Shown here piece after piece: positions 1 through 64,000 of a stretch of DNA of 64,000 bases. Position 1 is the stretch's first letter. Every line of letters begins with the position of its first letter. The stretch spans positions 124,001 through 188,000 of the forward strand of contig NAUB01000023.1 in assembly GCA_003676145.1 (NCBI GenBank). The letters run 5' to 3'. The notes below the pieces were generated by a model, which was not told the DNA's origin, did no database searches, and saw only the letters and a list, made by a program, of their open reading frames with translations. A program made the position numbers and the translations under genes. The stretch comes from a gamma proteobacterium symbiont of Stewartia floridana (GTDB lineage Bacteria > Pseudomonadota > Gammaproteobacteria > Chromatiales > Chromatiaceae).

Positions 1-1500
1 GATCAGATTCGCGGAGATCTTGATCGGCCGTTGTTCGAACAGTTGCTCATCTTCGATATTGCCACGATAGAGCATCCAGGCTGTCGTGCCATCCCGGGCT
101 GGACGATAACTGAGGGTTAGATAATCCTCTGAGAGGTTCTTCGAGATGCCCGGATTGATATGGTCGATCTTGCCAGGTCGATGATCCAGGGCGGTATAGA
201 GCTTTCGTCCCAGCAGATTGAGTTCGTGGGGATCGATATGACTCTCTTTGGCAAATTTTCTGGCAAAGTCGGTAAGCAATCGATAGCTGCGGGTCAATAC
301 GCTGACCAGAGCATTCCGCTCTTTGATTACCCGGTCAATTTTCCATTCCGAGCGGGTGTCGAGCATCTGCAGCTGCGTTTGGCTCCAGCCCCACTGCCGG
401 GTCAGTTTAAGCATCATACGGCCACGCCAGTTACCCTGTCCTTTTCTGACCTGACTCAGATGCTCACCAACCTTGAAGTAGAAACAGCGACGGGCCAGCT
501 CCAGCCTGTCGGTATCCTTGTTAGCCTTTAAGAACTCTTCCACTTTCTGATAGAGCAGGATATAGGCATCCAGCATATCGATGTCGGTTTCACCGGCGTA
601 GATCGCCTCTTTTGCCTGCTGGGCCAACCATTTCGGGTGGGGATAGTGGTGGCTGTAGGCCTCCATGAGAAATATCTTCAGGATCGACTTGTAGGGTGAA
701 TCGATGCCTTTATAGAGCTGCCACAAGGCGGCGCCAAAGAACTCCCCGGCCTGAACCCGATTCAATCCTCCCAGGTCAAACACCTCACTGGCCTTGATGA
801 AACGATGGGACAGCAGGTACTCCACATAGGTTTGATACTCCTCCTCCTGTTCCGGCGGCACCAGCCACCAGAGAGGGTAACGCCCTGCCAGCAGTACCGC
901 ACTGCGATAGAACTCTTCGAGTAACAGGTGATGCTGGGTGGTGCCGGTACTCTCGCGGGACAAGCGGGACTTCTCGCCACGCCGGAAACGCTCCGGGTCG
1001 ATCAGAAAGATATGCAGTTCCAGACCTAACTCCGCCGCCGCCTTTTCGATCAGTTTCACTTTTTGCTGAAGCTGATCTCTCTGATGCTGATCCAGCATCG
1101 GATCGTGACAGAGCCAGAGATCGAAATCACTGCCAAACGACTGGCCAATGGTCCCGGTACTGCCCATCAGGTAGAGGCCGTGAATATGGTAGACCCGCTG
1201 GGCCCGCTTTTTGTATTGAAAGCTGCGACTCAGTTTCGCCGCTGCATCCAGGGATTTTTTTGAGGGACTGTAGTCGGGGATGCCGGTGACCGTATCGCTG
1301 CTGACGAATCCCGGCAACATGGGGTGATTGATATGGAACAGTAGCGGCAGCAGATCGAGAAACTCCTGCTGACTGGGTCGCAACTCCAGATGAATCCGTC
1401 TCAGACGCGCCCGGTGCAGCCGCATGAAACGTTGCCGCACCTCGTTGAGCTCTTTACGGCTGATGCCGTTGTCGAAACTGATTGCTTGAGTATCAGGCAT
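1..1500 (-). CDS. cyaA: Class I adenylate cyclase, N-terminal part (gene runs off the window)
   Basis: Makes cAMP from ATP in the cytoplasm. The frame is open for 500 codons from an ATG at 1498-1500 and leaves the window, so only about 60% of a typical 850-residue class I enzyme is present. Around residues 110-130 it has the nucleotidyltransferase signature LMGSTGTIGQSFGSDFDLW (Gly-Ser followed by Asp-x-Asp). Later stretches such as SRESTGTTQHHLLLEEFYRS and YPLWWLVPPEQEE are characteristic of CyaA. It lies 67 bp downstream of, and on the same strand as, the PAS/degenerate-GGDEF gene, so the two may be cotranscribed. I saw no internal stop in the stretches I translated. The C-terminal regulatory half is outside the window and cannot be judged. 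Confidence 0.92.
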   Translation of the reverse strand, partial: MPDTQAISFDNGISRKELNEVRQRFMRLHRARLRRIHLELRPSQQEFLDLLPLLFHINHPMLPGFVSSDTVTGIPDYSPSKKSLDAAAKLSRSFQYKKRAQRVYHIHGLYLMGSTGTIGQSFGSDFDLWLCHDPMLDQHQRDQLQQKVKLIEKAAAELGLELHIFLIDPERFRRGEKSRLSRESTGTTQHHLLLEEFYRSAVLLAGRYPLWWLVPPEQEEEYQTYVEYLLSHRFIKASEVFDLGGLNRVQAGEFFGAALWQLYKGIDSPYKSILKIFLMEAYSHHYPHPKWLAQQAKEAIYAGETDIDMLDAYILLYQKVEEFLKANKDTDRLELARRCFYFKVGEHLSQVRKGQGNWRGRMMLKLTRQWGWSQTQLQMLDTRSEWKIDRVIKERNALVSVLTRSYRLLTDFARKFAKESHIDPHELNLLGRKLYTALDHRPGKIDHINPGISKNLSEDYLTLSYRPARDGTTAWMLYRGNIEDEQLFEQRPIKISANLI

Positions 1501-1567
1501 TCAACCTCCGTTGCAACCTACCCTGCCTGAACCCTCAAATCCTCTAAGGCCCGTCAGTCAGTGCCTC

Positions 1568-2365
1568 TCAGATCGATTCAATCGTACGGGTTATCAGGCG
1601 TTGCGGATCATCACCCTTTGTCCATTCGGAGACACCGAACTGCAAAATCGGCAGAGGATTATCGGCCAGATCCTTGAGCGCGCCTTCCTGACACTCCTGG
1701 ACGATCTGCTGCAGTAGATTCTCCGCATCCTCGATACTGGTTTCCGGCATCACCAGCAGAAACAGCTGGCTCTCAAAACGACCGATCACATCGGCCCATC
1801 TCAGCCGCTCACGCAGATATTGCGACATCACCAGAATCGATTCATCCGGCAGAGCCTGATCCAAACCATCCGGATGAGTCAAACGCATCGCACTGAGAGT
1901 CAGAAGATTGCCATAGCGCCGGCTGCGGGTGACCTGTGCATCCAGAGCCTGAATGATGGCTCTGCGGTTGGACATCCGGGTCAGCTCGTCCGTGATGGTG
2001 AGATCCTCGACCTGCTTACGCAGCTCTTCACTCTCCCGCTGGGCCATCACCTGCTGACTGACATCCTGATAGAAATGCAGCCTGAGAGTCGATTGCGAGC
2101 CGTCTTCCACCTGCCGCACATCCCGTCGCAACCATCGTTCCCCGTCACCGTTGAGAGAGAGATGTAGCATATCTGTCTCATCAAACAGGGCATGTAGTCC
2201 CTCGGGCAGCGTGTCTTTATCCTTTCCAACGAGCTCATCAACCGAGAGGTTAAGCATCGTCTCCAACGCAGGATTCATCCAGCGTATACAGACATCCTCA
2301 TCGATTGCCAACATCCCGGTCGGACAAGCTTCAAAAAGGGCTTGATTGAAACTGATTTCAGCCAT
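1568..2365 (-). CDS. PAS domain protein with degenerate GGDEF domain
   Basis: Predicted cytoplasmic signalling protein of about 265 residues. The N-terminal 110 residues look like a PAS domain (ACPTGMLAIDEDVCIRWMNPAL). A short coiled linker (residues about 105-125) leads to a GGDEF-type domain beginning ITDELTRMSNRRA. The catalytic loop that should read GG(D/E)EF reads ESQLF (GRFESQLFLLV), so diguanylate cyclase activity is very unlikely. It may act as a receptor or as a partner of another enzyme. I chose the ATG at 2365, which has an AGGGA seven bases upstream; an in-frame ATG at 2413 would add 16 residues. The neighbour downstream on the same strand is cyaA, which makes a link between cAMP and this protein possible but unproven. 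Confidence 0.75.
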   Translation of the reverse strand: MAEISFNQALFEACPTGMLAIDEDVCIRWMNPALETMLNLSVDELVGKDKDTLPEGLHALFDETDMLHLSLNGDGERWLRRDVRQVEDGSQSTLRLHFYQDVSQQVMAQRESEELRKQVEDLTITDELTRMSNRRAIIQALDAQVTRSRRYGNLLTLSAMRLTHPDGLDQALPDESILVMSQYLRERLRWADVIGRFESQLFLLVMPETSIEDAENLLQQIVQECQEGALKDLADNPLPILQFGVSEWTKGDDPQRLITRTIESI

Positions 2366-2680
2366 GTTTCGATTCCCTAGATTCTCCATGATAGTCGCTG
2401 TTAACAGCCACATATCATTATTATCGGTCTCTCTGATGTTTACGATGGCAGAGCCATGCTACAGCCTGTAACAGCGACCGGTTTCACAATTTCTTTAGTG
2501 ATTTTGCAATTCAGAAGAGGAGTGATAACGACCGGGAAGAGTGGAAAATCCGACCGCCACAGACAGAATCGAAAAAGATCCAGCCTAACAGTTAAAAATC
2601 AATGGGATAGGGTGCTCCAACAAACGCCACCCAGGATTAAGCCTTGAATCATAGGATGGGCTGCTGACGGGCAGCGATGG
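2366..2680. other. Intergenic stretch without a recognised gene
   Basis: About 315 bases lie between the DUF2939 gene and the start of the PAS/GGDEF gene, both on the minus strand. The stretch should hold the promoter of the PAS/GGDEF-cyaA pair. I see no convincing -10/-35 pair, RNA gene or repeat. The short plus-strand open frame at 2456-2647 has no recognisable protein character. Confidence 0.5.
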
Positions 2681-3151
2681 TCAATTATAGACAGCGGTGA
2701 TACGCCAGTTGGTACCCTGCAGGCTCAAGTGGGCGTGAACCGGGCTATCATCCAGCTCGCCGATGCGCAGAAGCAATCGGTCGGGACCGTCAAAAAAAGC
2801 GTAGGTCAGCTTGTCGTAGACGCCCCCTTTGTCAAATCGGGGATTGTGGGCGCGTAACTGTCTGACAACCCAATTCAGATCGACCATCTCATCCACAGCA
2901 TTTGAACCCAGGCGCTGAATCCCGCTCTGCAACCAATCGATAAAACCGTTGGAGACATCTCCAATATTGCTTTCAACATTCTTGTTGAGCTTGCGCTTGA
3001 TCTGCTCCCGCACCGCCTCCACGTCGATCATCTGCTGCAAGGCCTGCTGATCATCGTAAATCAGGGCCTGCTCCAGGCGATAGACTGCTGTGTATGGCCA
3101 GGCGAGGAAGGCGCCCAGAATCAAGAAGAAAAATAGAAATAACGCTTTCAT
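2681..3151 (-). CDS. DUF2939 family protein
   Basis: 156-residue protein of unknown function. Residues 1-20 form a hydrophobic signal peptide or signal anchor (MKALFLFFFLILGAFLAWPY), so the rest is probably periplasmic. The pattern YRLEQALIYDDQQALQQMIDVEAVREQIKRKL is typical of DUF2939: a helical region in which an aspartate pair precedes a D-x-x-x-V-R-E motif. The C-terminal half ends in short beta-like segments (HAHLSLQGTNWRITAVYN). It stands alone between intergenic gaps with no obvious operon partner. The family assignment is by motif memory; the function is unknown. Confidence 0.7.
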   Translation of the reverse strand: MKALFLFFFLILGAFLAWPYTAVYRLEQALIYDDQQALQQMIDVEAVREQIKRKLNKNVESNIGDVSNGFIDWLQSGIQRLGSNAVDEMVDLNWVVRQLRAHNPRFDKGGVYDKLTYAFFDGPDRLLLRIGELDDSPVHAHLSLQGTNWRITAVYN

Positions 3152-3478
3152 GAGTTTACAGATCCAAATCCTGCACTAAAAACCGCAGCCGGCTAATTAT
3201 AGTGCATAGGGATCGGTATCTGGCAAGGATGGGACCCAGATCGGGACAGATCTGTGGATGACGATTGCCGGTTATCAGACTTGCACCTCGCTTAAAAACG
3301 GGCGCAACATCCCCCATGGAGCAAAGCCAAGTACACTTTGCCCTTCAGTCAGTGGATCTGCCGGCCTGTTGGATAAACCCTGGTCTGCAGGGCAGGATCC
3401 AAATCAATTGTACCAGTCTAATTCACCGAATCCACGAACCCGGCCTGAGTCTGACAACAGCTCAGGCACTCTGCATAA
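3152..3478. other. Intergenic stretch without a recognised gene
   Basis: 327 bases between the start of the DUF2939 gene and the end of the RRM protein gene, both on the minus strand. Two overlapping plus-strand open frames here (3258-3482 and 3265-3534) lack ribosome sites and recognisable composition. I see no RNA gene, hairpin terminator or repeat. Confidence 0.5.
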
Positions 3479-3754
3479 CTAATGCTTCTGATGACTGCGC
3501 TGTGGTCGTTCCTCACGAGGCTTCGCCTCATTGACGCGCAGACTGCGTCCCCCTACCTCTTTATCATTCAGCGATTTGATCGCTGTTTCCGCATGGTCTG
3601 TGTTTGGCATTTCCACAAAGCCAAACCCTCTGGAGCGGCCTGAAAACTTATCCATAATGACATTGGCGGCTGAAACATCGCCAAACTCTGAGAACAGCTG
3701 TCTCAATTCGTCATCCTTAACGCTCCAAGGCAGATTTCCAACATAGATGTTCAT
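3479..3754 (-). CDS. Small RRM-type RNA-binding protein
   Basis: About 91 residues that consist almost entirely of one RNA recognition motif. RNP2 is IYVGNLPW at the N-terminus and RNP1 is SRGFGFVEM near residue 45, with the aromatic residues that stack on RNA present in both. A short basic tail (EERPQRSHQKH) follows. Such single-RRM proteins occur in many bacteria and bind RNA, in some cases with cold-related expression; the target here is unknown. The start is ambiguous (TTG-ATG-ATG in tandem at 3760, 3757, 3754). The third codon, six bases after GAGAG, has the best spacing. Confidence 0.88.
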   Translation of the reverse strand: MNIYVGNLPWSVKDDELRQLFSEFGDVSAANVIMDKFSGRSRGFGFVEMPNTDHAETAIKSLNDKEVGGRSLRVNEAKPREERPQRSHQKH

Positions 3755-3907
3755 CATCAACTCTCAAAAAACGTGCATGTATCCAAATCTACGCGCAACG
3801 GCCATACCATGCACTAAAACAACCGGGGCGTGCGGTCAATCACTGACCATGTTTCTGTCAAAAAAAGCGAATATTTGAACAGAAACCCTTCCTTACTGAG
3901 TGACACT

Positions 3908-5818
3908 TTAGTCCTTTTCTTCGCTTTGTACAGCCTCTAATTGCTCACTGGTCTCAAGCCAGCGTTCTTCACAATCGTTTAATTTGCTGTCCACATCGCG
4001 CTTTTCCGCAAGCCAGCGTTTCAATTCCTCTTTACGCGACTCATCGTAGAGCGAATTATCGCTCAACATGAGTTCGATATCCTTTTGCTTTTGTTGCAGT
4101 TGTTCAATTTGTTGTTCAAATTTTCCCAACGCTTGCCTGAGCGGCTGCAACCGCTTGCGCTGCTCGGCCTCCTGCCGTTTACGCTCTTTTCGGCTGGCGG
4201 CACTGTGATCAGCGGATATGGCTGGTTGCGATCGACCGCTCTCCAGGCGTCGTTCTGAAGCCAGCCAATTCGGGTATTCATCCAGGTCCCCATCAAACAA
4301 CCCGACCCGATTCTGATGTACCAGCCAGAGCTCATCGGTGGTAATTCGCAACAGATGGCGGTCATGAGAGACGATCACCATCGCCCCCTGAAAATCCTGC
4401 AGTGCCTGACCGACCGCATGTCGCATCTCCAGGTCGAGATGGTTGGTGGGCTCATCCAGCAGCAGCAGATTGGGTTTTTGATAGACCAGCAGCGCCAGCA
4501 CAAGACGCGCCTTCTCCCCGCCGGAGAAGGGAGCCACAGGATCGAGCGCCTGGTCACCGTGAAAACCGAACCCCCCCAGATGGTTGCGCAGTGCCTGTTC
4601 ACTCGCCTTCGGATCGAGCCGTTGCAGATGCAGCAGCGGACCGGCTTGCCCATCCAGTTGCTCCAACTGGTGCTGCGCAAAGTAACCGATACGCAGCCCC
4701 TGGGCCTGATCGTATTCACCACTGAGTGGCTTCAAGCTGCCCGCGAGGATCTTTATCAGGGTCGACTTACCCGCCCCATTCGGCCCCAGCAAACCGATCC
4801 GATGACCGGGCTCCAACAGCAAGGTAACACTATCCAGAATCGGGCTATCGGCATAACCGGCTGCGACCTGGTCGAGCTTGAGTAGCGGATGGGGGTTCTT
4901 CTCTGGCTCCGCGAACTCAAAATGGAATGGTGAGTCCACATGGGCCGGGCCGATCTGAACCATACGCTGCAGCGCCTTCAATCGACTCTGGGCCTGTCGC
5001 GCCTTGGTCGCCTTGGCACGAAAGCGGTTCACATAACTCTCGATATGGGCAATCTCCCGCTGCTGTTTTTCGTAGGCCTGTTGCTGATTCGCCAGGCGGG
5101 CCGCCCGTATCTGCTCGAAACCGCTGTAGTTGCCGTTGTAGAGCTCGGCCTTCTGCTGTTCCAGATGGACGATATGGTCGGTCACCTGATCGAGAAAATC
5201 CCGATCGTGGGAGATCATCAACAAGGTACCCTGATAGTTGCGTAACCAGCTCTCCAGCCAGATCACCGCATCAAGATCCAGGTGATTGGTGGGCTCATCG
5301 AGCAGCAACAGATCGGAGCGACACATCAAGGCCTGAGCAAGATTGAGTCGTATGCGCCAACCACCGGAAAACTGGCTCACCGGCAGCTCGAAATCACTAC
5401 TGGAAAATCCCAGACCATGCATCAGCTCGCCAGCCCTGGCGTTGGCCCGGTAGCCATCCACTGCATGCAGTGCATCGTGCAGCCTGGCAACCGTGACACC
5501 ATCACCGTCGGCCTCGGCCTGATTCAGTTCAGCTTCCAGTTTGCGGTATTCGGAATCCCCATCGATGACATAGTCGATGGCGCTGCGGGAGAGCGCCGGG
5601 GTCTCCTGGGCCACATGGGCGATGGCCAGGCCCGGCGGCTGGGAGAGATCGCCGTGATCGGCATGCAAATCACCGATAATCAGGCTGAAGAGACTCGATT
5701 TACCAGTCCCGTTTCCGCCGGTGACACCGACCTTCCAGCCGGCGTGCAGGATGAAGTCAGCACCCTCGAACAGCAGCTTGCTGCCCCGCCTGATCGCAAG
5801 TTGGTTAAAACGTAGCAT
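3908..5818 (-). CDS. yheS: ABC-F family ATPase, YheS-like
   Basis: Soluble protein with two ABC ATPase domains in one 636-residue chain and no membrane segments. The family acts on ribosomes rather than in transport. Domain 1 has Walker A GGNGTGKSS (near residue 35), signature SGGWRIRLNLAQAL and Walker B LLLLDEPTNHLD. A charged linker rich in Arg, Gln and Ala follows (about residues 230-290, ABC-F interdomain linker). Domain 2 has GPNGAGKST, SGGEKARLVLALL and LLLLDEPTNHLD. The tail after residue 540 is a Lys/Glu/Gln-rich coiled coil. Its length and opening (MLRFNQLAIRRGSKLL) match E. coli YheS (637 residues) better than Uup or EttA. It is monocistronic by spacing, and repeat copy R1 lies just upstream of its start. 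Confidence 0.9.
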   Translation of the reverse strand: MLRFNQLAIRRGSKLLFEGADFILHAGWKVGVTGGNGTGKSSLFSLIIGDLHADHGDLSQPPGLAIAHVAQETPALSRSAIDYVIDGDSEYRKLEAELNQAEADGDGVTVARLHDALHAVDGYRANARAGELMHGLGFSSSDFELPVSQFSGGWRIRLNLAQALMCRSDLLLLDEPTNHLDLDAVIWLESWLRNYQGTLLMISHDRDFLDQVTDHIVHLEQQKAELYNGNYSGFEQIRAARLANQQQAYEKQQREIAHIESYVNRFRAKATKARQAQSRLKALQRMVQIGPAHVDSPFHFEFAEPEKNPHPLLKLDQVAAGYADSPILDSVTLLLEPGHRIGLLGPNGAGKSTLIKILAGSLKPLSGEYDQAQGLRIGYFAQHQLEQLDGQAGPLLHLQRLDPKASEQALRNHLGGFGFHGDQALDPVAPFSGGEKARLVLALLVYQKPNLLLLDEPTNHLDLEMRHAVGQALQDFQGAMVIVSHDRHLLRITTDELWLVHQNRVGLFDGDLDEYPNWLASERRLESGRSQPAISADHSAASRKERKRQEAEQRKRLQPLRQALGKFEQQIEQLQQKQKDIELMLSDNSLYDESRKEELKRWLAEKRDVDSKLNDCEERWLETSEQLEAVQSEEKD

Positions 5819-5865
5819 TTCTTAGAACCAAGGCTTGTATAGATAGCACTTACATAGAGACAACA

Positions 5866-5966
5866 AACCGCAAATGCACGCAAAGCACCGCAAACTGCCG
5901 CAAGAAGTTTTCATATTGTATTCTCTATTTGCGTAAGTTAGCGGTGCTTTGCGTCTATTTGCGGTT
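5866..5966. repeat. Palindromic intergenic repeat, copy R1
   Basis: 101-bp imperfect inverted repeat between the yheS start and the end of the type II secretion operon. The two 26-base arms (5866-5891 and 5941-5966) match at 24 of 26 positions when folded. The arm begins AACCGCAAAT and continues in 10-base steps that end in CGC. Related copies are at 38423, 48134, 58012 and 58918. The middle is AT-rich and not conserved. Confidence 0.85.
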
Positions 5967-6010
5967 AATATTTCAGGTTGGCCCAACTCCACTAAATCAA
6001 TCGGGGCTTT

Positions 6011-6487
6011 TCAAAACTTCCGCAACTGAATCTTGTGCTGCTGATCTTCCCAGCCCAGCAGCAGATGATCGGAGGCGATATCCTGAATTTTCCACTGCCC
6101 CAGCTCATCACCGAGTTTCATCAGTCGGCTCTTTTTACTCTTCTCTTCCATGATCATTGCGGACGCAGGCTCGCCTTGTGTGAGAATCACCCCCAGCAAC
6201 CTGACTTTCGGCACCGCCGGACGGCCGCGCTGATTGGAGGTCTCCGGCAGCTCGGCTTGAAAACCCTGTCGGTCGGAACGGAACAGGGTACGCTGTGCGA
6301 TCAGACGGTATTGTTGCGCCTGCTGTCTCAATGCCGGTCCGCTGTCAGCGTCGAGATCTGCCTGACTCTGCTTGCCTTGAGCTGCGTTGACAGTCAGCGC
6401 CTGTTGATGACGCTCAGGCCAACCCAGCCAGGTGTAGGCGATCGAACCGATCAGCAGTAACGCCAAAGCGCCGGCCAGCATTTTCAT
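6011..6487 (-). CDS. GspC-like (HR domain) inner-membrane component of type II secretion
   Basis: 158-residue bitopic protein and the last gene of the gsp operon. One N-terminal membrane segment (residues 4-22) is followed by a Gln-rich linker. Then comes a small periplasmic domain starting near YRLIAQRTLFRSDRQGF and ending with the strand pattern VRLLGVILTQGE...KLGDELGQWKIQDIASDHLLLGWE. That pattern resembles the homology region of GspC/PilP proteins, which contacts the secretin. There is no PDZ domain, so it is much shorter than classical GspC and may correspond to GspN-type or PilP-type proteins of other systems. It overlaps the gspM stop by four bases (ATGA). The family call is structural inference; the operon membership is firm. 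Confidence 0.6.
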   Translation of the reverse strand: MKMLAGALALLLIGSIAYTWLGWPERHQQALTVNAAQGKQSQADLDADSGPALRQQAQQYRLIAQRTLFRSDRQGFQAELPETSNQRGRPAVPKVRLLGVILTQGEPASAMIMEEKSKKSRLMKLGDELGQWKIQDIASDHLLLGWEDQQHKIQLRKF

Positions 6488-7059
6488 GATGTCTCTTTCC
6501 AGAAGTAGCCGTATACATCAAAACGGATATCCAGCTGTTCTGCTGTTTTAGGCTTGGATTTGGCCGGTGCAGAGATGGTCAGACGCTCAAAAAACAGCAG
6601 GGGTTTCTGCTGCTCGATGGCTTGCACCAGCTTCTGCAGACTGTAGCTGTCACCCTGCATGCGCACTCTGACAATGATCTTTTCCGCCGACTCCTGTTCC
6701 GACTGGGGCTCCTGGACCAATTGGGTACTGAGCGCAACACCGCCAGCCGAACCGATGATCTCTTTGATCTGCTGTTGCAACTCCGCGTAGGCGATTCCAG
6801 GCGCCTCCCCAGTCAGGTAGTTCTGCTTGATCAACCCGCTCAGCTTGGCGGATCCCAGCTCGGATCGTGCGGTCGTCTTACGCTCCGCGACCCGCAGATA
6901 GTGCGCCGTTCGATGGCGTGCATCCTCCGCCACCTCCTGGTAACCACTCATCAGACTCTGCCAGCTCAGATAGAGCGCGAGCAACACCACCAGTATCAGC
7001 ACTGAGCCGCCCAGCAACACCAGGTTGCACTGCCTTTTGCTCCACACCGGCGGGGTCAT
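6484..7059 (-). CDS. gspM: Type II secretion protein GspM (short, subtype b-like)
   Basis: 191-residue inner-membrane protein. One membrane segment near residues 12-32 (LVLLGGSVLILVVLLALYLSW) is followed by a periplasmic coiled region and a ferredoxin-like domain (ALSTQLV... IIVRVRMQGDSYSLQKLVQAIEQQKPLLFFERLTI). This layout fits the GspM/PilO-like family that pairs with GspL in the inner-membrane platform. The gene overlaps gspL upstream and the GspC-like gene downstream by four bases each (ATGA), which implies translational coupling. Confidence 0.78.
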   Translation of the reverse strand: MTPPVWSKRQCNLVLLGGSVLILVVLLALYLSWQSLMSGYQEVAEDARHRTAHYLRVAERKTTARSELGSAKLSGLIKQNYLTGEAPGIAYAELQQQIKEIIGSAGGVALSTQLVQEPQSEQESAEKIIVRVRMQGDSYSLQKLVQAIEQQKPLLFFERLTISAPAKSKPKTAEQLDIRFDVYGYFWKETS

Positions 7060-8105
7060 GATTCAGGCCCCTGTGTCAGGTTCATGGTGAGATCGAACTT
7101 CTCCTTACCGGACCTTCTGTCCCTCACCACGGGTGATTTGAAGCGTACAGAGACAAACATCGGCGAGGCCTCCAGCAGGGCAATCAATGCCGAAGCCTGG
7201 TCCGACACACCGCTGACGAGCAGGCTGTCTGAGTTGAGATTGACTCGCTGCAGCCAGCTGCCGTCCGGGATCAGGCGGGTCAGTTCCAGCAGAATGTCGG
7301 ATACCGCCAGGTAGTCCTGACGCTGGGCGGAGACCATTCCGATCGCCTTGCGCCGGGCGGACAGTTTCTCTTCAAGACGCATACTCTCGGCAGCCTGTTC
7401 CCGGGCAGCCTGCATTTTGTGCTGCAGATCGATGGCAATCTGTCGCTGCTGCCAAACCAGACCGCCCGCTGTGACCACCGATAACAACAACACCGCCAGC
7501 CAGAGAAGCATCGTGGCGCTTCTGCCGCTACGGGCGACCCCGCTCTGGCGCGGTTTCAGCATCAACGGCAGATTCTCATCCACCAGGGTTACCCGGCCGA
7601 TTGCCAGGCCCAGCTCTGAGAGCATCTGATACCAGGGGTCCAGCCGCTGCTTTTGCACCACCGTGAGCTGCCCTGCCAGCCAATCCGTCCCCTGCTGCTC
7701 TGGGTCTGGAGTGAAATGGTAATAGACCTGATCCGCCTCGAAGGGTGACAGACGATCCATTTCGTAGCCAAGCACATCGACAAGATTGCGTTTCGCCGCC
7801 GATGGCAATCGAACCTGGCGTATCATCACCAGGCGGGGGTCGATTTCGATCTCTACCTCGGGTTTGTCACCGCGGGTGTCGCGATGCAGGAAGGCGTTGA
7901 GCTTGGCTCCGTCCTGTTGTGGCGAGCCGAGTTGCATACTCGATTCACTATCCGCCGCAAAGAACTCGGCGCCAGCGGCCGTCAACCTGAGCTTACCGCT
8001 GCTGCGGGCCGCCCCGCCAAAACGGGCAGCCAGACAGGATGTCACGGGATCAATGAATTGATCCTGCAAACGTCTGAAAACATCCACGCCAGCCAGTGCC
8101 GCCAA
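7056..8105 (-). CDS. gspL: Type II secretion protein GspL
   Basis: 349-residue bitopic protein that links the cytoplasmic ATPase GspE to the inner-membrane platform. The first 190 residues resemble the actin-like cytoplasmic domain (VEIEIDPRLVMIRQVRLPSAAKRNLVDVLGYEMDRLSPFEADQ). A membrane segment follows near residues 200-220 (MLLWLAVLLLSVVTAGGLVW). The C-terminus is a PilN-like periplasmic domain with a coiled coil (QHKMQAAREQAAESMRLEEKL) and the typical ILLELTRLIPDGSWLQRVNL motif. The start is a TTG at 8105 with GAGGAG nine bases upstream; I see no better in-frame ATG. It lies 12 bases after the gspK stop. Confidence 0.85.
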   Translation of the reverse strand: MAALAGVDVFRRLQDQFIDPVTSCLAARFGGAARSSGKLRLTAAGAEFFAADSESSMQLGSPQQDGAKLNAFLHRDTRGDKPEVEIEIDPRLVMIRQVRLPSAAKRNLVDVLGYEMDRLSPFEADQVYYHFTPDPEQQGTDWLAGQLTVVQKQRLDPWYQMLSELGLAIGRVTLVDENLPLMLKPRQSGVARSGRSATMLLWLAVLLLSVVTAGGLVWQQRQIAIDLQHKMQAAREQAAESMRLEEKLSARRKAIGMVSAQRQDYLAVSDILLELTRLIPDGSWLQRVNLNSDSLLVSGVSDQASALIALLEASPMFVSVRFKSPVVRDRRSGKEKFDLTMNLTQGPES

Positions 8106-8117
8106 GTAGCTTACTCC

Positions 8118-8906
8118 TCACTCATCATCAAGCGGCCATGCGGCCGACGAAACCCCATAGTTTATCTTATCCAGCCTCAGTCTGTCCTTAGATTGTCTGA
8201 CCAGCGCTTCCGCATAGAAAGGCTGTTTCTCTCCCAGTACTTTTACCAATACCCAGAGCCCACGACCAAGATTCAGACCGGACGATTTGCCGAAACCGAT
8301 GGAGAGGGGCGAGGCGATGGTTCCCCCGGCAACGCTGCCAACGGAAAGATAGGGCATCAGGCTGGTTTTCAGCTCCGCATCGATGCCGAGTATCAGACCG
8401 ATCTCATCCACGGTGGTGAAGGGGGCGTCTTTCGCCCCATAAGCCATTCCGGCCCGCTCATAGTGCTCATCTTCCGCACCGTTGAGACGATGCAGGGAGT
8501 CTCTGTCACGCCAATCGAGGATAGCGTCGACCACCTGTGCAGTTTGTTCGGCATCCAGCTCCAGCGCCTCCATAACCGACTTCAGCTGTTGTCCTGTGGC
8601 ACTGTTCAGGTCGAGCCGGATGCGCTCCTTGACGATGCGGATCTCCATCTCCACATCCTCAAACTGCCACTCATAGGTAACCCCATCGGTGAGCCAGGCA
8701 CTCTCCGCATCAGGGTCGTATCCGCGTGCCGCGCCGTAGTGGAATGCCGCATCGGCCAAGGCCCGCAAACGTGTCTGATCCAGTTGATGGTGGGCCAGGG
8801 TGGTCTCGGTATGCACTGAGGATGAGACCGCAGAGACGATCACCAGCAACAGAACCAGAGCCCAGAGTACCAGCACCAGTACCAATCCCCGCTGCCTGCG
8901 CCTCAT
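8118..8906 (-). CDS. gspK: Type II secretion minor pseudopilin GspK
   Basis: 262-residue minor pseudopilin predicted to cap the pseudopilus tip. The N-terminus is a class III prepilin signal: MRRRQRG, then the hydrophobic helix LVLVLVLWALVLLLVIVSAV. GspK lacks the otherwise invariant Glu5, and it is absent here too. The body has the family motif RIRLDLNSATGQQLKSVMEAL and an insert rich in acidic residues (ILDWRDRDSLHRLNGAEDEHYERAG), which in known GspK structures carries calcium sites. It overlaps the gspJ stop by four bases. Confidence 0.9.
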   Translation of the reverse strand: MRRRQRGLVLVLVLWALVLLLVIVSAVSSSVHTETTLAHHQLDQTRLRALADAAFHYGAARGYDPDAESAWLTDGVTYEWQFEDVEMEIRIVKERIRLDLNSATGQQLKSVMEALELDAEQTAQVVDAILDWRDRDSLHRLNGAEDEHYERAGMAYGAKDAPFTTVDEIGLILGIDAELKTSLMPYLSVGSVAGGTIASPLSIGFGKSSGLNLGRGLWVLVKVLGEKQPFYAEALVRQSKDRLRLDKINYGVSSAAWPLDDE

Positions 8907-9616
8907 CGTTGCGCCCCCCGGATCATCACGGTCAACGGCGGGTAGTTCTGTTGCTTGCCATGCAGAATCAGACGGATCATCTGTGGCAGTTTGTCACTCT
9001 CCTGCCACTCGCTATGCCACTCATCCGGAACCCCGCGTTGAAGCGAACCATAGTAGGAGAGCTGCAGATCACTCAACTCAGGCAGCAGCGGATGTTCACT
9101 GTATCGGATAGGATCCACATCCTGATCAGCCGGTTGCCACGCCTCTGTCAACGCCGCACGCCAGTCCCGTCCCGCCTCCGGCTCCTGCTGCAACACCTCC
9201 GGATGGAAGAGCCAGCGCTTCAGCAGCAACAGCTTGTCGTCCCCTTCCCCCAAAAGCTCCAGACGAAACAGGGAGGCGCCACCCAGACCGGCCTGGGATG
9301 CGGTGGGAGCAACCCAGCGGATCAGCTTCTGATCGCCATAAAACAGGGGCAGTGGCCCATCGACGCTATCGAAACGTTCGTTGAACATGCCACCGAAACT
9401 CTGTTTCAGATAGTCGAACGCCAACCTTTGATCGGATTGACGGGTGGTGGCTTCAGCGGCTGAATGCCAGCTGCGTCGCCCCAGGTCGAGACCGGAGAAG
9501 AGCAGCACCATGATCAGACTCATCAGCACCAGGGCGATGAGCAGTTCAACCAGGGTGAAACCGCGACTGGTAAAACCCACTGCGGGCCGTTCAGTAGCGC
9601 AGGCTGGACAACACAT
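8903..9616 (-). CDS. gspJ: Type II secretion minor pseudopilin GspJ
   Basis: Up to 237 residues. Prepilin cleavage site and helix: SRG-FTLVELLIALVLMSLIMVLL, with Glu5 of the mature protein present. The downstream fold includes the WHSAAEATTRQSDQRLAFDYLKQ helix and strands typical of GspJ. The ATG at 9616 overlaps gspI by 26 bases. A GTG at 9580, just after the gspI stop, would give a more usual leader length, so the first 12 residues (starting MCCPAC) are uncertain. It forms the tip complex with GspI and GspK. Confidence 0.87.
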   Translation of the reverse strand: MCCPACATERPAVGFTSRGFTLVELLIALVLMSLIMVLLFSGLDLGRRSWHSAAEATTRQSDQRLAFDYLKQSFGGMFNERFDSVDGPLPLFYGDQKLIRWVAPTASQAGLGGASLFRLELLGEGDDKLLLLKRWLFHPEVLQQEPEAGRDWRAALTEAWQPADQDVDPIRYSEHPLLPELSDLQLSYYGSLQRGVPDEWHSEWQESDKLPQMIRLILHGKQQNYPPLTVMIRGAQR

Positions 9617-9965
9617 ATCGCCTGCCGCTTGCGGCCTCCCCCCAGGAGACCTCAGCTGTCACCAGAAAGGAGCTCTCCTGATAGACGCCACTCTCCAATG
9701 AGTTCTCTTCAATCTTCAATTGCCACTCGTAACCGCTCTCTGAGACACCTTCGGTGCTGGAGACCTGCAACGGGATCGTCACCCCCGCTTGCGCGATCAG
9801 CGACTCCGCCAGAGTGGCGGCGTGTGAACGCTGTGCCGCGATCGCCAGACCACGGCTGTTGCTGGAGAGGGCCTGCATCATCACGCCCAGGGTGACCGCC
9901 AGCAGAGTGAAGGCGACCAGAACCTCAAGCAGTGAAAAGCCCTGTTGTTGAAACTTAGTGGACAA
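9591..9965 (-). CDS. gspI: Type II secretion minor pseudopilin GspI
   Basis: 124-residue minor pseudopilin. Leader MSTKFQQQG is followed by FSLLEVLVAFTLLAVTLGVMMQAL, with Glu5 and the GspI-like ALSSNSRGLAIAAQRSHAATLAESLIAQ helix. The start is TTG at 9965 and overlaps the gspH stop by 11 bases; no closer ATG exists. It is predicted to nucleate the pseudopilus tip with GspJ and GspK. Confidence 0.87.
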   Translation of the reverse strand: MSTKFQQQGFSLLEVLVAFTLLAVTLGVMMQALSSNSRGLAIAAQRSHAATLAESLIAQAGVTIPLQVSSTEGVSESGYEWQLKIEENSLESGVYQESSFLVTAEVSWGEAASGRRYVLSSLRY

Positions 9966-10422
9966 GAGAGACCCTGCCGGTCAGCCAGTCCACATCGATC
10001 CGATGGGATCGACCAGCGTCGCTGAGTGTGATCCGGCCACCGCTGGAGCTGCCATCGGGAAAAAAACGTATGCCGCCCTGCTGCTCGCCATCGCCTTCAT
10101 CACTGGCGGCAACCATCTTCAACTCGGCACTCTGGGGAATCTCATAGACCTTCTCTCGGGGGGTGATGGTGTAGTGCTTCTCTTCTAGGTCGAGCAGAAA
10201 CACACCCTGCTCACCCTGGGAGACAGACCAGCCGCGAAGAAACCGGATCGCCGAGGCCATCTCCTGACTGGCGCCTTTGAGTTTCGCACCGGGCAGCACC
10301 CGATTGATCGCCGGCGGGACCAACGCCACCAGCGCCGCCGCAATCACCAGTACGATCAGCAACTCCAGCAGGGTGAAGCCTGCCGGCTTGCGGGATGAGC
10401 GGGCCCGCTCACTCCCAACCAT
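9955..10422 (-). CDS. gspH: Type II secretion minor pseudopilin GspH
   Basis: 155-residue minor pseudopilin. Leader MVGSERARSSRKPAG is followed by FTLLELLIVLVIAAALVALV (Glu5 present) and a GspH-type beta domain (GASQEMASAIRFLRGWSVSQGEQGVFLLDLEEKHYTI). The ATG at 10422 has AAGGAT six bases upstream and overlaps the gspG stop by 14 bases. The frame is open further upstream to 10527, but that would run inside gspG and place the prepilin site too far from the start. GspH joins the pseudopilus below the GspI-J-K tip. Confidence 0.86.
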   Translation of the reverse strand: MVGSERARSSRKPAGFTLLELLIVLVIAAALVALVPPAINRVLPGAKLKGASQEMASAIRFLRGWSVSQGEQGVFLLDLEEKHYTITPREKVYEIPQSAELKMVAASDEGDGEQQGGIRFFPDGSSSGGRITLSDAGRSHRIDVDWLTGRVSLVH

Positions 10423-10843
10423 TGATATCCTTGGCTTCTCCTTCTCCCCCTTCAACCCCATCCGCACCGAGCGAGTAGAGGTCATAGTCGCCATGCTCGC
10501 CGGGATAGCGATAGATGTAGGCAGCACCCCAGGGGTCTTTCGGCAGTCTGGTCTTTTTCAGGTAGGGGCCGTTCCAGTTATCCAGACCGTCCACACGCTG
10601 CACCAGGGCCTCCAGCCCCTGCTCGCCGCGGGGATAGTTACCCGTATCGAGGCGGTAGATATCAAGGGCAGCCGAAAGCTCTTCGATCTGAACCCGGGCG
10701 GTCTTACTCTTCGATTCACCGAGCGCACTCATGACCCTCGGCCCAACCAGACCGGCCAGCATGGCAAGAATCGCCATCACCACCAGCAGTTCGATCAGGG
10801 TAAAGCCTCTTGCCGAAGCGCGTTGATACTTTTCATTCATCAT
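10409..10843 (-). CDS. gspG: Type II secretion major pseudopilin GspG
   Basis: 144-residue major pseudopilin that forms the body of the periplasmic pseudopilus. Leader MMNEKYQRASARG is followed by FTLIELLVVMAILAMLAGLV with Glu5. The globular part carries the nearly invariant GspG sequence TGNYPRGEQGLEALVQ and LPKDPWGAAYIYRYPG. The Asp-rich calcium-binding loop region (YDLYSLGADGVEGGEGEAKDING) is also present. A gap of about 113 bases separates it from gspF, the largest gap in this otherwise overlapping operon, and may hold an internal promoter or processing site. Confidence 0.94.
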   Translation of the reverse strand: MMNEKYQRASARGFTLIELLVVMAILAMLAGLVGPRVMSALGESKSKTARVQIEELSAALDIYRLDTGNYPRGEQGLEALVQRVDGLDNWNGPYLKKTRLPKDPWGAAYIYRYPGEHGDYDLYSLGADGVEGGEGEAKDINGWE

Positions 10844-10956
10844 TCAGTTTCTCTTGGGGCCTGTTAACATTTTCTGGCAGAGGGATTGAGTCGCTCTGAA
10901 TCCCTCACGTTAATCACAATCCACGGGTAGCACAACCATTTGCTGCATCCGATCGA

Positions 10957-12171
10957 TCAGAAGGCGAGATCGTTGACGCTCAGCATCGCCAGCAGGATGG
11001 AGATGATAATACCCGCGACAATCAATCCCAAGCCGACAATCAGCACAGGCTCGACCAGGGTCAGCAGACGCTGCACGGTCTCTCGCACTTCGCGATCATA
11101 AACATCCGCCACATCCGTCAGCATGGCGTCGATCTCGCCGGACTCCTCGCCAACCTGGAGCATTCTTATCGCCAACTCCGGCAGCAGTTTCTGCTCGATC
11201 AGCGGTGCCGAAAGTCCCTTGCCCTGCTTCAGCTGTTGTGCCGCCTGTTCGATGCCCTGGGCAATATAGCTGTTGTTGAGCACCTCCTGGGAGAGCTTTA
11301 CCGCATTCAGCAGGGTCAGGCCATTGTTCAGCAGGGAGGCCAGGGTCCGCGAGAGGCGTGCGGTCTCCACCTTCAGCAGCAGATCACCAAACAGGGGCAG
11401 GCCGAGCAGCCAGCGATCCAGACGGTATTGGTTATCCCCCTTCTCCAGCCAGATGCGGAACAGGGCGATCGCGAGAAAAACCATCGCCAGCAACAGCCAC
11501 CAGTAGCCGGTCAGAAACTCGCCTGCAGCGAGTATGATTTGAGTGGCCACCGGGAGTTCCCGTCCCATGTCCTCGAACATCTGACTGAACTGGGGCACCA
11601 CGAACACCAGCAACACCATGATGGAGACGACCGCCACCAGCAGCAGAATGGTCGGATAGATCAGCGCCGAGCGGACACTTTCGCGCAGTGCCTGAGAGCG
11701 CTCCATATAGTCGGTGATGCGTTCCAGGGCCTCCCCCAGCATACCGCCGGCCTCGCCGGCTTTGATCATACTGACGAACAGCCTGGGGAAGATATCGCGC
11801 TGTTTTTCCAACGCCCTGGAAAAGGTGGCGCCACCCTTGATCGAATCATTCAGCTCGTCGATCACGTTGGCCATCTTCTCGTCGCTGTTCAAACGGGCCA
11901 TCAGGGAGAGCGCCCCCTCCAGCGGCATACCCGCCTTGAGCAGGGTTGCCAGCTCTTTGGCAAAGGCGAGAATCTGTTTCTGGCCGACCTTCTTCTCCCG
12001 GCCGCTGCGGTATCCGAACAATCCACGCAAGCCGGTGACCCGCTTCACCTCAATCGGTATCAGCTGTTCACGCTGCAGCTCGATGATCACCTGACGGCTG
12101 TCTTCAGCCTCCATCTCACCCTGCAGGGTCTCTCCCAGCGAATTACTCGCCCGATAGCTGAACAGCGCCAT
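10957..12171 (-). CDS. gspF: Type II secretion inner-membrane platform protein GspF
   Basis: 404-residue polytopic protein with two homologous GspF/PilC domains. The first covers about residues 70-190 (QILAFAKELATLLKAGMPLEGAL) and the second about 270-400 (TARLSRTLASLLNNGLTLLNAV). Membrane helices are near 170-190, 220-240 and 375-400. The N-terminal MALFSYRASNSLGETLQGEMEAEDSRQV matches GspF and not PilC. The start codon overlaps the gspE stop (TAATG). It anchors the ATPase and the pseudopilus base. Confidence 0.93.
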   Translation of the reverse strand: MALFSYRASNSLGETLQGEMEAEDSRQVIIELQREQLIPIEVKRVTGLRGLFGYRSGREKKVGQKQILAFAKELATLLKAGMPLEGALSLMARLNSDEKMANVIDELNDSIKGGATFSRALEKQRDIFPRLFVSMIKAGEAGGMLGEALERITDYMERSQALRESVRSALIYPTILLLVAVVSIMVLLVFVVPQFSQMFEDMGRELPVATQIILAAGEFLTGYWWLLLAMVFLAIALFRIWLEKGDNQYRLDRWLLGLPLFGDLLLKVETARLSRTLASLLNNGLTLLNAVKLSQEVLNNSYIAQGIEQAAQQLKQGKGLSAPLIEQKLLPELAIRMLQVGEESGEIDAMLTDVADVYDREVRETVQRLLTLVEPVLIVGLGLIVAGIIISILLAMLSVNDLAF

Positions 12172-13898
12172 TACTCATCCTCTTCGCTGACCCGCATCAA
12201 CTCTTCATAGGAGGTCAGCCCTTGCAGCACCTTGGCCAGACCGTCACGGTACATGGTATCCATCCCCTCCTTGATCCCCTGCTGCTGAATGGTGGATGCG
12301 GTAGCCCGTTGAGTCACCAGGTGTCGCACCTGTTCACTGATCAGCAGTACTTCGGCAATATTCATCCGGCCGCTGTAGCCGGTGTGCGCGCAGCTTTCAC
12401 AACCTGTCGGCTGATAGAGTGTGACCGGCTCGCCTTGATCGACCAGACCCGCCTGGACAAACCGCTGCGCCAGGGTTTCATCGGCCAGATAGGATTTTTT
12501 GCAATGGTTACAGAGTCGTCGGGCGAGTCGCTGTGCAACGATGGCGTTGACTGTGGAGGCCAGCAGATAGGGCTCGACCCCCATGTCCAACAACCGGCTG
12601 ACGGTCCCGGCCGCGTCATTGGTATGCAGGGTGGAGAGCACCAGATGTCCGGTCAACGCGGCCTGCACCGCAATGCGCACCGTCTCCGCATCGCGCATCT
12701 CACCCACCATGATGATGTCCGGATCCTGCCGCACGATGGCCCGCAGGGCGTTGGCAAAGTCCATCCCCACCTGCGGCTTGACCTGGATCTGATTGATCCC
12801 CTCCAGTTTGTACTCGACCGGATCCTCAACGGTGATGATCTTCACCCCGGGCCGGTTGAGCTGACTGAGGGCGGTATAGAGCGTGGTGCTCTTACCACTG
12901 CCGGTGGGGCCGGTCACCAGAATGATGCCATTCGGCTGCTGCAGTGATTGCTGCAGCCGGGTCAACGAGGTGTTGCCGAAACCGAGCCGGTCGAACTCGA
13001 AACTGATGCTCTTTTTGTTCAGCAGCCGGATCACCAGACTCTCACCGTAAAGGGTGGGTACGGTGGAAACACGCAGCTCCAGCTCATTGCCCTGGATCTT
13101 TACCGAAATCCTTCCATCCTGAGGCACCCGCTGTTCGGCGATGTTGAGCTTGGCCATGATCTTGATGCGGGAGATGATCGCCGCCGTGGAGTGGGCTGGT
13201 GGGGATTCGGCCTCGGAGAGAATGCCATCGATCCGATAGCGCACCATCAGAGTATCCTCGAACGGCTCGATATGGATATCCGAGGCATCCGCCTCGACCG
13301 CCCGTTGCAGGATATGGTTCACCAGGCGGATGATCGGCGCCTCACTGGCCAGATCCTTCAGGTGCTCGATGCTCTCTTCCGACTCCTGTTCGTCGTCCAG
13401 ATCATCGACGATTTCGCCCATCGCGCTGCGCCCGGCCCCATAGGCCCGCTCCAGGGCCGATTCGATCTCTGACAGACGCCCCACTTTGAGCGCTACCGGA
13501 GTGTCGGTGACCAGCTGCAGACCTCGACTGATATAGGGTTGCCCGGGATCGGCCACCGCCACAACCATCCGCTCAGCCTCCACCGCCAGGGGTATCGCCT
13601 TGGCCTCTTTCAGAAAGCGAAAAGTGATCGCCTGACTGTGCACCGGCTCTTCGGGGTATTCGGCGACATCCATCACAGCCGGCAGCTGATAGATCTCACT
13701 CAGCACCTGTACCAGATCACTCTCAGAGATCAGTCCCAGATGGATCAGTGTCTCGGCTTCACTCTCACCGGTCTCCCTGGAAAAATTCTCGGCTCGGCCA
13801 TGGTCCTGGGGAGTGAGGCGACCAACCCCTCTGAGGTAGGTCAAAACTCCCCTATCACCGGGCTGAAACTCTTGATCGATTTTGGATAGTGACGACAT
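12171..13898 (-). CDS. gspE: Type II secretion ATPase GspE
   Basis: 575-residue cytoplasmic hexameric ATPase that powers pseudopilus assembly. It has an N-terminal T2SSE_N domain (about residues 40-150) and an acidic linker (DDLDDEQESEES). The motor follows with SEAPIIRLVNHILQRAVEADASDIHIEPFE, Walker A GPTGSGKST near residue 330 and an Asp box (ITVEDPVEY). Walker B-type RQDPDIIMVGEMRDAET, a His box (TGHLVLSTLHTNDA) and the zinc-binding C-x2-C...C-x2-C pair (LCNHCKK and GCESCAHTG) complete it. It is the first recognised gene of the operon, and a small open frame ends five bases upstream. Confidence 0.95.
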   Translation of the reverse strand: MSSLSKIDQEFQPGDRGVLTYLRGVGRLTPQDHGRAENFSRETGESEAETLIHLGLISESDLVQVLSEIYQLPAVMDVAEYPEEPVHSQAITFRFLKEAKAIPLAVEAERMVVAVADPGQPYISRGLQLVTDTPVALKVGRLSEIESALERAYGAGRSAMGEIVDDLDDEQESEESIEHLKDLASEAPIIRLVNHILQRAVEADASDIHIEPFEDTLMVRYRIDGILSEAESPPAHSTAAIISRIKIMAKLNIAEQRVPQDGRISVKIQGNELELRVSTVPTLYGESLVIRLLNKKSISFEFDRLGFGNTSLTRLQQSLQQPNGIILVTGPTGSGKSTTLYTALSQLNRPGVKIITVEDPVEYKLEGINQIQVKPQVGMDFANALRAIVRQDPDIIMVGEMRDAETVRIAVQAALTGHLVLSTLHTNDAAGTVSRLLDMGVEPYLLASTVNAIVAQRLARRLCNHCKKSYLADETLAQRFVQAGLVDQGEPVTLYQPTGCESCAHTGYSGRMNIAEVLLISEQVRHLVTQRATASTIQQQGIKEGMDTMYRDGLAKVLQGLTSYEELMRVSEEDE

Positions 13899-13903
13899 TG
13901 ACT

Positions 13904-14074
13904 CTATGAGACCGAATCAAACTTTAAAAATTCTCTGTTACTCATCAATTGCTCACCGAGTTTCTGACTGCAGCTGCAGCCGCTGGTCGAGGCGCTATCG
14001 CTTTCCGGAATCATTGCCTGTTCAAACAGCAGGCTTCGGTACACAGCGGCGTTTGCAGAGAGCCAATCCAGCAC
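13904..14074 (-). CDS. Candidate small protein upstream of gspE
   Basis: A minus-strand frame ends at a TAG (13904-13906) only five bases before the gspE start. It is open back to 14149, where an in-frame TGA blocks it. Its composition looks protein-like: VLDWLSANAAVYRSLLFEQ then a Ser-rich stretch with SGCSCSQKLGEQLM. The only usual start codons are GTG at 14074 (56 residues) and an inner ATG at 14014 (36 residues), and neither has a clear ribosome site. A separate frame starting ATG at about 14115 could supply an alternative N-terminus if a frameshift exists. I do not recognise it. It may be a short operon leader protein, a decayed gene or chance. Confidence 0.3.
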   Translation of the reverse strand: MLDWLSANAAVYRSLLFEQAMIPESDSASTSGCSCSQKLGEQLMSNREFLKFDSVS

Positions 14075-14162
14075 CTGCAGACAAGTTGCCCCGGTAAAGC
14101 AGTTGGCGCATTCTAAAGAAAGCGTAACAGGAATAATAGCCGAAGCGAATCAAACACCTGGA

Positions 14163-14199
14163 GTGGCTTCGCAGGACAGGCGGATAATCCGCAAGCCAC
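14163..14199. repeat. Bulged inverted repeat in the gspE/wbpM-like intergenic region
   Basis: Stem of GTGGCTT (14163-14169) with AAGCCAC (14193-14199), stacked on GCGGAT (14180-14185) with ATCCGC (14187-14192), leaving a one-base loop and a 10-base bulge on the left arm. It sits in the 550-base divergent gap between the secretion operon and the dehydratase gene. Apart from this and the candidate small frame, I see no other feature in the gap (13899-14452). It could be a small mobile palindrome or an RNA element. Confidence 0.45.
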
Positions 14200-14452
14200 C
14201 CTACGTCGCAGGCCTTGCAGCTGCTGACGGAACCACCAAAACAAGGATTTTAGCCTTTCAAAACAGCCTGTTACAGTCAATCAGGCCTGATCAACCAAAA
14301 ACATGCGATCGAATAATTTGGCGAATCTGCAAACTTGCTTCCATCAACAACCTCAGCACGGCCGGCAGAATGGGTTAGAATGCCCGGCGAACTAGGGTCT
14401 CTTAACAGGCCCTAAACCAGCAATTTATGCAGAGCGCCCCAGGAGTGGTTGC

Positions 14453-16327
14453 ATGAGCCGACAGATCTTACCGCGTCATTTACGATCCCAGGGGGTTGCC
14501 CTGGCCCATGACGTGCTGATGGTGCCGATCGCCTGGTTTCTCGCCTTCTGGTTCCGTTACAACCTGGAGGTTGTGCCTGTCTCTTTCTATCAGGACGCGC
14601 TGCAGGCCCTGCTCTACATACTGCCGGTTCAGTTGGCCGCGTTTCTGCTGTTCGGCCTCTACCGGGGCATCTGGCGTTTCGCCTCGCTGCCCGACATCCT
14701 GCGGATCCTTAAGGCGGTACTGGTCGGCACCGTGGTCGGGGTGGCGTTGCTGTTCGTCTTTACCCGTGCCGGTGGGGTACCCCGTTCGGTGCCGGTGATC
14801 CATGCGATCCTGCTGGTGATGTTGTTGAGCGGTCCACGCCTGATCTATCGCCTGTTGAAGGATCGGCATCTGGACCTGGCACCGGGTAAACGGGTACTGA
14901 TCGTCGGCTCTGGCAAGGCCGGTGAGATGCTGGCCAGAGACATCCTGCGCAACCGGCGCGGCGACTTCAGACCGGTGGCCTTCGTGGATGACAAGCAGCG
15001 TCGCCAGGGACGGGAGATTCACGGTCTGCCGGTGGCCGGTACCAGTGAGGATATCCCGGCACTCTGTGATGAGTTGAGTATCGATATCATCATGCTGGCG
15101 ATCCCTTCCGCCTCATCCTCTCAGATGCGACGGGTGGTCGAGTTTTGTGAATCCGCCGAGGTACCTTTCCGCTCGGTACCCCAGCTGAACGACCTGATGT
15201 CGGGGAATGTCCAGATCAACCACCTGAGGCAGGTCTCCATCGAAGACCTGCTGGGGCGCAACCCGGTCTCCCTCGACTGGCAGGCGATCGACGCCACGCT
15301 GGCGGGCAAGGTGATCCTGGTCACCGGCGCTGGTGGCTCGATCGGATCAGAGCTCTGCAGACAGCTGGCGAAGCTCAAACCCGCCAAGCTGGTGCTGCTG
15401 GAAAACAGTGAGTTCAATCTCTACTCCATCGAGATGGAGCTGTTGAACAGCTATCCGGAATTGAACCTGGAGTGCCATCTCGGTGACGTCACCGATCAGC
15501 CCTACGTGGAGAGTCTGTTCAATGAGTTTCGGCCTGAAGTGGTGTTTCACGCAGCGGCCTACAAACACGTACCGATGCTGGAAAACCGGATCCGTCAGGC
15601 GGTGCGCAACAACGTGCTCGGCACCCGGGTGGTGGCGGAAATGGCAAATCGATACGCCACCGGCGTGTTCGTCCTGGTCTCCACCGACAAGGCGGTCAAT
15701 CCGGCCAATGTCATGGGAGCCAGCAAACGCGCTGCGGAGATCTTTTGTCAGAACCTCAATGCCCACTCCGATACCCGTTTCATTACGGTCCGCTTCGGCA
15801 ATGTACTGGGCTCCGCCGGCAGTGTGATTCCCCTGTTCCGCAAGCAGATCGAAGAGGGTGGGCCGGTGACCGTCACCGATCCCAGAATGGAGCGCTATTT
15901 CATGACCATCCCGGAGGCCTGTCAGCTGATCATGCAGACGGTGGTGATGGGAGAAGGCGGTGAGATCTTTGTTCTCGATATGGGAGAGCCGATCAAGATC
16001 AGCTACCTGGCCGAGCAGATGATCCACCTCTCAGGGCGCACCCTGGGGCAGGATATTCAAATTGAATACATCGGCCTGCGACCGGGTGAAAAGCTCTACG
16101 AGGAGCTGTTTCACGAGAAGGAAGAGCTGGCAAAGACCAGCCACCAAAAGGTTCTGCTGGCCCACCACCGCCAAGTCGATTGGCAGTGGCTGAACGGCGT
16201 CATGCAACAGATGAGCAGCGCCACGGAGACGCTCGACAGTCAGCAGTTGCGGTTATTACTGGGCCAGCTGGTGCCGGAGCACGAAATTCAGACAAAGCCG
16301 GAAACCTCGAACAAGGCCAGCGCCTGA
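14453..16327 (+). CDS. Membrane-bound nucleotide-sugar 4,6-dehydratase, WbpM/PglF-like
   Basis: 624-residue enzyme expected to convert UDP-GlcNAc to its 4-keto-6-deoxy derivative for surface polysaccharide or glycan synthesis. The first 145 residues hold four membrane helices. A Rossmann CoA-binding-like domain follows (KRVLIVGSGKAGEMLARDIL, about 146-270). The SDR catalytic domain starts at VILVTGAGGSIGSELCRQL. The catalytic region reads STDKAVNPANVMGASKRAAE, with Met in place of the usual Tyr of YxxxK, the Ser-Met-Lys triad known for this long-chain subclass. Start ATG has AGGAG eight bases upstream. It converges with the Aer-like gene with three bases between stop codons. It is isolated from the polysaccharide cluster at 39.6 kb. 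Confidence 0.88.
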   Translation: MSRQILPRHLRSQGVALAHDVLMVPIAWFLAFWFRYNLEVVPVSFYQDALQALLYILPVQLAAFLLFGLYRGIWRFASLPDILRILKAVLVGTVVGVALLFVFTRAGGVPRSVPVIHAILLVMLLSGPRLIYRLLKDRHLDLAPGKRVLIVGSGKAGEMLARDILRNRRGDFRPVAFVDDKQRRQGREIHGLPVAGTSEDIPALCDELSIDIIMLAIPSASSSQMRRVVEFCESAEVPFRSVPQLNDLMSGNVQINHLRQVSIEDLLGRNPVSLDWQAIDATLAGKVILVTGAGGSIGSELCRQLAKLKPAKLVLLENSEFNLYSIEMELLNSYPELNLECHLGDVTDQPYVESLFNEFRPEVVFHAAAYKHVPMLENRIRQAVRNNVLGTRVVAEMANRYATGVFVLVSTDKAVNPANVMGASKRAAEIFCQNLNAHSDTRFITVRFGNVLGSAGSVIPLFRKQIEEGGPVTVTDPRMERYFMTIPEACQLIMQTVVMGEGGEIFVLDMGEPIKISYLAEQMIHLSGRTLGQDIQIEYIGLRPGEKLYEELFHEKEELAKTSHQKVLLAHHRQVDWQWLNGVMQQMSSATETLDSQQLRLLLGQLVPEHEIQTKPETSNKASA

Positions 16328-16330
16328 CGT

Positions 16331-17899
16331 TTAGCGCTTGAACTGCATCACCAGATTATCGAGACGCTCAATCGCTTCCGCCATCTCTTCAGTGGCCTGC
16401 ACACTCCGATGTGCTCCCTCGGAGGTACTGTCAGCCACCTGATTGATTTTGACGATATTCTGATTGATCTCCTCAGCCACCGAACTCTGCTGCTCTGAAG
16501 CCGTGGCGATATGGTGGTTCATATCGGTAATGCTATCGATCACGCCTGAGATGCCCTGCAACGCATCGCCGGCCTTGGCGGCCAGACTGACACAGGATTC
16601 AGCCTGCGAGCGACTCTGCTCCATCACCCCGACGGCCTGACTGCTGCCGGACTGCAGACGCTCGATCATCTCCTCGATCTCCTTGGCCGATTGGGTTGTT
16701 CTGCTGGCCAGGTTACGCACCTCATCGGCTACCACCGCAAAACCGCGCCCATTCTCACCCGCCCGGGCGGCCTCGATCGCCGCATTCAGCGCCAGCAGAT
16801 TGGTCTGCTCCGCAATGCCTTTGATCACTTCAAGCACACGCCCGATGTCCGCGCTCTGTTTGGAGAGCCGATCGATCACACCCGCCGCCTGCTGCACATC
16901 GCCGGAGAGCGCATTGATCGAATCGACTGTCTGCTGGACCACATCCTGACCTGATTCGGATTCCTTCTGACCTGAGCGGGTGGCTTCAGAGGCAAGCACG
17001 GTGTTGCGCGCAATCTCCTGTACGGTTGCAACCATCTGGGTCATGGCGGTGGCCACCATGGAGAGTTCCTGTTGCTGCTGCTCGACCCCCTGGTTGGCCT
17101 GCACCGAGGTACCGTAGTTCACCTGGGCCAGGTTCGACAGCTTGGATGTGGTATCCGAGAGGCGGCCGACAATCGCATTGATCTGTGACGCTTGCATTTT
17201 CAGCGCCAGCTGAATCTGACCGAACTCATCATCCCGGCCGGTATAGACCTGGCGCATGGCCGGCTGGTCGTAGACCTCGGCTGCCTGATTCGCCAGTTTC
17301 TGCAGTGGATTCAAGAGCAGTGAGTTGACCCCGATCATCAACAGCCCGGTGACGGCAAATCCGATCAAGCCAAGCGCTTGCGTCTCTGCTGACAGGCCAA
17401 GCATCAGGGCAGGCAGTAACGCCAGTAGATTTCCCAATATCAACTTCTGTCGAACCCCGATACGTGAAAGCAGACCGGTCTGGAATCCCTTTCCCTGCTG
17501 CAATCGCTGATAGATCCGTTCCGCCCGTTCGATCCACTCACGTTTCGGCTGATATCTGACCGATTGATACTCGAAGGTCTCACCACCTTTCAGAATCGGC
17601 ATCACATAGGCATCCACCCAGTAGTGATCACCATTCTTACAGCGGTTTTTAACTATGCCCATCCAGGGGTTACCCTTTTTCACCGTATCCCAAAGGCTTT
17701 CGAAAGCCACCGGAGGCATATCGGGGTGGCGCACCACATTATGATTGCGTCCACACAACTCTCCGTTATCGAAGCCGCTGACCTCAATAAAGTCCTGATT
17801 GACGTAGGTGATCGCGCCTTTCAGGTCGGTGGTCGAGAGAATATTTTGATGTTGCTGAACTTGCTTTTCCCGGTTGGTCACAGGCTGGTTGATCTTCAT
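16331..17899 (-). CDS. Aer-like PAS chemoreceptor
   Basis: 522-residue methyl-accepting chemotaxis protein resembling the aerotaxis receptor Aer. Residues 10-110 are an Aer-type PAS domain (FAD-binding in E. coli Aer) with [34 protein letters not shown] and [13 protein letters not shown] membrane hairpin lies near residues 150-195 ([15 protein letters not shown] and [19 protein letters not shown]) with no large periplasmic domain, as in Aer. A HAMP-like region and the signalling hairpin tip [37 protein letters not shown] follow. It likely reports redox state or respiratory flux to CheA. I found no C-terminal CheR-docking pentapeptide and no obvious sigma-28 promoter upstream. Confidence 0.88.
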
Positions 17900-18127
17900 T
17901 ACGTCGAGGCCTTTAAAAAACTCTTTTTTTTAGGGTTATTGAAACGCTAGCTTCACTCGAATATAGACGCTATCAGGTTTACTTCAGCGGCTGATATGGT
18001 TTTTTCCTGAATCAGGCTAGATCGGGTAGAAAAAAATACAAGGGTTGAAATAGAGCGCCTGCAAAAATCAGCTCTGCAGGCAGATGAGTAATACTTATTA
18101 CTTGATACGAAGCTGTACAATCACCGG

Positions 18128-18154
18128 TAAAGAAAATCCTCCGCCAGTCGATCA
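18128..18154 (+). promoter_or_regulatory. Candidate sigma-28 (FliA) promoter for the PAS/CZB-chemoreceptor pair
   Basis: TAAA at 18128-18131, exactly 15 bases, then GTCGATCA at 18147-18154. This matches the FliA consensus TAAA-N15-GCCGATAA at all four -35 bases and six of eight -10 bases. It lies 42 bases before the ATG of the stand-alone PAS gene at 18197, in the 297-base gap after the divergent Aer-like gene. I see no other feature in that gap. Confidence 0.55.
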
Positions 18155-18196
18155 ACAAGAGAGACAACCAGGGAATCTGATGGAGGCAGAGCGGTA

Positions 18197-18724
18197 ATGA
18201 AAAACGGGATACAACCGACGAACAGGGAGGTATTGGTCAGCGAACGGGATTTTATCGTCTCAAAAACCGATACCAAGGGGAGAATCGTCTACGCGAACAG
18301 GCTGTTCATGAAGATCAGTGGCTATCGGGAAGCAGAGTTGCTTGGCAAGCAACATAATCTGTTACGCCACCCGGATATGCCCCGTGGTGTGTTCCATCTG
18401 TTGTGGAGCAAGATCATGCAGGGCGAAGAGTGTTTTGCCTATATCAAGAATCTCTGCAAGAACGGCGATCACTACTGGGTACTGGCCAACGTCACACCGG
18501 ACTATGATCCGATGGATCAGATCAGCGGTTATTTTTCGGTGAGACGTAAACCGAGCAGAGAGGCGGTGGACTACTTTACCGGGCTCTATCAGCATATGCT
18601 GAGTAGAGAGACCAGTGCCGGGCCGAAAAATGCGGTTGCCGCCTCAACTGAGCTTTTGAACCAAGCCATAAACGACCAAGGGTTCGAGAACTATGAAACG
18701 TTTCTATTTGGCCACCAGACTTAA
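18197..18724 (+). CDS. Stand-alone Aer-type PAS sensor protein (first copy)
   Basis: 175-residue soluble protein with an Aer-type PAS domain (residues 10-125) and no signalling domain or membrane segment. It shares the Aer signature: [42 protein letters not shown] and [11 protein letters not shown]. The C-terminal 50 residues ([12 protein letters not shown]...[10 protein letters not shown]) resemble the tail of the second copy at 20214. The stop lies 32 bases inside the next gene, the CZB chemoreceptor, so the pair is almost certainly cotranslated. I infer that the PAS protein acts in trans on that receptor. A flavin cofactor is plausible by homology but not shown. Confidence 0.82.
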
Positions 18725-20144
18725 GATCTATGTTCTGTTCTTTGTCCTGCTGAGTATTGCATCCGTCTTCTCCTCATGGCTGGGTGAGGGCTATCACCAC
18801 TGGCAGTGGCTGTTTCCCCTGGGTTCGTTGATCGTTGCAGGCATTATCTCTCATCGTATGAAGATGCCATTCCTGGTAATGAAACAGACCGAGCATGTAC
18901 TCGACGAAATGCTCGATGGGCAGTTCTCCTCACGCATCACCCAAGTCCCCTGGATGGGTGAAGCCGGGCACATCGCCTGGAATCTGAATGAATCTCTTGA
19001 CCAGCTTGAGACCTTCTTTCGCGAGGTCAAAACCAGCTTTGAACTGGTGTCGCAAGGCCGTTACTATCGTCGCACCTTGCCCGCCGGGCTGCATGGTGAA
19101 CTGGCGAAGACCCTGCAGCGGATCAATAAATCCCTGGACGCGATGGCGGACAATGCCGCCTATATCATGCGCAACGAAAAGGCGGCTGAGCTGCAGGCGT
19201 TGAATACCAGCCAGACCATGAGCAATCTGCTGCTCAGCCAGCACGATCTGACCCGCATCACCGACGAAATGCAGAAGGTCTCCAATATCGCCACCGACAA
19301 CATGGAGAAGGCGCAGAACAGTCAGCTGGCGGTATCCCAGGTTGTGGAGGCACAGAACCGCACCCTGGGGATGATCGAACAGAGTCATCAGACGATGCGG
19401 CAACTCAACACCATGAGTGATGAGATCACCGGCATCCTGGGGATGATCAGCGAAATCGCAGACAAGACCAATCTGCTGGCGCTCAACGCATCAATCGAGG
19501 CGGCCCGCGCCGGGGAACATGGCAGAGGTTTTGCGGTGGTTGCGGATGAGGTGAAAAAACTGGCGGAAAGCACCAAAAAAGCCACCGACGAGATCCGGGA
19601 TGTGGTCAATACCTTCCAGAAGGAGACCGGGGTGATGCAGAGCAATTCCAACGAAATGCTCGACATGGCCAATGATGTGCAGACCTCTGTGGAGGCGATG
19701 AGCAGCAACTTCAATCAATTTGCACAACATGCACAGGACACCTACACCTCGGTCAATTTTGCCCACGACATCTGCTATGCCTCTCTGGTTAAGGTCGATC
19801 ACATGATCTATAAGCAGAAAGCCTATAAATCCTTCCACGCGGGTACCGACAACGACGATGCCAATGCGGTCAAGGTCGACCACCACAGCTGCCGCCTGGG
19901 CAAATGGTACTATGAAGGCTATGGAAAAGAGTCGTTTGGCCATCTGATCGCATTCAGAGAGCTGGAAGAGCCCCACAGCCAGGTTCACAACGCCGGCCAC
20001 AAGGCACTGGAGCTGCTTTCCAAGGATTGGCAGAAAGACCGAATACTGTTACAGCATATTCTCGAAAACTACCGGCATATGGAGGACGCCAGTGACCGCG
20101 TGATGGACCGCATCGACGCCATGATCACTGAAAAACACAGCTAG
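18693..20144 (+). CDS. Methyl-accepting chemotaxis protein with C-terminal zinc-binding CZB domain
   Basis: 483 residues. Two close membrane segments lie at about 10-55 with almost no periplasmic loop, so it has no classical ligand domain. A HAMP-like helical region follows. The signalling hairpin carries [43 protein letters not shown]. The C-terminal CZB domain has the Zn ligands: His in VKVDHMIYK, the HxxCxxGxWYxxG pattern ([14 protein letters not shown]), and His residues in [13 protein letters not shown] domains sense zinc or hypochlorous acid in other bacteria. The gene overlaps the upstream PAS gene, which probably supplies the sensing input. A second PAS gene follows 69 bases downstream. 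Confidence 0.88.
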
Positions 20145-20213
20145 GACCGGATAGCACTATGCCGGCCAGCCCGCTGTGTCTGATAAGCGCCTGACCAGGC
20201 GCGGGGAGTTTCC

Positions 20214-20738
20214 ATGAAACCCAATGTCACACCGACGACCAGGGAGATCATCATGGATGAGAACGATTTCATCGTCTCAAAGACGGACCTCAAGGGACGG
20301 ATCACCTATGCCAACCGGATCTTTATGAAGATTGCCGGTTATGCGGAGCATGAACTGTTGAATGTTCAGCACAACATCATCCGCCATCCCGACATGCCAC
20401 GCGGGGTATTCCGGCTGCTTTGGAACGTTATCGAGTCAGGTCAGGAGTGCTTCGCCTATGTGAAGAACATGGCTAAGAGCGGCGACTACTATTGGGTATT
20501 TGCCAATGTCACAGCCGACTATGACCAGAATGGCAAGCCCATCGGCTATTTTTCGGTACGCCGCAAACCCAGCCGCGCCGGTATCGAAGCCATCACCCCG
20601 ATCTACCAGGAGATGATGCGCATCGAACAGCAGTCGGGCCCGGCAAATGCCCCCGATGCCTCACTCGAGTGGCTGCAGGGTGTACTACAGAGCAAGGGTA
20701 CAAGCTATGAGGAGTTTATCCATACCCTGGGTGGCTAA
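20214..20738 (+). CDS. Stand-alone Aer-type PAS sensor protein (second copy)
   Basis: 174-residue paralogue of the protein at 18197, of nearly equal length and collinear: [54 protein letters not shown] and [11 protein letters not shown]. The tail also matches (QSGPANAPDASLEWLQGV...SYEEFIHTLGG). One visible difference is KSGDYYWV where the first copy and Aer have KNGDHYWV. It follows the CZB receptor by 69 bases. Tandem duplication around the receptor gene is the simplest explanation. It may compete with or complement the first copy; that is inference. Confidence 0.82.
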   Translation: MKPNVTPTTREIIMDENDFIVSKTDLKGRITYANRIFMKIAGYAEHELLNVQHNIIRHPDMPRGVFRLLWNVIESGQECFAYVKNMAKSGDYYWVFANVTADYDQNGKPIGYFSVRRKPSRAGIEAITPIYQEMMRIEQQSGPANAPDASLEWLQGVLQSKGTSYEEFIHTLGG

Positions 20739-20932
20739 AGGCATTTGACCAGCGGTAATACTGAACATTATTTAATAATTTTTATTTATTAAAAACAGTT
20801 AGTTAGATAGAAAAACAGGTCCTCAAACAGGCTCAGAACCATCAAGATTTGAGTAAACCAGTCGCTAACCCGGACTGAGCAACAACTCTTGTGGGCCTGG
20901 ACCAGCCTGGTCTTACCCGGCAGACGAACAAC

Positions 20933-23893
20933 ATGGATAGCCGAATAAACGACAATTTCAGCAATGCTCTGGCTGACGCCATTCTGCAAACCACAGAAGA
21001 TGGCATCCTGATCACAGACAACTCAGGCCGGGTCCTCCGTCACAACCCCCGCTTCAGCGAATTGTGGCGCTTAAACGGCGCACTGACAGACGAAACAATC
21101 CTGGATGACATTCTGGAACATCTGCTGGCACAGGTAACCAATCAGCAGAGATTTCTCGACAACTTGGAGCTCTACCAAAATCAACCGACCATAAAGGCCT
21201 TTGACAGCCTCCATCTGAAGGATGGTCGGGTCTACGAACAGTTCAGCCAACCCATGTACAGCAATGGGGAGGTGGTTGCCCGGGTCTGGAGCTTCCGGGA
21301 TCTGACCCTCGCCGAGCGGGTGCAAAAAGAGCTCTACAAAGAGACCAGTTTCCGGATGGCCATTCTCAACACCCTGCCCGATCTGATCTGGTTGAAGGAT
21401 AGCCAGGGCATCTATCTCGCCTGTAATGACAGATTCGAGGATTTCTTCGGCGCCAGGGAGATGGAGATCGTTGGCAAGAGCGATTATGACTTTGTCGAAA
21501 AGGATTTGGCCGATTTTTTCCGGCAGCATGACAGAATCGCCATGCAGAAGGGTGGCCCGTCCGTCAACGAGGAGTGGATAACCTTTGCCAATGATGGCCA
21601 CAAAGAGCTGCTGGAGACCACCAAGACGCCCCTTTACAACCACCAGCAAAAACTCATTGGCATTCTCGGCATCGGCCACAACATCACTGAGCGGAGAACT
21701 GCTGAAGAGCGCCTGAGAGAGTCCGAGGAGCGTCTGTCGCTTGCCATGCGTGGCGCCAATGACGGGCTTTGGGACTGGAACCTGCTGAATAACGAGATCT
21801 ACTACTCGCCACGCTGGAAAGAGATGCTCGGTTTCCAAAATGATGAGCTGCCGAACCATCTGGATACCTGGAAGCGCCTGGTACACCCGGAGGATAAGGA
21901 TCGTGTTCTGCAAGAGGTCATGAGCTTTGTCACAGGTGACACGGAAGCGCTGGAGATCGAGATGCGCATGCACCACAAGAAAGGGCATGACATATACATA
22001 CTCTCCCGCGCCATCCGTCTCTACCAGGAAGCGGATGGCAGGCCGGTGCGGCTGGTCGGTACCCATGTGGACATCACCGAGCGCAAGCGTGCCGAAATCC
22101 ATGATGAAAGAAACGCTGAAATCCTCGAGATGATCGCGATCGGCAAACCGGCCGCAGAAATCTACGATGCCATCGCCCTGATGTATGAAGCGCGACATCC
22201 GGGGATGCGCTGCTCACTGCTGGAACTGCACAAGGGCAGACTTCTGCATGGTGGCGCACCGAGCATGCCAAAGGCCTACTGTGATGCGGTACACGGCCTG
22301 GAATTCGGCCCGGACATCGGCTCCTGCGGCACCTCGACCTACACCGGCCGTCGGGTGATTGTCGAGGACATTGCAACCGACCCGAAGTGGGCGACCATCC
22401 GGGATGCGGCGCTGCCCCACGGCATGCGATGCTGCTGGTCGGAACCGATCAAAAGCTCTGCCGGAAAGGTGCTGGGTGCATTCGGCATGTACTATGACCA
22501 CATAGCGTCTCCCAATGAGGAGGAGTCCAACGATCTGAAAGCGGCAGCACGACTGGCGAGTATCGTCATGGAGCGGGACCAGAACCAAAAGCGCATTCAT
22601 CAGCTGGCCTATACCGATGAGCTGACCGGCCTGGCCAGCCGGCCCCACTTCTTTCAGTTCCTGGATGAGATGATCAAAACCTCGAAACGTCATCAGCGCC
22701 GTTTCAGTCTGCTCTACATCGATCTGGACAACTTCAAGAATGTGAATGACAGCCTGGGACATCACGTGGGTGACGAGTTACTCAAGGTGATTGCACAAAG
22801 GCTCAAGTCACTTGGCCGGGATGTGGATTTCGTCGCCCGCCTGAGTGGCGATGAATTCTGTATCCTGCTGGACGACGTATCCGATGACTACACAACCGCC
22901 AATCTGGCGAAACGTTGCCTGGAAAGGATCGCCCAACCGCTGCAGCTCTCCTCCCGCTGGCACACCCCGGCCTGCAGTATCGGTATCGCCCACTATCCCG
23001 ATGACGGCACCGATGCCTCGATGTTGCTGAAGGCGGCGGACACCTCCCTGTATGCGGCCAAAGAGCATGGCAAAAACCGCTTCGCATTCTATAACCAGGA
23101 GCTGACCCGCAAGGCCGAGTACCGGTTTCAGTTTGAACAGTATCTGCGCGAAGCCATCGATAACGAGCAGCTGACCCTGGTCTATCAGCCGCAACTCAAT
23201 CTGACCACCGGACAGATCATTGGGGTGGAGGCTCTCTGCCGTTGGCACCACCCGGTGATGGGGCAGATTCCACCCACCGAATTCATCCAGGTCGCGGAGC
23301 AGATCGGCATGATCAAACCGCTGACCAAAACCATTCTCTGTGATGCCTGCCGACAGGCGGTAAGCTGGCAGAAGCAGGGGCTGCCACTGTTGCGCCTATC
23401 GGTGAACATCTCCCCCTCCCACTTTCTCGACGAACAACTGGTGACCCTGATCGATCAGGTACTGCTTGAGACCAACATGGATCCGACACTGCTTGAGCTG
23501 GAGGTCACGGAAACAGCGGTCCAGACCGACCAGGAGAACATCGCTATCTTCAGTCGCCTCAAGGAGTCGGGCATTCAGATCGCCATCGATGACTTCGGTA
23601 CCGGCTACTCCTCCATCGCCTCACTCAAGCATCTGAAAGTGGACAGCCTGAAGATCGATAAATATTTCATCAACGATATGCTGCTGGACAAGAAAACCCA
23701 GTACCTGGTCAATACGATGATCGAGATGGGTCATAATCTCGGCCACACCATCGTCGCCGAAGGTATCGAGACCAGAGCTCAGATGGAGTTACTCAAGCAG
23801 TTGAACTGCGACACCGCACAAGGCTATCTGTTCAGCAGACCAGTGACGGCTGAACAGATACCCAAGCTGATCCTCAACGGCATCCCCACATGA
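20933..23893 (+). CDS. PAS-PAS-PAS-GAF-GGDEF-EAL cyclic-di-GMP signalling protein
   Basis: About 986 residues, apparently soluble. Order: a PAS (residues about 10-120), a second PAS (about 140-260, LPDLIWLKDSQGIYLACNDRFEDFFG), a PAS_3-like domain (about 270-385, NDGLWDWNLLNNEIYYSPRWKEMLGF), GAF (about 400-550), GGDEF and EAL. The GGDEF loop reads SGDEF, a form that can be active. EAL has the catalytic EALCRW, DDFGTGYSSI and VAEGIET motifs, so phosphodiesterase activity is likely. Both activities, or GGDEF as a GTP-sensing module, are possible. I chose the ATG at 20933; the frame also opens at a GTG at 20891, and neither has a strong ribosome site. The 194-base gap before it holds nothing I recognise. 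Confidence 0.9.
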   Translation: MDSRINDNFSNALADAILQTTEDGILITDNSGRVLRHNPRFSELWRLNGALTDETILDDILEHLLAQVTNQQRFLDNLELYQNQPTIKAFDSLHLKDGRVYEQFSQPMYSNGEVVARVWSFRDLTLAERVQKELYKETSFRMAILNTLPDLIWLKDSQGIYLACNDRFEDFFGAREMEIVGKSDYDFVEKDLADFFRQHDRIAMQKGGPSVNEEWITFANDGHKELLETTKTPLYNHQQKLIGILGIGHNITERRTAEERLRESEERLSLAMRGANDGLWDWNLLNNEIYYSPRWKEMLGFQNDELPNHLDTWKRLVHPEDKDRVLQEVMSFVTGDTEALEIEMRMHHKKGHDIYILSRAIRLYQEADGRPVRLVGTHVDITERKRAEIHDERNAEILEMIAIGKPAAEIYDAIALMYEARHPGMRCSLLELHKGRLLHGGAPSMPKAYCDAVHGLEFGPDIGSCGTSTYTGRRVIVEDIATDPKWATIRDAALPHGMRCCWSEPIKSSAGKVLGAFGMYYDHIASPNEEESNDLKAAARLASIVMERDQNQKRIHQLAYTDELTGLASRPHFFQFLDEMIKTSKRHQRRFSLLYIDLDNFKNVNDSLGHHVGDELLKVIAQRLKSLGRDVDFVARLSGDEFCILLDDVSDDYTTANLAKRCLERIAQPLQLSSRWHTPACSIGIAHYPDDGTDASMLLKAADTSLYAAKEHGKNRFAFYNQELTRKAEYRFQFEQYLREAIDNEQLTLVYQPQLNLTTGQIIGVEALCRWHHPVMGQIPPTEFIQVAEQIGMIKPLTKTILCDACRQAVSWQKQGLPLLRLSVNISPSHFLDEQLVTLIDQVLLETNMDPTLLELEVTETAVQTDQENIAIFSRLKESGIQIAIDDFGTGYSSIASLKHLKVDSLKIDKYFINDMLLDKKTQYLVNTMIEMGHNLGHTIVAEGIETRAQMELLKQLNCDTAQGYLFSRPVTAEQIPKLILNGIPT

Positions 23894-23934
23894 TGGCTGA
23901 GCGGCTATCCATCTGATCGGTATAACCCGTCGGA

Positions 23935-24285
23935 TTAATTTTGATGAGGCTCCATCGAGATAATCCTGAAATGGTTGTCACGCCCCTTTTTCAGGGTGAA
24001 ATGGACCTGGTCGCCGGCCTTGAACCGGCTAAGATCGACCCGCTTGGTCACCGGCAGATCCATGGTCATCTCCGGCCACTTCAGCGAAGGGATCGGCTCA
24101 TGAGTGAGGTTGACCATTTTCTTCTCTGCATCCACCTGATGCAGAACCCCCATACCCATCGCCTGATTGGCGTCACCAGACATCATAGAATGGTCATGCA
24201 TGGCGTGATCACCATGATTTGCAGCAAAGGCCGCCGCTTGAAACAACAGCCCGATCATCAACAGAGTGATACTTTTGATCGACAT
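23935..24285 (-). CDS. cusF: Periplasmic copper/silver-binding protein, CusF-like
   Basis: About 116 residues with a signal peptide (SIKSITLLMIGLLFQAAAFA). A His/Met-rich mature N-terminus (HGDHAMHDHSMMSGD) precedes an OB-fold CusF domain. The key metal ligands are visible: PSLKWPEMTMDLPV supplies the Trp and two Met residues, with a His upstream (LTHEP) as in CusF. CusF carries Cu(I)/Ag(I) to the CusCBA exporter. The ATG at 24285 is eight bases after AGAGG; the alternative at 24291 overlaps the cusA stop (ATGA). It is the last gene of the efflux operon. Confidence 0.88.
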   Translation of the reverse strand: MSIKSITLLMIGLLFQAAAFAANHGDHAMHDHSMMSGDANQAMGMGVLHQVDAEKKMVNLTHEPIPSLKWPEMTMDLPVTKRVDLSRFKAGDQVHFTLKKGRDNHFRIISMEPHQN

Positions 24286-24287
24286 TT

Positions 24288-27200
24288 TCATACCTCTTGA
24301 GGTTGTTGGGATAACTCTTTATCCCGAGTGGAATCTGCGGCCGAGAGGGGTAGCCTCCGGGACTCCCAGATCAGATAGATAACCGGAATCACGATCAAGG
24401 TCATGACGGTGGTGCTGAGCATCCCCCCCACCATCGGCAGGGCAATGCGTCGCATCACATCCGATCCGGGACCCTCGGTAAAAAAGATCGGCAAGAGACC
24501 GGCGATGATCACCGACACGGTCATCAGTTTCGGACGCACCCGACGCACCGCCCCCGCCATGATGGCGGCAAACAGGGTCTTGTGGTCCACCGGTGGAAGA
24601 TGACGCACCTGCTGATCGATATAGATCAGCATCACCACCGCCGTCTCCACCGCAATGCCTCCCAGGGCGATGAAACCGACGGCGACCGCGACAGAGAGGT
24701 TGTAGCCGGCCAGATAGACCGCCCACAGGCCACCCACCAGACCGAACGGCAGCGCCATCATCACCATCAGGGTTCGGTCCGTACGACCGAAATGGATCAT
24801 CAGCAATACCAGGATGATCGCCACCGCAGCGGGTATTGCAACCCGCAGTCGCTCCCGCGCCTCGAGCATCTGCTCATACTGCCCGGACCAGGTGACGGCA
24901 TAGCCCGGCGGCAGGTCGACCTGCTCGGCCACCCGCATCCGCGCCTCATCCACATAGCTGCCGATATCCCGCTTGTCGATGTCGACGAACACCCAGCCGG
25001 TCAGGCGGGCATCCTCGGATTTGATCATCGGCGGCCCCGGGGCATATTCGATGGTCGCCACCTCCCCCAACGGAATGTGCATGCCGCTTGGGGTCGGCAC
25101 CAGGATGTCAGAGAGCTGATGTATCGATTCCCGGAAAGGCCGGTCGTAGCGCAACATGATGTTGTAGCGCTCCCGTCCCTGCACGCTCTCGGCAACCTTC
25201 ATACCTCCGAGCGCGGTCTGGATGATGGATTGGAATAGGCCAAGATCGATATTGCGCCGCGCCAGCTCGTCGCGATTGGGGATGATCTCCAGATACTTGC
25301 CTCCGGTAACCCGGTCGGCAAAAGCGCTGCGGGTGCCAGGCACCTGTTTCACCACCGCTTCCACATCCAGCGCAATACGACCGATCTGATTCAGATCCTG
25401 ACCGGAGATTTTGATCCCCACCGGGGTGCGGATACCGGTTGAGATCATATCCATGCGGATCTTGATCGGATAGCCCCAGCTGTTGACCAGCCCGGGCAGC
25501 TTGACCCGCTCGTCGAGCTGTTTGGTCAAACTCTCCACCGTCATATCGGGCCGCCACTCGGATTTCGGCTTCAGACGTATCCAGCTTTCGATCATAGAGA
25601 TGGGTGCCGGGTCGGTCGCCGTATCAGCCCGACCCACCTTGCCGAATACCTGATCGACCTCCGGCAGGGTACGGATCAAGCGGTTGGTCTGCGCCAGCAC
25701 CTCTTTCGCCTTGGTGATCGAGACGCCCGGCAGGGTGGTGGGCATGTAGAGCAGTTCGCCCTCATACAGCGCCGGCATGAACTCGGTGCCCAGTTTGCTG
25801 TAGGGATACCAGAGACTTGCGATTCCGGCGATGGCAACGACCAGGGTAAAACCGCGCCACTTCATGGAAAACTGCAGAATCGGCTTATACAGCGCGACAA
25901 AGAAACGGTTCAGCGGATTACTCTCCTCGCGGAAGATGCGGCCGCGGATCAGCCACAGCATCAGGATCGGTACCAGGGTGACCGAGAGCAGAGAGGCGAA
26001 GGCCATCGCATAGGTTTTGGTGTAGGCCAGTGGAGAAAACAGGCGGAAGCTTTCACCCGTAAGGGCAAACACCGGCAGGAAGGATACGGTAATGATCAGC
26101 AGACTGAAGAACAGTCCGGGTCCCACCTCCTTGGCCGACTGCAGGATGGCGGCATTTTGCGCTTTACGTCCAACTGTCGCCGGCATATCGCTCAACCGCC
26201 GGTGCGCATTCTCCACCATTACGATGGAGGCATCCACCATCGCACCGATGGCGATGGCGATACCGCCGAGGGACATGATATTGGCGGTGATCCCCTGCGC
26301 CGACATCACCATGAACGCCCCCAGCACACCCAGTGGCAAGGTGATGATCGCAACAAAAGCGGATCGCACATGAAGCAGAAAGATGAAGCAGACCAGTGCA
26401 ACCACCAGCCCCTCTTCCAGCAGCTTGTGGTTCAGATAGTCGACCGCCCCCCGGATCAATGGTGCGCGATCGTAAACGGTCTGAATCTCAACCCCTGCCG
26501 GCAATCCCTGTTGCAGCGCCTGCAGCTTCTTCTCCAGCGCCTCAATCACATTCAGTGCATTCTCACCGGAGCGCATCACCACGATACCGCCGACCACCTC
26601 CCCCTCACCATTCAGCTCCACCAGACCCCGGCGCAACTCAGGCCCCTCGATCACCCGTGCCACATCGGTGAGCAGCACCGGGGTGCCGTTTCTTGCCTGC
26701 ACCACCACCCGCTGCAGATCCTCCAACGAGGTGATGTAACCCCGAGAGCGGATCATCAGCTCTGTCTCGGCACGTTCGATGACCCGACCACCAACCTCCA
26801 TACTGGCTGCCTTTACCGCCTCTCTCACCCGTATCAAGGGAATATCAAAGGCACGCAATCGGTTGGGATCGATCAGCACCTGATACTCACGCACGAAACC
26901 ACCGACCGAGGCCACCTCGGAGACCCCGGACACCGTGGCCAGCTCGAAGCGCAAGAACCAGTCCTGCAGGGCGCGCAGTTCCGCCAGGTCATGCTGGCCG
27001 CTGCGATCCAGCAACGCATACTGGTAGATCCAACCCACCCCAGTGGCATCCGGCCCCAATCGTGGGGTCGCGTTCTGCGGCAGATCCTTCTGCACCGTGG
27101 CCAGCGCCTCGGCCACCCGGCTCCTGGCCCAGTAGTCATCCACCCCGTCCTGAAAAATCACATAGACGAAGCTGGTACCGAACATGGAGAAGCCCCTTAC

Positions 27201-27494
27201 CGCCTCGGTCTTTGGCAATCCCAGCAGGGTTGCTGAGAGGGGGTAGGTGACCAGGTCTTCAACGATCTGCGGCGCCTGACCGGCAAAATCGGTGCGGATG
27301 ATCACCTGGGTATCCGACAGATCGGGGATCGCATCGAGCGGGGTGCGCTGCAGAGCAAGCAGCCCAGCCACCGCCAGGCCTGCGGTAAAGATCATTACGA
27401 TCAACTGGTTCTGAACCGACCAGGCGATCACCTTGGCAATAAACGAACGGGCAGGATCGTCCCCGACAATGGATTGCTGTTCAGACATCGGCAT
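24288..27494 (-). CDS. cusA: Heavy-metal RND efflux pump, CusA type
   Basis: 1068-residue inner-membrane proton antiporter with 12 predicted membrane helices in two repeats and two large periplasmic loops. It carries the HME-RND hallmarks RTPLDAIPDLSDTQVIIRT near the N-terminus and GRADTATDPAP in the periplasmic porter domain. The Met residues that relay Cu(I)/Ag(I) in CusA appear to be conserved: YMPTT, APISMIE and IRMDMISTGIRTPVG. This points to monovalent copper/silver rather than Co/Zn/Cd (CzcA). ATG at 27488, seven bases after GAGGAG, is a better start than 27494. It sits between cusB (24-base gap) and cusF. Confidence 0.94.
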   Translation of the reverse strand: MPMSEQQSIVGDDPARSFIAKVIAWSVQNQLIVMIFTAGLAVAGLLALQRTPLDAIPDLSDTQVIIRTDFAGQAPQIVEDLVTYPLSATLLGLPKTEAVRGFSMFGTSFVYVIFQDGVDDYWARSRVAEALATVQKDLPQNATPRLGPDATGVGWIYQYALLDRSGQHDLAELRALQDWFLRFELATVSGVSEVASVGGFVREYQVLIDPNRLRAFDIPLIRVREAVKAASMEVGGRVIERAETELMIRSRGYITSLEDLQRVVVQARNGTPVLLTDVARVIEGPELRRGLVELNGEGEVVGGIVVMRSGENALNVIEALEKKLQALQQGLPAGVEIQTVYDRAPLIRGAVDYLNHKLLEEGLVVALVCFIFLLHVRSAFVAIITLPLGVLGAFMVMSAQGITANIMSLGGIAIAIGAMVDASIVMVENAHRRLSDMPATVGRKAQNAAILQSAKEVGPGLFFSLLIITVSFLPVFALTGESFRLFSPLAYTKTYAMAFASLLSVTLVPILMLWLIRGRIFREESNPLNRFFVALYKPILQFSMKWRGFTLVVAIAGIASLWYPYSKLGTEFMPALYEGELLYMPTTLPGVSITKAKEVLAQTNRLIRTLPEVDQVFGKVGRADTATDPAPISMIESWIRLKPKSEWRPDMTVESLTKQLDERVKLPGLVNSWGYPIKIRMDMISTGIRTPVGIKISGQDLNQIGRIALDVEAVVKQVPGTRSAFADRVTGGKYLEIIPNRDELARRNIDLGLFQSIIQTALGGMKVAESVQGRERYNIMLRYDRPFRESIHQLSDILVPTPSGMHIPLGEVATIEYAPGPPMIKSEDARLTGWVFVDIDKRDIGSYVDEARMRVAEQVDLPPGYAVTWSGQYEQMLEARERLRVAIPAAVAIILVLLMIHFGRTDRTLMVMMALPFGLVGGLWAVYLAGYNLSVAVAVGFIALGGIAVETAVVMLIYIDQQVRHLPPVDHKTLFAAIMAGAVRRVRPKLMTVSVIIAGLLPIFFTEGPGSDVMRRIALPMVGGMLSTTVMTLIVIPVIYLIWESRRLPLSAADSTRDKELSQQPQEV

Positions 27495-27518
27495 CTCCTC
27501 TGTTCATCTTCAGCAACC

Positions 27519-29132
27519 TCACTCGAGCAATTCGCCGGCAGCACCACCGTAGGGGTTGGCCGGCTGACCCGCTAGCTGCAGCCACAGCTGTTGCGCCTGT
27601 TGATCCTGATAGAGCTGCACTCCCTGCTGCTGGTAGTGATCTCGGCGACCGTTGAGTACCCAGGGTTGCAGCTCGCTGACCAGCTGATGCAAGGCCTGCT
27701 GCAGAGCACTCTCGGTACGCGCCTGCTGAGCCATTTCGATCGCCTCGGCGGCGCCCTGCATGATCGGCCCCAAACGGGTGGCGCCGAAGCCGGGCCAGAG
27801 CAGATCACGAATCTCACGCGCCGGCTGCAGCTGATCCGGGCTGATCTCATAGCCATCCACCAGTGCCTCATGGATGTAGAGCGCCGCATCGATCATGTGG
27901 TCCAGCATCGCCAACTGCTGCTGACTCAGGGGTAACTCATCCAGACCCAACTTGATACGCTGGAGTTTTTGAAAAGACTCCCTGAGAGCGCTCTCGGAGT
28001 CGATCAGAAACTGACCTGAAACCACGATCAGATCCTCACTGTCGACCCCCTCGAGGATCTCGGTAAAGCCGCCACTGCTACGCCCGGTTCGAACCGCTCG
28101 CGGCTGAAACCGCCCTTCACCCAGGGCCACTACCAGATAGGGGCCAGCTTCACCGATCAGCAGGGCACTCTCCTCAACCGCCAGGCGCCGTGCCAGATCG
28201 ATCTCAAACAGCACATCCGCATAGGCACCGGGGCGCAACCTTCCCGCCTGATTCGACAGGGCCAGTCGAACCCGGCCGGTGCGGCTGTCCGGATCAACGG
28301 TGGGATGGATATAGTCGATGCGACTTTCGATCACCTGCCCAGGAAGATTGGGCAGAATCACCTGCACCGGGGTCTCCATGCTGACCTCGGAGAGATCCTT
28401 CTCCGCCACCGCCGCATTGATCCAGACGGTGCTGTAGTCCTGAATCACCGCCAGCGTCTCACCCGGCCGAACATAGGCCCCCTCCCTGACCCGCAGCTCG
28501 CTCAGGGTACCGTCAGTCACCGCGTAGAAGGGAACCCGGTCGACGACCTTTCCCTGCTTGCGCAGTGTTCTTATAAAGCCTTTGGAGACCCCCAGCGCTT
28601 CGAGACGGACCGCGGCAGAAGCGATGCGCTGTTGATTGCCCCCTTGCAAGGCGCTGACATAGTCCCGCTGGGCAGCCACCAGATCGGGGCTGAACAGCTG
28701 ATAGAGCAGATCACCCTTTTTGATCGGATCACCCATGGCAGTAACCGAGAGCCTCTCCACCCAACCAGCCACCCGGCTGGAGACTTCACTGCGCAACCGC
28801 TCACTCTCCGCCACCACACCATAGGCACGCACGCGGCTGCCGAATGAGGTCATCTCGGCCCGGCCGTAACGCACGCCCATATTCTGGATCGTCTCCGGGG
28901 CGATGCTGACCACCGCCCGCTCACCGCCTTCCGCTTGCGCAGCCTGCATGGCTCCACCACTCTCCAGGGCGACCAGATCCATACCGCAGATCGGACAGCT
29001 TCCCATATCCGAAGAGATATAGTGGGGGTGCATCGGACAGGTGTATTGAGTGCCCTCTTCTGCCCCTGAGTGGCTGCTCAACAGAATCAAAACAAGCAGG
29101 GAGAAAAATACTTTACTACGCATCGGACTCAT
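27519..29132 (-). CDS. cusB: Periplasmic adaptor of copper/silver efflux, CusB type
   Basis: 537-residue membrane-fusion protein with a signal peptide (residues 1-24). A heavy-metal-binding domain follows, with YTCPMHP and CPICGMDL (about residues 30-57). Next come barrel-sandwich and beta-barrel regions (GWVERLSVTAMGDPIKKGDLLYQLFSPDL and GAYVRPGETLAVIQDYSTVWINAAVAEKDL). An alpha-helical hairpin and an extended C-terminal domain (after about residue 400) of unknown role complete it. The start ATG follows GGAGAACCC and overlaps the stop of the TolC-type gene by four bases. It bridges CusA and the outer-membrane channel. Confidence 0.9.
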   Translation of the reverse strand: MSPMRSKVFFSLLVLILLSSHSGAEEGTQYTCPMHPHYISSDMGSCPICGMDLVALESGGAMQAAQAEGGERAVVSIAPETIQNMGVRYGRAEMTSFGSRVRAYGVVAESERLRSEVSSRVAGWVERLSVTAMGDPIKKGDLLYQLFSPDLVAAQRDYVSALQGGNQQRIASAAVRLEALGVSKGFIRTLRKQGKVVDRVPFYAVTDGTLSELRVREGAYVRPGETLAVIQDYSTVWINAAVAEKDLSEVSMETPVQVILPNLPGQVIESRIDYIHPTVDPDSRTGRVRLALSNQAGRLRPGAYADVLFEIDLARRLAVEESALLIGEAGPYLVVALGEGRFQPRAVRTGRSSGGFTEILEGVDSEDLIVVSGQFLIDSESALRESFQKLQRIKLGLDELPLSQQQLAMLDHMIDAALYIHEALVDGYEISPDQLQPAREIRDLLWPGFGATRLGPIMQGAAEAIEMAQQARTESALQQALHQLVSELQPWVLNGRRDHYQQQGVQLYQDQQAQQLWLQLAGQPANPYGGAAGELLE

Positions 29133-30388
29133 GGGTTCTCCTCCACTAACATGGCATTGATACGCGCTGCGGCGATGGTTCGCTGCTTCTTCGCCTGGGC
29201 CAGATCCAGTTCGACTTCAGCCAGCTTCAGGGCTGGGCGGATCACCCCATCCAAATCCAGATCGCCCGCTTCATAGCGACGACGGTTGGCAGCCTCCAGC
29301 GCTTTCAGCCTTTGTTGACGCTGGGCGATGGCCGCAAGCAGCCGTCCGGCGGTTCGGTAGTTGGCCTGGGCAGTCTGATAGTCACTGGTTAGCTCCCGCA
29401 ACTGTCGCTCCTGCTGGGCCATCATTTTGGTCACATTGGCCTCAGCGGCTTTCAGTTTCGGGGACTGGTTGGTTGAGGACCAGAGCGGAAGCGTGGCGGT
29501 GAATTTCAATGTGAACCAGTCATCCCCGTCGAAGTTCTCGCCCGCTTCCCGCTGTTGCCAGGCAGCGCTGATCGCATAGTCCGAATCGAAAGCAGCATTA
29601 CGTTCCGCGACCTTGGCCCGGGCCACGGTCAACCTGCCCAGCTCAATTCTGATTTTCAGGAGTGACTGAGGATTACCTGTCCAGATCCTCGGTTCTATCT
29701 CTGGCAGGATTCCGTCAGGTGGAACCAGGTCGAGTAACGATCTCAGTTCAGCCTGCCAACGCTCAGCTTCGCCCGCCAAAGTGATCTTCTTCTCGCCGAT
29801 CTCCACCCGCTTCACATCCAGCTCGTCAAAACGGCCGTAGACCGCCGCCCCTGAAGCCATCTCTCCCCGCAACCAGCGCTCCCGCTCCGCCAGCAGTGCC
29901 ATCTGCTGATCGAGCGCTCCGTTGGAGGCATTGATTCTGCGCCGTTCCGCCAGGGCGGTGACCAGTCTCAACTCCAGCTCGGCCAGCACCTGCTGACGCT
30001 GCAGATCGGCCAGGGCCGCCCGCGCAAGATAGCTCTCCCTGAGGGACTCCCGTCCGTTCAATCCGGGAATCATCTGCTTGAACTCCAGGCTGCGGCTGCT
30101 CGGCAGGTAGCGGTCGAAGCTGGTCGGCTCATTCACCGGCAGATTGTTCAGCCCCAGGGTGAAATTGGGATCGGGCAGTCCCATCGAACCCTCCGCATTG
30201 GCCTGCCAATGGGAACGTTCAGCCAATGGCACCCTGAGGGCAGGATGCTGCTGCAGACGAAACAGCAGTTCTTGAAAAGCCGCTGAACTGCTCGGTTCAG
30301 TTGCAACAGCCTGACCAGCCGCTAGAAACCACAATGGCAAGAGTCGCCCGGCAACAAAGCGGACGCATCCAAACGGTCGACGAAGCAT
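29129..30388 (-). CDS. TolC-family outer-membrane protein of the copper efflux system
   Basis: About 419 residues. Signal peptide MLRRPFGC...FLAAGQAVA is followed by two repeats of long amphipathic helices with Gln/Ala/Leu-rich heptads, as in TolC/CusC channels. Family motifs include LPDPNFTLGLNNLPVNEP near residue 80 and AEANVTKMMAQQERQLRELTSDYQTAQANYRTAGRLL. I chose the ATG at 30388, which has GGGAG six bases upstream and opens directly into the signal peptide. The frame extends to 30436 but adds a hydrophilic/aromatic stretch. It has no lipobox, unlike E. coli CusC. It is the second gene of the operon, before cusB. Confidence 0.84.
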   Translation of the reverse strand: MLRRPFGCVRFVAGRLLPLWFLAAGQAVATEPSSSAAFQELLFRLQQHPALRVPLAERSHWQANAEGSMGLPDPNFTLGLNNLPVNEPTSFDRYLPSSRSLEFKQMIPGLNGRESLRESYLARAALADLQRQQVLAELELRLVTALAERRRINASNGALDQQMALLAERERWLRGEMASGAAVYGRFDELDVKRVEIGEKKITLAGEAERWQAELRSLLDLVPPDGILPEIEPRIWTGNPQSLLKIRIELGRLTVARAKVAERNAAFDSDYAISAAWQQREAGENFDGDDWFTLKFTATLPLWSSTNQSPKLKAAEANVTKMMAQQERQLRELTSDYQTAQANYRTAGRLLAAIAQRQQRLKALEAANRRRYEAGDLDLDGVIRPALKLAEVELDLAQAKKQRTIAAARINAMLVEENP

Positions 30389-30449
30389 GAAAAACTCCCA
30401 TAGCCATATCGACGGCCCAAACCAGGGCCGAAACAAACGAGATTTTTAA

Positions 30450-30839
30450 TCAGGCCGCAAGGGCCCAGGCGAGTGGGGAGCGTTTGGGAGGTCGTAATTC
30501 AACCGGCTGTTCAGGTCGTGGCGGTGCTGGCACCCGCCCCTCACTGATGTAGAGGATATGAGAGACAGCGAAAGTGACCGGCTGCAGCTGCAGCTGTACG
30601 GTAAAACCACAAAACAAGCAATGCATCGACTCACAGTCGGCCAGTTCGACCGTCGCATCCATATCGTGGCAGTGGTGTTCCATCGGTCCGCTCATCGAAC
30701 TCATCTGGGTGTCGGCCGAGATGCCACAGGCCTTAGACCAGGCCATAACCAAGGGTGCCTGTATCAGGAGCAGGATCAGTATTGCGATGCTGATTGTGCT
30801 GTGTCTTTGAGCCATGTTGAGTGACTGATGGGTTGTCAT
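30450..30839 (-). CDS. Small Cys/His/Met-rich exported protein at the head of the copper operon (DUF2946-like)
   Basis: 129 residues. A signal peptide or anchor covers residues 16-33 (ISIAILILLLIQAPLVMA). A potential metal-binding region follows: MSSMSGPMEHHCHDMD and then CESMHCLFCGF. A hydrophobic segment (TFAVSHILYI) and a Pro-rich basic tail end the chain. The pattern recalls DUF2946-type proteins found beside copper genes, but identity is uncertain. It lies 61 bases upstream of the TolC-type gene on the same strand, so it is probably the first gene of the efflux operon. The 185-base gap upstream should hold the copper-responsive promoter; I could not find a clear CueR or CusR box. Confidence 0.6.
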   Translation of the reverse strand: MTTHQSLNMAQRHSTISIAILILLLIQAPLVMAWSKACGISADTQMSSMSGPMEHHCHDMDATVELADCESMHCLFCGFTVQLQLQPVTFAVSHILYISEGRVPAPPRPEQPVELRPPKRSPLAWALAA

Positions 30840-31024
30840 CAGAGTGCTGAAAAGTTTTTCAACCTATGCAGAGAGATGACTGCAAACTCTGAATTATGTT
30901 CACTAATTTTTAGCAGACAGGCTGCCATTGATCAATTAAAAGGTCCTTTTCAGCCGATCCGAGCGGCACTGACAGGGCGCGTTGAAACGGTTTCGTCCCT
31001 CGGCAGTTTGCTAAATCAGGCCGA

Positions 31025-31648
31025 TTACTCAGGGGCCCAGACCATCTCAGTCAGATAGGCCCGGTATTGAACCACCCAGATCACCAGCGGTAATACGGAT
31101 GGCAGAATCAGGTAACCCAGCTGATAACCCAAAGCCACACCATCCATTGCAATGGGGGAGAAAGCCAATTGGGATGAGATTTCAGGCCCGAGGGTAAACA
31201 GCAGGGTCTTCAAGCCATCGAAACAGACACCCCAGACCTGGAACAGAAACAGCAGCGGCAATCCCCACAGCCATTTGTTCCATTTCAGATCCTCATCCTT
31301 CGCATCTCCGGGCGTGGCAATTGAAAGTGCCGTATAGAGGGGCAGGCCGTAGCTGTAGAGGAGCGGATTGACGGTGAAGACCAGATCACCGCTGACCCCG
31401 GGTTGCTGACCTCTCAGCAGCTCGGCGGGCATCGCCAGCAGAGTGACGAAGTCGAGACGATCCCCCTGCTGCTCCACCCCCTGGAAGATCTGCGGAAACA
31501 GTGCGGTCAAAATCCAGTCGCTGAGCAGACCCACGGGCCAGACCAGACTCGGTGCCAGATAGTACCAGCCCGCCAGACAGACCGGCAGCCAGAAGACCAC
31601 CTTGAGAACGAAAGCGGCGACCGGGTTGATCGAGCTAAGCCGAAGCAT
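31025..31648 (-). CDS. Exosortase H-associated membrane protein
   Basis: 207 residues with about four hydrophobic segments (near 14-35, 55-70, 128-150 and 175-195). It overlaps the xrtH stop by 14 bases, so both are translated together. Its size, topology and place directly after an exosortase H match the membrane protein family known to accompany XrtH. Its biochemical role is unknown; it may help present or process substrates. The identification rests mostly on context plus the general character of the sequence. Confidence 0.7.
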   Translation of the reverse strand: MLRLSSINPVAAFVLKVVFWLPVCLAGWYYLAPSLVWPVGLLSDWILTALFPQIFQGVEQQGDRLDFVTLLAMPAELLRGQQPGVSGDLVFTVNPLLYSYGLPLYTALSIATPGDAKDEDLKWNKWLWGLPLLFLFQVWGVCFDGLKTLLFTLGPEISSQLAFSPIAMDGVALGYQLGYLILPSVLPLVIWVVQYRAYLTEMVWAPE

Positions 31649-32147
31649 GCTCAGGCCCGCTGTGCGGCTTCACTCTCGGCAGATAACGCAACCAGATCAG
31701 AAACACCACCAGCACATCGAGTATGATCAGTGACTGCCAGATGTAGAGATGGGCCCACTCAAACGCGGTCTGATTCCACTGCCCCAGGTAGAAGAGGCTG
31801 ATGATCCTGAGCAGGTTCATCGCCTGGATCGCCAGGATGCCGACCCCGATACCGATCAGTTTCATCCGCCAGCTCGCCGGAAAGGCCAGCATTGCCGCGA
31901 TCAGCACAATACTCGCTTCAATACCGTTGCAGCCCGCCTCGATGGAGACCGCAAAACCACTCGCCTTGTCCAGCAGGACAATCCCGTAGGAGTGTACCCC
32001 GTGATCGAACAGCTGAATCAGCCAGGCGCTGACTTCGGCAATGAAGGCAGTGAATGGAATCACCACCCACTGCTGACCGAAAGGCATCAGCTCCAGAGTG
32101 AACAGGCCGATCAGAATGGCGCTAAAAAGCAGTGCAAATCGTAGCAT
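31635..32147 (-). CDS. xrtH: Exosortase H (transpeptidase-like sorting enzyme)
   Basis: 170-residue multi-pass membrane protein of the exosortase/archaeosortase family, which cleaves C-terminal sorting signals of surface proteins. The three catalytic residues are visible in order: Cys73 in EAGCNGIEAS, Arg114 in NLLRIISLFYLG and His133 in EWAHLYIWQ. The short length is typical of XrtH, which processes proteins with IPTL-type tails. A divergent gene 356 bases away encodes a giant protein with just such a tail, which supports the pairing. Start ATG follows GAGAG very closely. Confidence 0.87.
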   Translation of the reverse strand: MLRFALLFSAILIGLFTLELMPFGQQWVVIPFTAFIAEVSAWLIQLFDHGVHSYGIVLLDKASGFAVSIEAGCNGIEASIVLIAAMLAFPASWRMKLIGIGVGILAIQAMNLLRIISLFYLGQWNQTAFEWAHLYIWQSLIILDVLVVFLIWLRYLPRVKPHSGPEHASA

Positions 32148-32365
32148 CTCTCAAATATTCAGCGATGGAAGGCAATCACGCCTCTCTCAAATGGCGGGCC
32201 GGTTATTCGGCAAACCGACTGTGGGCTCAGATCTTGTCATTTACCGGGCCGCTTAACAAACGAATTAAAGCCCTGATTAACGTTTTGCTCAGTTTTGATC
32301 AAGCAAAGCATCAACGCAAGCCTGCAGATAACGGAAATCAAAATAAAATTAACAATTTTAAGCTT

Positions 32366-32394
32366 TTGCAAACTATTGATACGATGTTTAATAT
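32366..32394 (+). promoter_or_regulatory. Sigma-70-type promoter for the giant IPTL protein
   Basis: TTGCAA (32366-32371), a 17-base spacer, TAATAT (32389-32394). Transcription would begin near 32401 and leave a leader of about 100 bases before the ATG at 32503. It lies in the 355-base AT-rich divergent gap between xrtH and this gene; I see nothing else there. Confidence 0.5.
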
Positions 32395-32502
32395 TGATCG
32401 ATTAGAATGCTGCTTGCCGGGTTGATCGAAGGAGTGCGACACCCTCTAGCAACAATATTAAACAATGGCCTGAAGCAGGGATGTTCAAATTGAGTATCCT
32501 GT

Positions 32503-35500
32503 ATGAATTTCGACACCCCGACTTTAGTCAAAGCCCTCGTCAATAATCTCAGAACATCCCGCAACAGAATCCACCGTCATACAGTCAGCTACCTGACACT
32601 CGCTCTGTTACTGCTGCCAGGCCTGGCAACCGCCACCACCACCATCAACCATCTGTTCAGCCCGGCCACCATCAACCCGGGCGATACGCCGACTTACCGT
32701 ATCGAGATTGCCAACGACGCACTGGTCAGCCTGACCGAGGCTGAAGTCACTTCACTGCTGCTGCCCCAGATCACCATCGCCAATCCGGCCAACATCACCA
32801 ACACCTGTGGTTTTACCGGCGTCACCGCGACCCCCGGCACCTCGAGCATCGTTTTAACTAGTGGCACCATTCCGGCACGGGTGGGACTGACCGATGGCCA
32901 GTGCTTTTTCGAGCTCTCCGTCACCTCCACCACTCCAGGCACCTACATCAACAATATTCCCGCCCTGGTACCGCCGGCCAGACCCGATGCGGTGACCGCC
33001 GGTTATTCAGCGCTGGAAAACGGCGTACGCGTCTCCAACGCGACCCCGGCAAATGCCACCCTGGTGGTCAGCACACTGCTCAATCCCACCGGGAACAAAA
33101 CCTTCAGCCCGTCACCGGCCATCGCCGGGGATGCCACTACCCTGAGTATTGTGCTGAGCAATCCCAATGGGGGCGCAACCCTGCCGCTGACAACCTTCAC
33201 CGACACCCTGCCTGCCGGCATGCTGGTGGCCACACCGGCCAACAGCTCGGTCGCCTGCAGTGGCACCGGCGCCTCCAATGGCACGGTTACCGCAACCCCC
33301 GGTACGGATACGGTAACCCTGACCGGCGGCATCATCGGTGAATCGGGTAACTGCACCATTGGCGTGGATGTGGTGGTACCCACCATTGCCGGCACCAGCC
33401 AGCTGTTCGACAATGCGCTGCCGCTCGGCGCGATCGGCAACAGCCGTGGCCTGACCAGCCCCGCATTCAACCGGAACCTGACCGTCAACACCCCGATTTC
33501 GGTCTCCAAGACCTTCAACCCGGATACCATTCCGGCCGGTCAGCCCTCTCTGCTGACCATCGTCATCAACAACAACAGCACCGACAACACGCTGCCGATC
33601 ACCAGCTTTCTCGATGACCTAACCGCCACCACACTAACGATTGTCGATACCTCAACCGTCGCACCGGCAGATCCTTCGGTGGTCTGCGATGGCGTCGGTT
33701 CCGTCAACGGCAGCTTGACCGATGCGGCCAGCAATCCGCTGGACCAGGGCGATACCGGCATACTGCTGAGTGGCGCCGTGGTGGGTGTCCGCTCCGGGGT
33801 CAACGGTAAATGTACGATCACCGCCTATGTGACCTCCACTACCGATGGTGCGCACACCAACACCATTCCGGCGGATGCGGTGGTCAATCCAACCGGCCAT
33901 GCCAGTCCGACTGCCAGTGATGTGATCAACGTCAATGCCCAGCTGACCGTGGACAAGACCGTCTCCGTGAACGAGGTTGCGCCCGGTCAATGGACCGATT
34001 TCACGGTCACCGTCAACAACTGGTCCGGTGCGGATGTCACCAACCTGAGCTTCCGCGACACCCTGCCCAACACCGCTGGTAACCAGATGGTGCTGGACGA
34101 TTCTGGCGGCATACCGGTTTCCAATACCTGTGCCGGCGGTGTCTATACCGGTGTCGACGGGGATTCCGAACTGCTCTGGACCGGCGGCACGGTACCTGCC
34201 GGAGTCGGCGCCACACCGGGTACCTGTACCCTGGTGTTCCGTGCGCGGCTGCCCGCCACCGCAACCCTGGGCATGATCTTCACCAACCAGATCCCCAGCT
34301 GGGACGGGGTCAACGGGGTTGGCGGAACCGGTAACGGTCCGGGCGGTAATGTGGTCAATCCATCCCCCAGTCCGGCGGTCAATGTGGCGACCCTCGATGT
34401 TGTTGAGGTGACCAAGAACTTTCTGCAGGATCCGATTGCTCAGGGTCAGACATCGACCCTCAGACTGCGTGTTCGCAACCGTACCCTGAATCCGCTCACA
34501 GCGATCAATCTGACAGACACCCTGCCCGCCGGCCTCACCCTGGCAGCCAACCCCGCCGCCCTGAATGAGTGTGGCGGCACACTGCAGGCTTTTCCCGGGG
34601 ATACCTCGCTGATCCTCACCGGTGGCAGCCTCAATCCTCGACCCGATGACCAGATTCAGTCCAGCTGTCAGATCCGTGTACAGGTTACCGGTTCCACACC
34701 AAACACCTACCTGAACACCATCAACCCGGTCGACTTCAGCAGCAGTGGCGGCACCATTCCCTCACCGGTTTCCGACACCCTGACCATCACCGCAGGCATC
34801 ACCGGCAGTAAGAGCTTCAGTCCGACCAGTGTGACCTCCGGTGGCCGCTCCCGGGTCACCATCAACGTGGTGAATGTCTCTTCCGGTGAGCTGACCAATG
34901 TCACCATCGATGACGACACCTTCTCCGCCGGCCTGACGGTGGCCAACCCGGCCAACGCCAGTACCTCCTGTGGTGGCGCCACCACCCTGGTCGTCAATCC
35001 GGGCGCCAGCAGCGCTCAGCTGCAGGGCGTAACCCTGCCGGCGGGAGCCAACTGCGACTTTGCCTTCGACGTCACCACCAGCGGCGCAGGCCCATGGAGC
35101 AACACCATTCCGGCCGGCAACATCAGCAGTGCGGAAGGCTCTTCCAACAGCTCACCGATCACCGCCACACTGACCTCGGCGGTGGCCGATATCGGTATCA
35201 ACAAGGCCTTCAATCCGATCATCGTCACCGGTGGCCAGCCCTCTCTGCTGACCATCGATGTGATCAACAGCTCCGGCGCGACGATCCACGATGTGGCCTT
35301 CACCGATATCTTCCCCGAAGGCATCGTGGTCTACCCGGTACCGGACGCCAGCACCAACTGTCTCGGCGGTACGGTGACTGCAGTCGCCGGTGCGGGCAGC
35401 GTCTCGATGGTCGGCGCCACCCTGCTGCCGAATGACATCTGCCAGGTGTTCGTCACCACCACCTCGCTGCGCTTTCTCAACCTGACCAACTTCATTCCCG

Positions 35501-38415
35501 CCGGCGTGATCTCCAGTGAAGAGGGCTACACCAATGCCCTGGGCACCCAGGCCTCCCTCTCCACCCTGCAGGGCCTGGGCCTGACCAAAGGCTTCGCCCC
35601 CGCCTATATCCCACCGGGCGGCACGGCACGCCTGATCCTGGAACTGATCAGTACCTTCGATCCGAATGCGGTATCGCCGGTCACCCTGACCAGCGTCAGC
35701 TTTACCGATCCATTGCCTGCAGGCCTGGTATTCGCAGCCGTACCCAATGCCGCCACCACCTGTGCCGATGCCACGCTGACCGTCAACACCACCACCCAGG
35801 CATTGACCATCTCGGGGGGCACCCTGCTGCCAGGCACCGCCTGTCTGATCGAAGTGGATGTCACCGCACCTCTGGTGGGTGTTTACGACAATCTGATTCT
35901 GCAGAATGCGATCACCACCGATCAGGGCGTGACCAATGGCGAGGATGTCTCCGCAGAACTGAATGTGATTCTCGAGCCGACGGTGGCGAAAGCCTTCGCC
36001 CCGGCCACGGTAACGACCGGCGAACGCTCCACCCTGACGGTGACGATCACCAACAACTCGGCGATCGATCTTACCGGTACCGCACTCACCGATACGCTAC
36101 CGGTTGGGGTAACTGTCTATTCAGCCCCGAGTACGGCGACCACCTGCGCCAATGCCAGCGTTCTGGCCACGGCCGGCGACAACCAGATCAGCATTACCGG
36201 CGCCACCATTCCCGCCAGTGGCAGCTGCAGCTTCAGCGCCGATGTGGTTGCCAGCACCACCGGCACACTGACCAATACCGTCGGCGCCAATGCCATCACC
36301 ACCGATCAGGGGGTGAGCAATCCGGCCCCGGCCAATGCGGACCTGGAAGTGCTCTCGGCACCGACCATCAGCAAGGCTTTCGCACCCGCATCGATCGCCA
36401 CCAACGGCACTTCGACCCTGACCATCTCCCTGGGTAACGCCAACCCTAACCCGATCACACTCACCAGCGAACTGGTGGATGCACTGCCCGGGGATGTGCT
36501 GGTGCAGACCCCGAACGGTCTGGTTACCAGCTGTCCGGGCGTGGTGACCGCCACCCCTGGAGACATACAGATCAGTTATGCCAATGGCGCCACGATTCCC
36601 GCCGGCGGTTGTACCATTTCGGTGGATGTCACTTCGGCACTGGATGGCAGCTACGTCAACACCATCGCAGCCGGGCAGATGACAACCTCGGCCGGCAACA
36701 ACCCTCAACCTGCGGTCGCCACCCTTGGGGTCGGCGCCCTGTTCGATGCCGCACCGGGAATCACCAAAGCCTTTGCACCGACCACCATCGACGTCAACGG
36801 CACCTCCACTCTGACCCTGACCCTGGAGAACCCGAACGCCACCGATCTGACCCTGAATGCGGATTTTACCGACAACCTGCCGGCCGGCGTGGTCATCGCC
36901 ACACCCAACAACCTGACCGGCAGTTGTGTACTCGGCAGTGTCACCGCCACACCCGGCAGCAGTCAGGTCATCTACGCCAATGGCGCCCTGATCCCTCCGG
37001 TCAGCTGTACCATCGTGGTGGATGTCACCTCGGCCAGCGCGGGCAGTTACAACAACACCATCGCCGCGGGAGATCTCTCCACCACCACCGGCGGCAGCAA
37101 TCCCCAACCGGCAACCGCCAGTCTGATCGTCACCGCGCCGATGCCACCCACCCTGAGCAAATCGATCACTCCGATCACCATCAATCCGGGTGAGGCCTCC
37201 CGACTGACCATTAATCTGGGCAACGACAACGCCATGGCGGCAACCCTGGGGGCCGACCTGGTCGACAACCTGCCAGCCAACACCGAGCTGGCCACCCCGA
37301 TCAATCTGCTCACCGACTGCCCGGGAACGGTACAGACCACCGCCAGCAGCGTCACCTATACCAATGGCTCGACAATACCTTCCGGCGGCTGTTCGATTGC
37401 GGTGGACATCTCCTCAAGCGTCTCCGGCGGCCCCTGGACCAACAGCTTTGCCGCGGGTGATCTGCAGACCGATCTGGGTAACAACGGGGCACCGAGCAGT
37501 GCCGATCTGTTTGTCAATCCGCCCCAACCGCCGAGTGTCAGCAAGCAGTTCTCACCGGCCACCATCTCTTCCGGCGGTCTGTCGACCCTGTCGGTCGCCT
37601 TCGGCAATGGCAATGCAACCCTGGCCACCCTCACCGCCGATCTGGTAGACACCCTGCCGGCCGGGGTGGAGATTGCCGCCACCCCCAATATCCAGGCATC
37701 CGCCGGCTGTGACCTGGGCAGTGTGGTGGCCGCACCGGGCGGTAATACGCTGACCTACCTCAGCGGTGCAACCATTCCCGCCAACGGCGGCTGTTCGATC
37801 AGTGTGGATGTCACCTCCGTGGCACTCGCCACCCACACCAACACCATTCCGATCAACGGCCTGCAGACCGATATTGGTAACAACATCGTCGCCACCTCCA
37901 GCGATCTGACCGTGACACCTATCTTGCCGGGACTGAGCAAGAGCATCACACCGGTCAGCATCAGGCCGGATGATATCGCTACCCTGACCATCACGCTGAC
38001 CAACAGCAATGCGGTAGCCGCGGTGTTGACCGGCGACCTGACCGATAGCTTTCCGGCGGATCTGCTGGTCGCACCGGTACCCAACGTACAGGTCAGTGCG
38101 GGCTGTACCCTGGGCAATGTGGTCGCGCTGGCCGGTGGCAACAACCTGGTCTATCAGAACGGCGCGAGCATACAGCCCGGCGGTTGCACCATCTCTGTGG
38201 ATGTCACCTCGAGCGTGGTCAACCTCTATACCAACACCATCCCGGCTGGCGGGCTGACCACCGATCTCGGCAGTAATCCCGCACCCGGCACAGCGGATCT
38301 GAATGTCAGCTATGAACCGGTCAGCATTCCGGTGATGCCTCACTGGGGCCTGCTGTTGATGGCGGCACTATTGGGGATGATTGCTGCGTCGCGGCTTGCG
38401 GTTAACCGGGCCTGA
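32503..38415 (+). CDS. Giant DUF11/DUF7933-type repeat surface protein with IPTL-like sorting tail
   Basis: 1970 residues. The N-terminal targeting region (to about residue 46) has the hydrophobic core YLTLALLLLPGLATA. About 14 tandem beta-rich repeats of roughly 130 residues follow, each opening with a variant of K-x-F-x-P-x-x-I-x-x-G-x-x-S-x-L-T-I. Most then show a D-x-L-P-x-G step and a pair of Cys residues, one around TxCxG and one in IPAGGCTISVDVTS, which may form a disulfide in each repeat. The C-terminus is IPVMPHWG, a hydrophobic helix and a basic end, matching the IPTL-CTERM signal cut by exosortase H, encoded just upstream. It is likely displayed on or released from the cell surface. 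Its ligand is unknown. Confidence 0.85.
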   Translation: MNFDTPTLVKALVNNLRTSRNRIHRHTVSYLTLALLLLPGLATATTTINHLFSPATINPGDTPTYRIEIANDALVSLTEAEVTSLLLPQITIANPANITNTCGFTGVTATPGTSSIVLTSGTIPARVGLTDGQCFFELSVTSTTPGTYINNIPALVPPARPDAVTAGYSALENGVRVSNATPANATLVVSTLLNPTGNKTFSPSPAIAGDATTLSIVLSNPNGGATLPLTTFTDTLPAGMLVATPANSSVACSGTGASNGTVTATPGTDTVTLTGGIIGESGNCTIGVDVVVPTIAGTSQLFDNALPLGAIGNSRGLTSPAFNRNLTVNTPISVSKTFNPDTIPAGQPSLLTIVINNNSTDNTLPITSFLDDLTATTLTIVDTSTVAPADPSVVCDGVGSVNGSLTDAASNPLDQGDTGILLSGAVVGVRSGVNGKCTITAYVTSTTDGAHTNTIPADAVVNPTGHASPTASDVINVNAQLTVDKTVSVNEVAPGQWTDFTVTVNNWSGADVTNLSFRDTLPNTAGNQMVLDDSGGIPVSNTCAGGVYTGVDGDSELLWTGGTVPAGVGATPGTCTLVFRARLPATATLGMIFTNQIPSWDGVNGVGGTGNGPGGNVVNPSPSPAVNVATLDVVEVTKNFLQDPIAQGQTSTLRLRVRNRTLNPLTAINLTDTLPAGLTLAANPAALNECGGTLQAFPGDTSLILTGGSLNPRPDDQIQSSCQIRVQVTGSTPNTYLNTINPVDFSSSGGTIPSPVSDTLTITAGITGSKSFSPTSVTSGGRSRVTINVVNVSSGELTNVTIDDDTFSAGLTVANPANASTSCGGATTLVVNPGASSAQLQGVTLPAGANCDFAFDVTTSGAGPWSNTIPAGNISSAEGSSNSSPITATLTSAVADIGINKAFNPIIVTGGQPSLLTIDVINSSGATIHDVAFTDIFPEGIVVYPVPDASTNCLGGTVTAVAGAGSVSMVGATLLPNDICQVFVTTTSLRFLNLTNFIPAGVISSEEGYTNALGTQASLSTLQGLGLTKGFAPAYIPPGGTARLILELISTFDPNAVSPVTLTSVSFTDPLPAGLVFAAVPNAATTCADATLTVNTTTQALTISGGTLLPGTACLIEVDVTAPLVGVYDNLILQNAITTDQGVTNGEDVSAELNVILEPTVAKAFAPATVTTGERSTLTVTITNNSAIDLTGTALTDTLPVGVTVYSAPSTATTCANASVLATAGDNQISITGATIPASGSCSFSADVVASTTGTLTNTVGANAITTDQGVSNPAPANADLEVLSAPTISKAFAPASIATNGTSTLTISLGNANPNPITLTSELVDALPGDVLVQTPNGLVTSCPGVVTATPGDIQISYANGATIPAGGCTISVDVTSALDGSYVNTIAAGQMTTSAGNNPQPAVATLGVGALFDAAPGITKAFAPTTIDVNGTSTLTLTLENPNATDLTLNADFTDNLPAGVVIATPNNLTGSCVLGSVTATPGSSQVIYANGALIPPVSCTIVVDVTSASAGSYNNTIAAGDLSTTTGGSNPQPATASLIVTAPMPPTLSKSITPITINPGEASRLTINLGNDNAMAATLGADLVDNLPANTELATPINLLTDCPGTVQTTASSVTYTNGSTIPSGGCSIAVDISSSVSGGPWTNSFAAGDLQTDLGNNGAPSSADLFVNPPQPPSVSKQFSPATISSGGLSTLSVAFGNGNATLATLTADLVDTLPAGVEIAATPNIQASAGCDLGSVVAAPGGNTLTYLSGATIPANGGCSISVDVTSVALATHTNTIPINGLQTDIGNNIVATSSDLTVTPILPGLSKSITPVSIRPDDIATLTITLTNSNAVAAVLTGDLTDSFPADLLVAPVPNVQVSAGCTLGNVVALAGGNNLVYQNGASIQPGGCTISVDVTSSVVNLYTNTIPAGGLTTDLGSNPAPGTADLNVSYEPVSIPVMPHWGLLLMAALLGMIAASRLAVNRA

Positions 38416-38422
38416 GTGAAGT

Positions 38423-38516
38423 AACCGCTAATGAACGCCAATCACCGCAAAATAGCGCAAATGGTATTAGGGTTTTTTTGCGGTGATTCCCGGTTACTAG
38501 TGTCTATTTGCGCTAA
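38423..38516. repeat. Palindromic intergenic repeat, copy R2 (degraded)
   Basis: 94-bp relative of R1. The left arm reads AACCGC-TAATGAACGC-CAATCACCGC. The right arm is disrupted by an extra CCCGGTTACTAG-like stretch, but its core TGCGGTGATT and the end TATTTGCGCTAA are recognisable. It sits seven bases after the stop of the giant repeat protein and before the converging SPOR-like gene, and could double as a transcription stop for both. Confidence 0.7.
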
Positions 38517-38540
38517 TCCAAAAACCCACCCGGTGCGGAG

Positions 38541-39260
38541 TTACTTCCATTTCCATAGATAGGGGTGTCTCGCCAGGTTCTCCCGGATGGCGGTTTTATG
38601 CAGCGCCTTGGCCTCTTTGATATCCAGATAGGAGCCAATTGAGACGACGTAGTTCTCCTTGTTCTTCACATCCGGCACCACCCGTGCGTTGTAACCCCGC
38701 TTCTTCAGACCCTCTGCCTGTCGTACCGCATCCCGTTGCCGATCATGGGAACCGACAATCACAAACCAGGCGTTTGAGATCTTTCCGGAGATGCCGTACC
38801 AGATCAGATTGCCGGTTGAAGGGCTGTCATGCTTGCCGATCAGCATCGGCTCATCGGCATGGGCACTGCCGATAAAGAATGAGAATATCCCCTCAACGAT
38901 GGATGAGGTGTTGGGAGACGGCGCGACACCAAGCGACTGCCGCTCACCCAGCTCGGTCTGCAGCTCATTGATCTCCAGATTCGCCTCGTTGAAATTATTC
39001 GCATTCAATGCACCGACCACCAGTGCCGGCGCCATCAGACCAAGCTGAAACGCCTTTTTGTAATCACTCTCTGAATTGACAAACACCACGAACGCCCCCA
39101 ACGCCATCAGCCCGGCTGCCTTGATCACATAGCCAATGATGATCGCCGGAACCAGCACCTTGACGATCAGTGAGGCATCCACACTGACCAGGCTCACCAG
39201 TAACGGTGTGATTCCTGCGAGTGCACCAATGGTGCAGCCAATTTTCTGTTCCCGAGTCAT
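38541..39260 (-). CDS. Inner-membrane protein with C-terminal SPOR-like domain
   Basis: 239 residues of unknown function. The first 90 residues hold three hydrophobic segments (about 8-27, 30-50 and 53-62, then 72-85). A helical stretch follows (NNFNEANLEINELQTEL), then another hydrophobic piece (IVEGIFSFFIGSAHA) with an Ala-x-Ala-like end. The C-terminal 75 residues look like a SPOR fold: AWFVIVGSHDRQRDAVRQAEGLKKRGYNARVVPD...YVVSIGSYLDIKEAKALHKTA. SPOR domains bind denuded peptidoglycan at division sites. It is transcribed toward the giant repeat protein and has no operon partner. Confidence 0.55.
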   Translation of the reverse strand: MTREQKIGCTIGALAGITPLLVSLVSVDASLIVKVLVPAIIIGYVIKAAGLMALGAFVVFVNSESDYKKAFQLGLMAPALVVGALNANNFNEANLEINELQTELGERQSLGVAPSPNTSSIVEGIFSFFIGSAHADEPMLIGKHDSPSTGNLIWYGISGKISNAWFVIVGSHDRQRDAVRQAEGLKKRGYNARVVPDVKNKENYVVSIGSYLDIKEAKALHKTAIRENLARHPYLWKWK

Positions 39261-39561
39261 TGCAGTTCTCCGTATCAGATAGACAGAGGTAAACCGGTTT
39301 AAAAAATCCGTTTATGGTTCTACTGCTTCAACATTTTTTTATTTTCAGCCCAGGTTGCCTGATAAGGGCAGCCATCGACTCTTTACCGTCCTCCTGACTA
39401 TAGAATTAGAATAGTTTTTTAGTTCCTACCAGAGAATTATTCACATCGACAGCTGGCCTGTAAAATGCTAGATAAAGCCTGAAAAGCACACAGCACACCC
39501 AACATAGCTAACTGATTTCGTTAAGTTTTCGAATCCACAAGGGAGTGCAAATCGATTTCTA

Positions 39562-39570
39562 TGCTATGAT
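39562..39570 (+). promoter_or_regulatory. Extended -10 promoter candidate for the polysaccharide cluster
   Basis: TGC followed by TATGAT (39565-39570), an extended -10 element, 48 bases before the ATG at 39618. The base run at the expected -35 spot is poor, which is normal for extended -10 promoters. The rest of the 357-base gap (39261-39617) is AT-rich and shows no gene. Confidence 0.4.
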
Positions 39571-39617
39571 TGCGCGCTTCGATCCAAACAGGCCAATGCC
39601 CCCTTTACTCAACCGAC

Positions 39618-40727
39618 ATGCTCAATCAACTGACCGACAGATTGCTGAAAAAGGAATGGTCTGAAGAGACTATTGAGCAGCTCGTCGGCGATTATCAAAG
39701 CCTCTATCACGCCTACGCCGAAGATCCGCAGGTGCGACTCAATGCCGCATCCGGCGGGGTCGGTTCCGCGCTGCTGATCGAACTGATCAAGGCGGGGGAG
39801 ATCGCCGGTGCATTGGTCTGCAACACCCGCATCGAGAGCGGCAAGGTGAGAGCCCATTTCAGCATCGCCACCACGGAACAGGAGATTCTCGAGGCACAGG
39901 GCAGCAAGTATGTGGAGACCGCCTTCATGAAAGAGGCGCTGCCCCTGATCCGCGAGTTCGACGGCAGCGTCGCCGTGGTCGGGCTGCCCTGTGATATCAC
40001 CAATCTTCGCCGCTGGCTACACAAGGACGAGGTTCTGGCCGCCAAGGTCAGGCTCACCATCGCCCTGGTCTGCGGCCATAATTCAAGAACCGAACTGGTC
40101 GATGGCATCACCGTAAAACTGGAGAATCTGGCCGGCGGCAAACTGCAGAGCTATCGCTTCCGACGGGGCCACTGGCGCGGGCAGTTGGAGGCCAGCTTCG
40201 ATAACGGCAGCCATATCGAGAAACCCTTCTCCTATTTCAGCCTCTATCAGAATCTGTTCTTCTATTCGGAAAAGAAGTGCCTGGTCTGTAACGACCATTT
40301 CGGTTACCAGGCCGATATCTCCCTGGGTGATGTCTGGGCCTACCGCTTCAAAGACGATCCGATCAAAAAGACCGGTGTGATCATTCGCAGCGAATCGGGA
40401 CAACAGGCCTGGTCGGCTGCACTCCAGAGCAAGCGGATTAGCTCAACCGATCTCGACATCAGCGACATCCTCGACGGTCAGGCCAGGGCGGCCCCTTACC
40501 ACTACAATGTCAGCGCCCGCAGCCGGGTGGCGCACCTGCTCGGCTACAAGATTCCGGACAAGACCAACAGCCGTGTCTCCTGGCATCAGTGGCTGAGTGC
40601 CTTGATGGCACTGTTCAACATGCGATGGAGTGAGAACAAGCGTTGGCGAGGTCTGATTTTCAAACTGCCCAGACCGATTCTCAAACTCCTGCTCTACTTT
40701 CGCAAAGGACTCGAATCCCTGCCATGA
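39618..40727 (+). CDS. FrhB/FdhB-like (coenzyme F420 hydrogenase beta subunit family) polysaccharide-cluster protein
   Basis: About 369 residues, soluble. Family motifs: NAASGGVGSALLIELIKAGEIAGALV at the N-terminus, then a conserved Cys in GLPCDITNLRRWL. LVCGHNSR and KKCLVCNDHFGYQADISLGDVW follow, with Cys residues that could bind an Fe-S centre. Members in polysaccharide clusters are paired with pyruvyl transferases, as here. They are not part of a hydrogenase and may do a redox step on the sugar or pyruvyl donor; the reaction is unknown. The frame opens at a TTG at 39570, but the ATG at 39618 begins the conserved part. Its stop overlaps the next start (ATGA). Confidence 0.8.
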   Translation: MLNQLTDRLLKKEWSEETIEQLVGDYQSLYHAYAEDPQVRLNAASGGVGSALLIELIKAGEIAGALVCNTRIESGKVRAHFSIATTEQEILEAQGSKYVETAFMKEALPLIREFDGSVAVVGLPCDITNLRRWLHKDEVLAAKVRLTIALVCGHNSRTELVDGITVKLENLAGGKLQSYRFRRGHWRGQLEASFDNGSHIEKPFSYFSLYQNLFFYSEKKCLVCNDHFGYQADISLGDVWAYRFKDDPIKKTGVIIRSESGQQAWSAALQSKRISSTDLDISDILDGQARAAPYHYNVSARSRVAHLLGYKIPDKTNSRVSWHQWLSALMALFNMRWSENKRWRGLIFKLPRPILKLLLYFRKGLESLP

Positions 40728-41980
40728 AGTCTGTTTCAATCATCGCCGCAACCATCAGCGGTAACCGCGGCGCCGAGGCCATGCTGACCACCACCATCGG
40801 CGAGATACGCCAGCGTTATCCCGATTGCCGATTCAATGTCTTCTCCTACTATCCGCAGCAGGACAGCGTGCTCAACAGAGATGACAGGGTGACAATCTAC
40901 AGTGCAACCCCCCTCGCCATCGTTGCCCTGCTGTTGCCGTTTTCGATTCTGTTTGCCCTGTTCAAGCTGCCCTTGTTGAACAAGCTGTTGGGAATTTTTC
41001 CAGCACCCTTGCAGGCCCTCGATCAGTCCGATGTGCTGATCGATCTGGCCGGGGTCGCCTTCATAGACGGGCGGGAGAAGTTTCTTCCCTACAATGTACT
41101 GACCCTGGTGCCCGCCTTCCTGTTGAACACCCCGGTTGTAAAACTCTCCCAGGCACTCGGCCCGTTCGAAAACCCACTCAACCGGATACTGGCATTGGCC
41201 ACTTTGAAACAGTGTAAGCAGATCTTCGCCAGAGGTCAGGGGACACACCAACACCTGCAAAGTTTGAAGCTGAACAATCTGTTTGCCTCACCGGTTGCGG
41301 ATGTGGCCTTCCGCCATCAGTCCGACTACAACCTATCCGAGGAGAGCGAGCGGGAAGTGGCTGCACTGGCCAAACAGCTGGAAGCGGAGCAGCGGCCGCT
41401 GATCGGGGTCTGCCCCAGCAGTGTGCTCGCCGCAAAACAGGCCTCTGATGAAGCCGACTATAGCAACAGCCTGAGCGAACTCTGCCAACAGCTTCTGGAT
41501 AGAGGTTACGCGATCCTTCTGTTTCCGAACGCCACCCGTCAATCGCAGGGTGAAAAACTGAGAAACAACGATCTGCCGGTGGTTCAACGCATCGCACAAC
41601 AGCTGACCCACAGCAGTAACGGGGCAGGCTCTCTCTATGCGGTGGATTTCGACATCAATACCAATGGCATCAAACGTCTGATGTCCGCCTGTCGAATCGT
41701 GCTGGTCTCAAGGTTTCATGCCATGATTGCCGCACTCTCTGCAAAGCAGCCGGTTATCGTGATCGGTTGGAGCCATAAATACAAAGAAGTGATGGACTCA
41801 TTCGACCTGGGCGAACTGGTGTATGACTTCAAGCAGGCAGAGATGGAGAGGATCCTACAATCGATCGTAGCCATCACTGAAAATGACGCGGATGTCAGAG
41901 AGAAGCTTCACCAGCATCTACCCGGCATCGTTGAATCTTCAGCGCAACAGTTCGAGTATCTATTTACCAATCTGGACTAA
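40724..41980 (+). CDS. Polysaccharide pyruvyl transferase family protein
   Basis: 418-residue cytoplasmic transferase of the CsaB-like fold, which adds pyruvyl ketals to sugars of exopolysaccharide or cell-wall polymers. The N-terminal motif IAATISGNRGAEAMLTTTIGEIRQRYP matches the N-x-G-x-E-A glycine-rich start of the family. The C-terminal half has LMSACRIVLVSRFHAMIAALSAKQPVIVIGWSHKY, the conserved S-R-x-H-x-x-I-x-A motif. I chose the ATG at 40724, which overlaps the previous stop by four bases. The frame is open further upstream, but that part repeats sequence inside the previous gene. Confidence 0.86.
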   Translation: MKSVSIIAATISGNRGAEAMLTTTIGEIRQRYPDCRFNVFSYYPQQDSVLNRDDRVTIYSATPLAIVALLLPFSILFALFKLPLLNKLLGIFPAPLQALDQSDVLIDLAGVAFIDGREKFLPYNVLTLVPAFLLNTPVVKLSQALGPFENPLNRILALATLKQCKQIFARGQGTHQHLQSLKLNNLFASPVADVAFRHQSDYNLSEESEREVAALAKQLEAEQRPLIGVCPSSVLAAKQASDEADYSNSLSELCQQLLDRGYAILLFPNATRQSQGEKLRNNDLPVVQRIAQQLTHSSNGAGSLYAVDFDINTNGIKRLMSACRIVLVSRFHAMIAALSAKQPVIVIGWSHKYKEVMDSFDLGELVYDFKQAEMERILQSIVAITENDADVREKLHQHLPGIVESSAQQFEYLFTNLD

Positions 41981-41984
41981 CGCT

Positions 41985-42896
41985 GTGCCACAGAAACTCA
42001 AATCCCTGTTGAAGTTGATCTGGTGGCTTCTGGTTCTCACCTTTGTCAGCCTGTTCCTGCATAAGAATCTCAACGCCACTTTGGAGATCGTCAACAGATT
42101 ACCGCTGATGGTTATCACGGTTGCTTTCCTGGCCATTGTTGTAGCGAAAGTGCTGCTGGTTCTGGTAATGCACCTGGCGCTGTCGCGATATCAGATCGAC
42201 CTCGGCTATCTGCGCTGTTTCACCATCTATAACATCACCCAGTTGGGAAAATATATTCCCGGTTCCATTTGGCAGTATGTTGGCAGAATCACACTCTACA
42301 AAGAGGCACAGATCAGTAACGCCAAAATCAGAGACACCTTGCTGCTGGAGACTTTCTGGGTCGTATTCAGTGCACTGCTGATCGGCCTATGCCTGATACT
42401 GCTTACCCAGCACAGCCTGATCATAGAGATCATCGGACAACTGCCGGGTTATCTGATCCACCCGCTCACCCTCGGGCTGTTTGCCACTCTGATCATCTTG
42501 CTGGCTGTCATGCTTCGCAGAACACTACAGCACTATGTAAAACAGTTTATGTTCAGCCCCATCGCCGCTCTGGTGGTCAGCAGCCTCTGGATATGTCTCG
42601 GCTTCTCTTTCTGGATTACCCTGTTGCCCTATGCCTCACAGGATATCTCTTTCATCTATATCGTCGGCCTCTATGCTTTGAGTTATGCACTCGGTTTCGC
42701 AGTACCCTTTGCACCGGCCGGCATCGGTGTCAGAGAAGCTGTTCTGGTAATGGGACTTCTACCCTATCTCGATGCCAATACGGCCATCGTTCTGGCAACC
42801 ATCAATCGCCTCTTCTATATCATTTCGGAAATCCTGCTGGTATTGATATCCAATCACCTGACGGTCCGTGAAACTAAGGAAAGTTTGACTCCATGA
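41985..42896 (+). CDS. Lysylphosphatidylglycerol synthase-type (UPF0104/AglD-like) membrane protein
   Basis: About 303 residues with eight or so membrane helices. The family motif YNITQLGKYIPGSIWQYVGRITLYK and the C-terminal PFAPAGIGVREAVLVMGLL are typical of the LPG_synthase_TM group, which flips or handles lipid-linked molecules. I place the start at the GTG at 41985, four bases after the previous stop. An ATG at 41883 would overlap the pyruvyl transferase gene by 98 bases. It overlaps the next gene by four bases (ATGA). In this cluster it may move the lipid-linked glycan; that is inference. Confidence 0.75.
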   Translation: MPQKLKSLLKLIWWLLVLTFVSLFLHKNLNATLEIVNRLPLMVITVAFLAIVVAKVLLVLVMHLALSRYQIDLGYLRCFTIYNITQLGKYIPGSIWQYVGRITLYKEAQISNAKIRDTLLLETFWVVFSALLIGLCLILLTQHSLIIEIIGQLPGYLIHPLTLGLFATLIILLAVMLRRTLQHYVKQFMFSPIAALVVSSLWICLGFSFWITLLPYASQDISFIYIVGLYALSYALGFAVPFAPAGIGVREAVLVMGLLPYLDANTAIVLATINRLFYIISEILLVLISNHLTVRETKESLTP

Positions 42897-45346
42897 GTAG
42901 CATTGCCAAAAAACTGGCCCCCTATATTCTCCTGATCATCAGCTCTATCGTGATTCTGGGTGCGAATCCATTTGCCGGCGAGACCGTTGCTCCCACAGAT
43001 ATCCTGGTAAACCAACCGGGCTGGCAAAGTCTCGATTTCGATATCGAAGTAAGGCATGCATCCCGCAGTGACTGGCTCGACGCCAGAATGCCTCGTTGGA
43101 TCGATGCCAAAACAGCACTCAGGAATGGCGAAATACCTATCTGGAACCCAGATCCAATCAATGGCATACCCGGCCTTCAGTGGTTGCCCGCTGCAATCAT
43201 TACTCCGGCTTTTGCGCTATTCGCGAGCATCGAAGATAACGCGACAGGTTACTATTTTGCGCTCCTGATCAACTTGATCATTGCCGCGACAGGCGCCTAT
43301 CTTCTGCTCTTCTCCATGACCAGGAACCGTCTGGCGGCCAGCTTGGGCGCTATGGTCTACGCCTATTCCGGCTTCCATGCTGCCTGGCTCTTCTGGGCAC
43401 ATATCACCACCAGCATTTGGATCCCCTGGTTGCTGTGGCTCGGTTATCAATATTTGACGACCCAACGACGCGCCTATCTCCCCTGGCTTTCGCTTGTCAC
43501 TGCATTGATGATATTTGGCGGCTTCCCCAGTGTCGCCGTCTATGGATTTTTGGCACTCGCCCTACTCTCTCTGTTTTATGCGCCTTGGAACAGCGGTTTC
43601 AAGCAGGTCTCTCTCAATTCCATACATCTGGGATTTGCACTTCTACTCGGCTTTCTGATCACTGCATTTGCAGTTCATTCGCTTTATGAGATGTTGCAGT
43701 TTACTCAGTTATTTGAGACGCGGAAGGGTGGCACACCGCTAAGGCAACATCATATATACAACTACCTGAAGCCATTAATCGCCGACTACTACAATGTGGA
43801 AAGGACTGTCTACCTGGGCGTCATACCCTTGCTTGCACTTCTCCTAACCATCCCATTGTTGTTGATGCGGAAGTTTACACTGCACCTTGGCTTTTCACTT
43901 CTGATGCTGACGATTTCAGTATCAATCGCATTTCAATTTCTACCCAAGGAAGTGATCACGACCATTCCGACTTTCAGCAACAACAATTATGGCAGAATGA
44001 CGGTTTTGGCTGCCCTGGCCTTTGCCTTGTTAACGGCAGAACTGATCGCCATACTGGGTCGTGCAGAACTCAGCAGAAGATACTCGTTGCTGTTTTCAAC
44101 TCTGGTTCTTGTTCTGATTGTTGTTCAGTTCTTTGATATGCATTGGTTGTTCCGTAAATTCAACGGCCCAGTACCTGCAACGACATTTTTTCCGAATACC
44201 CCAACCATCAGCTACATGCAAAACCATCTGAAACCGATGCAGAGCACCATCGCTGATCGCTCTTACATGGTTTCGGGGGTTTTCAGTAATTACCACATTC
44301 CGGAATGGTTTGCTCACGGCTTTAAATCGCAAACTGAGCGCGCCCTCATGGAAAGCAAGTTAGCACCCAATGCGCATCGAAGTCGCACCGCAGCGGCGGT
44401 CTATTGCGCTGACGTATACATCGACTCGAACATTCTCAATCTATTGGCGATCAAATATCTGGCTTGCCATAGTCATATATCGAGTAGCGGCGTGGAAAAG
44501 ACCGTGCTCTCTACATCCGGACCGAAACCCAATGCCTCAGGACTTATCACGCCGGATCAACCTTTGATTCAACACTTCATTCTGCCGGAACCGATGCAGT
44601 TCGATATCATCTCGCTAAAACTTGCCACTCATGGAAGGATTCAATCCCACGCCGACGCCGCGCTGCGTCTCTATCACAATGATGTTTTAGTCGGTGAGTC
44701 GATTGTCGCTGCATCAGAAATCCACGATAACACGTGGATCGACTTCCATTTCAAGCAACTGATCAACCTGGACGTCAACAACAACAGATTGGAGCTGCAT
44801 ACACTACCGACAGAGCAAACGGGCAAACTGAGTGTATGGCTCTATCCAATGAAAGCCGACAACGTCTATGTACAACATGGCGGCAACATCCATGACGCCG
44901 TCTTTGTGGCAAAATTCCATCGAACAGTCAGCCTGCCTGATTCGATACGCTACCACCACATCGAAGACAACATGGTACTACTGGAAAATACCAACATAAC
45001 CGGGAGTGGCTACACTTTGCCGGATCTGGATGAAAACCTGATGCCAGACTTCACCCAGGTTCAACTGCTGAAAAGCAGCCCGACAAGCCACGAATTGAAG
45101 TACACCGGTGAGCAACCGGCGTGGATGGTTCTTCCGATTCGGTACTATCCCGGTTGGCAAGCTTATGTGGACAACGAACAAGTGGCGATCACCCCTTTCC
45201 TGGGTATGCTTCCAGCCGTTCAGGTCAATCAGGGTAGTACGGTAATCTATCGATATGAGCCCAAAACACTCTATCTGCTGGCGCTTCTCAGCCTGGCCAC
45301 ACTGCTGATCACCCTCTATTTGGCATACCGTTTTCGTCACCGCTGA
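42893..45346 (+). CDS. YfhO-like large membrane protein (GT-C type)
   Basis: 817 residues with about 12 membrane helices in the first 420 and one at the C-terminus, and a long extracytoplasmic domain between (about 425-780). It shows YfhO/GT-C features: ADIL-like segment DWLDARMPRWIDAKTALRNGEIPIWNPDPINGIPG in the first outer loop, and PAWMVLPIRYYPGWQAYVDNEQV near the end. YfhO-type proteins add sugars to lipoteichoic acids in Gram-positive bacteria; here it probably decorates the polymer made by this cluster. It appears more AT-rich than the surrounding genes, suggesting transfer. It is the last gene of the cluster. Confidence 0.75.
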   Translation: MSSIAKKLAPYILLIISSIVILGANPFAGETVAPTDILVNQPGWQSLDFDIEVRHASRSDWLDARMPRWIDAKTALRNGEIPIWNPDPINGIPGLQWLPAAIITPAFALFASIEDNATGYYFALLINLIIAATGAYLLLFSMTRNRLAASLGAMVYAYSGFHAAWLFWAHITTSIWIPWLLWLGYQYLTTQRRAYLPWLSLVTALMIFGGFPSVAVYGFLALALLSLFYAPWNSGFKQVSLNSIHLGFALLLGFLITAFAVHSLYEMLQFTQLFETRKGGTPLRQHHIYNYLKPLIADYYNVERTVYLGVIPLLALLLTIPLLLMRKFTLHLGFSLLMLTISVSIAFQFLPKEVITTIPTFSNNNYGRMTVLAALAFALLTAELIAILGRAELSRRYSLLFSTLVLVLIVVQFFDMHWLFRKFNGPVPATTFFPNTPTISYMQNHLKPMQSTIADRSYMVSGVFSNYHIPEWFAHGFKSQTERALMESKLAPNAHRSRTAAAVYCADVYIDSNILNLLAIKYLACHSHISSSGVEKTVLSTSGPKPNASGLITPDQPLIQHFILPEPMQFDIISLKLATHGRIQSHADAALRLYHNDVLVGESIVAASEIHDNTWIDFHFKQLINLDVNNNRLELHTLPTEQTGKLSVWLYPMKADNVYVQHGGNIHDAVFVAKFHRTVSLPDSIRYHHIEDNMVLLENTNITGSGYTLPDLDENLMPDFTQVQLLKSSPTSHELKYTGEQPAWMVLPIRYYPGWQAYVDNEQVAITPFLGMLPAVQVNQGSTVIYRYEPKTLYLLALLSLATLLITLYLAYRFRHR

Positions 45347-45351
45347 TCTGC

Positions 45352-45379
45352 GGCTGATGATCAGCCGGCCCGACGGGCC
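45352..45379. terminator. Two adjacent perfect hairpins after the polysaccharide cluster
   Basis: GGCTGAT-G-ATCAGCC (45352-45366) is followed directly by GGCCCG-A-CGGGCC (45367-45379). Both are perfect palindromes with one-base centres; the second precedes an A-rich run rather than a T-run. They lie six bases after the YfhO-like stop and before lptM. They may terminate or stabilise the upstream transcript, though this is not a canonical intrinsic terminator on the plus strand. Confidence 0.45.
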
Positions 45380-45491
45380 AGCAAAAAACAGAACAACTTG
45401 TGCTGTTGTTTGTTATAGTGCGGATTGTCTGGATCCCTGGGCCAGTTACCGGGCGCGACTGTAATTGAATGACGATTCAGCTCATCAGAAA

Positions 45492-45629
45492 ATGAAATTA
45501 GGACAAATCCAGCCAATCCTGATGGCACTGCTTATTATTCTGAGCCTCTACGGATGCGGTCAGAAAGGCCCGCTGCACCACCCGTCCGATCAATCCTCTC
45601 AACCTTCTTCAGAGAAGCGGGCATCATGA
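45492..45629 (+). CDS. lptM: Small outer-membrane lipoprotein LptM (YifL)
   Basis: 45-residue lipoprotein. Signal peptide MKLGQIQPILMALLIILSLYGC ends in a lipobox (SLYGC, Cys22), and CGQKGPLHHP is the invariant family motif. LptM stabilises the LptDE complex for lipopolysaccharide export in E. coli, where it is also encoded just upstream of dapF. The stop overlaps the dapF start (ATGA). The start codon has no strong Shine-Dalgarno sequence, but the context and motif make the call firm. Confidence 0.9.
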   Translation: MKLGQIQPILMALLIILSLYGCGQKGPLHHPSDQSSQPSSEKRAS

Positions 45630-46456
45630 TACTCAACTTCACCAAGATGCATGGTCTCGGCAACGATTTTGTGGTCATCGATGCGGTAAACCAGCAGTTC
45701 ACGTTAAACGAGGATATCTGCCGCCATTTTGCCGACAGACGCTTTGGCATAGGTTGCGATCAGATTCTGTTGGTTGAACCGGCAAAGCTGCCCGAGACCG
45801 ATTTTCATTTTCGCATCTTCAATGCCGATGGCAGCGAGGCCGGCGCCTGTGGCAATGGCGCCAGATGTTTTGCCCAGTTCATCAGGCGCAAAGGGCTAAG
45901 CGACTTGGAATCTGTGCGGGTCGGCACCAGCACTGCTGTGATCATTCTGCGTTATCTGGAGGACAACCAGATCGAAGTCGACATGGGCGAACCCAGTTTC
46001 GATCCGGCGACGATTCCGTTTGTCGCTGACCAGCAGGCGGATCAATATCCATTGCAGATCAATGGTGAACAACACACCATCTGTGCCGTTTCGATGGGTA
46101 ATCCCCACGCCGTGTTGATGGTTGGTGACACCGATCTTGCCCCAGTGGAACGGCTCGGCCCGTTGATCGAAAGACACGAGCGGTTTCCTCAACGCACCAA
46201 TGTGGGCTTTCTTCAGGTCGTCAGTCCCAGCGAAGTCAAACTGCGGGTTTTCGAACGGGGCAGCGGTGAAACCCTGGCTTGTGGCAGTGGCGCCTGCGCG
46301 GCGGTTGCCTCCGGTCGTTTGATCGGACTGCTGGAGGAGGAGGTGGTTGTGCACCTACGCGGAGGCAATCTTGTGATAAAGTGGAGCGAACAAGGCAGCA
46401 CCATACTCATGAGAGGTCCAGCGGAAACCGTGTATGAAGGAGCCATCGAAATATGA
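45626..46456 (+). CDS. dapF: Diaminopimelate epimerase
   Basis: 276-residue cytoplasmic enzyme that converts LL- to meso-diaminopimelate for lysine and peptidoglycan synthesis. Both catalytic Cys residues are present: Cys75 in GACGNGARC and Cys219 in LACGSGACA. It opens MILNFTKMHGLGNDFVVID, as in all DapF proteins. The length is standard. ATG at 45626 overlaps the lptM stop. An extended frame to 45554 only covers lptM in another frame. It overlaps the DUF484 gene by four bases. Confidence 0.97.
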   Translation: MILNFTKMHGLGNDFVVIDAVNQQFTLNEDICRHFADRRFGIGCDQILLVEPAKLPETDFHFRIFNADGSEAGACGNGARCFAQFIRRKGLSDLESVRVGTSTAVIILRYLEDNQIEVDMGEPSFDPATIPFVADQQADQYPLQINGEQHTICAVSMGNPHAVLMVGDTDLAPVERLGPLIERHERFPQRTNVGFLQVVSPSEVKLRVFERGSGETLACGSGACAAVASGRLIGLLEEEVVVHLRGGNLVIKWSEQGSTILMRGPAETVYEGAIEI

Positions 46457-47148
46457 GCCATAAAGCCCCTAACGATCCCATCAAGGCTGATGGCACCGAT
46501 CAGCAGATTGCTGACTATCTGCGCGACAACCCAGGTTTTCTGCTGCGCCACCCTGACCTGCTGGCTGAACTGGAGATCCCTCATGCCAGCGGCGATGCCG
46601 TCTCGCTGATCGAGCGTCAGGTGGAGGCGTTGCGCAAGCAGCTGAAAGATACCCAGCAGCAACTGGCGAGTCTGGTTGAGGTTGCCAGAAGCAACGATCA
46701 ACTGCAGGCGCGGATGCATCGTTTGACCCTGGAACTGATCGACGCCGCCACTTTTGAAGAGGTGCTGAATGCACTGGAGGACGAGCTGCATGATGACTTC
46801 AAGGCAGACGCCGTGGAGTTGAGACTCTTCTCCTCAAGCCAGCTCGACGACCACCTGCAGGACTCCCTGAATGGGCAGGTCGCCACGTTTGAGCAGTTCT
46901 TCAATCAGAATCAGCCGATCTGCGGCAGGATGGATCAGCAGCAGCTGAACTATATCTTTGGCACCGAAGGCGATCGCATTGCGTCAACCGCGCTGATCCC
47001 GCTGAAAAGCGAAGGGGTACTCGGACTGCTGGCCATCGGCAGTTGTGATCCTGAACGCTTTGCTCCGGACCATGGTACCGAGTTCCTGACCCGCCTGGGT
47101 CAGATCATCAGCAGGACGCTTCAGGCAGTATCCCTGCCCGGAATCTGA
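46453..47148 (+). CDS. DUF484 family protein
   Basis: 231 residues of unknown function, nearly always encoded between dapF and xerC in gammaproteobacteria. The N-terminus has the family motif IADYLRDNPGFLLRHPDLLAELEIPH and a coiled coil (VSLIERQVEALRKQLKDTQQQL). The rest is GAF-like (STALIPLKSEGVLGLLAIGSCDPERFAPDHGTEFLTRLGQII). No enzyme motif is visible. It is coupled to dapF by an ATGA overlap and lies six bases before xerC. Confidence 0.9.
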   Translation: MSHKAPNDPIKADGTDQQIADYLRDNPGFLLRHPDLLAELEIPHASGDAVSLIERQVEALRKQLKDTQQQLASLVEVARSNDQLQARMHRLTLELIDAATFEEVLNALEDELHDDFKADAVELRLFSSSQLDDHLQDSLNGQVATFEQFFNQNQPICGRMDQQQLNYIFGTEGDRIASTALIPLKSEGVLGLLAIGSCDPERFAPDHGTEFLTRLGQIISRTLQAVSLPGI

Positions 47149-47154
47149 GCCGGC

Positions 47155-48075
47155 ATGGCTGTGCCGAATAGCCACCTGATCAGTGAATGGCTCGGGTCGT
47201 TTCTCGACCACCTGACTCATGAGCGGCGTCTCTCTCCCCGAACCCGTGAAAGCTATGCCCGGGATCTACAGGCCGCCGCCAGCTGGCTGGAACAGCAACA
47301 GATCGTCAGCTGGGGTCACTTCACCCAGCAGCAGGTACGCCACTATATCGCCAGCCGGCACCGCCAGGGATACTCCCCCAAGAGCCTGCACCGGGAGCTC
47401 TCCAGTCTGCGGTCCTTATACAACTACCTGCTCAGGGAGAACCTGGTACAGGCCAATCCCGCACTCGGCGTCAGGGCCCCCAAGGTTCGCCGCAAGCTAC
47501 CCACCACCCTGGATGCGGACCAGCTCAACCAGTTGCTCAACATCGATGACAACTCCCCCATCGGGCTCAGGGATCGGGCGATCATGGAGCTGTTCTACTC
47601 TTCCGGGATGAGGCTTGCCGAACTGATTGCACTGGATATCAACCATCTCGACCTGAACGAACAGATCGTGGAGGTTACCGGCAAGGGGGCGAAAACCCGT
47701 CTGCTGCCGGTGGGTCGAAAGGCTGTCGAAGCGATTCGCGAGTGGCTGCAGGTACGTGGAGAGATGGCCAGGGATGAGGAGACCGCCCTGTTCGTTGGTG
47801 TACGGGGCAGACGCATCAGCCGCAGCACCATTCAGAAACAGCTGCATGAGTGGTCAGTTCGTCAGGGGGCGCCAAGAAACGTCCATCCCCACTTGCTGCG
47901 TCACTCTTTCGCCAGCCACCTGTTGGAATCCTCCGGCGATCTGCGCGCCGTACAGGAGCTGCTGGGGCACGCCAACATCAGCACCACCCAGATCTACACA
48001 CACCTCGATTTTCAGCATCTGAGTGAGGTCTACGACAAGGCTCACCCCAGAGCCAAAAAAAAGTCCTCTGAGTGA
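47155..48075 (+). CDS. xerC: Tyrosine recombinase XerC
   Basis: 306-residue site-specific recombinase that, with XerD, resolves chromosome dimers at dif. N-terminal SAM-like DNA-binding domain (residues 8-100) is followed by the catalytic domain with the full set of residues: Arg153 (GMRLAEL), Lys177 (TGKGAK), His246-x-x-Arg249 (HLLRHSFA), His272 (LLGHANIS) and nucleophile Tyr281 (TQIYTHLD). Its place after dapF-DUF484 identifies it as XerC rather than XerD or an integrase. I saw no dif site nearby. Confidence 0.95.
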   Translation: MAVPNSHLISEWLGSFLDHLTHERRLSPRTRESYARDLQAAASWLEQQQIVSWGHFTQQQVRHYIASRHRQGYSPKSLHRELSSLRSLYNYLLRENLVQANPALGVRAPKVRRKLPTTLDADQLNQLLNIDDNSPIGLRDRAIMELFYSSGMRLAELIALDINHLDLNEQIVEVTGKGAKTRLLPVGRKAVEAIREWLQVRGEMARDEETALFVGVRGRRISRSTIQKQLHEWSVRQGAPRNVHPHLLRHSFASHLLESSGDLRAVQELLGHANISTTQIYTHLDFQHLSEVYDKAHPRAKKKSSE

Positions 48076-48105
48076 ATGGGGCTTGTTTGCGACCCCATTT
48101 TTTAT
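48076..48105 (+). terminator. Intrinsic terminator after xerC
   Basis: ATGGGG (48076-48081), an 11-base loop, CCCCAT (48093-48098), then a T-rich tail TTTTTATT. It begins at the base after the xerC stop and closes the lptM-dapF-DUF484-xerC operon. Confidence 0.8.
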
Positions 48106-48133
48106 TGGTGAAGCTGGGCGACTCTGAAAGATG

Positions 48134-48233
48134 AGCCGCTAATGAACGCGAATCACCGCGAATTCACGCAAATAAGACTTTGATGTGAAAACTATTCGCG
48201 ACATTTTGCGGTGATTCGCGTTCATTTGCGGTT
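48134..48233. repeat. Palindromic intergenic repeat, copy R3
   Basis: 100-bp inverted repeat between converging xerC and the RND exporter gene. Folded arms match at 23 of 24 bases over CCGC, AATGAACGC and GAATCACCGC. The best-preserved copy, it shows clearly that each arm is a run of 10-base modules ending in CGC. The centre (about 48160-48205) differs from the other copies. Confidence 0.85.
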
Positions 48234-48262
48234 TAATCTTTAAAGTAAGCTGCCGTTCATCC

Positions 48263-51145
48263 TCAGACTGACTCTCTGCCGAAGACGAATCGGGGCCTCA
48301 ACCAATAGACCACCAGTGGCAACACCATCAAGGCGATCAATACGTCCATGATCAACGCCTCTGAAATATAGAGACTGACCGACCAGAGATTGGCCAGTTC
48401 GGTGTTCATCAACGGGATGAAGCTGCCCAGCAGCACCACCATGGAGATCACGATCGCGGAGCCTGTGGTCTCCAGGGTCTTCTGCAGAGCCTGCTGCCAA
48501 TCCCTGGCCGACACCTGAATCTCCTCCCGCAGACGGGAGACCATGTAGACCCCGTAATCCACCCCAAGCCCCATGGCGATGCTCAGTGCCACCTGAACAT
48601 GAAAGGCAAGATTGGCCGACCACTCCTTGATCGAGGTCATATAGGCTCCCAGGCCATACTGGGTCATCAGCGTGATAAAGCAGAGACTGATCAGGATCAG
48701 AGCAATGGTCCAGGAGCGAAACATGATCAGGGTCATCAGGAAGACGGTCAGCGAGGTGGCGACCGGCGCATTCAACCACTCTTTGAACGCCACATCCCGG
48801 GTCGCTTCAGTGACTCCCAGAAAACCACCGATGGGCGCTTTGTCGGACAACGAACGATCGGTGACAACCCACTGCTCAGGCTGCTCCCCGCTATCCTTCA
48901 GGATCACCTCTTCACCCGGTTTCACACCGACCGTGATCAGCGCCATCCCCGGATCGTCCTGATGCTTCTTCAGATAGCCCTGAATGTCGAGGATGGTCTG
49001 ATGGGTCAGCTTCGGGTCCATGGTTTTGACAAACCCGACGATGATCCCCTCATCCCAGGTTCGGGTGTTGACGAAGGCATCCAGTTCGCCGGTCGCCGCA
49101 CTCACCTGCAGCATGCCGTTATACAACGGAATGATCTCCTGTGGATCCGGCAGACGACCATCCGGCCCGGCCCGGTAGGCATAGCGGTTCTGCTGCATAT
49201 GCTGCAGATCAGGGATCGCATAGAGATTCATATGTGCCATCGGCAACGCCCCGAACGGGGCATTCAGCATCATGTTCAGGGTCTTCACGAACTGCACATA
49301 GGAGGTGGTATAACCGATATGGGGATGGGCGCGCAGCCAATCCTCAAACTCCGACAGGGCCTTCACCACTTCTGCGTTATTGAAAATACCCTGGGGCGGA
49401 TCGATCATCTCATCGTAGCAGCGGTCGGGTCCGATCACCCGTTCCCCGCGTAGATTCCAGGCATCCAGGCCGCAGTCTGGCAGCGTCCCTGCCTTTGAGC
49501 GAATCACGATATTGGCGGTAATCACCCCGGGCATCATCTGCGACAGGGTCTCCAGATGGGCGATCGCTTCAACCTCGCCCCCATCTTCCGTCAGCTCGCC
49601 AAGCAGATAGTGATCCTTATAGGCCGCCCTGGGGTAGTGAATGCCCTTCTCAACCCCCGGCATGATATCGAACTCATCCTGAATCCGGGCCACTTCCGGA
49701 TCGCTCCGCCCCGCCTCACCGGAGAGCAAGGCAGCAAAGCCCCGATCCAGTTCCGCCATGGAGGCGGAGGCGAGCCAGATGCCGATCACCGCCACCAGCG
49801 GCAGCCACTTCATCGGCCCGGTGAGAATACCGGTCACCCCTCTGGCCAGGCGCAACTCCCAGCCACGCTCATGTTTTCGGTCACGCACCTTGGGGGGAAA
49901 ACTCACCATCATCAGAGGTATCAGGGTGGTGGTGGTAAGGATCAGGGTCGACATGCCGAAGATGCCGAAGTAGGCGTACGCCTTGTAGAAAGAGATGTCG
50001 ATGAAAGAGATGGCAAAGAAACCGTGCAGATCGGTACCGATGGAGAGCGCCGCCGGCACCACCGTATGGCGGATCGAGGTGAATGCGGCCTGCTCCGGGT
50101 CCTGGGTGGCGTGCAGCTCCTGCATGAAGCGTCGGGTGATCTGCATCGAGTGGCCGATGCCGATCGCCAGCAGCAACATCGGTGTCAACGCCATCATGGT
50201 GGTGAGCTTGAACTGGGTATAACCCATCAGGCCGAGGGTCAGAATGATGGTCATCCCCACCCCCACCAGAGGCAGCACGGCACAGCTCCAGTGGCGGAAC
50301 TCATACCACAGCACCAACAGAATGATCAGCAGGGAGATGCCGAACAGCCAGGCCTTGTCCCACAACTCCTCGACCATCGAGGCCAGGAAATAGGGCTCTC
50401 CGGAGATGTAGAACTCCACACGCTCCCCGTAGCGGGTCTCGTATTCCTCCATCAGCTGGCGAACCTCGGCGATCCAATCGAGATGGTGCTGTTTCAGCTG
50501 ATTGCTGAAATCACCGATGATGAAGGTTCCGGTTGCCCGACAGCGCTCATGTACGCGGCTGATCGAGGCATTGGAGATCAAGCCGTCATCGCCGAGAATG
50601 TCACACTTGCGGCCCTGACCATCCTGGTAGTAGACCAGCAACGGCTCGAGCACAATATGTTTCTCCAGACCGGCACGCAGATAGTTGATCTGATGCTGTT
50701 GCAGTCGCGGATCGTCCGACAGACCAGCCGCCGGTAGCAGCCGGCTGAAATCGAGACTGCCATTGGGGGTGATGCCCAGGTTGCGCAGTTTGGACGAGGG
50801 CAGGCCGACAAAGTTGGCCACATTGGCAAACGGCAGTTCGCTGACATCCCGATAGAAGGCCTCAACCATCTGGATGAACCAGGGCTGGTAGATATCCCCC
50901 TGTTTCAGTTTCATACCCCAGACCATCAGATTGCCCATGCCATAGGTCTGGTCGCTGTAGAGATTGGTCGCGATATAGGGATTGGAGAGGGGCAGCAGTG
51001 AATCCGGGTCGTTACGCAGATTGACCTGATCGACGTAAAACAGGGCTGTCAGGGTTGCCGCAAACAGCAGCAGAATGGTCAAACGACGATGTCTGAGGAC
51101 AAACCGGGCATAGTCTGCAGCATAGTCCCGCTGCCTGGCACTCAT
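48263..51145 (-). CDS. RND superfamily (MMPL/HAE3-type) lipid or hydrophobe exporter
   Basis: 960-residue inner-membrane protein with 12 predicted helices in two repeats of one plus five, each with a large periplasmic loop. Key stretches: LRNDPDSLLPLSNPYIATNLYSDQTYGMG in loop 1, and ALTPMLLLAIGIGHSMQITRRFMQEL in the first helix bundle. The matching VALSIAMGLGVDYGVYMVSRLREE is in the second. This is the RND-type arrangement of MMPL and hopanoid transporter-like proteins, distinct from the multidrug AcrB group. The next gene on the strand is a LolA-like carrier, 51 bases upstream, a pairing known for lipid trafficking to the outer membrane. The substrate is unknown. Confidence 0.85.
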   Translation of the reverse strand: MSARQRDYAADYARFVLRHRRLTILLLFAATLTALFYVDQVNLRNDPDSLLPLSNPYIATNLYSDQTYGMGNLMVWGMKLKQGDIYQPWFIQMVEAFYRDVSELPFANVANFVGLPSSKLRNLGITPNGSLDFSRLLPAAGLSDDPRLQQHQINYLRAGLEKHIVLEPLLVYYQDGQGRKCDILGDDGLISNASISRVHERCRATGTFIIGDFSNQLKQHHLDWIAEVRQLMEEYETRYGERVEFYISGEPYFLASMVEELWDKAWLFGISLLIILLVLWYEFRHWSCAVLPLVGVGMTIILTLGLMGYTQFKLTTMMALTPMLLLAIGIGHSMQITRRFMQELHATQDPEQAAFTSIRHTVVPAALSIGTDLHGFFAISFIDISFYKAYAYFGIFGMSTLILTTTTLIPLMMVSFPPKVRDRKHERGWELRLARGVTGILTGPMKWLPLVAVIGIWLASASMAELDRGFAALLSGEAGRSDPEVARIQDEFDIMPGVEKGIHYPRAAYKDHYLLGELTEDGGEVEAIAHLETLSQMMPGVITANIVIRSKAGTLPDCGLDAWNLRGERVIGPDRCYDEMIDPPQGIFNNAEVVKALSEFEDWLRAHPHIGYTTSYVQFVKTLNMMLNAPFGALPMAHMNLYAIPDLQHMQQNRYAYRAGPDGRLPDPQEIIPLYNGMLQVSAATGELDAFVNTRTWDEGIIVGFVKTMDPKLTHQTILDIQGYLKKHQDDPGMALITVGVKPGEEVILKDSGEQPEQWVVTDRSLSDKAPIGGFLGVTEATRDVAFKEWLNAPVATSLTVFLMTLIMFRSWTIALILISLCFITLMTQYGLGAYMTSIKEWSANLAFHVQVALSIAMGLGVDYGVYMVSRLREEIQVSARDWQQALQKTLETTGSAIVISMVVLLGSFIPLMNTELANLWSVSLYISEALIMDVLIALMVLPLVVYWLRPRFVFGRESV

Positions 51146-51196
51146 CGGCGCAAAGCCTCTCGTTTCGCAGCGTCCAGGCAGTCGCTCGATTGAAGA

Positions 51197-52156
51197 CTAT
51201 TTTGCATAACCCTGCAGGGTCTCTTCAGACCAGTAGCTGTCGTCGAGCGCCACATTCAGAGAGATGGTGTTGCGCGGTACGAACACCATGCTGTCCTTGC
51301 CATCCTGATGGCTGATGGCATAGATGTAGCGGGGATAGCTGATGCGCGGATCCGGCTGATCGAGGGATTGCCAATCCACCGAGACGCTCTTTATCTTTTC
51401 GCCCTTTTTGTAGTAGACCGTGCGATAGACCGCAAAGGTTCGCTGATCGATATCGCTGATGTGGTAGTCATACCACCAGTTCTTGAAGCGGGTTGTGCTT
51501 TTCAACCGATAGACCGGTTTGCCGATGTGGGCACACTGGGGTCCGGGCAGTCTCAGGGTATAGCGGCTCCTCTCCCAGGGCTCCAGCTGCATCACCTCCA
51601 GGCAGCTCTCAATCTTGCCCAGCCCGAGCAGCTCATGAATCTCGTCCTCCGGGGTACGCAACACCAGCTCGCCATAGGTCAGGTTGGTACCGAACCAGAC
51701 ATCTTCATAGGAGGGCTCATTGATGCGTCGGATCTTGCGCAGCGCCGGCAGCCACATGGAGAGGGTGGCGCTCTTCTGCGGGTCTGTATAGCGGGTCAAC
51801 AGCACCCCTGTACCCTTGGTCTTGCCGGAGGTCAGTATCGCCATCTGCTGGGATTTGATCGCCGGATCCTCGGGCGAATTGTTGACGTAGGTATCGAAGG
51901 TCTGAACCCCGGGCTTGCGCCCCTGGGTGCGCATCGCCAAAGGAGCCCGGTTGACCACCACGGAAACATCCCGACCCTGGCGCCGACTGAGGGCATTGTC
52001 CAGCAGACCGCCATGGGCTGCGGTATAGGCCTGTCGCGCAATCTCATCCGCATCGTTCAGCGGCTCTGCATGATGCGCTGAATCAGCTGCCAGGAGTCCC
52101 TCACCAGACAGCCAGATCAGAACTGCCAGTAGACAATGTGGGCATTTTCGATACAT
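51197..52156 (-). CDS. Outer membrane lipoprotein-sorting (LolA-like) protein
   Basis: 319 residues with a signal peptide (MYRKCPHCLLAVLIWLSGEGLLA). The mature protein is an unclosed beta-barrel of the LolA-like type: GVQTFDTYVNNSPEDPAIKSQQMAILTSGKTKGTGVLLTRYTDPQKSATLSMWLPALRKIRRI. Family members accompany RND exporters and probably carry lipids across the periplasm. An ATG at 52213 with the better ribosome site (AGGGA six bases away) would add 19 residues to the N-region. The frame stays open far upstream opposite hslV, but that part is only an antisense reading. It is first in a two-gene operon. Confidence 0.8.
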   Translation of the reverse strand: MYRKCPHCLLAVLIWLSGEGLLAADSAHHAEPLNDADEIARQAYTAAHGGLLDNALSRRQGRDVSVVVNRAPLAMRTQGRKPGVQTFDTYVNNSPEDPAIKSQQMAILTSGKTKGTGVLLTRYTDPQKSATLSMWLPALRKIRRINEPSYEDVWFGTNLTYGELVLRTPEDEIHELLGLGKIESCLEVMQLEPWERSRYTLRLPGPQCAHIGKPVYRLKSTTRFKNWWYDYHISDIDQRTFAVYRTVYYKKGEKIKSVSVDWQSLDQPDPRISYPRYIYAISHQDGKDSMVFVPRNTISLNVALDDSYWSEETLQGYAK

Positions 52157-52325
52157 GGTCCTGACTCTGCCATGGATGACCACAGCAGACAAGCGAGTGA
52201 AATCCCTAATCATGTTGCTTCCCTGTAACAATTCATCCCGTAGCCGAAAGCGAGTCCTCGCCCGAGCTCGAATGGAAACAAACCAAACAGCAATCACGCA
52301 ATGCGGAATCACAATCGAAACCGAT

Positions 52326-52354
52326 TTTTCACCGGCCCGCCCCTCAGGTACAAT
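52326..52354 (+). promoter_or_regulatory. Candidate promoter of hslV
   Basis: TTTTCA (52326-52331), a 17-base spacer, TACAAT (52349-52354), placing the start about 27 bases before the GTG at 52388. I looked for a sigma-32 heat-shock promoter, expected for hslVU, and did not find a clear one. Confidence 0.4.
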
Positions 52355-52387
52355 TGCCGGCTCTCTAGTCAAGCATTCAGGATTGCA

Positions 52388-52933
52388 GTGGAAAATTTCA
52401 GAGGCACCACAATTCTCTCCGTCAGGCGCGGCGGTAAAGTCGTGATCGGCGGTGACGGCCAGGTCTCCCTGGGCAATACGGTCATGAAGGGCAACGCCCG
52501 CAAAGTCCGCCAACTCCACAAGGGCCAGGTGATCGCCGGATTCGCCGGCGCCACGGCGGATGCCTTCACCCTGTTTGAGCGGTTTGAGGGTAAACTGGAG
52601 AAACATCAGGGCCATCTGACCCGAGCGGCGGTTGAAATGGCCAAGGACTGGCGAACCGACCGGGCGCTGCGTCGTTTGGAGGCGCTGCTCTGTGTGGCCG
52701 ACGCCAAGGCCTCTCTGATCATCTCGGGCACCGGCGATGTGATTGAACCGGAACAGAGTCTGATGGCGATCGGTTCCGGCGGCAGCTTTGCCCAGGCCGC
52801 CGCCCGCGCGTTGTTGGAAAATACGGAACTCAGCGCCCGTGAGATCGTCGAAAAAGGGCTTGGTATTGCGGCTGACATCTGCATCTATACCAACCACAAC
52901 CGGGTGCTCGAAGAGCTGGACAGCGATACTTAA
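52388..52933 (+). CDS. hslV: ATP-dependent protease peptidase subunit HslV
   Basis: 181 residues. Forms the dodecameric proteolytic core of HslUV (ClpYQ). It begins [16 protein letters not shown]; removal of the first six residues exposes the catalytic N-terminal Thr (GTTIL). Conserved [37 protein letters not shown] and [16 protein letters not shown] follow. The start is the GTG at 52388, six bases after AGGA; the open frame upstream lacks family similarity. hslU follows 174 bases later, a longer gap than usual, in which I see no second gene. Confidence 0.95.
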
Positions 52934-53107
52934 TCCGGATGAACCCGAACCGAGCTGCGAGGTCGGCAGAATCAGCACTCCCCTGCTGGCAGGCAGCGGG
53001 GCGGAAACTGTGCAGATGTGCCGCGACAGCGCTTAAGAATATTCAGTTAGTCGCCTTGAAGAGACCGTAGAGAAGCCAAGGCGTAGTAATAAAACAGGCT
53101 TTATTTC

Positions 53108-54448
53108 ATGTCGCAAATCACACCTCAACAGATTGTTGCCGAACTTGATAAACACATCATCGGCCAGAACGACGCCAAGCGTGCGGTTGCCATTGCACTG
53201 CGTAACCGCTGGCGCAGGGCTCAGGTGGATGAGACCCTGCGGAATGAGATCACACCCAAGAACATCCTCATGATCGGCCCTACCGGGGTGGGAAAAACCG
53301 AGATTGCCCGGCGCCTGGCGAAACTGGCCAATGCACCCTTCATCAAGGTGGAAGCGACCAAGTTCACCGAAGTGGGCTATGTGGGCCGTGAAGTGGATTC
53401 GATCATTCGCGAGCTGGCTGATTCCGCCGTGAAAATGGTTCGCGAAGGGGAGATGGAGAAGGTCTCGGAAGAGGCCAGCCATGCGGCGGAAGAGCGTATT
53501 CTCGATGTGCTGTTACCGGCCCCCAAACCCACTGGATGGGACGACAGCGAAACCAGCAGCGGCGTCTCCAGCTCAACCCGGGAGAAGTTCCGCGACAAGC
53601 TGCGCAGCGGCTCGATGGATGACAAAGAGATCGAAATCGAGGTCAACACCACACCGGTGGGTGTTGAGATCATGGCGCCTCCCGGCATGGAGGAGATGAC
53701 CAGCCAGCTGCAGGGGATGTTCCAGAATCTGGGCAGCGGCAGAACCCGCCGGCGCAAGTTACGCATCAAAGACGCATTCAAGGTGCTGAGTGACGAAGAG
53801 GCGGCGAAGCGGATCAATGAGGAGGACCTCAAGCTGCGCGCCCTGGAGACTGTGGAGCAGCATGGCATCGTCTTCATCGACGAACTGGACAAGGTGACCA
53901 GCCGGACTGAGACCAGTGGCGGCGCTGACGTCTCCCGTGAGGGGGTACAGCGGGATCTGCTGCCACTGGTGGAAGGCTGCACCATCTCCACCAAGCACGG
54001 CATGGTGAAGACCGATCATATTCTGTTTATTGCCTCCGGCGCCTTCCACCTCAGCAAGCCCTCGGACCTGATTCCGGAGCTGCAGGGGCGGCTGCCGATC
54101 CGGGTCGAGCTGTCGGCCCTCAACACCGATGATTTCACCCGCATTCTGACCGAACCCGATGCCTCGCTCACCGAGCAGTACCAGGCTCTGCTGAATACGG
54201 AACAGGTACGCCTGGAGTTTACCGAGGGGGGAATCAAGCGGATTGCGGAAACCGCCTGGCAGGTCAACGAGCGAACCGAGAACATCGGTGCACGGCGACT
54301 GCATACGGTGATGGAGCGACTGCTGGAGAGCATCTCCTTCGAGGCCTCTGAGCAGAGCGGCCAAACCGTCGTCATCGACGAGGCCTATGTGGACAGTCAG
54401 CTCTCCCAGCTGGTGGCGGATGAGGACCTGAGCCAGTATATCCTTTAG
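53108..54448 (+). CDS. hslU: ATP-dependent protease ATPase subunit HslU
   Basis: 446-residue AAA+ unfoldase of HslUV, close to the usual 443. N-terminal [33 protein letters not shown], Walker [14 protein letters not shown] (about residues 57-69), an intermediate domain (about 110-240), Walker [11 protein letters not shown] and the sensor regions with [14 protein letters not shown] are all visible. The pore motif GYVGREVD is present. The C-terminal YIL, which docks into HslV, is conserved (SQYIL). It is probably cotranscribed with hslV. Confidence 0.96.
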
Positions 54449-54579
54449 CGACCATCAGCAGGCGTTCGGCAGCCGGTTGACCGGGACAAACCCTGATCAA
54501 AGCCTGCTTATGGGTTAGCGGATCCGATATAAAGTGGCCGCGCCCAACAATTGAATAACAGATGAATTGAGAGAAAACC

Positions 54580-54948
54580 ATGTCACACCCCAATCCGACA
54601 GAGATCCACCTTCATAAGCAGTCCCGTGTCCTGGAAATCAGTTTCGATGACGGTAACAAATACAGCTATCCCGCAGAGTATCTGCGGGTCTTCTCCCCCT
54701 CCGCAGAGGTTCAGGGCCATGGCCCGGGACAAGAAGTGTTGCAGGTTGGCAAGGAAGAGGTGAATATTGCCCATATTGACCCTGTGGGAAATTACGCCAT
54801 CTGCCTGCACTTCGACGACGAACACAACACCGGGATCTACTCCTGGGATACCTTGTATCAGTTGGGCGCCAACTACGAACGCAACTGGCAGGACTATCTG
54901 CAACGACTGCAGGCGGCAGGTTACCAGCGCAAGGAGCCATCGGCTTAG
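54580..54948 (+). CDS. DUF971 family protein
   Basis: 122 residues, one DUF971 domain (the domain also found at the N-terminus of gamma-butyrobetaine hydroxylase). Motifs: EISFDDGNKYSYPAEYLRVFSPSAEVQGHG and YAICLHFDDEHNTGIYSWDTLYQLG. In related proteins this domain binds zinc or Fe-S clusters. Here it lacks the usual Cys set and instead has acidic/His residues (DDEHNTG). It sits between hslU and ubiE, an order common in gammaproteobacteria. A TATAAA element at 54528 may belong to its promoter. Confidence 0.88.
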   Translation: MSHPNPTEIHLHKQSRVLEISFDDGNKYSYPAEYLRVFSPSAEVQGHGPGQEVLQVGKEEVNIAHIDPVGNYAICLHFDDEHNTGIYSWDTLYQLGANYERNWQDYLQRLQAAGYQRKEPSA

Positions 54949-54980
54949 GGCGCTCATAGATTGAAACAAATGGTGATGCC

Positions 54981-55730
54981 ATGAAGGACGAGAAGACGAC
55001 ACATTTCGGCTATCAGGATGTGCCGGTCGACGAAAAAGCGGGACGGGTTCGGCAGGTATTCGACTCCGTCGCCAACAAATATGACCTGATGAATGACCTG
55101 ATGTCATTCGGCATACACCGGCTGTGGAAGCGCCATACCATTGAAATGTCCGGTGTCCGTCAGGGACAGCGGGTTCTCGACCTGGCGGCCGGTACCGGCG
55201 ATCTTTCAGCCCGCTTCAGTGGCCTGGTCGGCGATCAGGGCGAGGTGGTGTTCTCCGACATCAACGCCGCCATGCTCAGCCAGGGCAGGGACCGGATGAT
55301 CGACGAGGGGCGGGTTGCCAATGTCCGATATGTTCAGGCGGACGCCCAATACCTGCCGTTTCCCGACGACTACTTCGATTGCGTCACCATCGGCTTCGGC
55401 CTGCGTAACGTCACCGACAAGCAGTTGGCGTTGAATGCCATATTCCGGGTGATCAAGCCCGGTGGTCGTCTGCTGGTGCTGGAGTTCTCCAAACCGATCC
55501 ACCAGCCGCTGCAGAAAGTTTACGACCTCTACTCCTTCACGCTGCTGCCGAAGATCGGCAAACTGGTCACTCAGGATGAGGATAGCTACCGCTACCTGGC
55601 GGAATCGATCCGCATGCACCCGGACCAGGAGACCTTGAAGGGCATGCTGGAACATGCCGGCTTCGAGCGCTGCGACTACTTCAATCTGACCGGTGGCGTG
55701 GTCGCCATACATCGGGGCTATAAAGTCTGA
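54981..55730 (+). CDS. ubiE: Ubiquinone/menaquinone C-methyltransferase UbiE
   Basis: 249-residue SAM-dependent methyltransferase for the C-methylation step of ubiquinone and menaquinone synthesis. Motif I is [15 protein letters not shown]. Family signatures [21 protein letters not shown] and [17 protein letters not shown] are present. The C-terminal [16 protein letters not shown] is nearly invariant. It overlaps the ubiJ start by one base, so ubiE-ubiJ-ubiB form one operon, as in E. coli. Confidence 0.96.
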
Positions 55731-56359
55731 TGACCATCACAGCCGCCCTGTTCGCCAGCCTGGAGCAACTGCTCAACCAAGCCATCAATCTGGATCCCGA
55801 GGCCGCCAAGCGACTCGCCCCGATGCAGGGTCGGGTCATCCAGCTGGATCTGCTGGGCACCGGACTGAACCTCTACATGATCCCCGAACCCCAGGGATTC
55901 CAGGTGCTCAGCCATTTTGAGGGCGAAGCGGACTGCCTGCTGCGCGGCAGCCTGCTCGACCTGGCCAGCATGCGCAATCCGAGTAACAGCAGTGATCAGC
56001 TGTTCAATGGTTCGGTCACCATCGAGGGTGATACCGCCCTGGCGCAACGATTCGGTGCGTTCTTCAGCAGCCTCGATATCGACTGGGAAGAGCAACTCTC
56101 CCGACTCACCGGAGACGTCGCCGCCCATCAGATCGGCAGCCTGGCGCGGGGCTTCCTGGGATGGGGTAAACAGCTCAACCAGACCACCAGCCTCAACCTG
56201 AAAGAGTATCTTGAGGAGGAGTTACGGCTGATACCCGGACGCTACGAAATGGACCCCTTTCTTCAGGATGTGGATCGCCTGCGTGACGATGTGGAGCGGC
56301 TCGAAGCCCGCATTCAACGGCTCTCCCGCCGTGACGACCAGGAGGATAAAACCTCGTGA
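55730..56359 (+). CDS. ubiJ: Ubiquinone biosynthesis accessory factor UbiJ (SCP2 domain)
   Basis: 209 residues. The N-terminal SCP2-type lipid-binding domain (residues about 10-115) is followed by a helical tail ending in a coiled coil ([22 protein letters not shown]). UbiJ holds the lipid intermediates of the soluble Ubi complex. Position between ubiE and ubiB is diagnostic. The stop overlaps the ubiB start (GTGA). Confidence 0.92.
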
Positions 56360-58014
56360 TCCGTCCCTCTCAAGCACTCCGTCTGATCCACATCAATCTG
56401 GTACTGCTGCGCCACGGCCTGGATGAGGTGATCCTTGCCACCCACCTGTTCCGCCCGATCCGCTTTCTGAGCTATCTCTCTCCCTGGTTCTGGTTTCGCA
56501 AAGACCGGGGAAGCTACCCGGTGCGGATCCGCCGGGCACTGGAAGATCTGGGGCCGATCTTTGTCAAATTCGGCCAGATCCTCTCCACCCGGCGTGACCT
56601 GCTGCCGGACGACCTGGCCAATGAACTGGCCAAACTTCAGGATCGGGTTCCCCCCTTCCCTGGCAGCCAGGCGAGAAAAATCATCGAAAAGGCGTTCGGC
56701 AAGCCGATCGATGAGATGCTGGAGGCTTTCGATGAGAAACCCCTCGCCTCGGCCTCCATCGCCCAGGTGCACACCGCTCAGCTGAAGGATGGGCGCAAGG
56801 TGGTGGTGAAGGTTCTGCGACCCAACATCGAAAAGACCATCCGCCGGGATGTTGACCTGCTTTTCACCATCGCCCATCTGGCGGAAAAGTACTGGAAGGA
56901 GGGACGCAGACTGAGACCGGTGGAGGTTGTCCAGGAGTATGAGAAGACCATATTCGATGAACTGGATCTGATGCGGGAAGCGGCCAACGCCTCCCAGTTG
57001 CGACGTAACTTTCTCGACAGCGATACCCTCTATGTACCTGAGGTCTATTGGGATCTGACCCGGCAGAACGTATTCGTCATGGAGCGCATCAGCGGCACGC
57101 CCGTCGGTGATATCGAGACACTGCGCCAGCAGGGCATCAGTATGAAACTGCTTGGTGAGCGGGGTGTCGAGATCTTTTTCACCCAGGTCTTCAAGTACAA
57201 CTTTTTTCATGCCGACATGCATCCGGGCAATATTTTCGTCGAACCGGACGGACGTTATATCGCTGTGGATTTCGGCATCATGGGGACGCTTACCGAAGAG
57301 GACAAGCGCTACCTGGCTGAGAACCTGCTCGCCTTCTTCAACCGGGACTACAAAAGGGTCGCCCAACTCCATGTGGCCTCCGGCTGGGTGCCCAAGGGGA
57401 CCCGGGTGGAGGAGTTCGAATCGGCGATCCGCACCGTCAGCGAACCGATCTTCGAAAAACCCCTCAGCGAGATCTCCTTCGGCCACTTTCTGTTGCGCCT
57501 GTTCCAGACCGCGCGGCGCTTCGATATGGAGGTCCAACCACAGCTTGTGCTGCTGCAGAAGACCCTGCTGAATATCGAGGGACTGGGCCGTCAACTCTAT
57601 CCTCAACTCGACCTCTGGACCACCGCCAAACCCTTCCTCGAGCGCTGGATGAGTGAACAGATCGGACGCCGTGCGTTCGTCGGCAAACTGAGAAAGAATC
57701 TTCCCCAGATCGCCGAAAATCTGCCGGATCTGCCCAACAAACTGAACAAGATCATCGATGATGCGGCGGCGGGCAAGCTGACCCTCAACTGGGAGTCGCA
57801 AGAGCTGCAGAAACTGCGTCAACAGATGCAGCACAACCACCTCAACACCCTGACCACCATCTCCGGCAGTGCGCTGCTGCTGAGTGGTTCGTTACTGTTG
57901 GTGTTCGGCAGCGGCGGACTGATTCCGGCCACCCTGGCCACCGCACTCGGCTTCGGCCTGGGCAGCGGCGGCGGTGTTTTGCTGCTGAGAAGCTGGCTCA
58001 AGGCATCTGGTTAA
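56356..58014 (+). CDS. ubiB: Ubiquinone biosynthesis atypical kinase UbiB
   Basis: 552-residue membrane-associated ATPase of the ABC1/ADCK family that supports coenzyme Q synthesis. KxGQ motif [12 protein letters not shown] (about residue 70) and the Ala-rich nucleotide loop [12 protein letters not shown] (about 130-141) are present. Invariant Lys152 (VVVKVLRP), the catalytic loop [12 protein letters not shown] and the metal site VDFGIMG follow. Two C-terminal membrane helices cover about residues 497-545. The start is a GTG at 56356 that overlaps the ubiJ stop. Repeat R4 begins at its stop codon. Confidence 0.96.
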
Positions 58015-58256
58015 GAGTTGAGTCCGCAAATGAACGCAAATGGTATCAAGCCTTAATGGTACTTACTTAGTGCCAAGAAACTCATTGCGCTTGGTAATAC
58101 TCAAATAACCTTGGTGCGGCATGGCCCCATCAAATACGCTTTAAGATCCGCATAAGGCCAAGGATTGCTTTGCTCAATAAAGCCCCTGCAGTTGTAACAC
58201 AATATTCCTATAACATTTGCGTTTATTCGCGTTCATTTGCGGACTCAATTCTTATC
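58012..58256. repeat. Palindromic intergenic repeat, copy R4 (expanded)
   Basis: 245-bp element. The left arm (about 58015-58043) reads GAGTCCGC-AAATGAACGC-AAATG. The right arm (about 58213-58252), folded, reads the same but with one more 10-base module (GAATAAACGC) before AAATG. The 170-base interior is unrelated to the other copies, has no open frame worth calling and no recognised RNA. It fills most of the 353-base gap between ubiB and the zinc-ribbon gene. Confidence 0.75.
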
Positions 58257-58367
58257 TTCAATTGCGATTCTGCACTGTGATCAGGAGCGATTCGCGGTTT
58301 AACCATGCTTGGCGCAGCCGGAAAATTGATCCATGATTAATGTATGGTTCAGCGTAGGGAGAGAAGC

Positions 58368-58886
58368 ATGACAGAGACCCCCCAAGATCCGATGGAACGC
58401 CTGGCGAAAGCCTATGACAAGATGTTGCACGAAGTACACGAAGCCGTCGAAACGGCCCGGGAGAACACCCTGCCCGGCCTCAAGGATTATCTTGAAGATG
58501 CCCGTGAAAAGATGATCGAACTGGGCGAACTGAGCCGGGAAGAGGCTGAAAAGGTCTCCACCTATGTGGAGCGGGATATGAAAGATGCGGCCAGCTACCT
58601 GCTGGAGACCGGTGAGCAGCTCTCAGCCTGGTGGCGTTTCGATGTACAGCAGGTGGAAGAGCGGATGCTGGAGATGTTCACCAGCGTGGCCGATCAAACC
58701 AAACTTGAGCTGGCCAAACTGGCCCAGCGTGCCAACACCGCGTCCCTCTACCATACCGGCGAGGTTACCGGACCGGGCACCCTGATCTGTACCGCATGCG
58801 GCAAAGAGATGCACTTCAAAAAGACCGGCCACATTCCACCCTGCTCAGGCTGCAAAGGGACCGACTTTCAGCGTTCCGCTAGCTAA
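58368..58886 (+). CDS. DUF1451 zinc-ribbon protein (YbeL-like)
   Basis: 172 residues. A long helical N-terminal region (about 1-120: ERLAKAYDKMLHEVHEAVETARENTLPGLKDYLEDAREKMIELGELSREEAEKV) ends in a small zinc ribbon, LICTACGKEMHF...PPCSGCKGTDF (two C-x2-C pairs). This is the DUF1451 layout, as in E. coli YbeL; the function is unknown. ATG at 58368 follows GGGAGAG with proper spacing; the frame is open to 58344 without support. The gene is bracketed by repeat copies R4 and R5. Confidence 0.85.
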   Translation: MTETPQDPMERLAKAYDKMLHEVHEAVETARENTLPGLKDYLEDAREKMIELGELSREEAEKVSTYVERDMKDAASYLLETGEQLSAWWRFDVQQVEERMLEMFTSVADQTKLELAKLAQRANTASLYHTGEVTGPGTLICTACGKEMHFKKTGHIPPCSGCKGTDFQRSAS

Positions 58887-58917
58887 CGCCAGGGTGGTGC
58901 TTCTACACAGGAAACTT

Positions 58918-59018
58918 AACCGCAAAACACGCCAATCACCGCGAATCTGTGCAAATAGATCAGAAAGCTAAAAAATCCATTCGCGTTTGATTGCGGTGAT
59001 TAGCGTCCATTTGCGGTT
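58918..59018. repeat. Palindromic intergenic repeat, copy R5
   Basis: 101-bp inverted repeat between the converging DUF1451 and ABM-like genes. Left arm AACCGC-AAAACACGC-CAATCACCGC; right arm folded AACCGC-AAATGGACGC-TAATCACCGC. It has the same length as R1 and shares the 10-base CGC-ending modules. Confidence 0.85.
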
Positions 59019-59074
59019 TATATCCGAGCTGCCCCCCCAACTTCATCCTTAAGGTTGGGAGCCAGCTACTCTCG

Positions 59075-59524
59075 TTATGCCGCATAAAGGGCCTTGGCCT
59101 GCTGGGCCGCTTTTGCCTCTTCCATGCTGTAGGCCTTGCCCGACCAAAGCATCTCATAGGCGATCTCCTCATTACCGTTCTCACAGATCTCCACGACCCG
59201 TTTGAACAGTGGCTGAAAGGTCTCACTGCGATGCGACAGCTCATGTTCACCAAAACTGCGCCAGAAGGTAACGATCAAAGCCTCCCGGGCTTTCAGCTCA
59301 CTCGATACCGGCTGACCGATGGTCGACCCTTCATTGGAGATCTGGCCGCTGTTCAGCGCGACAAAACCGCCGATGAAACCGCTCTCGGAGTGATAAGTCT
59401 TGACGTTCTCGCACAACTCGGCAACCCGCTCCTGCAGATCATCCACCGTATAACCCGGCTTGAGGATTACACGATTCACCGTTACCACACCATCATAGGG
59501 AAAGTCAGCAATCAAACCGTTCAT
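59075..59524 (-). CDS. Antibiotic biosynthesis monooxygenase-like (dimeric alpha-beta barrel) protein
   Basis: 149 residues, soluble. The pattern VVTVNRVILKPGYTVDDLQERVAELCENVKTYHSESGFIGGFVALNSG, then ALIVTFWRSFGEHELSHRSETFQPLFKRVVEICENG, suggests two strand-helix units of the ABM/EthD-type ferredoxin-like fold. No catalytic residues can be assigned. It may act on quinones, haem or a small organic compound. ATG at 59524 is preceded by GGAGG with ideal spacing. An IscR-type operator lies 32 bases upstream, hinting at control by Fe-S or redox status. Confidence 0.5.
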   Translation of the reverse strand: MNGLIADFPYDGVVTVNRVILKPGYTVDDLQERVAELCENVKTYHSESGFIGGFVALNSGQISNEGSTIGQPVSSELKAREALIVTFWRSFGEHELSHRSETFQPLFKRVVEICENGNEEIAYEMLWSGKAYSMEEAKAAQQAKALYAA

Positions 59525-59555
59525 GGCCGCCTCCAAGCATATTACTATATTCTAA

Positions 59556-59580
59556 ATATCTGACTAAAATACTCGGAAAT
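59556..59580. promoter_or_regulatory. IscR/Rrf2-type operator candidate
   Basis: A 25-base site with the core CTGACTAAAATACTCGG that fits the IscR type 1 consensus (ATASYYGACTRWWWYAGTCRRSTAT) at 21 of 25 positions by hand comparison. It sits 32-56 bases upstream of the ABM-like start, where it would overlap the promoter, and faces the 3' end of apbE on the other side. Confidence 0.45.
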
Positions 59581-59640
59581 AGTTCTGGACTTATAACCAC
59601 ATGTAAAATATAGAATTTATCAACTTCAACAAGATACAGG

Positions 59641-60534
59641 TCAGGGTGTCAGCCAATACTGTACATCCTGATTCTGTAGAAAAGTTTCCGCCTCAGGACC
59701 TTGTAACAGCGCCAAGGTGGCCAACAGCCCGGCCTCGGTGCAAGTCGCCGCCGCAACCGTTGCCGATCGTGATGCGGCATCAATTGGCCAGCCAGTTTTG
59801 GGATTCAGTAAATGGCCATAACGTTTTCCATTGTGCATCAGATAACGCCGGGTATCGCCACTGGTCGCGAGGGCGCCACGACTGATCTTCAGCAGACCCT
59901 TTGGTGTGTCGGGATGACTCGGATTTTCAATACCAACCGACCAGGGTTGCTTGGAAAGCCTCATCCCGCCTGTGCAGATATCACCACCGTAGTTGATCAG
60001 CAGCGCCCTGTCGGTGTGCTGCTGTAACAGCTGCAGAGTACGATCCACTGCATACTCTTTGCCGATGCCGCCAAAGTCGATCTCCATACCTTCAACAAGG
60101 GTCAGAAAGGGCCTGTCCCAGGTCAGTTTCTGCCAACCCACAAAGGGCATGATCTGTTCAACCTGTTGCTGGCTGGGCAGTTGACTGCCACCATCAAAAC
60201 GCCAGATACGCCTCAGCACACCGGACGTGATATCGAACAGACCCTCACTCAACTGCCAACAGAGCTGGGCAAAGTCGAGCAGCTGAGCGACCTCCTCATC
60301 GACTTCAACTGGATGCCCGCCACTGTTGTTGATCTGATGGACCGGATTGTCATTGAGATAGCGACTGAACTTGGACTCGATGCGCCAGGCTTCCTGGGCA
60401 GCGATGTTGAGCAGCTGCCTTGCCTGTGCTTCCCCGTCGACCTCCATGAACAGCTCACAGGGACTTGCCATGGCTTCAAACGAACCGACCCAATAGCTAT
60501 CTGCGGCAATCAGTTTGACTGGGCGATCGTTCAC
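59641..60534 (-). CDS. apbE: FAD:protein FMN transferase (ApbE family)
   Basis: 297 residues. ApbE attaches FMN covalently to Thr/Ser of partner proteins. Family motifs: FEAMASPCELFMEV near residue 20, WRIESKFSRYLNDNPVHQINNS, LFDITSGVLRRIWRFDGG, IDFGGIGKEYAVDRTL, LINYGGDICTGG and GALATSGDTRRYLMHNGKRYGHLLNPKTGWP. The start is GTG at 60534 just after GGAAGGATA; the frame has no earlier start before a stop codon. No signal peptide or lipobox is visible, unlike the usual exported ApbE. Last gene of the thioredoxin-DUF4266-DUF3570-apbE operon, 68 bases after DUF3570. Confidence 0.9.
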   Translation of the reverse strand: MNDRPVKLIAADSYWVGSFEAMASPCELFMEVDGEAQARQLLNIAAQEAWRIESKFSRYLNDNPVHQINNSGGHPVEVDEEVAQLLDFAQLCWQLSEGLFDITSGVLRRIWRFDGGSQLPSQQQVEQIMPFVGWQKLTWDRPFLTLVEGMEIDFGGIGKEYAVDRTLQLLQQHTDRALLINYGGDICTGGMRLSKQPWSVGIENPSHPDTPKGLLKISRGALATSGDTRRYLMHNGKRYGHLLNPKTGWPIDAASRSATVAAATCTEAGLLATLALLQGPEAETFLQNQDVQYWLTP

Positions 60535-60602
60535 TATCCTTCCGCCTGGGGCCTCTATGAAACCGGCGACTTAGGCCTGGTAATAACGGGTGGCCAAACA
60601 GC

Positions 60603-61877
60603 TTAAAACTTAAAACCTAACTGGACAATAATTGCTTCAACATCGGGATAGAGCTCCACATCGTTGAGTATTCCCGGAACCACCGACTCGGTATTGTCAT
60701 TGCTTTGCAGATAATATTCCAGGCGCAGACTCAGCTCCTGTTCATTCCTCAGGGCCATCCCATATCGTATACCGACAGTCAGCGCCTGCATATTCCCCAG
60801 CCGGTAATCGGCTGAGACATGATCAGGCAGACTTTCACCCTGTATCAAGAAACGCCGATAGAAATCCGCTTCACTCTGATCGTAGTAACGGATATGCGGC
60901 TCCAGATAGTGTCGGCCATCCAGAATCCAGCGGTAACGCAGGTCGATGGTATGGGATGTGATACCCCAGTCGTCCCAGAAGTAGCGATAGGAGAGATCAA
61001 GGATATCCGTTTCAAACTGATGCTTCACCTGCCAATAGAGACTCTGCTTCTGACGCCCATCCGGACGCTGCTCATAGCGGTACTCCAGCGGGCGTCCATC
61101 ATCACCCACCACACTGACAATTTTAAATGGATCGGTGAGATAACCGGATACATCGCTAAACGAATAACTCACCTGCATGATGGTCTTGCGATCGATCACC
61201 TGAGTGAGGCCGATAATCAGATCCAGGATATCCTTGTTCTCCTCGCTGTCTCCCCGGGTGGCATTGAACTCGCTTCGATAATTCGCTTGCCCGTTATCGA
61301 TGACCATGCTTGACAGACCAAAGGGGATATTGCCCTCCGGATTTACCGTATCGTAGGCCAGCGAGAGCCCGGTGTTCAGCGTGGTGTTACGCTTGTTGAA
61401 GTCCCTGGAGAGATTGGCATTGGCACTCAGTGAACTGTAATCATACTCGGTTGAAAAATTGATACCGAAACCGGTTTTGTAGTCCCGGTTGATTGGCTGT
61501 TCCCACTGGGAACTGAGAGCGAACCGATTATCCCGAAATGTATCATCCAGTGGCGTCTCCTCCGCCGCAGCAGTATAGGCGCCCTTACCTGAGGGCCGGG
61601 TAAAAGTCTGTGGTTGATCGCTGGGCGTTGCGCCATTGGCCGAGGCCCCACTCAAGGTATCGAAAACAAATTTCAGGTTCAGCGCCCTCTCTTCACCAAA
61701 ATCCCGCGTAGCACTGATTACCGGCTCCACAGCAGTTACCCTGTCCACTTCGGAGTAGTAGAGTACTGCACTATCGAAACTCCAATCCCCCTCCTCGCCC
61801 AGACTGTCGCTACTGTTCACCCCAAGCAGACCGCAGGTTGCCGCGGTCAAGGCATGGCGTATCTTTTTCGGCTTCAT
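60603..61877 (-). CDS. DUF3570 outer-membrane beta-barrel-like protein
   Basis: About 424 residues with a weak signal peptide (KIRHALTAATCGLLG) and then alternating amphipathic strands ended by aromatic residues through to a C-terminal Phe (VQLGFKF), as expected for an outer-membrane barrel. Near residue 75 is VFDTLSGASANGA. The part D-T-L-S-G-A-S fits the D-x-x-(S/T)-G-A-(S/T) pattern flavinylated by ApbE in RnfG/NqrC-type proteins. The ATG at 61877 overlaps the DUF4266 stop (TGATG); a TTG at 61892 is less likely. The function is unknown; pairing with apbE suggests a flavin-bearing envelope protein. Confidence 0.8.
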   Translation of the reverse strand: MKPKKIRHALTAATCGLLGVNSSDSLGEEGDWSFDSAVLYYSEVDRVTAVEPVISATRDFGEERALNLKFVFDTLSGASANGATPSDQPQTFTRPSGKGAYTAAAEETPLDDTFRDNRFALSSQWEQPINRDYKTGFGINFSTEYDYSSLSANANLSRDFNKRNTTLNTGLSLAYDTVNPEGNIPFGLSSMVIDNGQANYRSEFNATRGDSEENKDILDLIIGLTQVIDRKTIMQVSYSFSDVSGYLTDPFKIVSVVGDDGRPLEYRYEQRPDGRQKQSLYWQVKHQFETDILDLSYRYFWDDWGITSHTIDLRYRWILDGRHYLEPHIRYYDQSEADFYRRFLIQGESLPDHVSADYRLGNMQALTVGIRYGMALRNEQELSLRLEYYLQSNDNTESVVPGILNDVELYPDVEAIIVQLGFKF

Positions 61878-62098
61878 CAATTGCACCCGCAACCCCCTCC
61901 TGCAAAACCCCGGCCCCCGCTCGATGCCTCTTTACTGAAATAGATATGGTCATCGAGACCAGCACTGAGCGGATCTGAAATCAACTGCATCTCGGGTTTG
62001 GCAAGAACACTGCGCTGCCAGGGTTCGACCCCCAGATTCGCGCAACCAGCAAGTGATAAGACGACAGCAACTGTCACCAGGAACAACTTTACCGACAT
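61877..62098 (-). CDS. DUF4266 small lipoprotein with Gly/Cys-rich C-terminus
   Basis: 73-residue lipoprotein. Signal peptide MSVKLFLVTVAVVLSLAGC has a good lipobox (SLAGC). The mature part holds the family motif VEPWQRSVLAKPEMQLISDPL, then DDHIYFSKEASSGGRG and the terminal FAGGGCGCN. The final C-x-C pair could be redox-active or bind metal. I used the ATG at 62098; the frame continues to 62143 without need. It is coupled to DUF3570 by a TGATG overlap and lies 71 bases after a thioredoxin-like gene. The family is known to occur with DUF3570 and apbE; its role is unknown. Confidence 0.85.
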   Translation of the reverse strand: MSVKLFLVTVAVVLSLAGCANLGVEPWQRSVLAKPEMQLISDPLSAGLDDHIYFSKEASSGGRGFAGGGCGCN

Positions 62099-62169
62099 AC
62101 TCTCATCATCCTTATACTTCGCAGCAATACAGGAAACGGACATTTTGACAAAGTTTTATTTAACCAATC

Positions 62170-62661
62170 TTAATGGACAGGATTCAATGCCCGCAAGATC
62201 TCCGCCTCACGTTCGGCTGCTTGAGATCGAAAGAAACCGGTATGCGTGACAAGAAGCCTGCCATCCCTGCCGATCAAATAGGACGCAGGCATGCCTTGCA
62301 GGTCGTAGCGTTTGGCTAAAAGCCCCTTCGGGTCGTAGTGAATGGTGAACTCAACTGGTGTGTTAATCAGGAACTGCTGCGCCTCTCCACGTACCTCATC
62401 GAGATTGATGCCAATAATCTCCAGACCGGCACCCTGATACTTTCGATGCATCTCATTCAACCATGGAAAGGCTTCACGACAAGGGCCACACCAGGACGCC
62501 CAGAAATCGAGCAGTACCACCCGACCCCGGTATTGTTCAAGATCGAATTCCGATCCCTGTTCGTCTCTCCTTGGCTGCTGCGCCGCGTCCATCTCTGCAA
62601 CGAAGAAGAGCAGCAATGGAATCAGGGTGATAACAAATAGAGAGGGATTGATGTGTCTCAT
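62170..62661 (-). CDS. TlpA-like periplasmic thioredoxin
   Basis: 163 residues with an N-terminal signal sequence (residues 5-26, SLFVITLIPLLLFFVAEMDA). The thioredoxin fold has the active site WASWCGPCREAFPWL, the cis-Pro region DLQGMPASYLIGRDGRLL and the family strand VVLLDFWASW. Exported TlpA-type proteins usually reduce specific partners. It is the first gene of the DUF4266-DUF3570-apbE operon, and the C-G-C tail of the DUF4266 lipoprotein is an obvious candidate partner. The frame opens at TTG 62667; I prefer the ATG at 62661. Confidence 0.88.
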   Translation of the reverse strand: MRHINPSLFVITLIPLLLFFVAEMDAAQQPRRDEQGSEFDLEQYRGRVVLLDFWASWCGPCREAFPWLNEMHRKYQGAGLEIIGINLDEVRGEAQQFLINTPVEFTIHYDPKGLLAKRYDLQGMPASYLIGRDGRLLVTHTGFFRSQAAEREAEILRALNPVH

Positions 62662-62667
62662 ATTCAA

Positions 62668-63073
62668 AATCCGGACTGTTGTGGTTTTAACAGGGGTTAT
62701 GCTCTTTGTAGTAAGTACAATAACATTCAGTATACAAGTTGTTTACCAGAGCCTTTTCAACTGGTGACTCTCCACTAAAAGACCGAGTAACATCGATAAA
62801 GGACAGTTCCGAAGTGATCCGGCAAGGTTTGAATGGTCTTGTAGAAACAACAGAACTTAATAAGCTTCGTTTAAAAAGAATCCACCCAGGCAAATCTTTC
62901 GGCACCATCATAATAAAACAGTGACAACAAATAGAGGCCGGCGATAGAAGCGGGTTATTCAGCTCTTAAATAGTGGAGCACCTTGAAACGGTGATATATA
63001 CTCCGGAATAGATTATCTAATATGAAATAATCAAAATCGTTTAAATGTCTCATGCCGATAAAGGAGTATTGTC
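62668..63073. other. Intergenic divergent region without a recognised gene
   Basis: About 405 AT-rich bases between the thioredoxin start (minus) and the PEP-CTERM gene (plus), so it should hold both promoters. Short open frames on both strands (62687-62911 and 62739-62924) overlap one another and have no ribosome sites or protein-like composition. I see no repeat or RNA gene. Confidence 0.5.
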
Positions 63074-63769
63074 ATGCTTAAAGGACTTCCTATACATTTT
63101 TCAAAACTCTCTTTCATTATCGGACTAAGCCTGTGGTGCAGCGTCGCATCCTCAGCCATTCTCTCTCCTGGCAGCAGCATCACGCTTAGTGGCACAACAT
63201 CCACCATCGAGCCGGATCTCGCAGGCACGATTATTCATGAAAACCTGATTGGATTTGAAGTCACAGATCCCAGTGGCGCCACACTGCTAACCGGCAACTA
63301 CCTGGATAGAGTGGTCAGGTCCAGCAATACCAATCAGCTTATCTTTTCAGGACGTATCCAGGACCTGGCCGTCACCAGCGAAAACAGTCTTGGGATCTAT
63401 GATTGGTTGGTAACAGGATTCAGCGGCTATCTGACCGATGTGGATTATCGCAGCGATGACATAGGTGATTTGGCTCCTGATCAGGCAACCAGATTGAATG
63501 ATGGCAACGATATCCTGCTCGATTTTCCCACAGAGTTGGAGCCACCCGAGTCCAGCCTGTTCTCATCGATTGCTACCGATGCGGCTCTATTTGACCTGTC
63601 CGGCAGCGCTTTTTTTGGCATCGAGGACTTCGTCAATGACACGGGTTATCTGCTGGAGCTCAACGGTATCGCTGCCCCCTCCCCGGTTCCTCTGCCCGCT
63701 GCGTTCTGGCTGTTCGGTTCGGCAATGATCGGTCTGATCGGATTTCAGAAACAATGCCGTAACGAGTGA
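63074..63769 (+). CDS. PEP-CTERM-type sorted exoprotein
   Basis: 231 residues. Signal peptide (FIIGLSLWCSVASSA) is followed by a beta-rich, Ser/Thr/Asp-rich domain of unknown function. The C-terminal sorting signal is VPLPAAFWLFGSA, then a short hydrophobic helix (MIGLIGF) and a basic end (QKQCRNE). This is the PEP-CTERM type common in biofilm-forming gammaproteobacteria and is served by exosortase A/B-type enzymes, not XrtH. The start ATG follows AAGGAG with ideal spacing. No exosortase for it is in the window. Confidence 0.82.
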   Translation: MLKGLPIHFSKLSFIIGLSLWCSVASSAILSPGSSITLSGTTSTIEPDLAGTIIHENLIGFEVTDPSGATLLTGNYLDRVVRSSNTNQLIFSGRIQDLAVTSENSLGIYDWLVTGFSGYLTDVDYRSDDIGDLAPDQATRLNDGNDILLDFPTELEPPESSLFSSIATDAALFDLSGSAFFGIEDFVNDTGYLLELNGIAAPSPVPLPAAFWLFGSAMIGLIGFQKQCRNE

Positions 63770-63778
63770 TGGGTCAAA

Positions 63779-63797
63779 GGCCGTCTGAAAGGCGGCC
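63779..63797. terminator. Hairpin between converging genes
   Basis: GGCCGTC (63779-63785), loop TGAAA, GGCGGCC (63791-63797): a seven-pair stem with one G-T pair. It sits nine bases after the PEP-CTERM stop and 11 bases before the end of the converging Lys-rich gene. There is no long T-run on either side, so it may only be a weak or factor-dependent stop. Confidence 0.4.
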
Positions 63798-63808
63798 TGA
63801 TCCGTTAC

Positions 63809-64000
63809 TCACTTTTTCAACTTTTTCTTCAGCGCCTTTTTCGAGGTGCTTGCCTTCTTCCTGGTTACAGCCTTTTTCGCCAGCGACTTTTTCCCTGTTG
63901 GTTTCTTAGCTCTCTTTGCCGTGACCTTTTTGACCTGGCTGCCCTTGCTCTTTTTCAGCGAACTCTTTTTCTTGGCGGCCGTTGATTTTTTGCTTAGCGA
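63809..64000 (-). CDS. C-terminal Lys/Ala/Ser-rich tail of a truncated gene
   Basis: 63 codons and a TGA (63809-63811) on the minus strand, open to the window edge. The sequence is a low-complexity basic tail of KKxxxKK-type units (AAKKKSSLKKSKGS, KKPTGKKSLAKKA, KKALKKKLKK), about half Lys. Such tails occur on histone H1-like and AlgP-like nucleoid proteins and as C-terminal extensions of DNA-binding enzymes. The body of the protein is outside the window, so I make no functional call. Confidence 0.6.
   Translation of the reverse strand, partial: SLSKKSTAAKKKSSLKKSKGSQVKKVTAKRAKKPTGKKSLAKKAVTRKKASTSKKALKKKLKK

Follow-up and report, generated by a model that had tools for sequence, protein, structure and literature searches.

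A predicted flavin-carrying DUF3570 barrel and its dedicated ApbE, apparently without a signal peptide, in a symbiont of Stewartia floridana

Described DUF3570 clusters and the symbiont locus

The closest described systems are the DUF3570 clusters reported by Meheust et al. (2021, eLife, PMC8238504). In the portions of that report drawn on here, the DUF3570 protein of Chlorobium is flavinylated by the neighbouring ApbE at [S/T]GA[S/T] sites, the Chlorobium luteolum protein loses flavinylation only when both of its sites are mutated, and 316 clusters without DsbD are reported. The test, as worded there, used signal-peptide-truncated proteins in E. coli, which shows the pair to be functional in the cytosol and leaves its native compartment aside; the same portions make no mention of DUF3570 as an outer-membrane barrel, of an outer-facing site or of a signal-less ApbE. 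A review (PMC12052999), in the passages that concern us, gives D-x-x-[S/T]-G-A-[S/T] as the ApbE motif, describes ApbE as typically periplasmic and states that Ser is used less well than Thr as the acceptor.

We analyzed a window of 64,000 nucleotides from a gamma proteobacterium symbiont of Stewartia floridana, close to Candidatus Thiodiazotropha (contig NAUB01000023.1, positions 124,001 to 188,000). Pfam matches confirmed on its minus strand the four-gene order given in a preliminary description: thioredoxin, DUF4266, DUF3570 and ApbE. The thioredoxin-like gene (62170..62661, starting with ATG, with an alternative TTG start possible at 62667) encodes a protein of TlpA/ResA-like fold that matches AhpC-TSA (PF00578, 73.6 bits), Redoxin (67.5 bits) and Thioredoxin_8, with ResA-type models below cut-off; its hydrophobic N-terminus, the PF00578 match and a W-C-G-P-C active-site motif (residues 59-63; 62479..62493) uphold its earlier reading as an exported thioredoxin. 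For the DUF4266 gene (61877..62143; PF14086, 81.1 bits), the inner ATG at 62098 is the likelier start and yields a short signal peptide and the lipobox LAGC, in agreement with the small lipoprotein previously proposed; the protein ends in GGGCGCN, of which C-G-C-N (61880..61891) is a candidate redox dithiol. The DUF4266 stop codon overlaps the DUF3570 ATG in the sequence TGATG. The DUF3570 protein (60603..61877; 424 aa including the signal peptide) matches PF12094 with 494.3 bits over profile positions 2-427 of 427, and its gene neighbors that of the ApbE FMN transferase (59641..60534; PF02424, 231.9 bits). Simple scans for consensus promoters and terminators scored no better than shuffled sequence.

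This locus shares with the Meheust clusters the four families, the [S/T]GA[S/T] target in DUF3570 and the C-x-C tail of DUF4266, and differs, as far as those portions describe them, in having one canonical site and an NGAT in place of two conserved DUF3570 sites and an AhpC-TSA/Redoxin/Thioredoxin_8 thioredoxin in place of PF13899 (PMC8238504). PF13899 is absent from the Pfam matches of the window's thioredoxin-like protein at E values up to 0.1. With NqrC and RnfG, which are FMN_bind proteins served by a lipoprotein ApbE, the locus shares the D-x-x-[S/T]-G-A-[S/T] chemistry as the review presents it (PMC12052999). Those proteins have another fold and a periplasmic ApbE, whereas the window's DUF3570 is modelled as a barrel. 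The FMN_bind domain, which we take to be PF04205, was not found by Pfam in this protein, where DUF3570 is the sole match. The cytosolic ApbE of Klebsiella pneumoniae resembles that of the window in lacking a signal peptide, but its substrate is, by the same review, a soluble fumarate reductase, whereas the substrate predicted here is exported to the outer membrane (PMC12052999). Flavinylation of DUF3570 by the adjacent ApbE is already published and not new, so that the window contributes a further member; new here are a barrel model with the acceptor at its outer end, an ApbE clade marked by GKE and without a convincing signal peptide, and a second DUF3570 type.

The target motif and the modelled barrel

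The D-T-L-S-G-A-S motif previously placed at 61641-61661 was confirmed codon for codon. It runs from D73 to the acceptor Ser79 when translation starts at ATG 61877, and its earlier location near residue 78 corresponds to D78 if TTG 61892 is the start. The pattern D-x-x-[ST]-G-A-[ST] arises with a probability of 0.0022 in the shuffled mature protein of the same composition. The single canonical site, SGAS (76-79), is followed by a non-canonical NGAT (81-84), which was rejected as a second flavinylation site: its counterparts end in V in most close relatives, and FMN would thus not be accepted there.

Motif conservation and linkage to apbE, the check suggested in the preliminary description, were assessed in a set picked by family HMM (set 1), comprising 29 genomes with 33 DUF3570 and 34 DUF4266 matches. 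Rows L054, L110 and L141 were set aside, their ends being too near a contig edge for linkage to be judged. The full motif is present anywhere in the searched region in 20 of the 22 apbE-adjacent DUF3570 proteins, compared to 3 of the 10 non-adjacent ones (Fisher p = 0.001, kinship ignored), and strictly in one shared alignment column in 17/22 and 3/10, respectively; L055, L057 and L058 read SGGT there, with a canonical site following some ten residues later. In the non-adjacent proteins the D, S and A of the motif and its Ser acceptor persist, with the G replaced by S or N in 7/10. The motif also occurs in 72 of the 73 named apbE-adjacent loci, the exception being L101 (TGSS); L096 carries DSLTGAS in an open frame that runs far upstream. 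Ser or Thr occupies the acceptor position in all 33 DUF3570 proteins of set 1 and in 84/84 rows of alignment A3, which includes pattern-selected rows. The reading of DUF3570 as a flavinylation target is thus supported, a homologue being flavinylated by its cognate ApbE in the described portions of PMC8238504 and the motif being the one given in the review (PMC12052999), and the DUF3570 barrel very probably carries a covalent vitamin-B2 cofactor (FMN) near its outer mouth.

The AlphaFold2 model of DUF3570 (pLDDT 90.4, pTM 0.86), which replaced an earlier one based on a 14-row alignment (pLDDT 79.1, motif loop disordered), predicts a 16-strand barrel whose periplasmic turns span 2-5 residues and whose longest outer loop has 34. 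An even strand number, short inner turns, long outer loops and a signal peptide are all as expected of an outer-membrane barrel, and Foldseek matched the model to such barrels (e.g. FadL and OmpG), lending model-based support to the barrel first suggested from the sequence; as to a specific functional relative of DUF3570, the fold search of the PDB returned only generic barrels with low TM-scores. The motif is predicted to occupy the top of strand 64-80, with Ser79 where strand 3 ends on the outer side. Since the periplasmic turn is 16 residues away, the acceptor is expected at the outer rim rather than mid-membrane, a placement derived from strand lengths in the model and not from coordinates, which answers the earlier concern that the motif might be buried in the membrane. 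The alternating pattern of strand 3 is interrupted at Leu75, and the direction in which Ser79 points is therefore uncertain. The 37 columns conserved at 88% or above distribute over outer strand halves (20), outer loops (12), the inner half (4) and the N-terminal part (1), so that the outer half and outer loops hold 32/37 near-invariant residues vs 261/424 (62%) of all positions, in an alignment whose pattern-selected rows inflate conservation in the columns of the motif (outer) and at G223/Q226 (inner).

A dedicated ApbE and the place of flavin loading

The 22 DUF3570-adjacent ApbEs of the 29 genomes define a single clade (support 100/98), which contains no other ApbE of these genomes. By aligned-column count, the G-K-E signature (60055..60063 in the window) is present in 22/22 adjacent ApbEs, vs GKG in 43/43 others, and the presumed catalytic His and the GGD Asp are conserved in all 22. 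Judged by hydrophobicity rules and not by SignalP, none of the adjacent copies (0/22 and 0/73) reaches the threshold, compared to 38/43 other ApbEs from the same genomes, and a second criterion flags only L048 among the 22, where the flagged stretch overlaps the frame of DUF3570, and L101 among the 73. Neither rule found a hydrophobic N-terminal segment in the window ApbE, nor was a signal peptide or lipobox recognized there. In 15/22 adjacent copies the ApbE domain starts so early in the stop-to-stop frame (residue 7-30) that a signal peptide would hardly fit, if at all; in the other 7, more than 30 residues of open frame precede the domain. Signal peptides do occur on some DUF3570-adjacent ApbEs, as in Hymenobacter L196, which is of the second motif type described below. 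The adjacent ApbE thus appears to sit inside the cell and, DUF3570 being exported, flavin loading probably takes place in the cytosol, ahead of Sec export. The barrel may accordingly receive its cofactor first and leave the cytosol afterwards, a likely sequence of steps that differs from the usual one.

The window genome encodes two more ApbEs, both with hydrophobic N-termini, and ApbE is typically periplasmic according to the review (PMC12052999), so that one of these two signal-bearing enzymes might flavinylate DUF3570 in the periplasm while the adjacent ApbE serves some other, cytosolic target. We consider this unlikely, given the exclusive clade formed by all 22 adjacent ApbEs, the two genomes (G102 and G231) in which the adjacent ApbE is the sole ApbE match, and the function of a cognate pair in co-expression as described in PMC8238504. 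It is also decidedly unlikely that an unrecognized route takes the adjacent ApbE into the periplasm and the usual order of events holds: the reliance on hydrophobicity rules alone and the seven longer open frames leave room for such a route, but the space is scant in the remaining 15 copies, and the second rule does detect a hydrophobic core in 29/33 set-1 DUF3570 proteins, just as the lipobox pattern is detected in 29/34 DUF4266 matches.

A second DUF3570 type is found in 10 of the 29 genomes, including that of the window. Its site reads mostly S-S-A-S or S-N-A-S, and it occurs together with an ApbE clade that is separate, mostly signal-bearing and present in 10/10 genomes having DUF3570 without an adjacent apbE and in 0/19 others. 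We give an even chance to a scheme in which the dedicated GKE-clade ApbE would flavinylate the barrel precursor before Sec, with FMN threaded through the Sec channel and ending at the surface, and the sister type in the same genome would use the separate clade, so that one cell would load two related barrels in two compartments. That S-G-A-S is instead conserved for barrel structure, DUF3570 not being flavinylated in this organism, is highly improbable, for although the motif is modelled within an extended strand, its D, S and A persist without an adjacent apbE and its acceptor is the less well used Ser (PMC12052999, as excerpted), such sites do take flavin in a homologue according to the portions cited (PMC8238504), the conserved ApbE residues are retained and DUF3570 proteins without an adjacent apbE have their own ApbE clade.

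Redox neighbors and a proposed relay

In the set-1 loci, DUF3570 is accompanied by DUF4266 in 33/33 cases and by the thioredoxin in 31/33. The CGC[N/Y] tail is found in 33 of the 34 DUF4266 matches of set 1, the remaining one being this same gene, truncated where stretch L050 ends, and in 79/79 DUF4266 proteins of the named loci. Of 93 apbE-adjacent loci, 24 have DsbD no farther than 7.5 kb away, 58 have a histidine-kinase/response-regulator cluster in the neighborhood and 17-21 a cupredoxin-containing module, counts that leave out L091 and L113 (repeat set-1 genomes) and named loci without an adjacent apbE. None of these three was found at the window locus, the upstream side of which ends at 64000, and they are therefore not used for the mechanism; a strong DsbD_TM match of the window genome is located on another contig, so that the locus is not assigned to the DsbD-linked subtype. 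The existence of a DsbD in this genome, and its proximity in the 24 loci, speak for the proposal set out below; its lack of linkage at the window locus counts against that proposal, and the distance of an outer-mouth flavin from the periplasmic thiols counts against its relay.

On balance, we lean towards a proposal that combines FMN on Ser79 near the extracellular mouth of a 16-strand outer-membrane barrel, cytosolic loading by the dedicated ApbE and a thioredoxin-DUF4266-flavin relay. The adjacent ApbE would draw on cytosolic FAD to place FMN on the DUF3570 precursor, still unfolded, before Sec export, in a compartment that we infer, and the flavinylated protein would then be placed in the outer membrane. 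A DsbD-type protein encoded elsewhere in the genome would probably feed the exported thioredoxin. In the electron path that we infer, the thioredoxin would exchange electrons with the C-terminal C-G-C of DUF4266, and DUF4266 with the barrel flavin, so that the thiols of the periplasm would be connected to an external partner for which ferric iron is one candidate; the acceptor, the direction of flow and the physiological role are likewise conjectural.

The main interest of the locus lies in the place where the flavin is loaded and in its final location. If cytosolic loading is true, a protein that receives its cofactor in the cytosol and is then exported in unfolded form would be unusual. If the predicted location is true, flavin held at the barrel's outer mouth would constitute a heme-free surface redox site for Gram-negative cells. 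Such operons can be sorted by a simple rule based on the GKE signature and on the two ApbE clades, so far checked in one phylum.

The DUF3570 operon and its predicted flavinylation motif

To verify the operon outlined in the preliminary description, we checked gene coordinates and translations, which placed four minus-strand genes and the motif as described: a thioredoxin-fold protein (62170-62661; AhpC-TSA, 73.6 bits), DUF4266 (61877-62143; 81.1 bits), DUF3570 (60603-61877; 494.3 bits) and ApbE (59641-60534; 231.9 bits), all scored against Pfam. DUF4266 and DUF3570 overlap at TGATG. The motif D73-T-L-S-G-A-S79, encoded at 61641-61661 and carrying the predicted FMN acceptor Ser79, has a chance of 0.0022 of arising in the shuffled protein. 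Pattern scans for promoters and terminators at this locus gave no more matches than in shuffles. The last DUF4266 codons (CGCN) run into the DUF3570 frame (61877-61892 in the window, and homologous starts), which at least partly explains the 'RLRMQL' stretch that recurs before DUF3570. On the plus strand, 63074-63769 encodes a protein that looks secreted and whose C-terminus, of the VPLPAAFWLFGSAMIGLIGF type, resembles a PEP-CTERM sorting tail; its homologue in L069 had no Pfam match.

PF12094 (DUF3570) was present in 29 of 398 genomes sampled from the window's phylum, and we examined their 33 DUF3570 loci, window included, with flanks. DUF4266 adjoins DUF3570 in all 33 loci and thioredoxin is present in 31, while apbE is adjacent (within 2 kb; divergently oriented in locus L046) in 22 and non-adjacent in 10, with L054 placed in neither group. 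The canonical motif occurs anywhere in the searched region in 20/22 adjacent versus 3/10 non-adjacent loci (p = 0.001, kinship ignored), and in the aligned column in 17/22 versus 3/10. The adjacent exceptions read TGSS (L038) and ETMGGAS (L056); L055, L057 and L058, also adjacent, carry SGGT in the aligned column and a canonical site further along, and L054 carries DAITAAS there, with DTLSGAS further along. The non-adjacent exceptions present S-S-A-S (five) or S-N-A-S (two), and the acceptor residue is Ser or Thr in 33/33. We also drew on another 80 named loci, the nearest being Candidatus Thiodiazotropha symbionts (93-98% identity). Because the motif was among the patterns used to find them, its presence in 72 of the 73 with adjacent apbE is a biased count, and these loci support only gene linkage and the ApbE result described below. 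In L044 (7266-10001), with adjacent apbE, the DUF3570 frame is unusually long at 912 residues, roughly double the norm.

The target pattern of ApbE is D-x-x-[S/T]-G-A-[S/T], according to the sections of a review covered here, which also note cytosolic ApbEs (PMC12052999). Only one paper in the literature searched, PMC8238504, names DUF3570, and it is also the only one to name DUF4266. As far as its sections covered here go, cognate ApbE flavinylates the Chlorobium luteolum DUF3570 protein on co-expression in E. coli, modification being abolished only when both [S/T]GA[S/T] sites are mutated; clusters with thioredoxin, DUF4266 and at times DsbD are described, and a role involving iron is tentatively given. 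The suggestion that DUF3570 is flavinylated by ApbE is therefore correct, but not new.

Two probable types of ApbE partner

We inferred a phylogeny from all 65 ApbE matches in the 29 genomes, which belong to one phylum. The 22 DUF3570-adjacent ApbEs form one clade (support 100/98), and none reaches the threshold of our hydrophobicity rule (1.9), compared to 38 of the 43 others; L189, counted among the 38, has too short a stretch before its domain for a signal peptide, and 37 were thus used in the test. The others under the threshold are L188, L190 and L191, plus L060 and L064 of a second clade. Among the named loci, 0/73 adjacent ApbEs reach it, L091 and L113 being repeats of genomes already in the first set. 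A second signal-peptide rule flagged two adjacent ApbEs, L048 and L101, the flagged stretch of L048 lying where its frame overlaps DUF3570. All 22 adjacent ApbEs retain the GGD Asp and the conserved His, which we take to be catalytic; directly after the conserved Lys they carry Glu (22/22), where the others have Gly (43/43). In contrast, 29/33 DUF3570 proteins have a hydrophobic core near the N-terminus, and we propose on these grounds that FMN would be joined to DUF3570 ahead of its export. Nothing on a DUF3570-linked ApbE lacking a signal peptide turned up in the literature text searched, although the pattern may already be present in supplementary signal-peptide tables. Reading by eye showed a similar signal-less ApbE on a Vibrio replicon, with a DsbD-like frame after it.

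DUF3570 without adjacent apbE occurs in 10 genomes, including the window's own (L049). A second ApbE clade (100/100, L187 counted) is found in the same 10 genomes and in 0/19 others, at about 6-27 kb from DUF3570 in seven, about 100 kb in G186, and on a different contig in G342 and G368; eight of its ten members have a hydrophobic N-terminus. Furthermore, two Hymenobacter plasmids pair S-S-A-S with a signal-bearing ApbE, frame-broken in one. Taken together, these sequence features suggest that the second DUF3570 type is likely also flavin-loaded, probably in the periplasm. These Hymenobacter (Bacteroidota) DUF3570 operons, L195 and L196, show ApbE over two frames and DUF3570 in two annotated pieces, respectively. 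The second set of the window's genome (L049, L180, L067; contig C1:226000-268000) lies near genes for HZS_alpha/beta-propeller, LamG and TPR proteins, with an ApbE bearing a hydrophobic N-terminus about 27 kb away; N-terminal reads point to a comparable set in another genome (L065, L181).

The barrel model and a possible electron relay

An AlphaFold2 model of the window DUF3570, calculated from 84 aligned sequences including its own (pLDDT 90.4, pTM 0.86), predicts 16 strands with turns of 2-5 residues on one side and loops of 2-34 on the other, lengths from which we assign the latter as the outer side. The motif sits at the top of strand 64-80, whose lower part alternates in hydrophobicity (66, 68, 70 and 72 lipid-facing; 67, 69 and 73 lumen-facing); Leu75 breaks the alternation, leaving the lumen direction of Ser79 unsure. 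Of 37 columns conserved at ≥88%, the outer strand halves (113 positions) hold 20, the outer loops (148) 12, the inner strand halves (106) four and the N-terminal region one. Despite inflated conservation of the motif columns and G223/Q226, due to pattern-selected alignment rows, this distribution still resembles that of an outer-mouth site in the predicted barrel. Foldseek matched the model to general barrels (FadL, OmpG, siderophore receptors). Models of other substrates appear in the parts of PMC11334425 and preprint PMC10979944 covered here, where word counts return no DUF3570, and the literature text searched held no mention of an outer-mouth flavin site.

In 17-21 of 93 apbE-adjacent loci (L034, L036, L081, L084, L108 and L120 among them), where named presumably Alteromonadales by their names, the quartet is flanked by a module that combines a cupredoxin, a polytopic membrane protein and an unknown ~236-residue protein; a histidine kinase lies beside the module in all four layouts looked at.

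DsbD lies at most 7.5 kb away in 24/93 apbE-adjacent loci; it is present in the window's genome, but unlinked to the quartet. Such co-occurrence suggests a relay in which electrons would pass from DsbD to thioredoxin, on to the DUF4266 C-G-C and finally to the DUF3570 flavin. The distance from periplasmic thiols to a flavin at the outer mouth is a real difficulty for this relay; as one candidate answer, the glycine-rich DUF4266 tail might enter the barrel.
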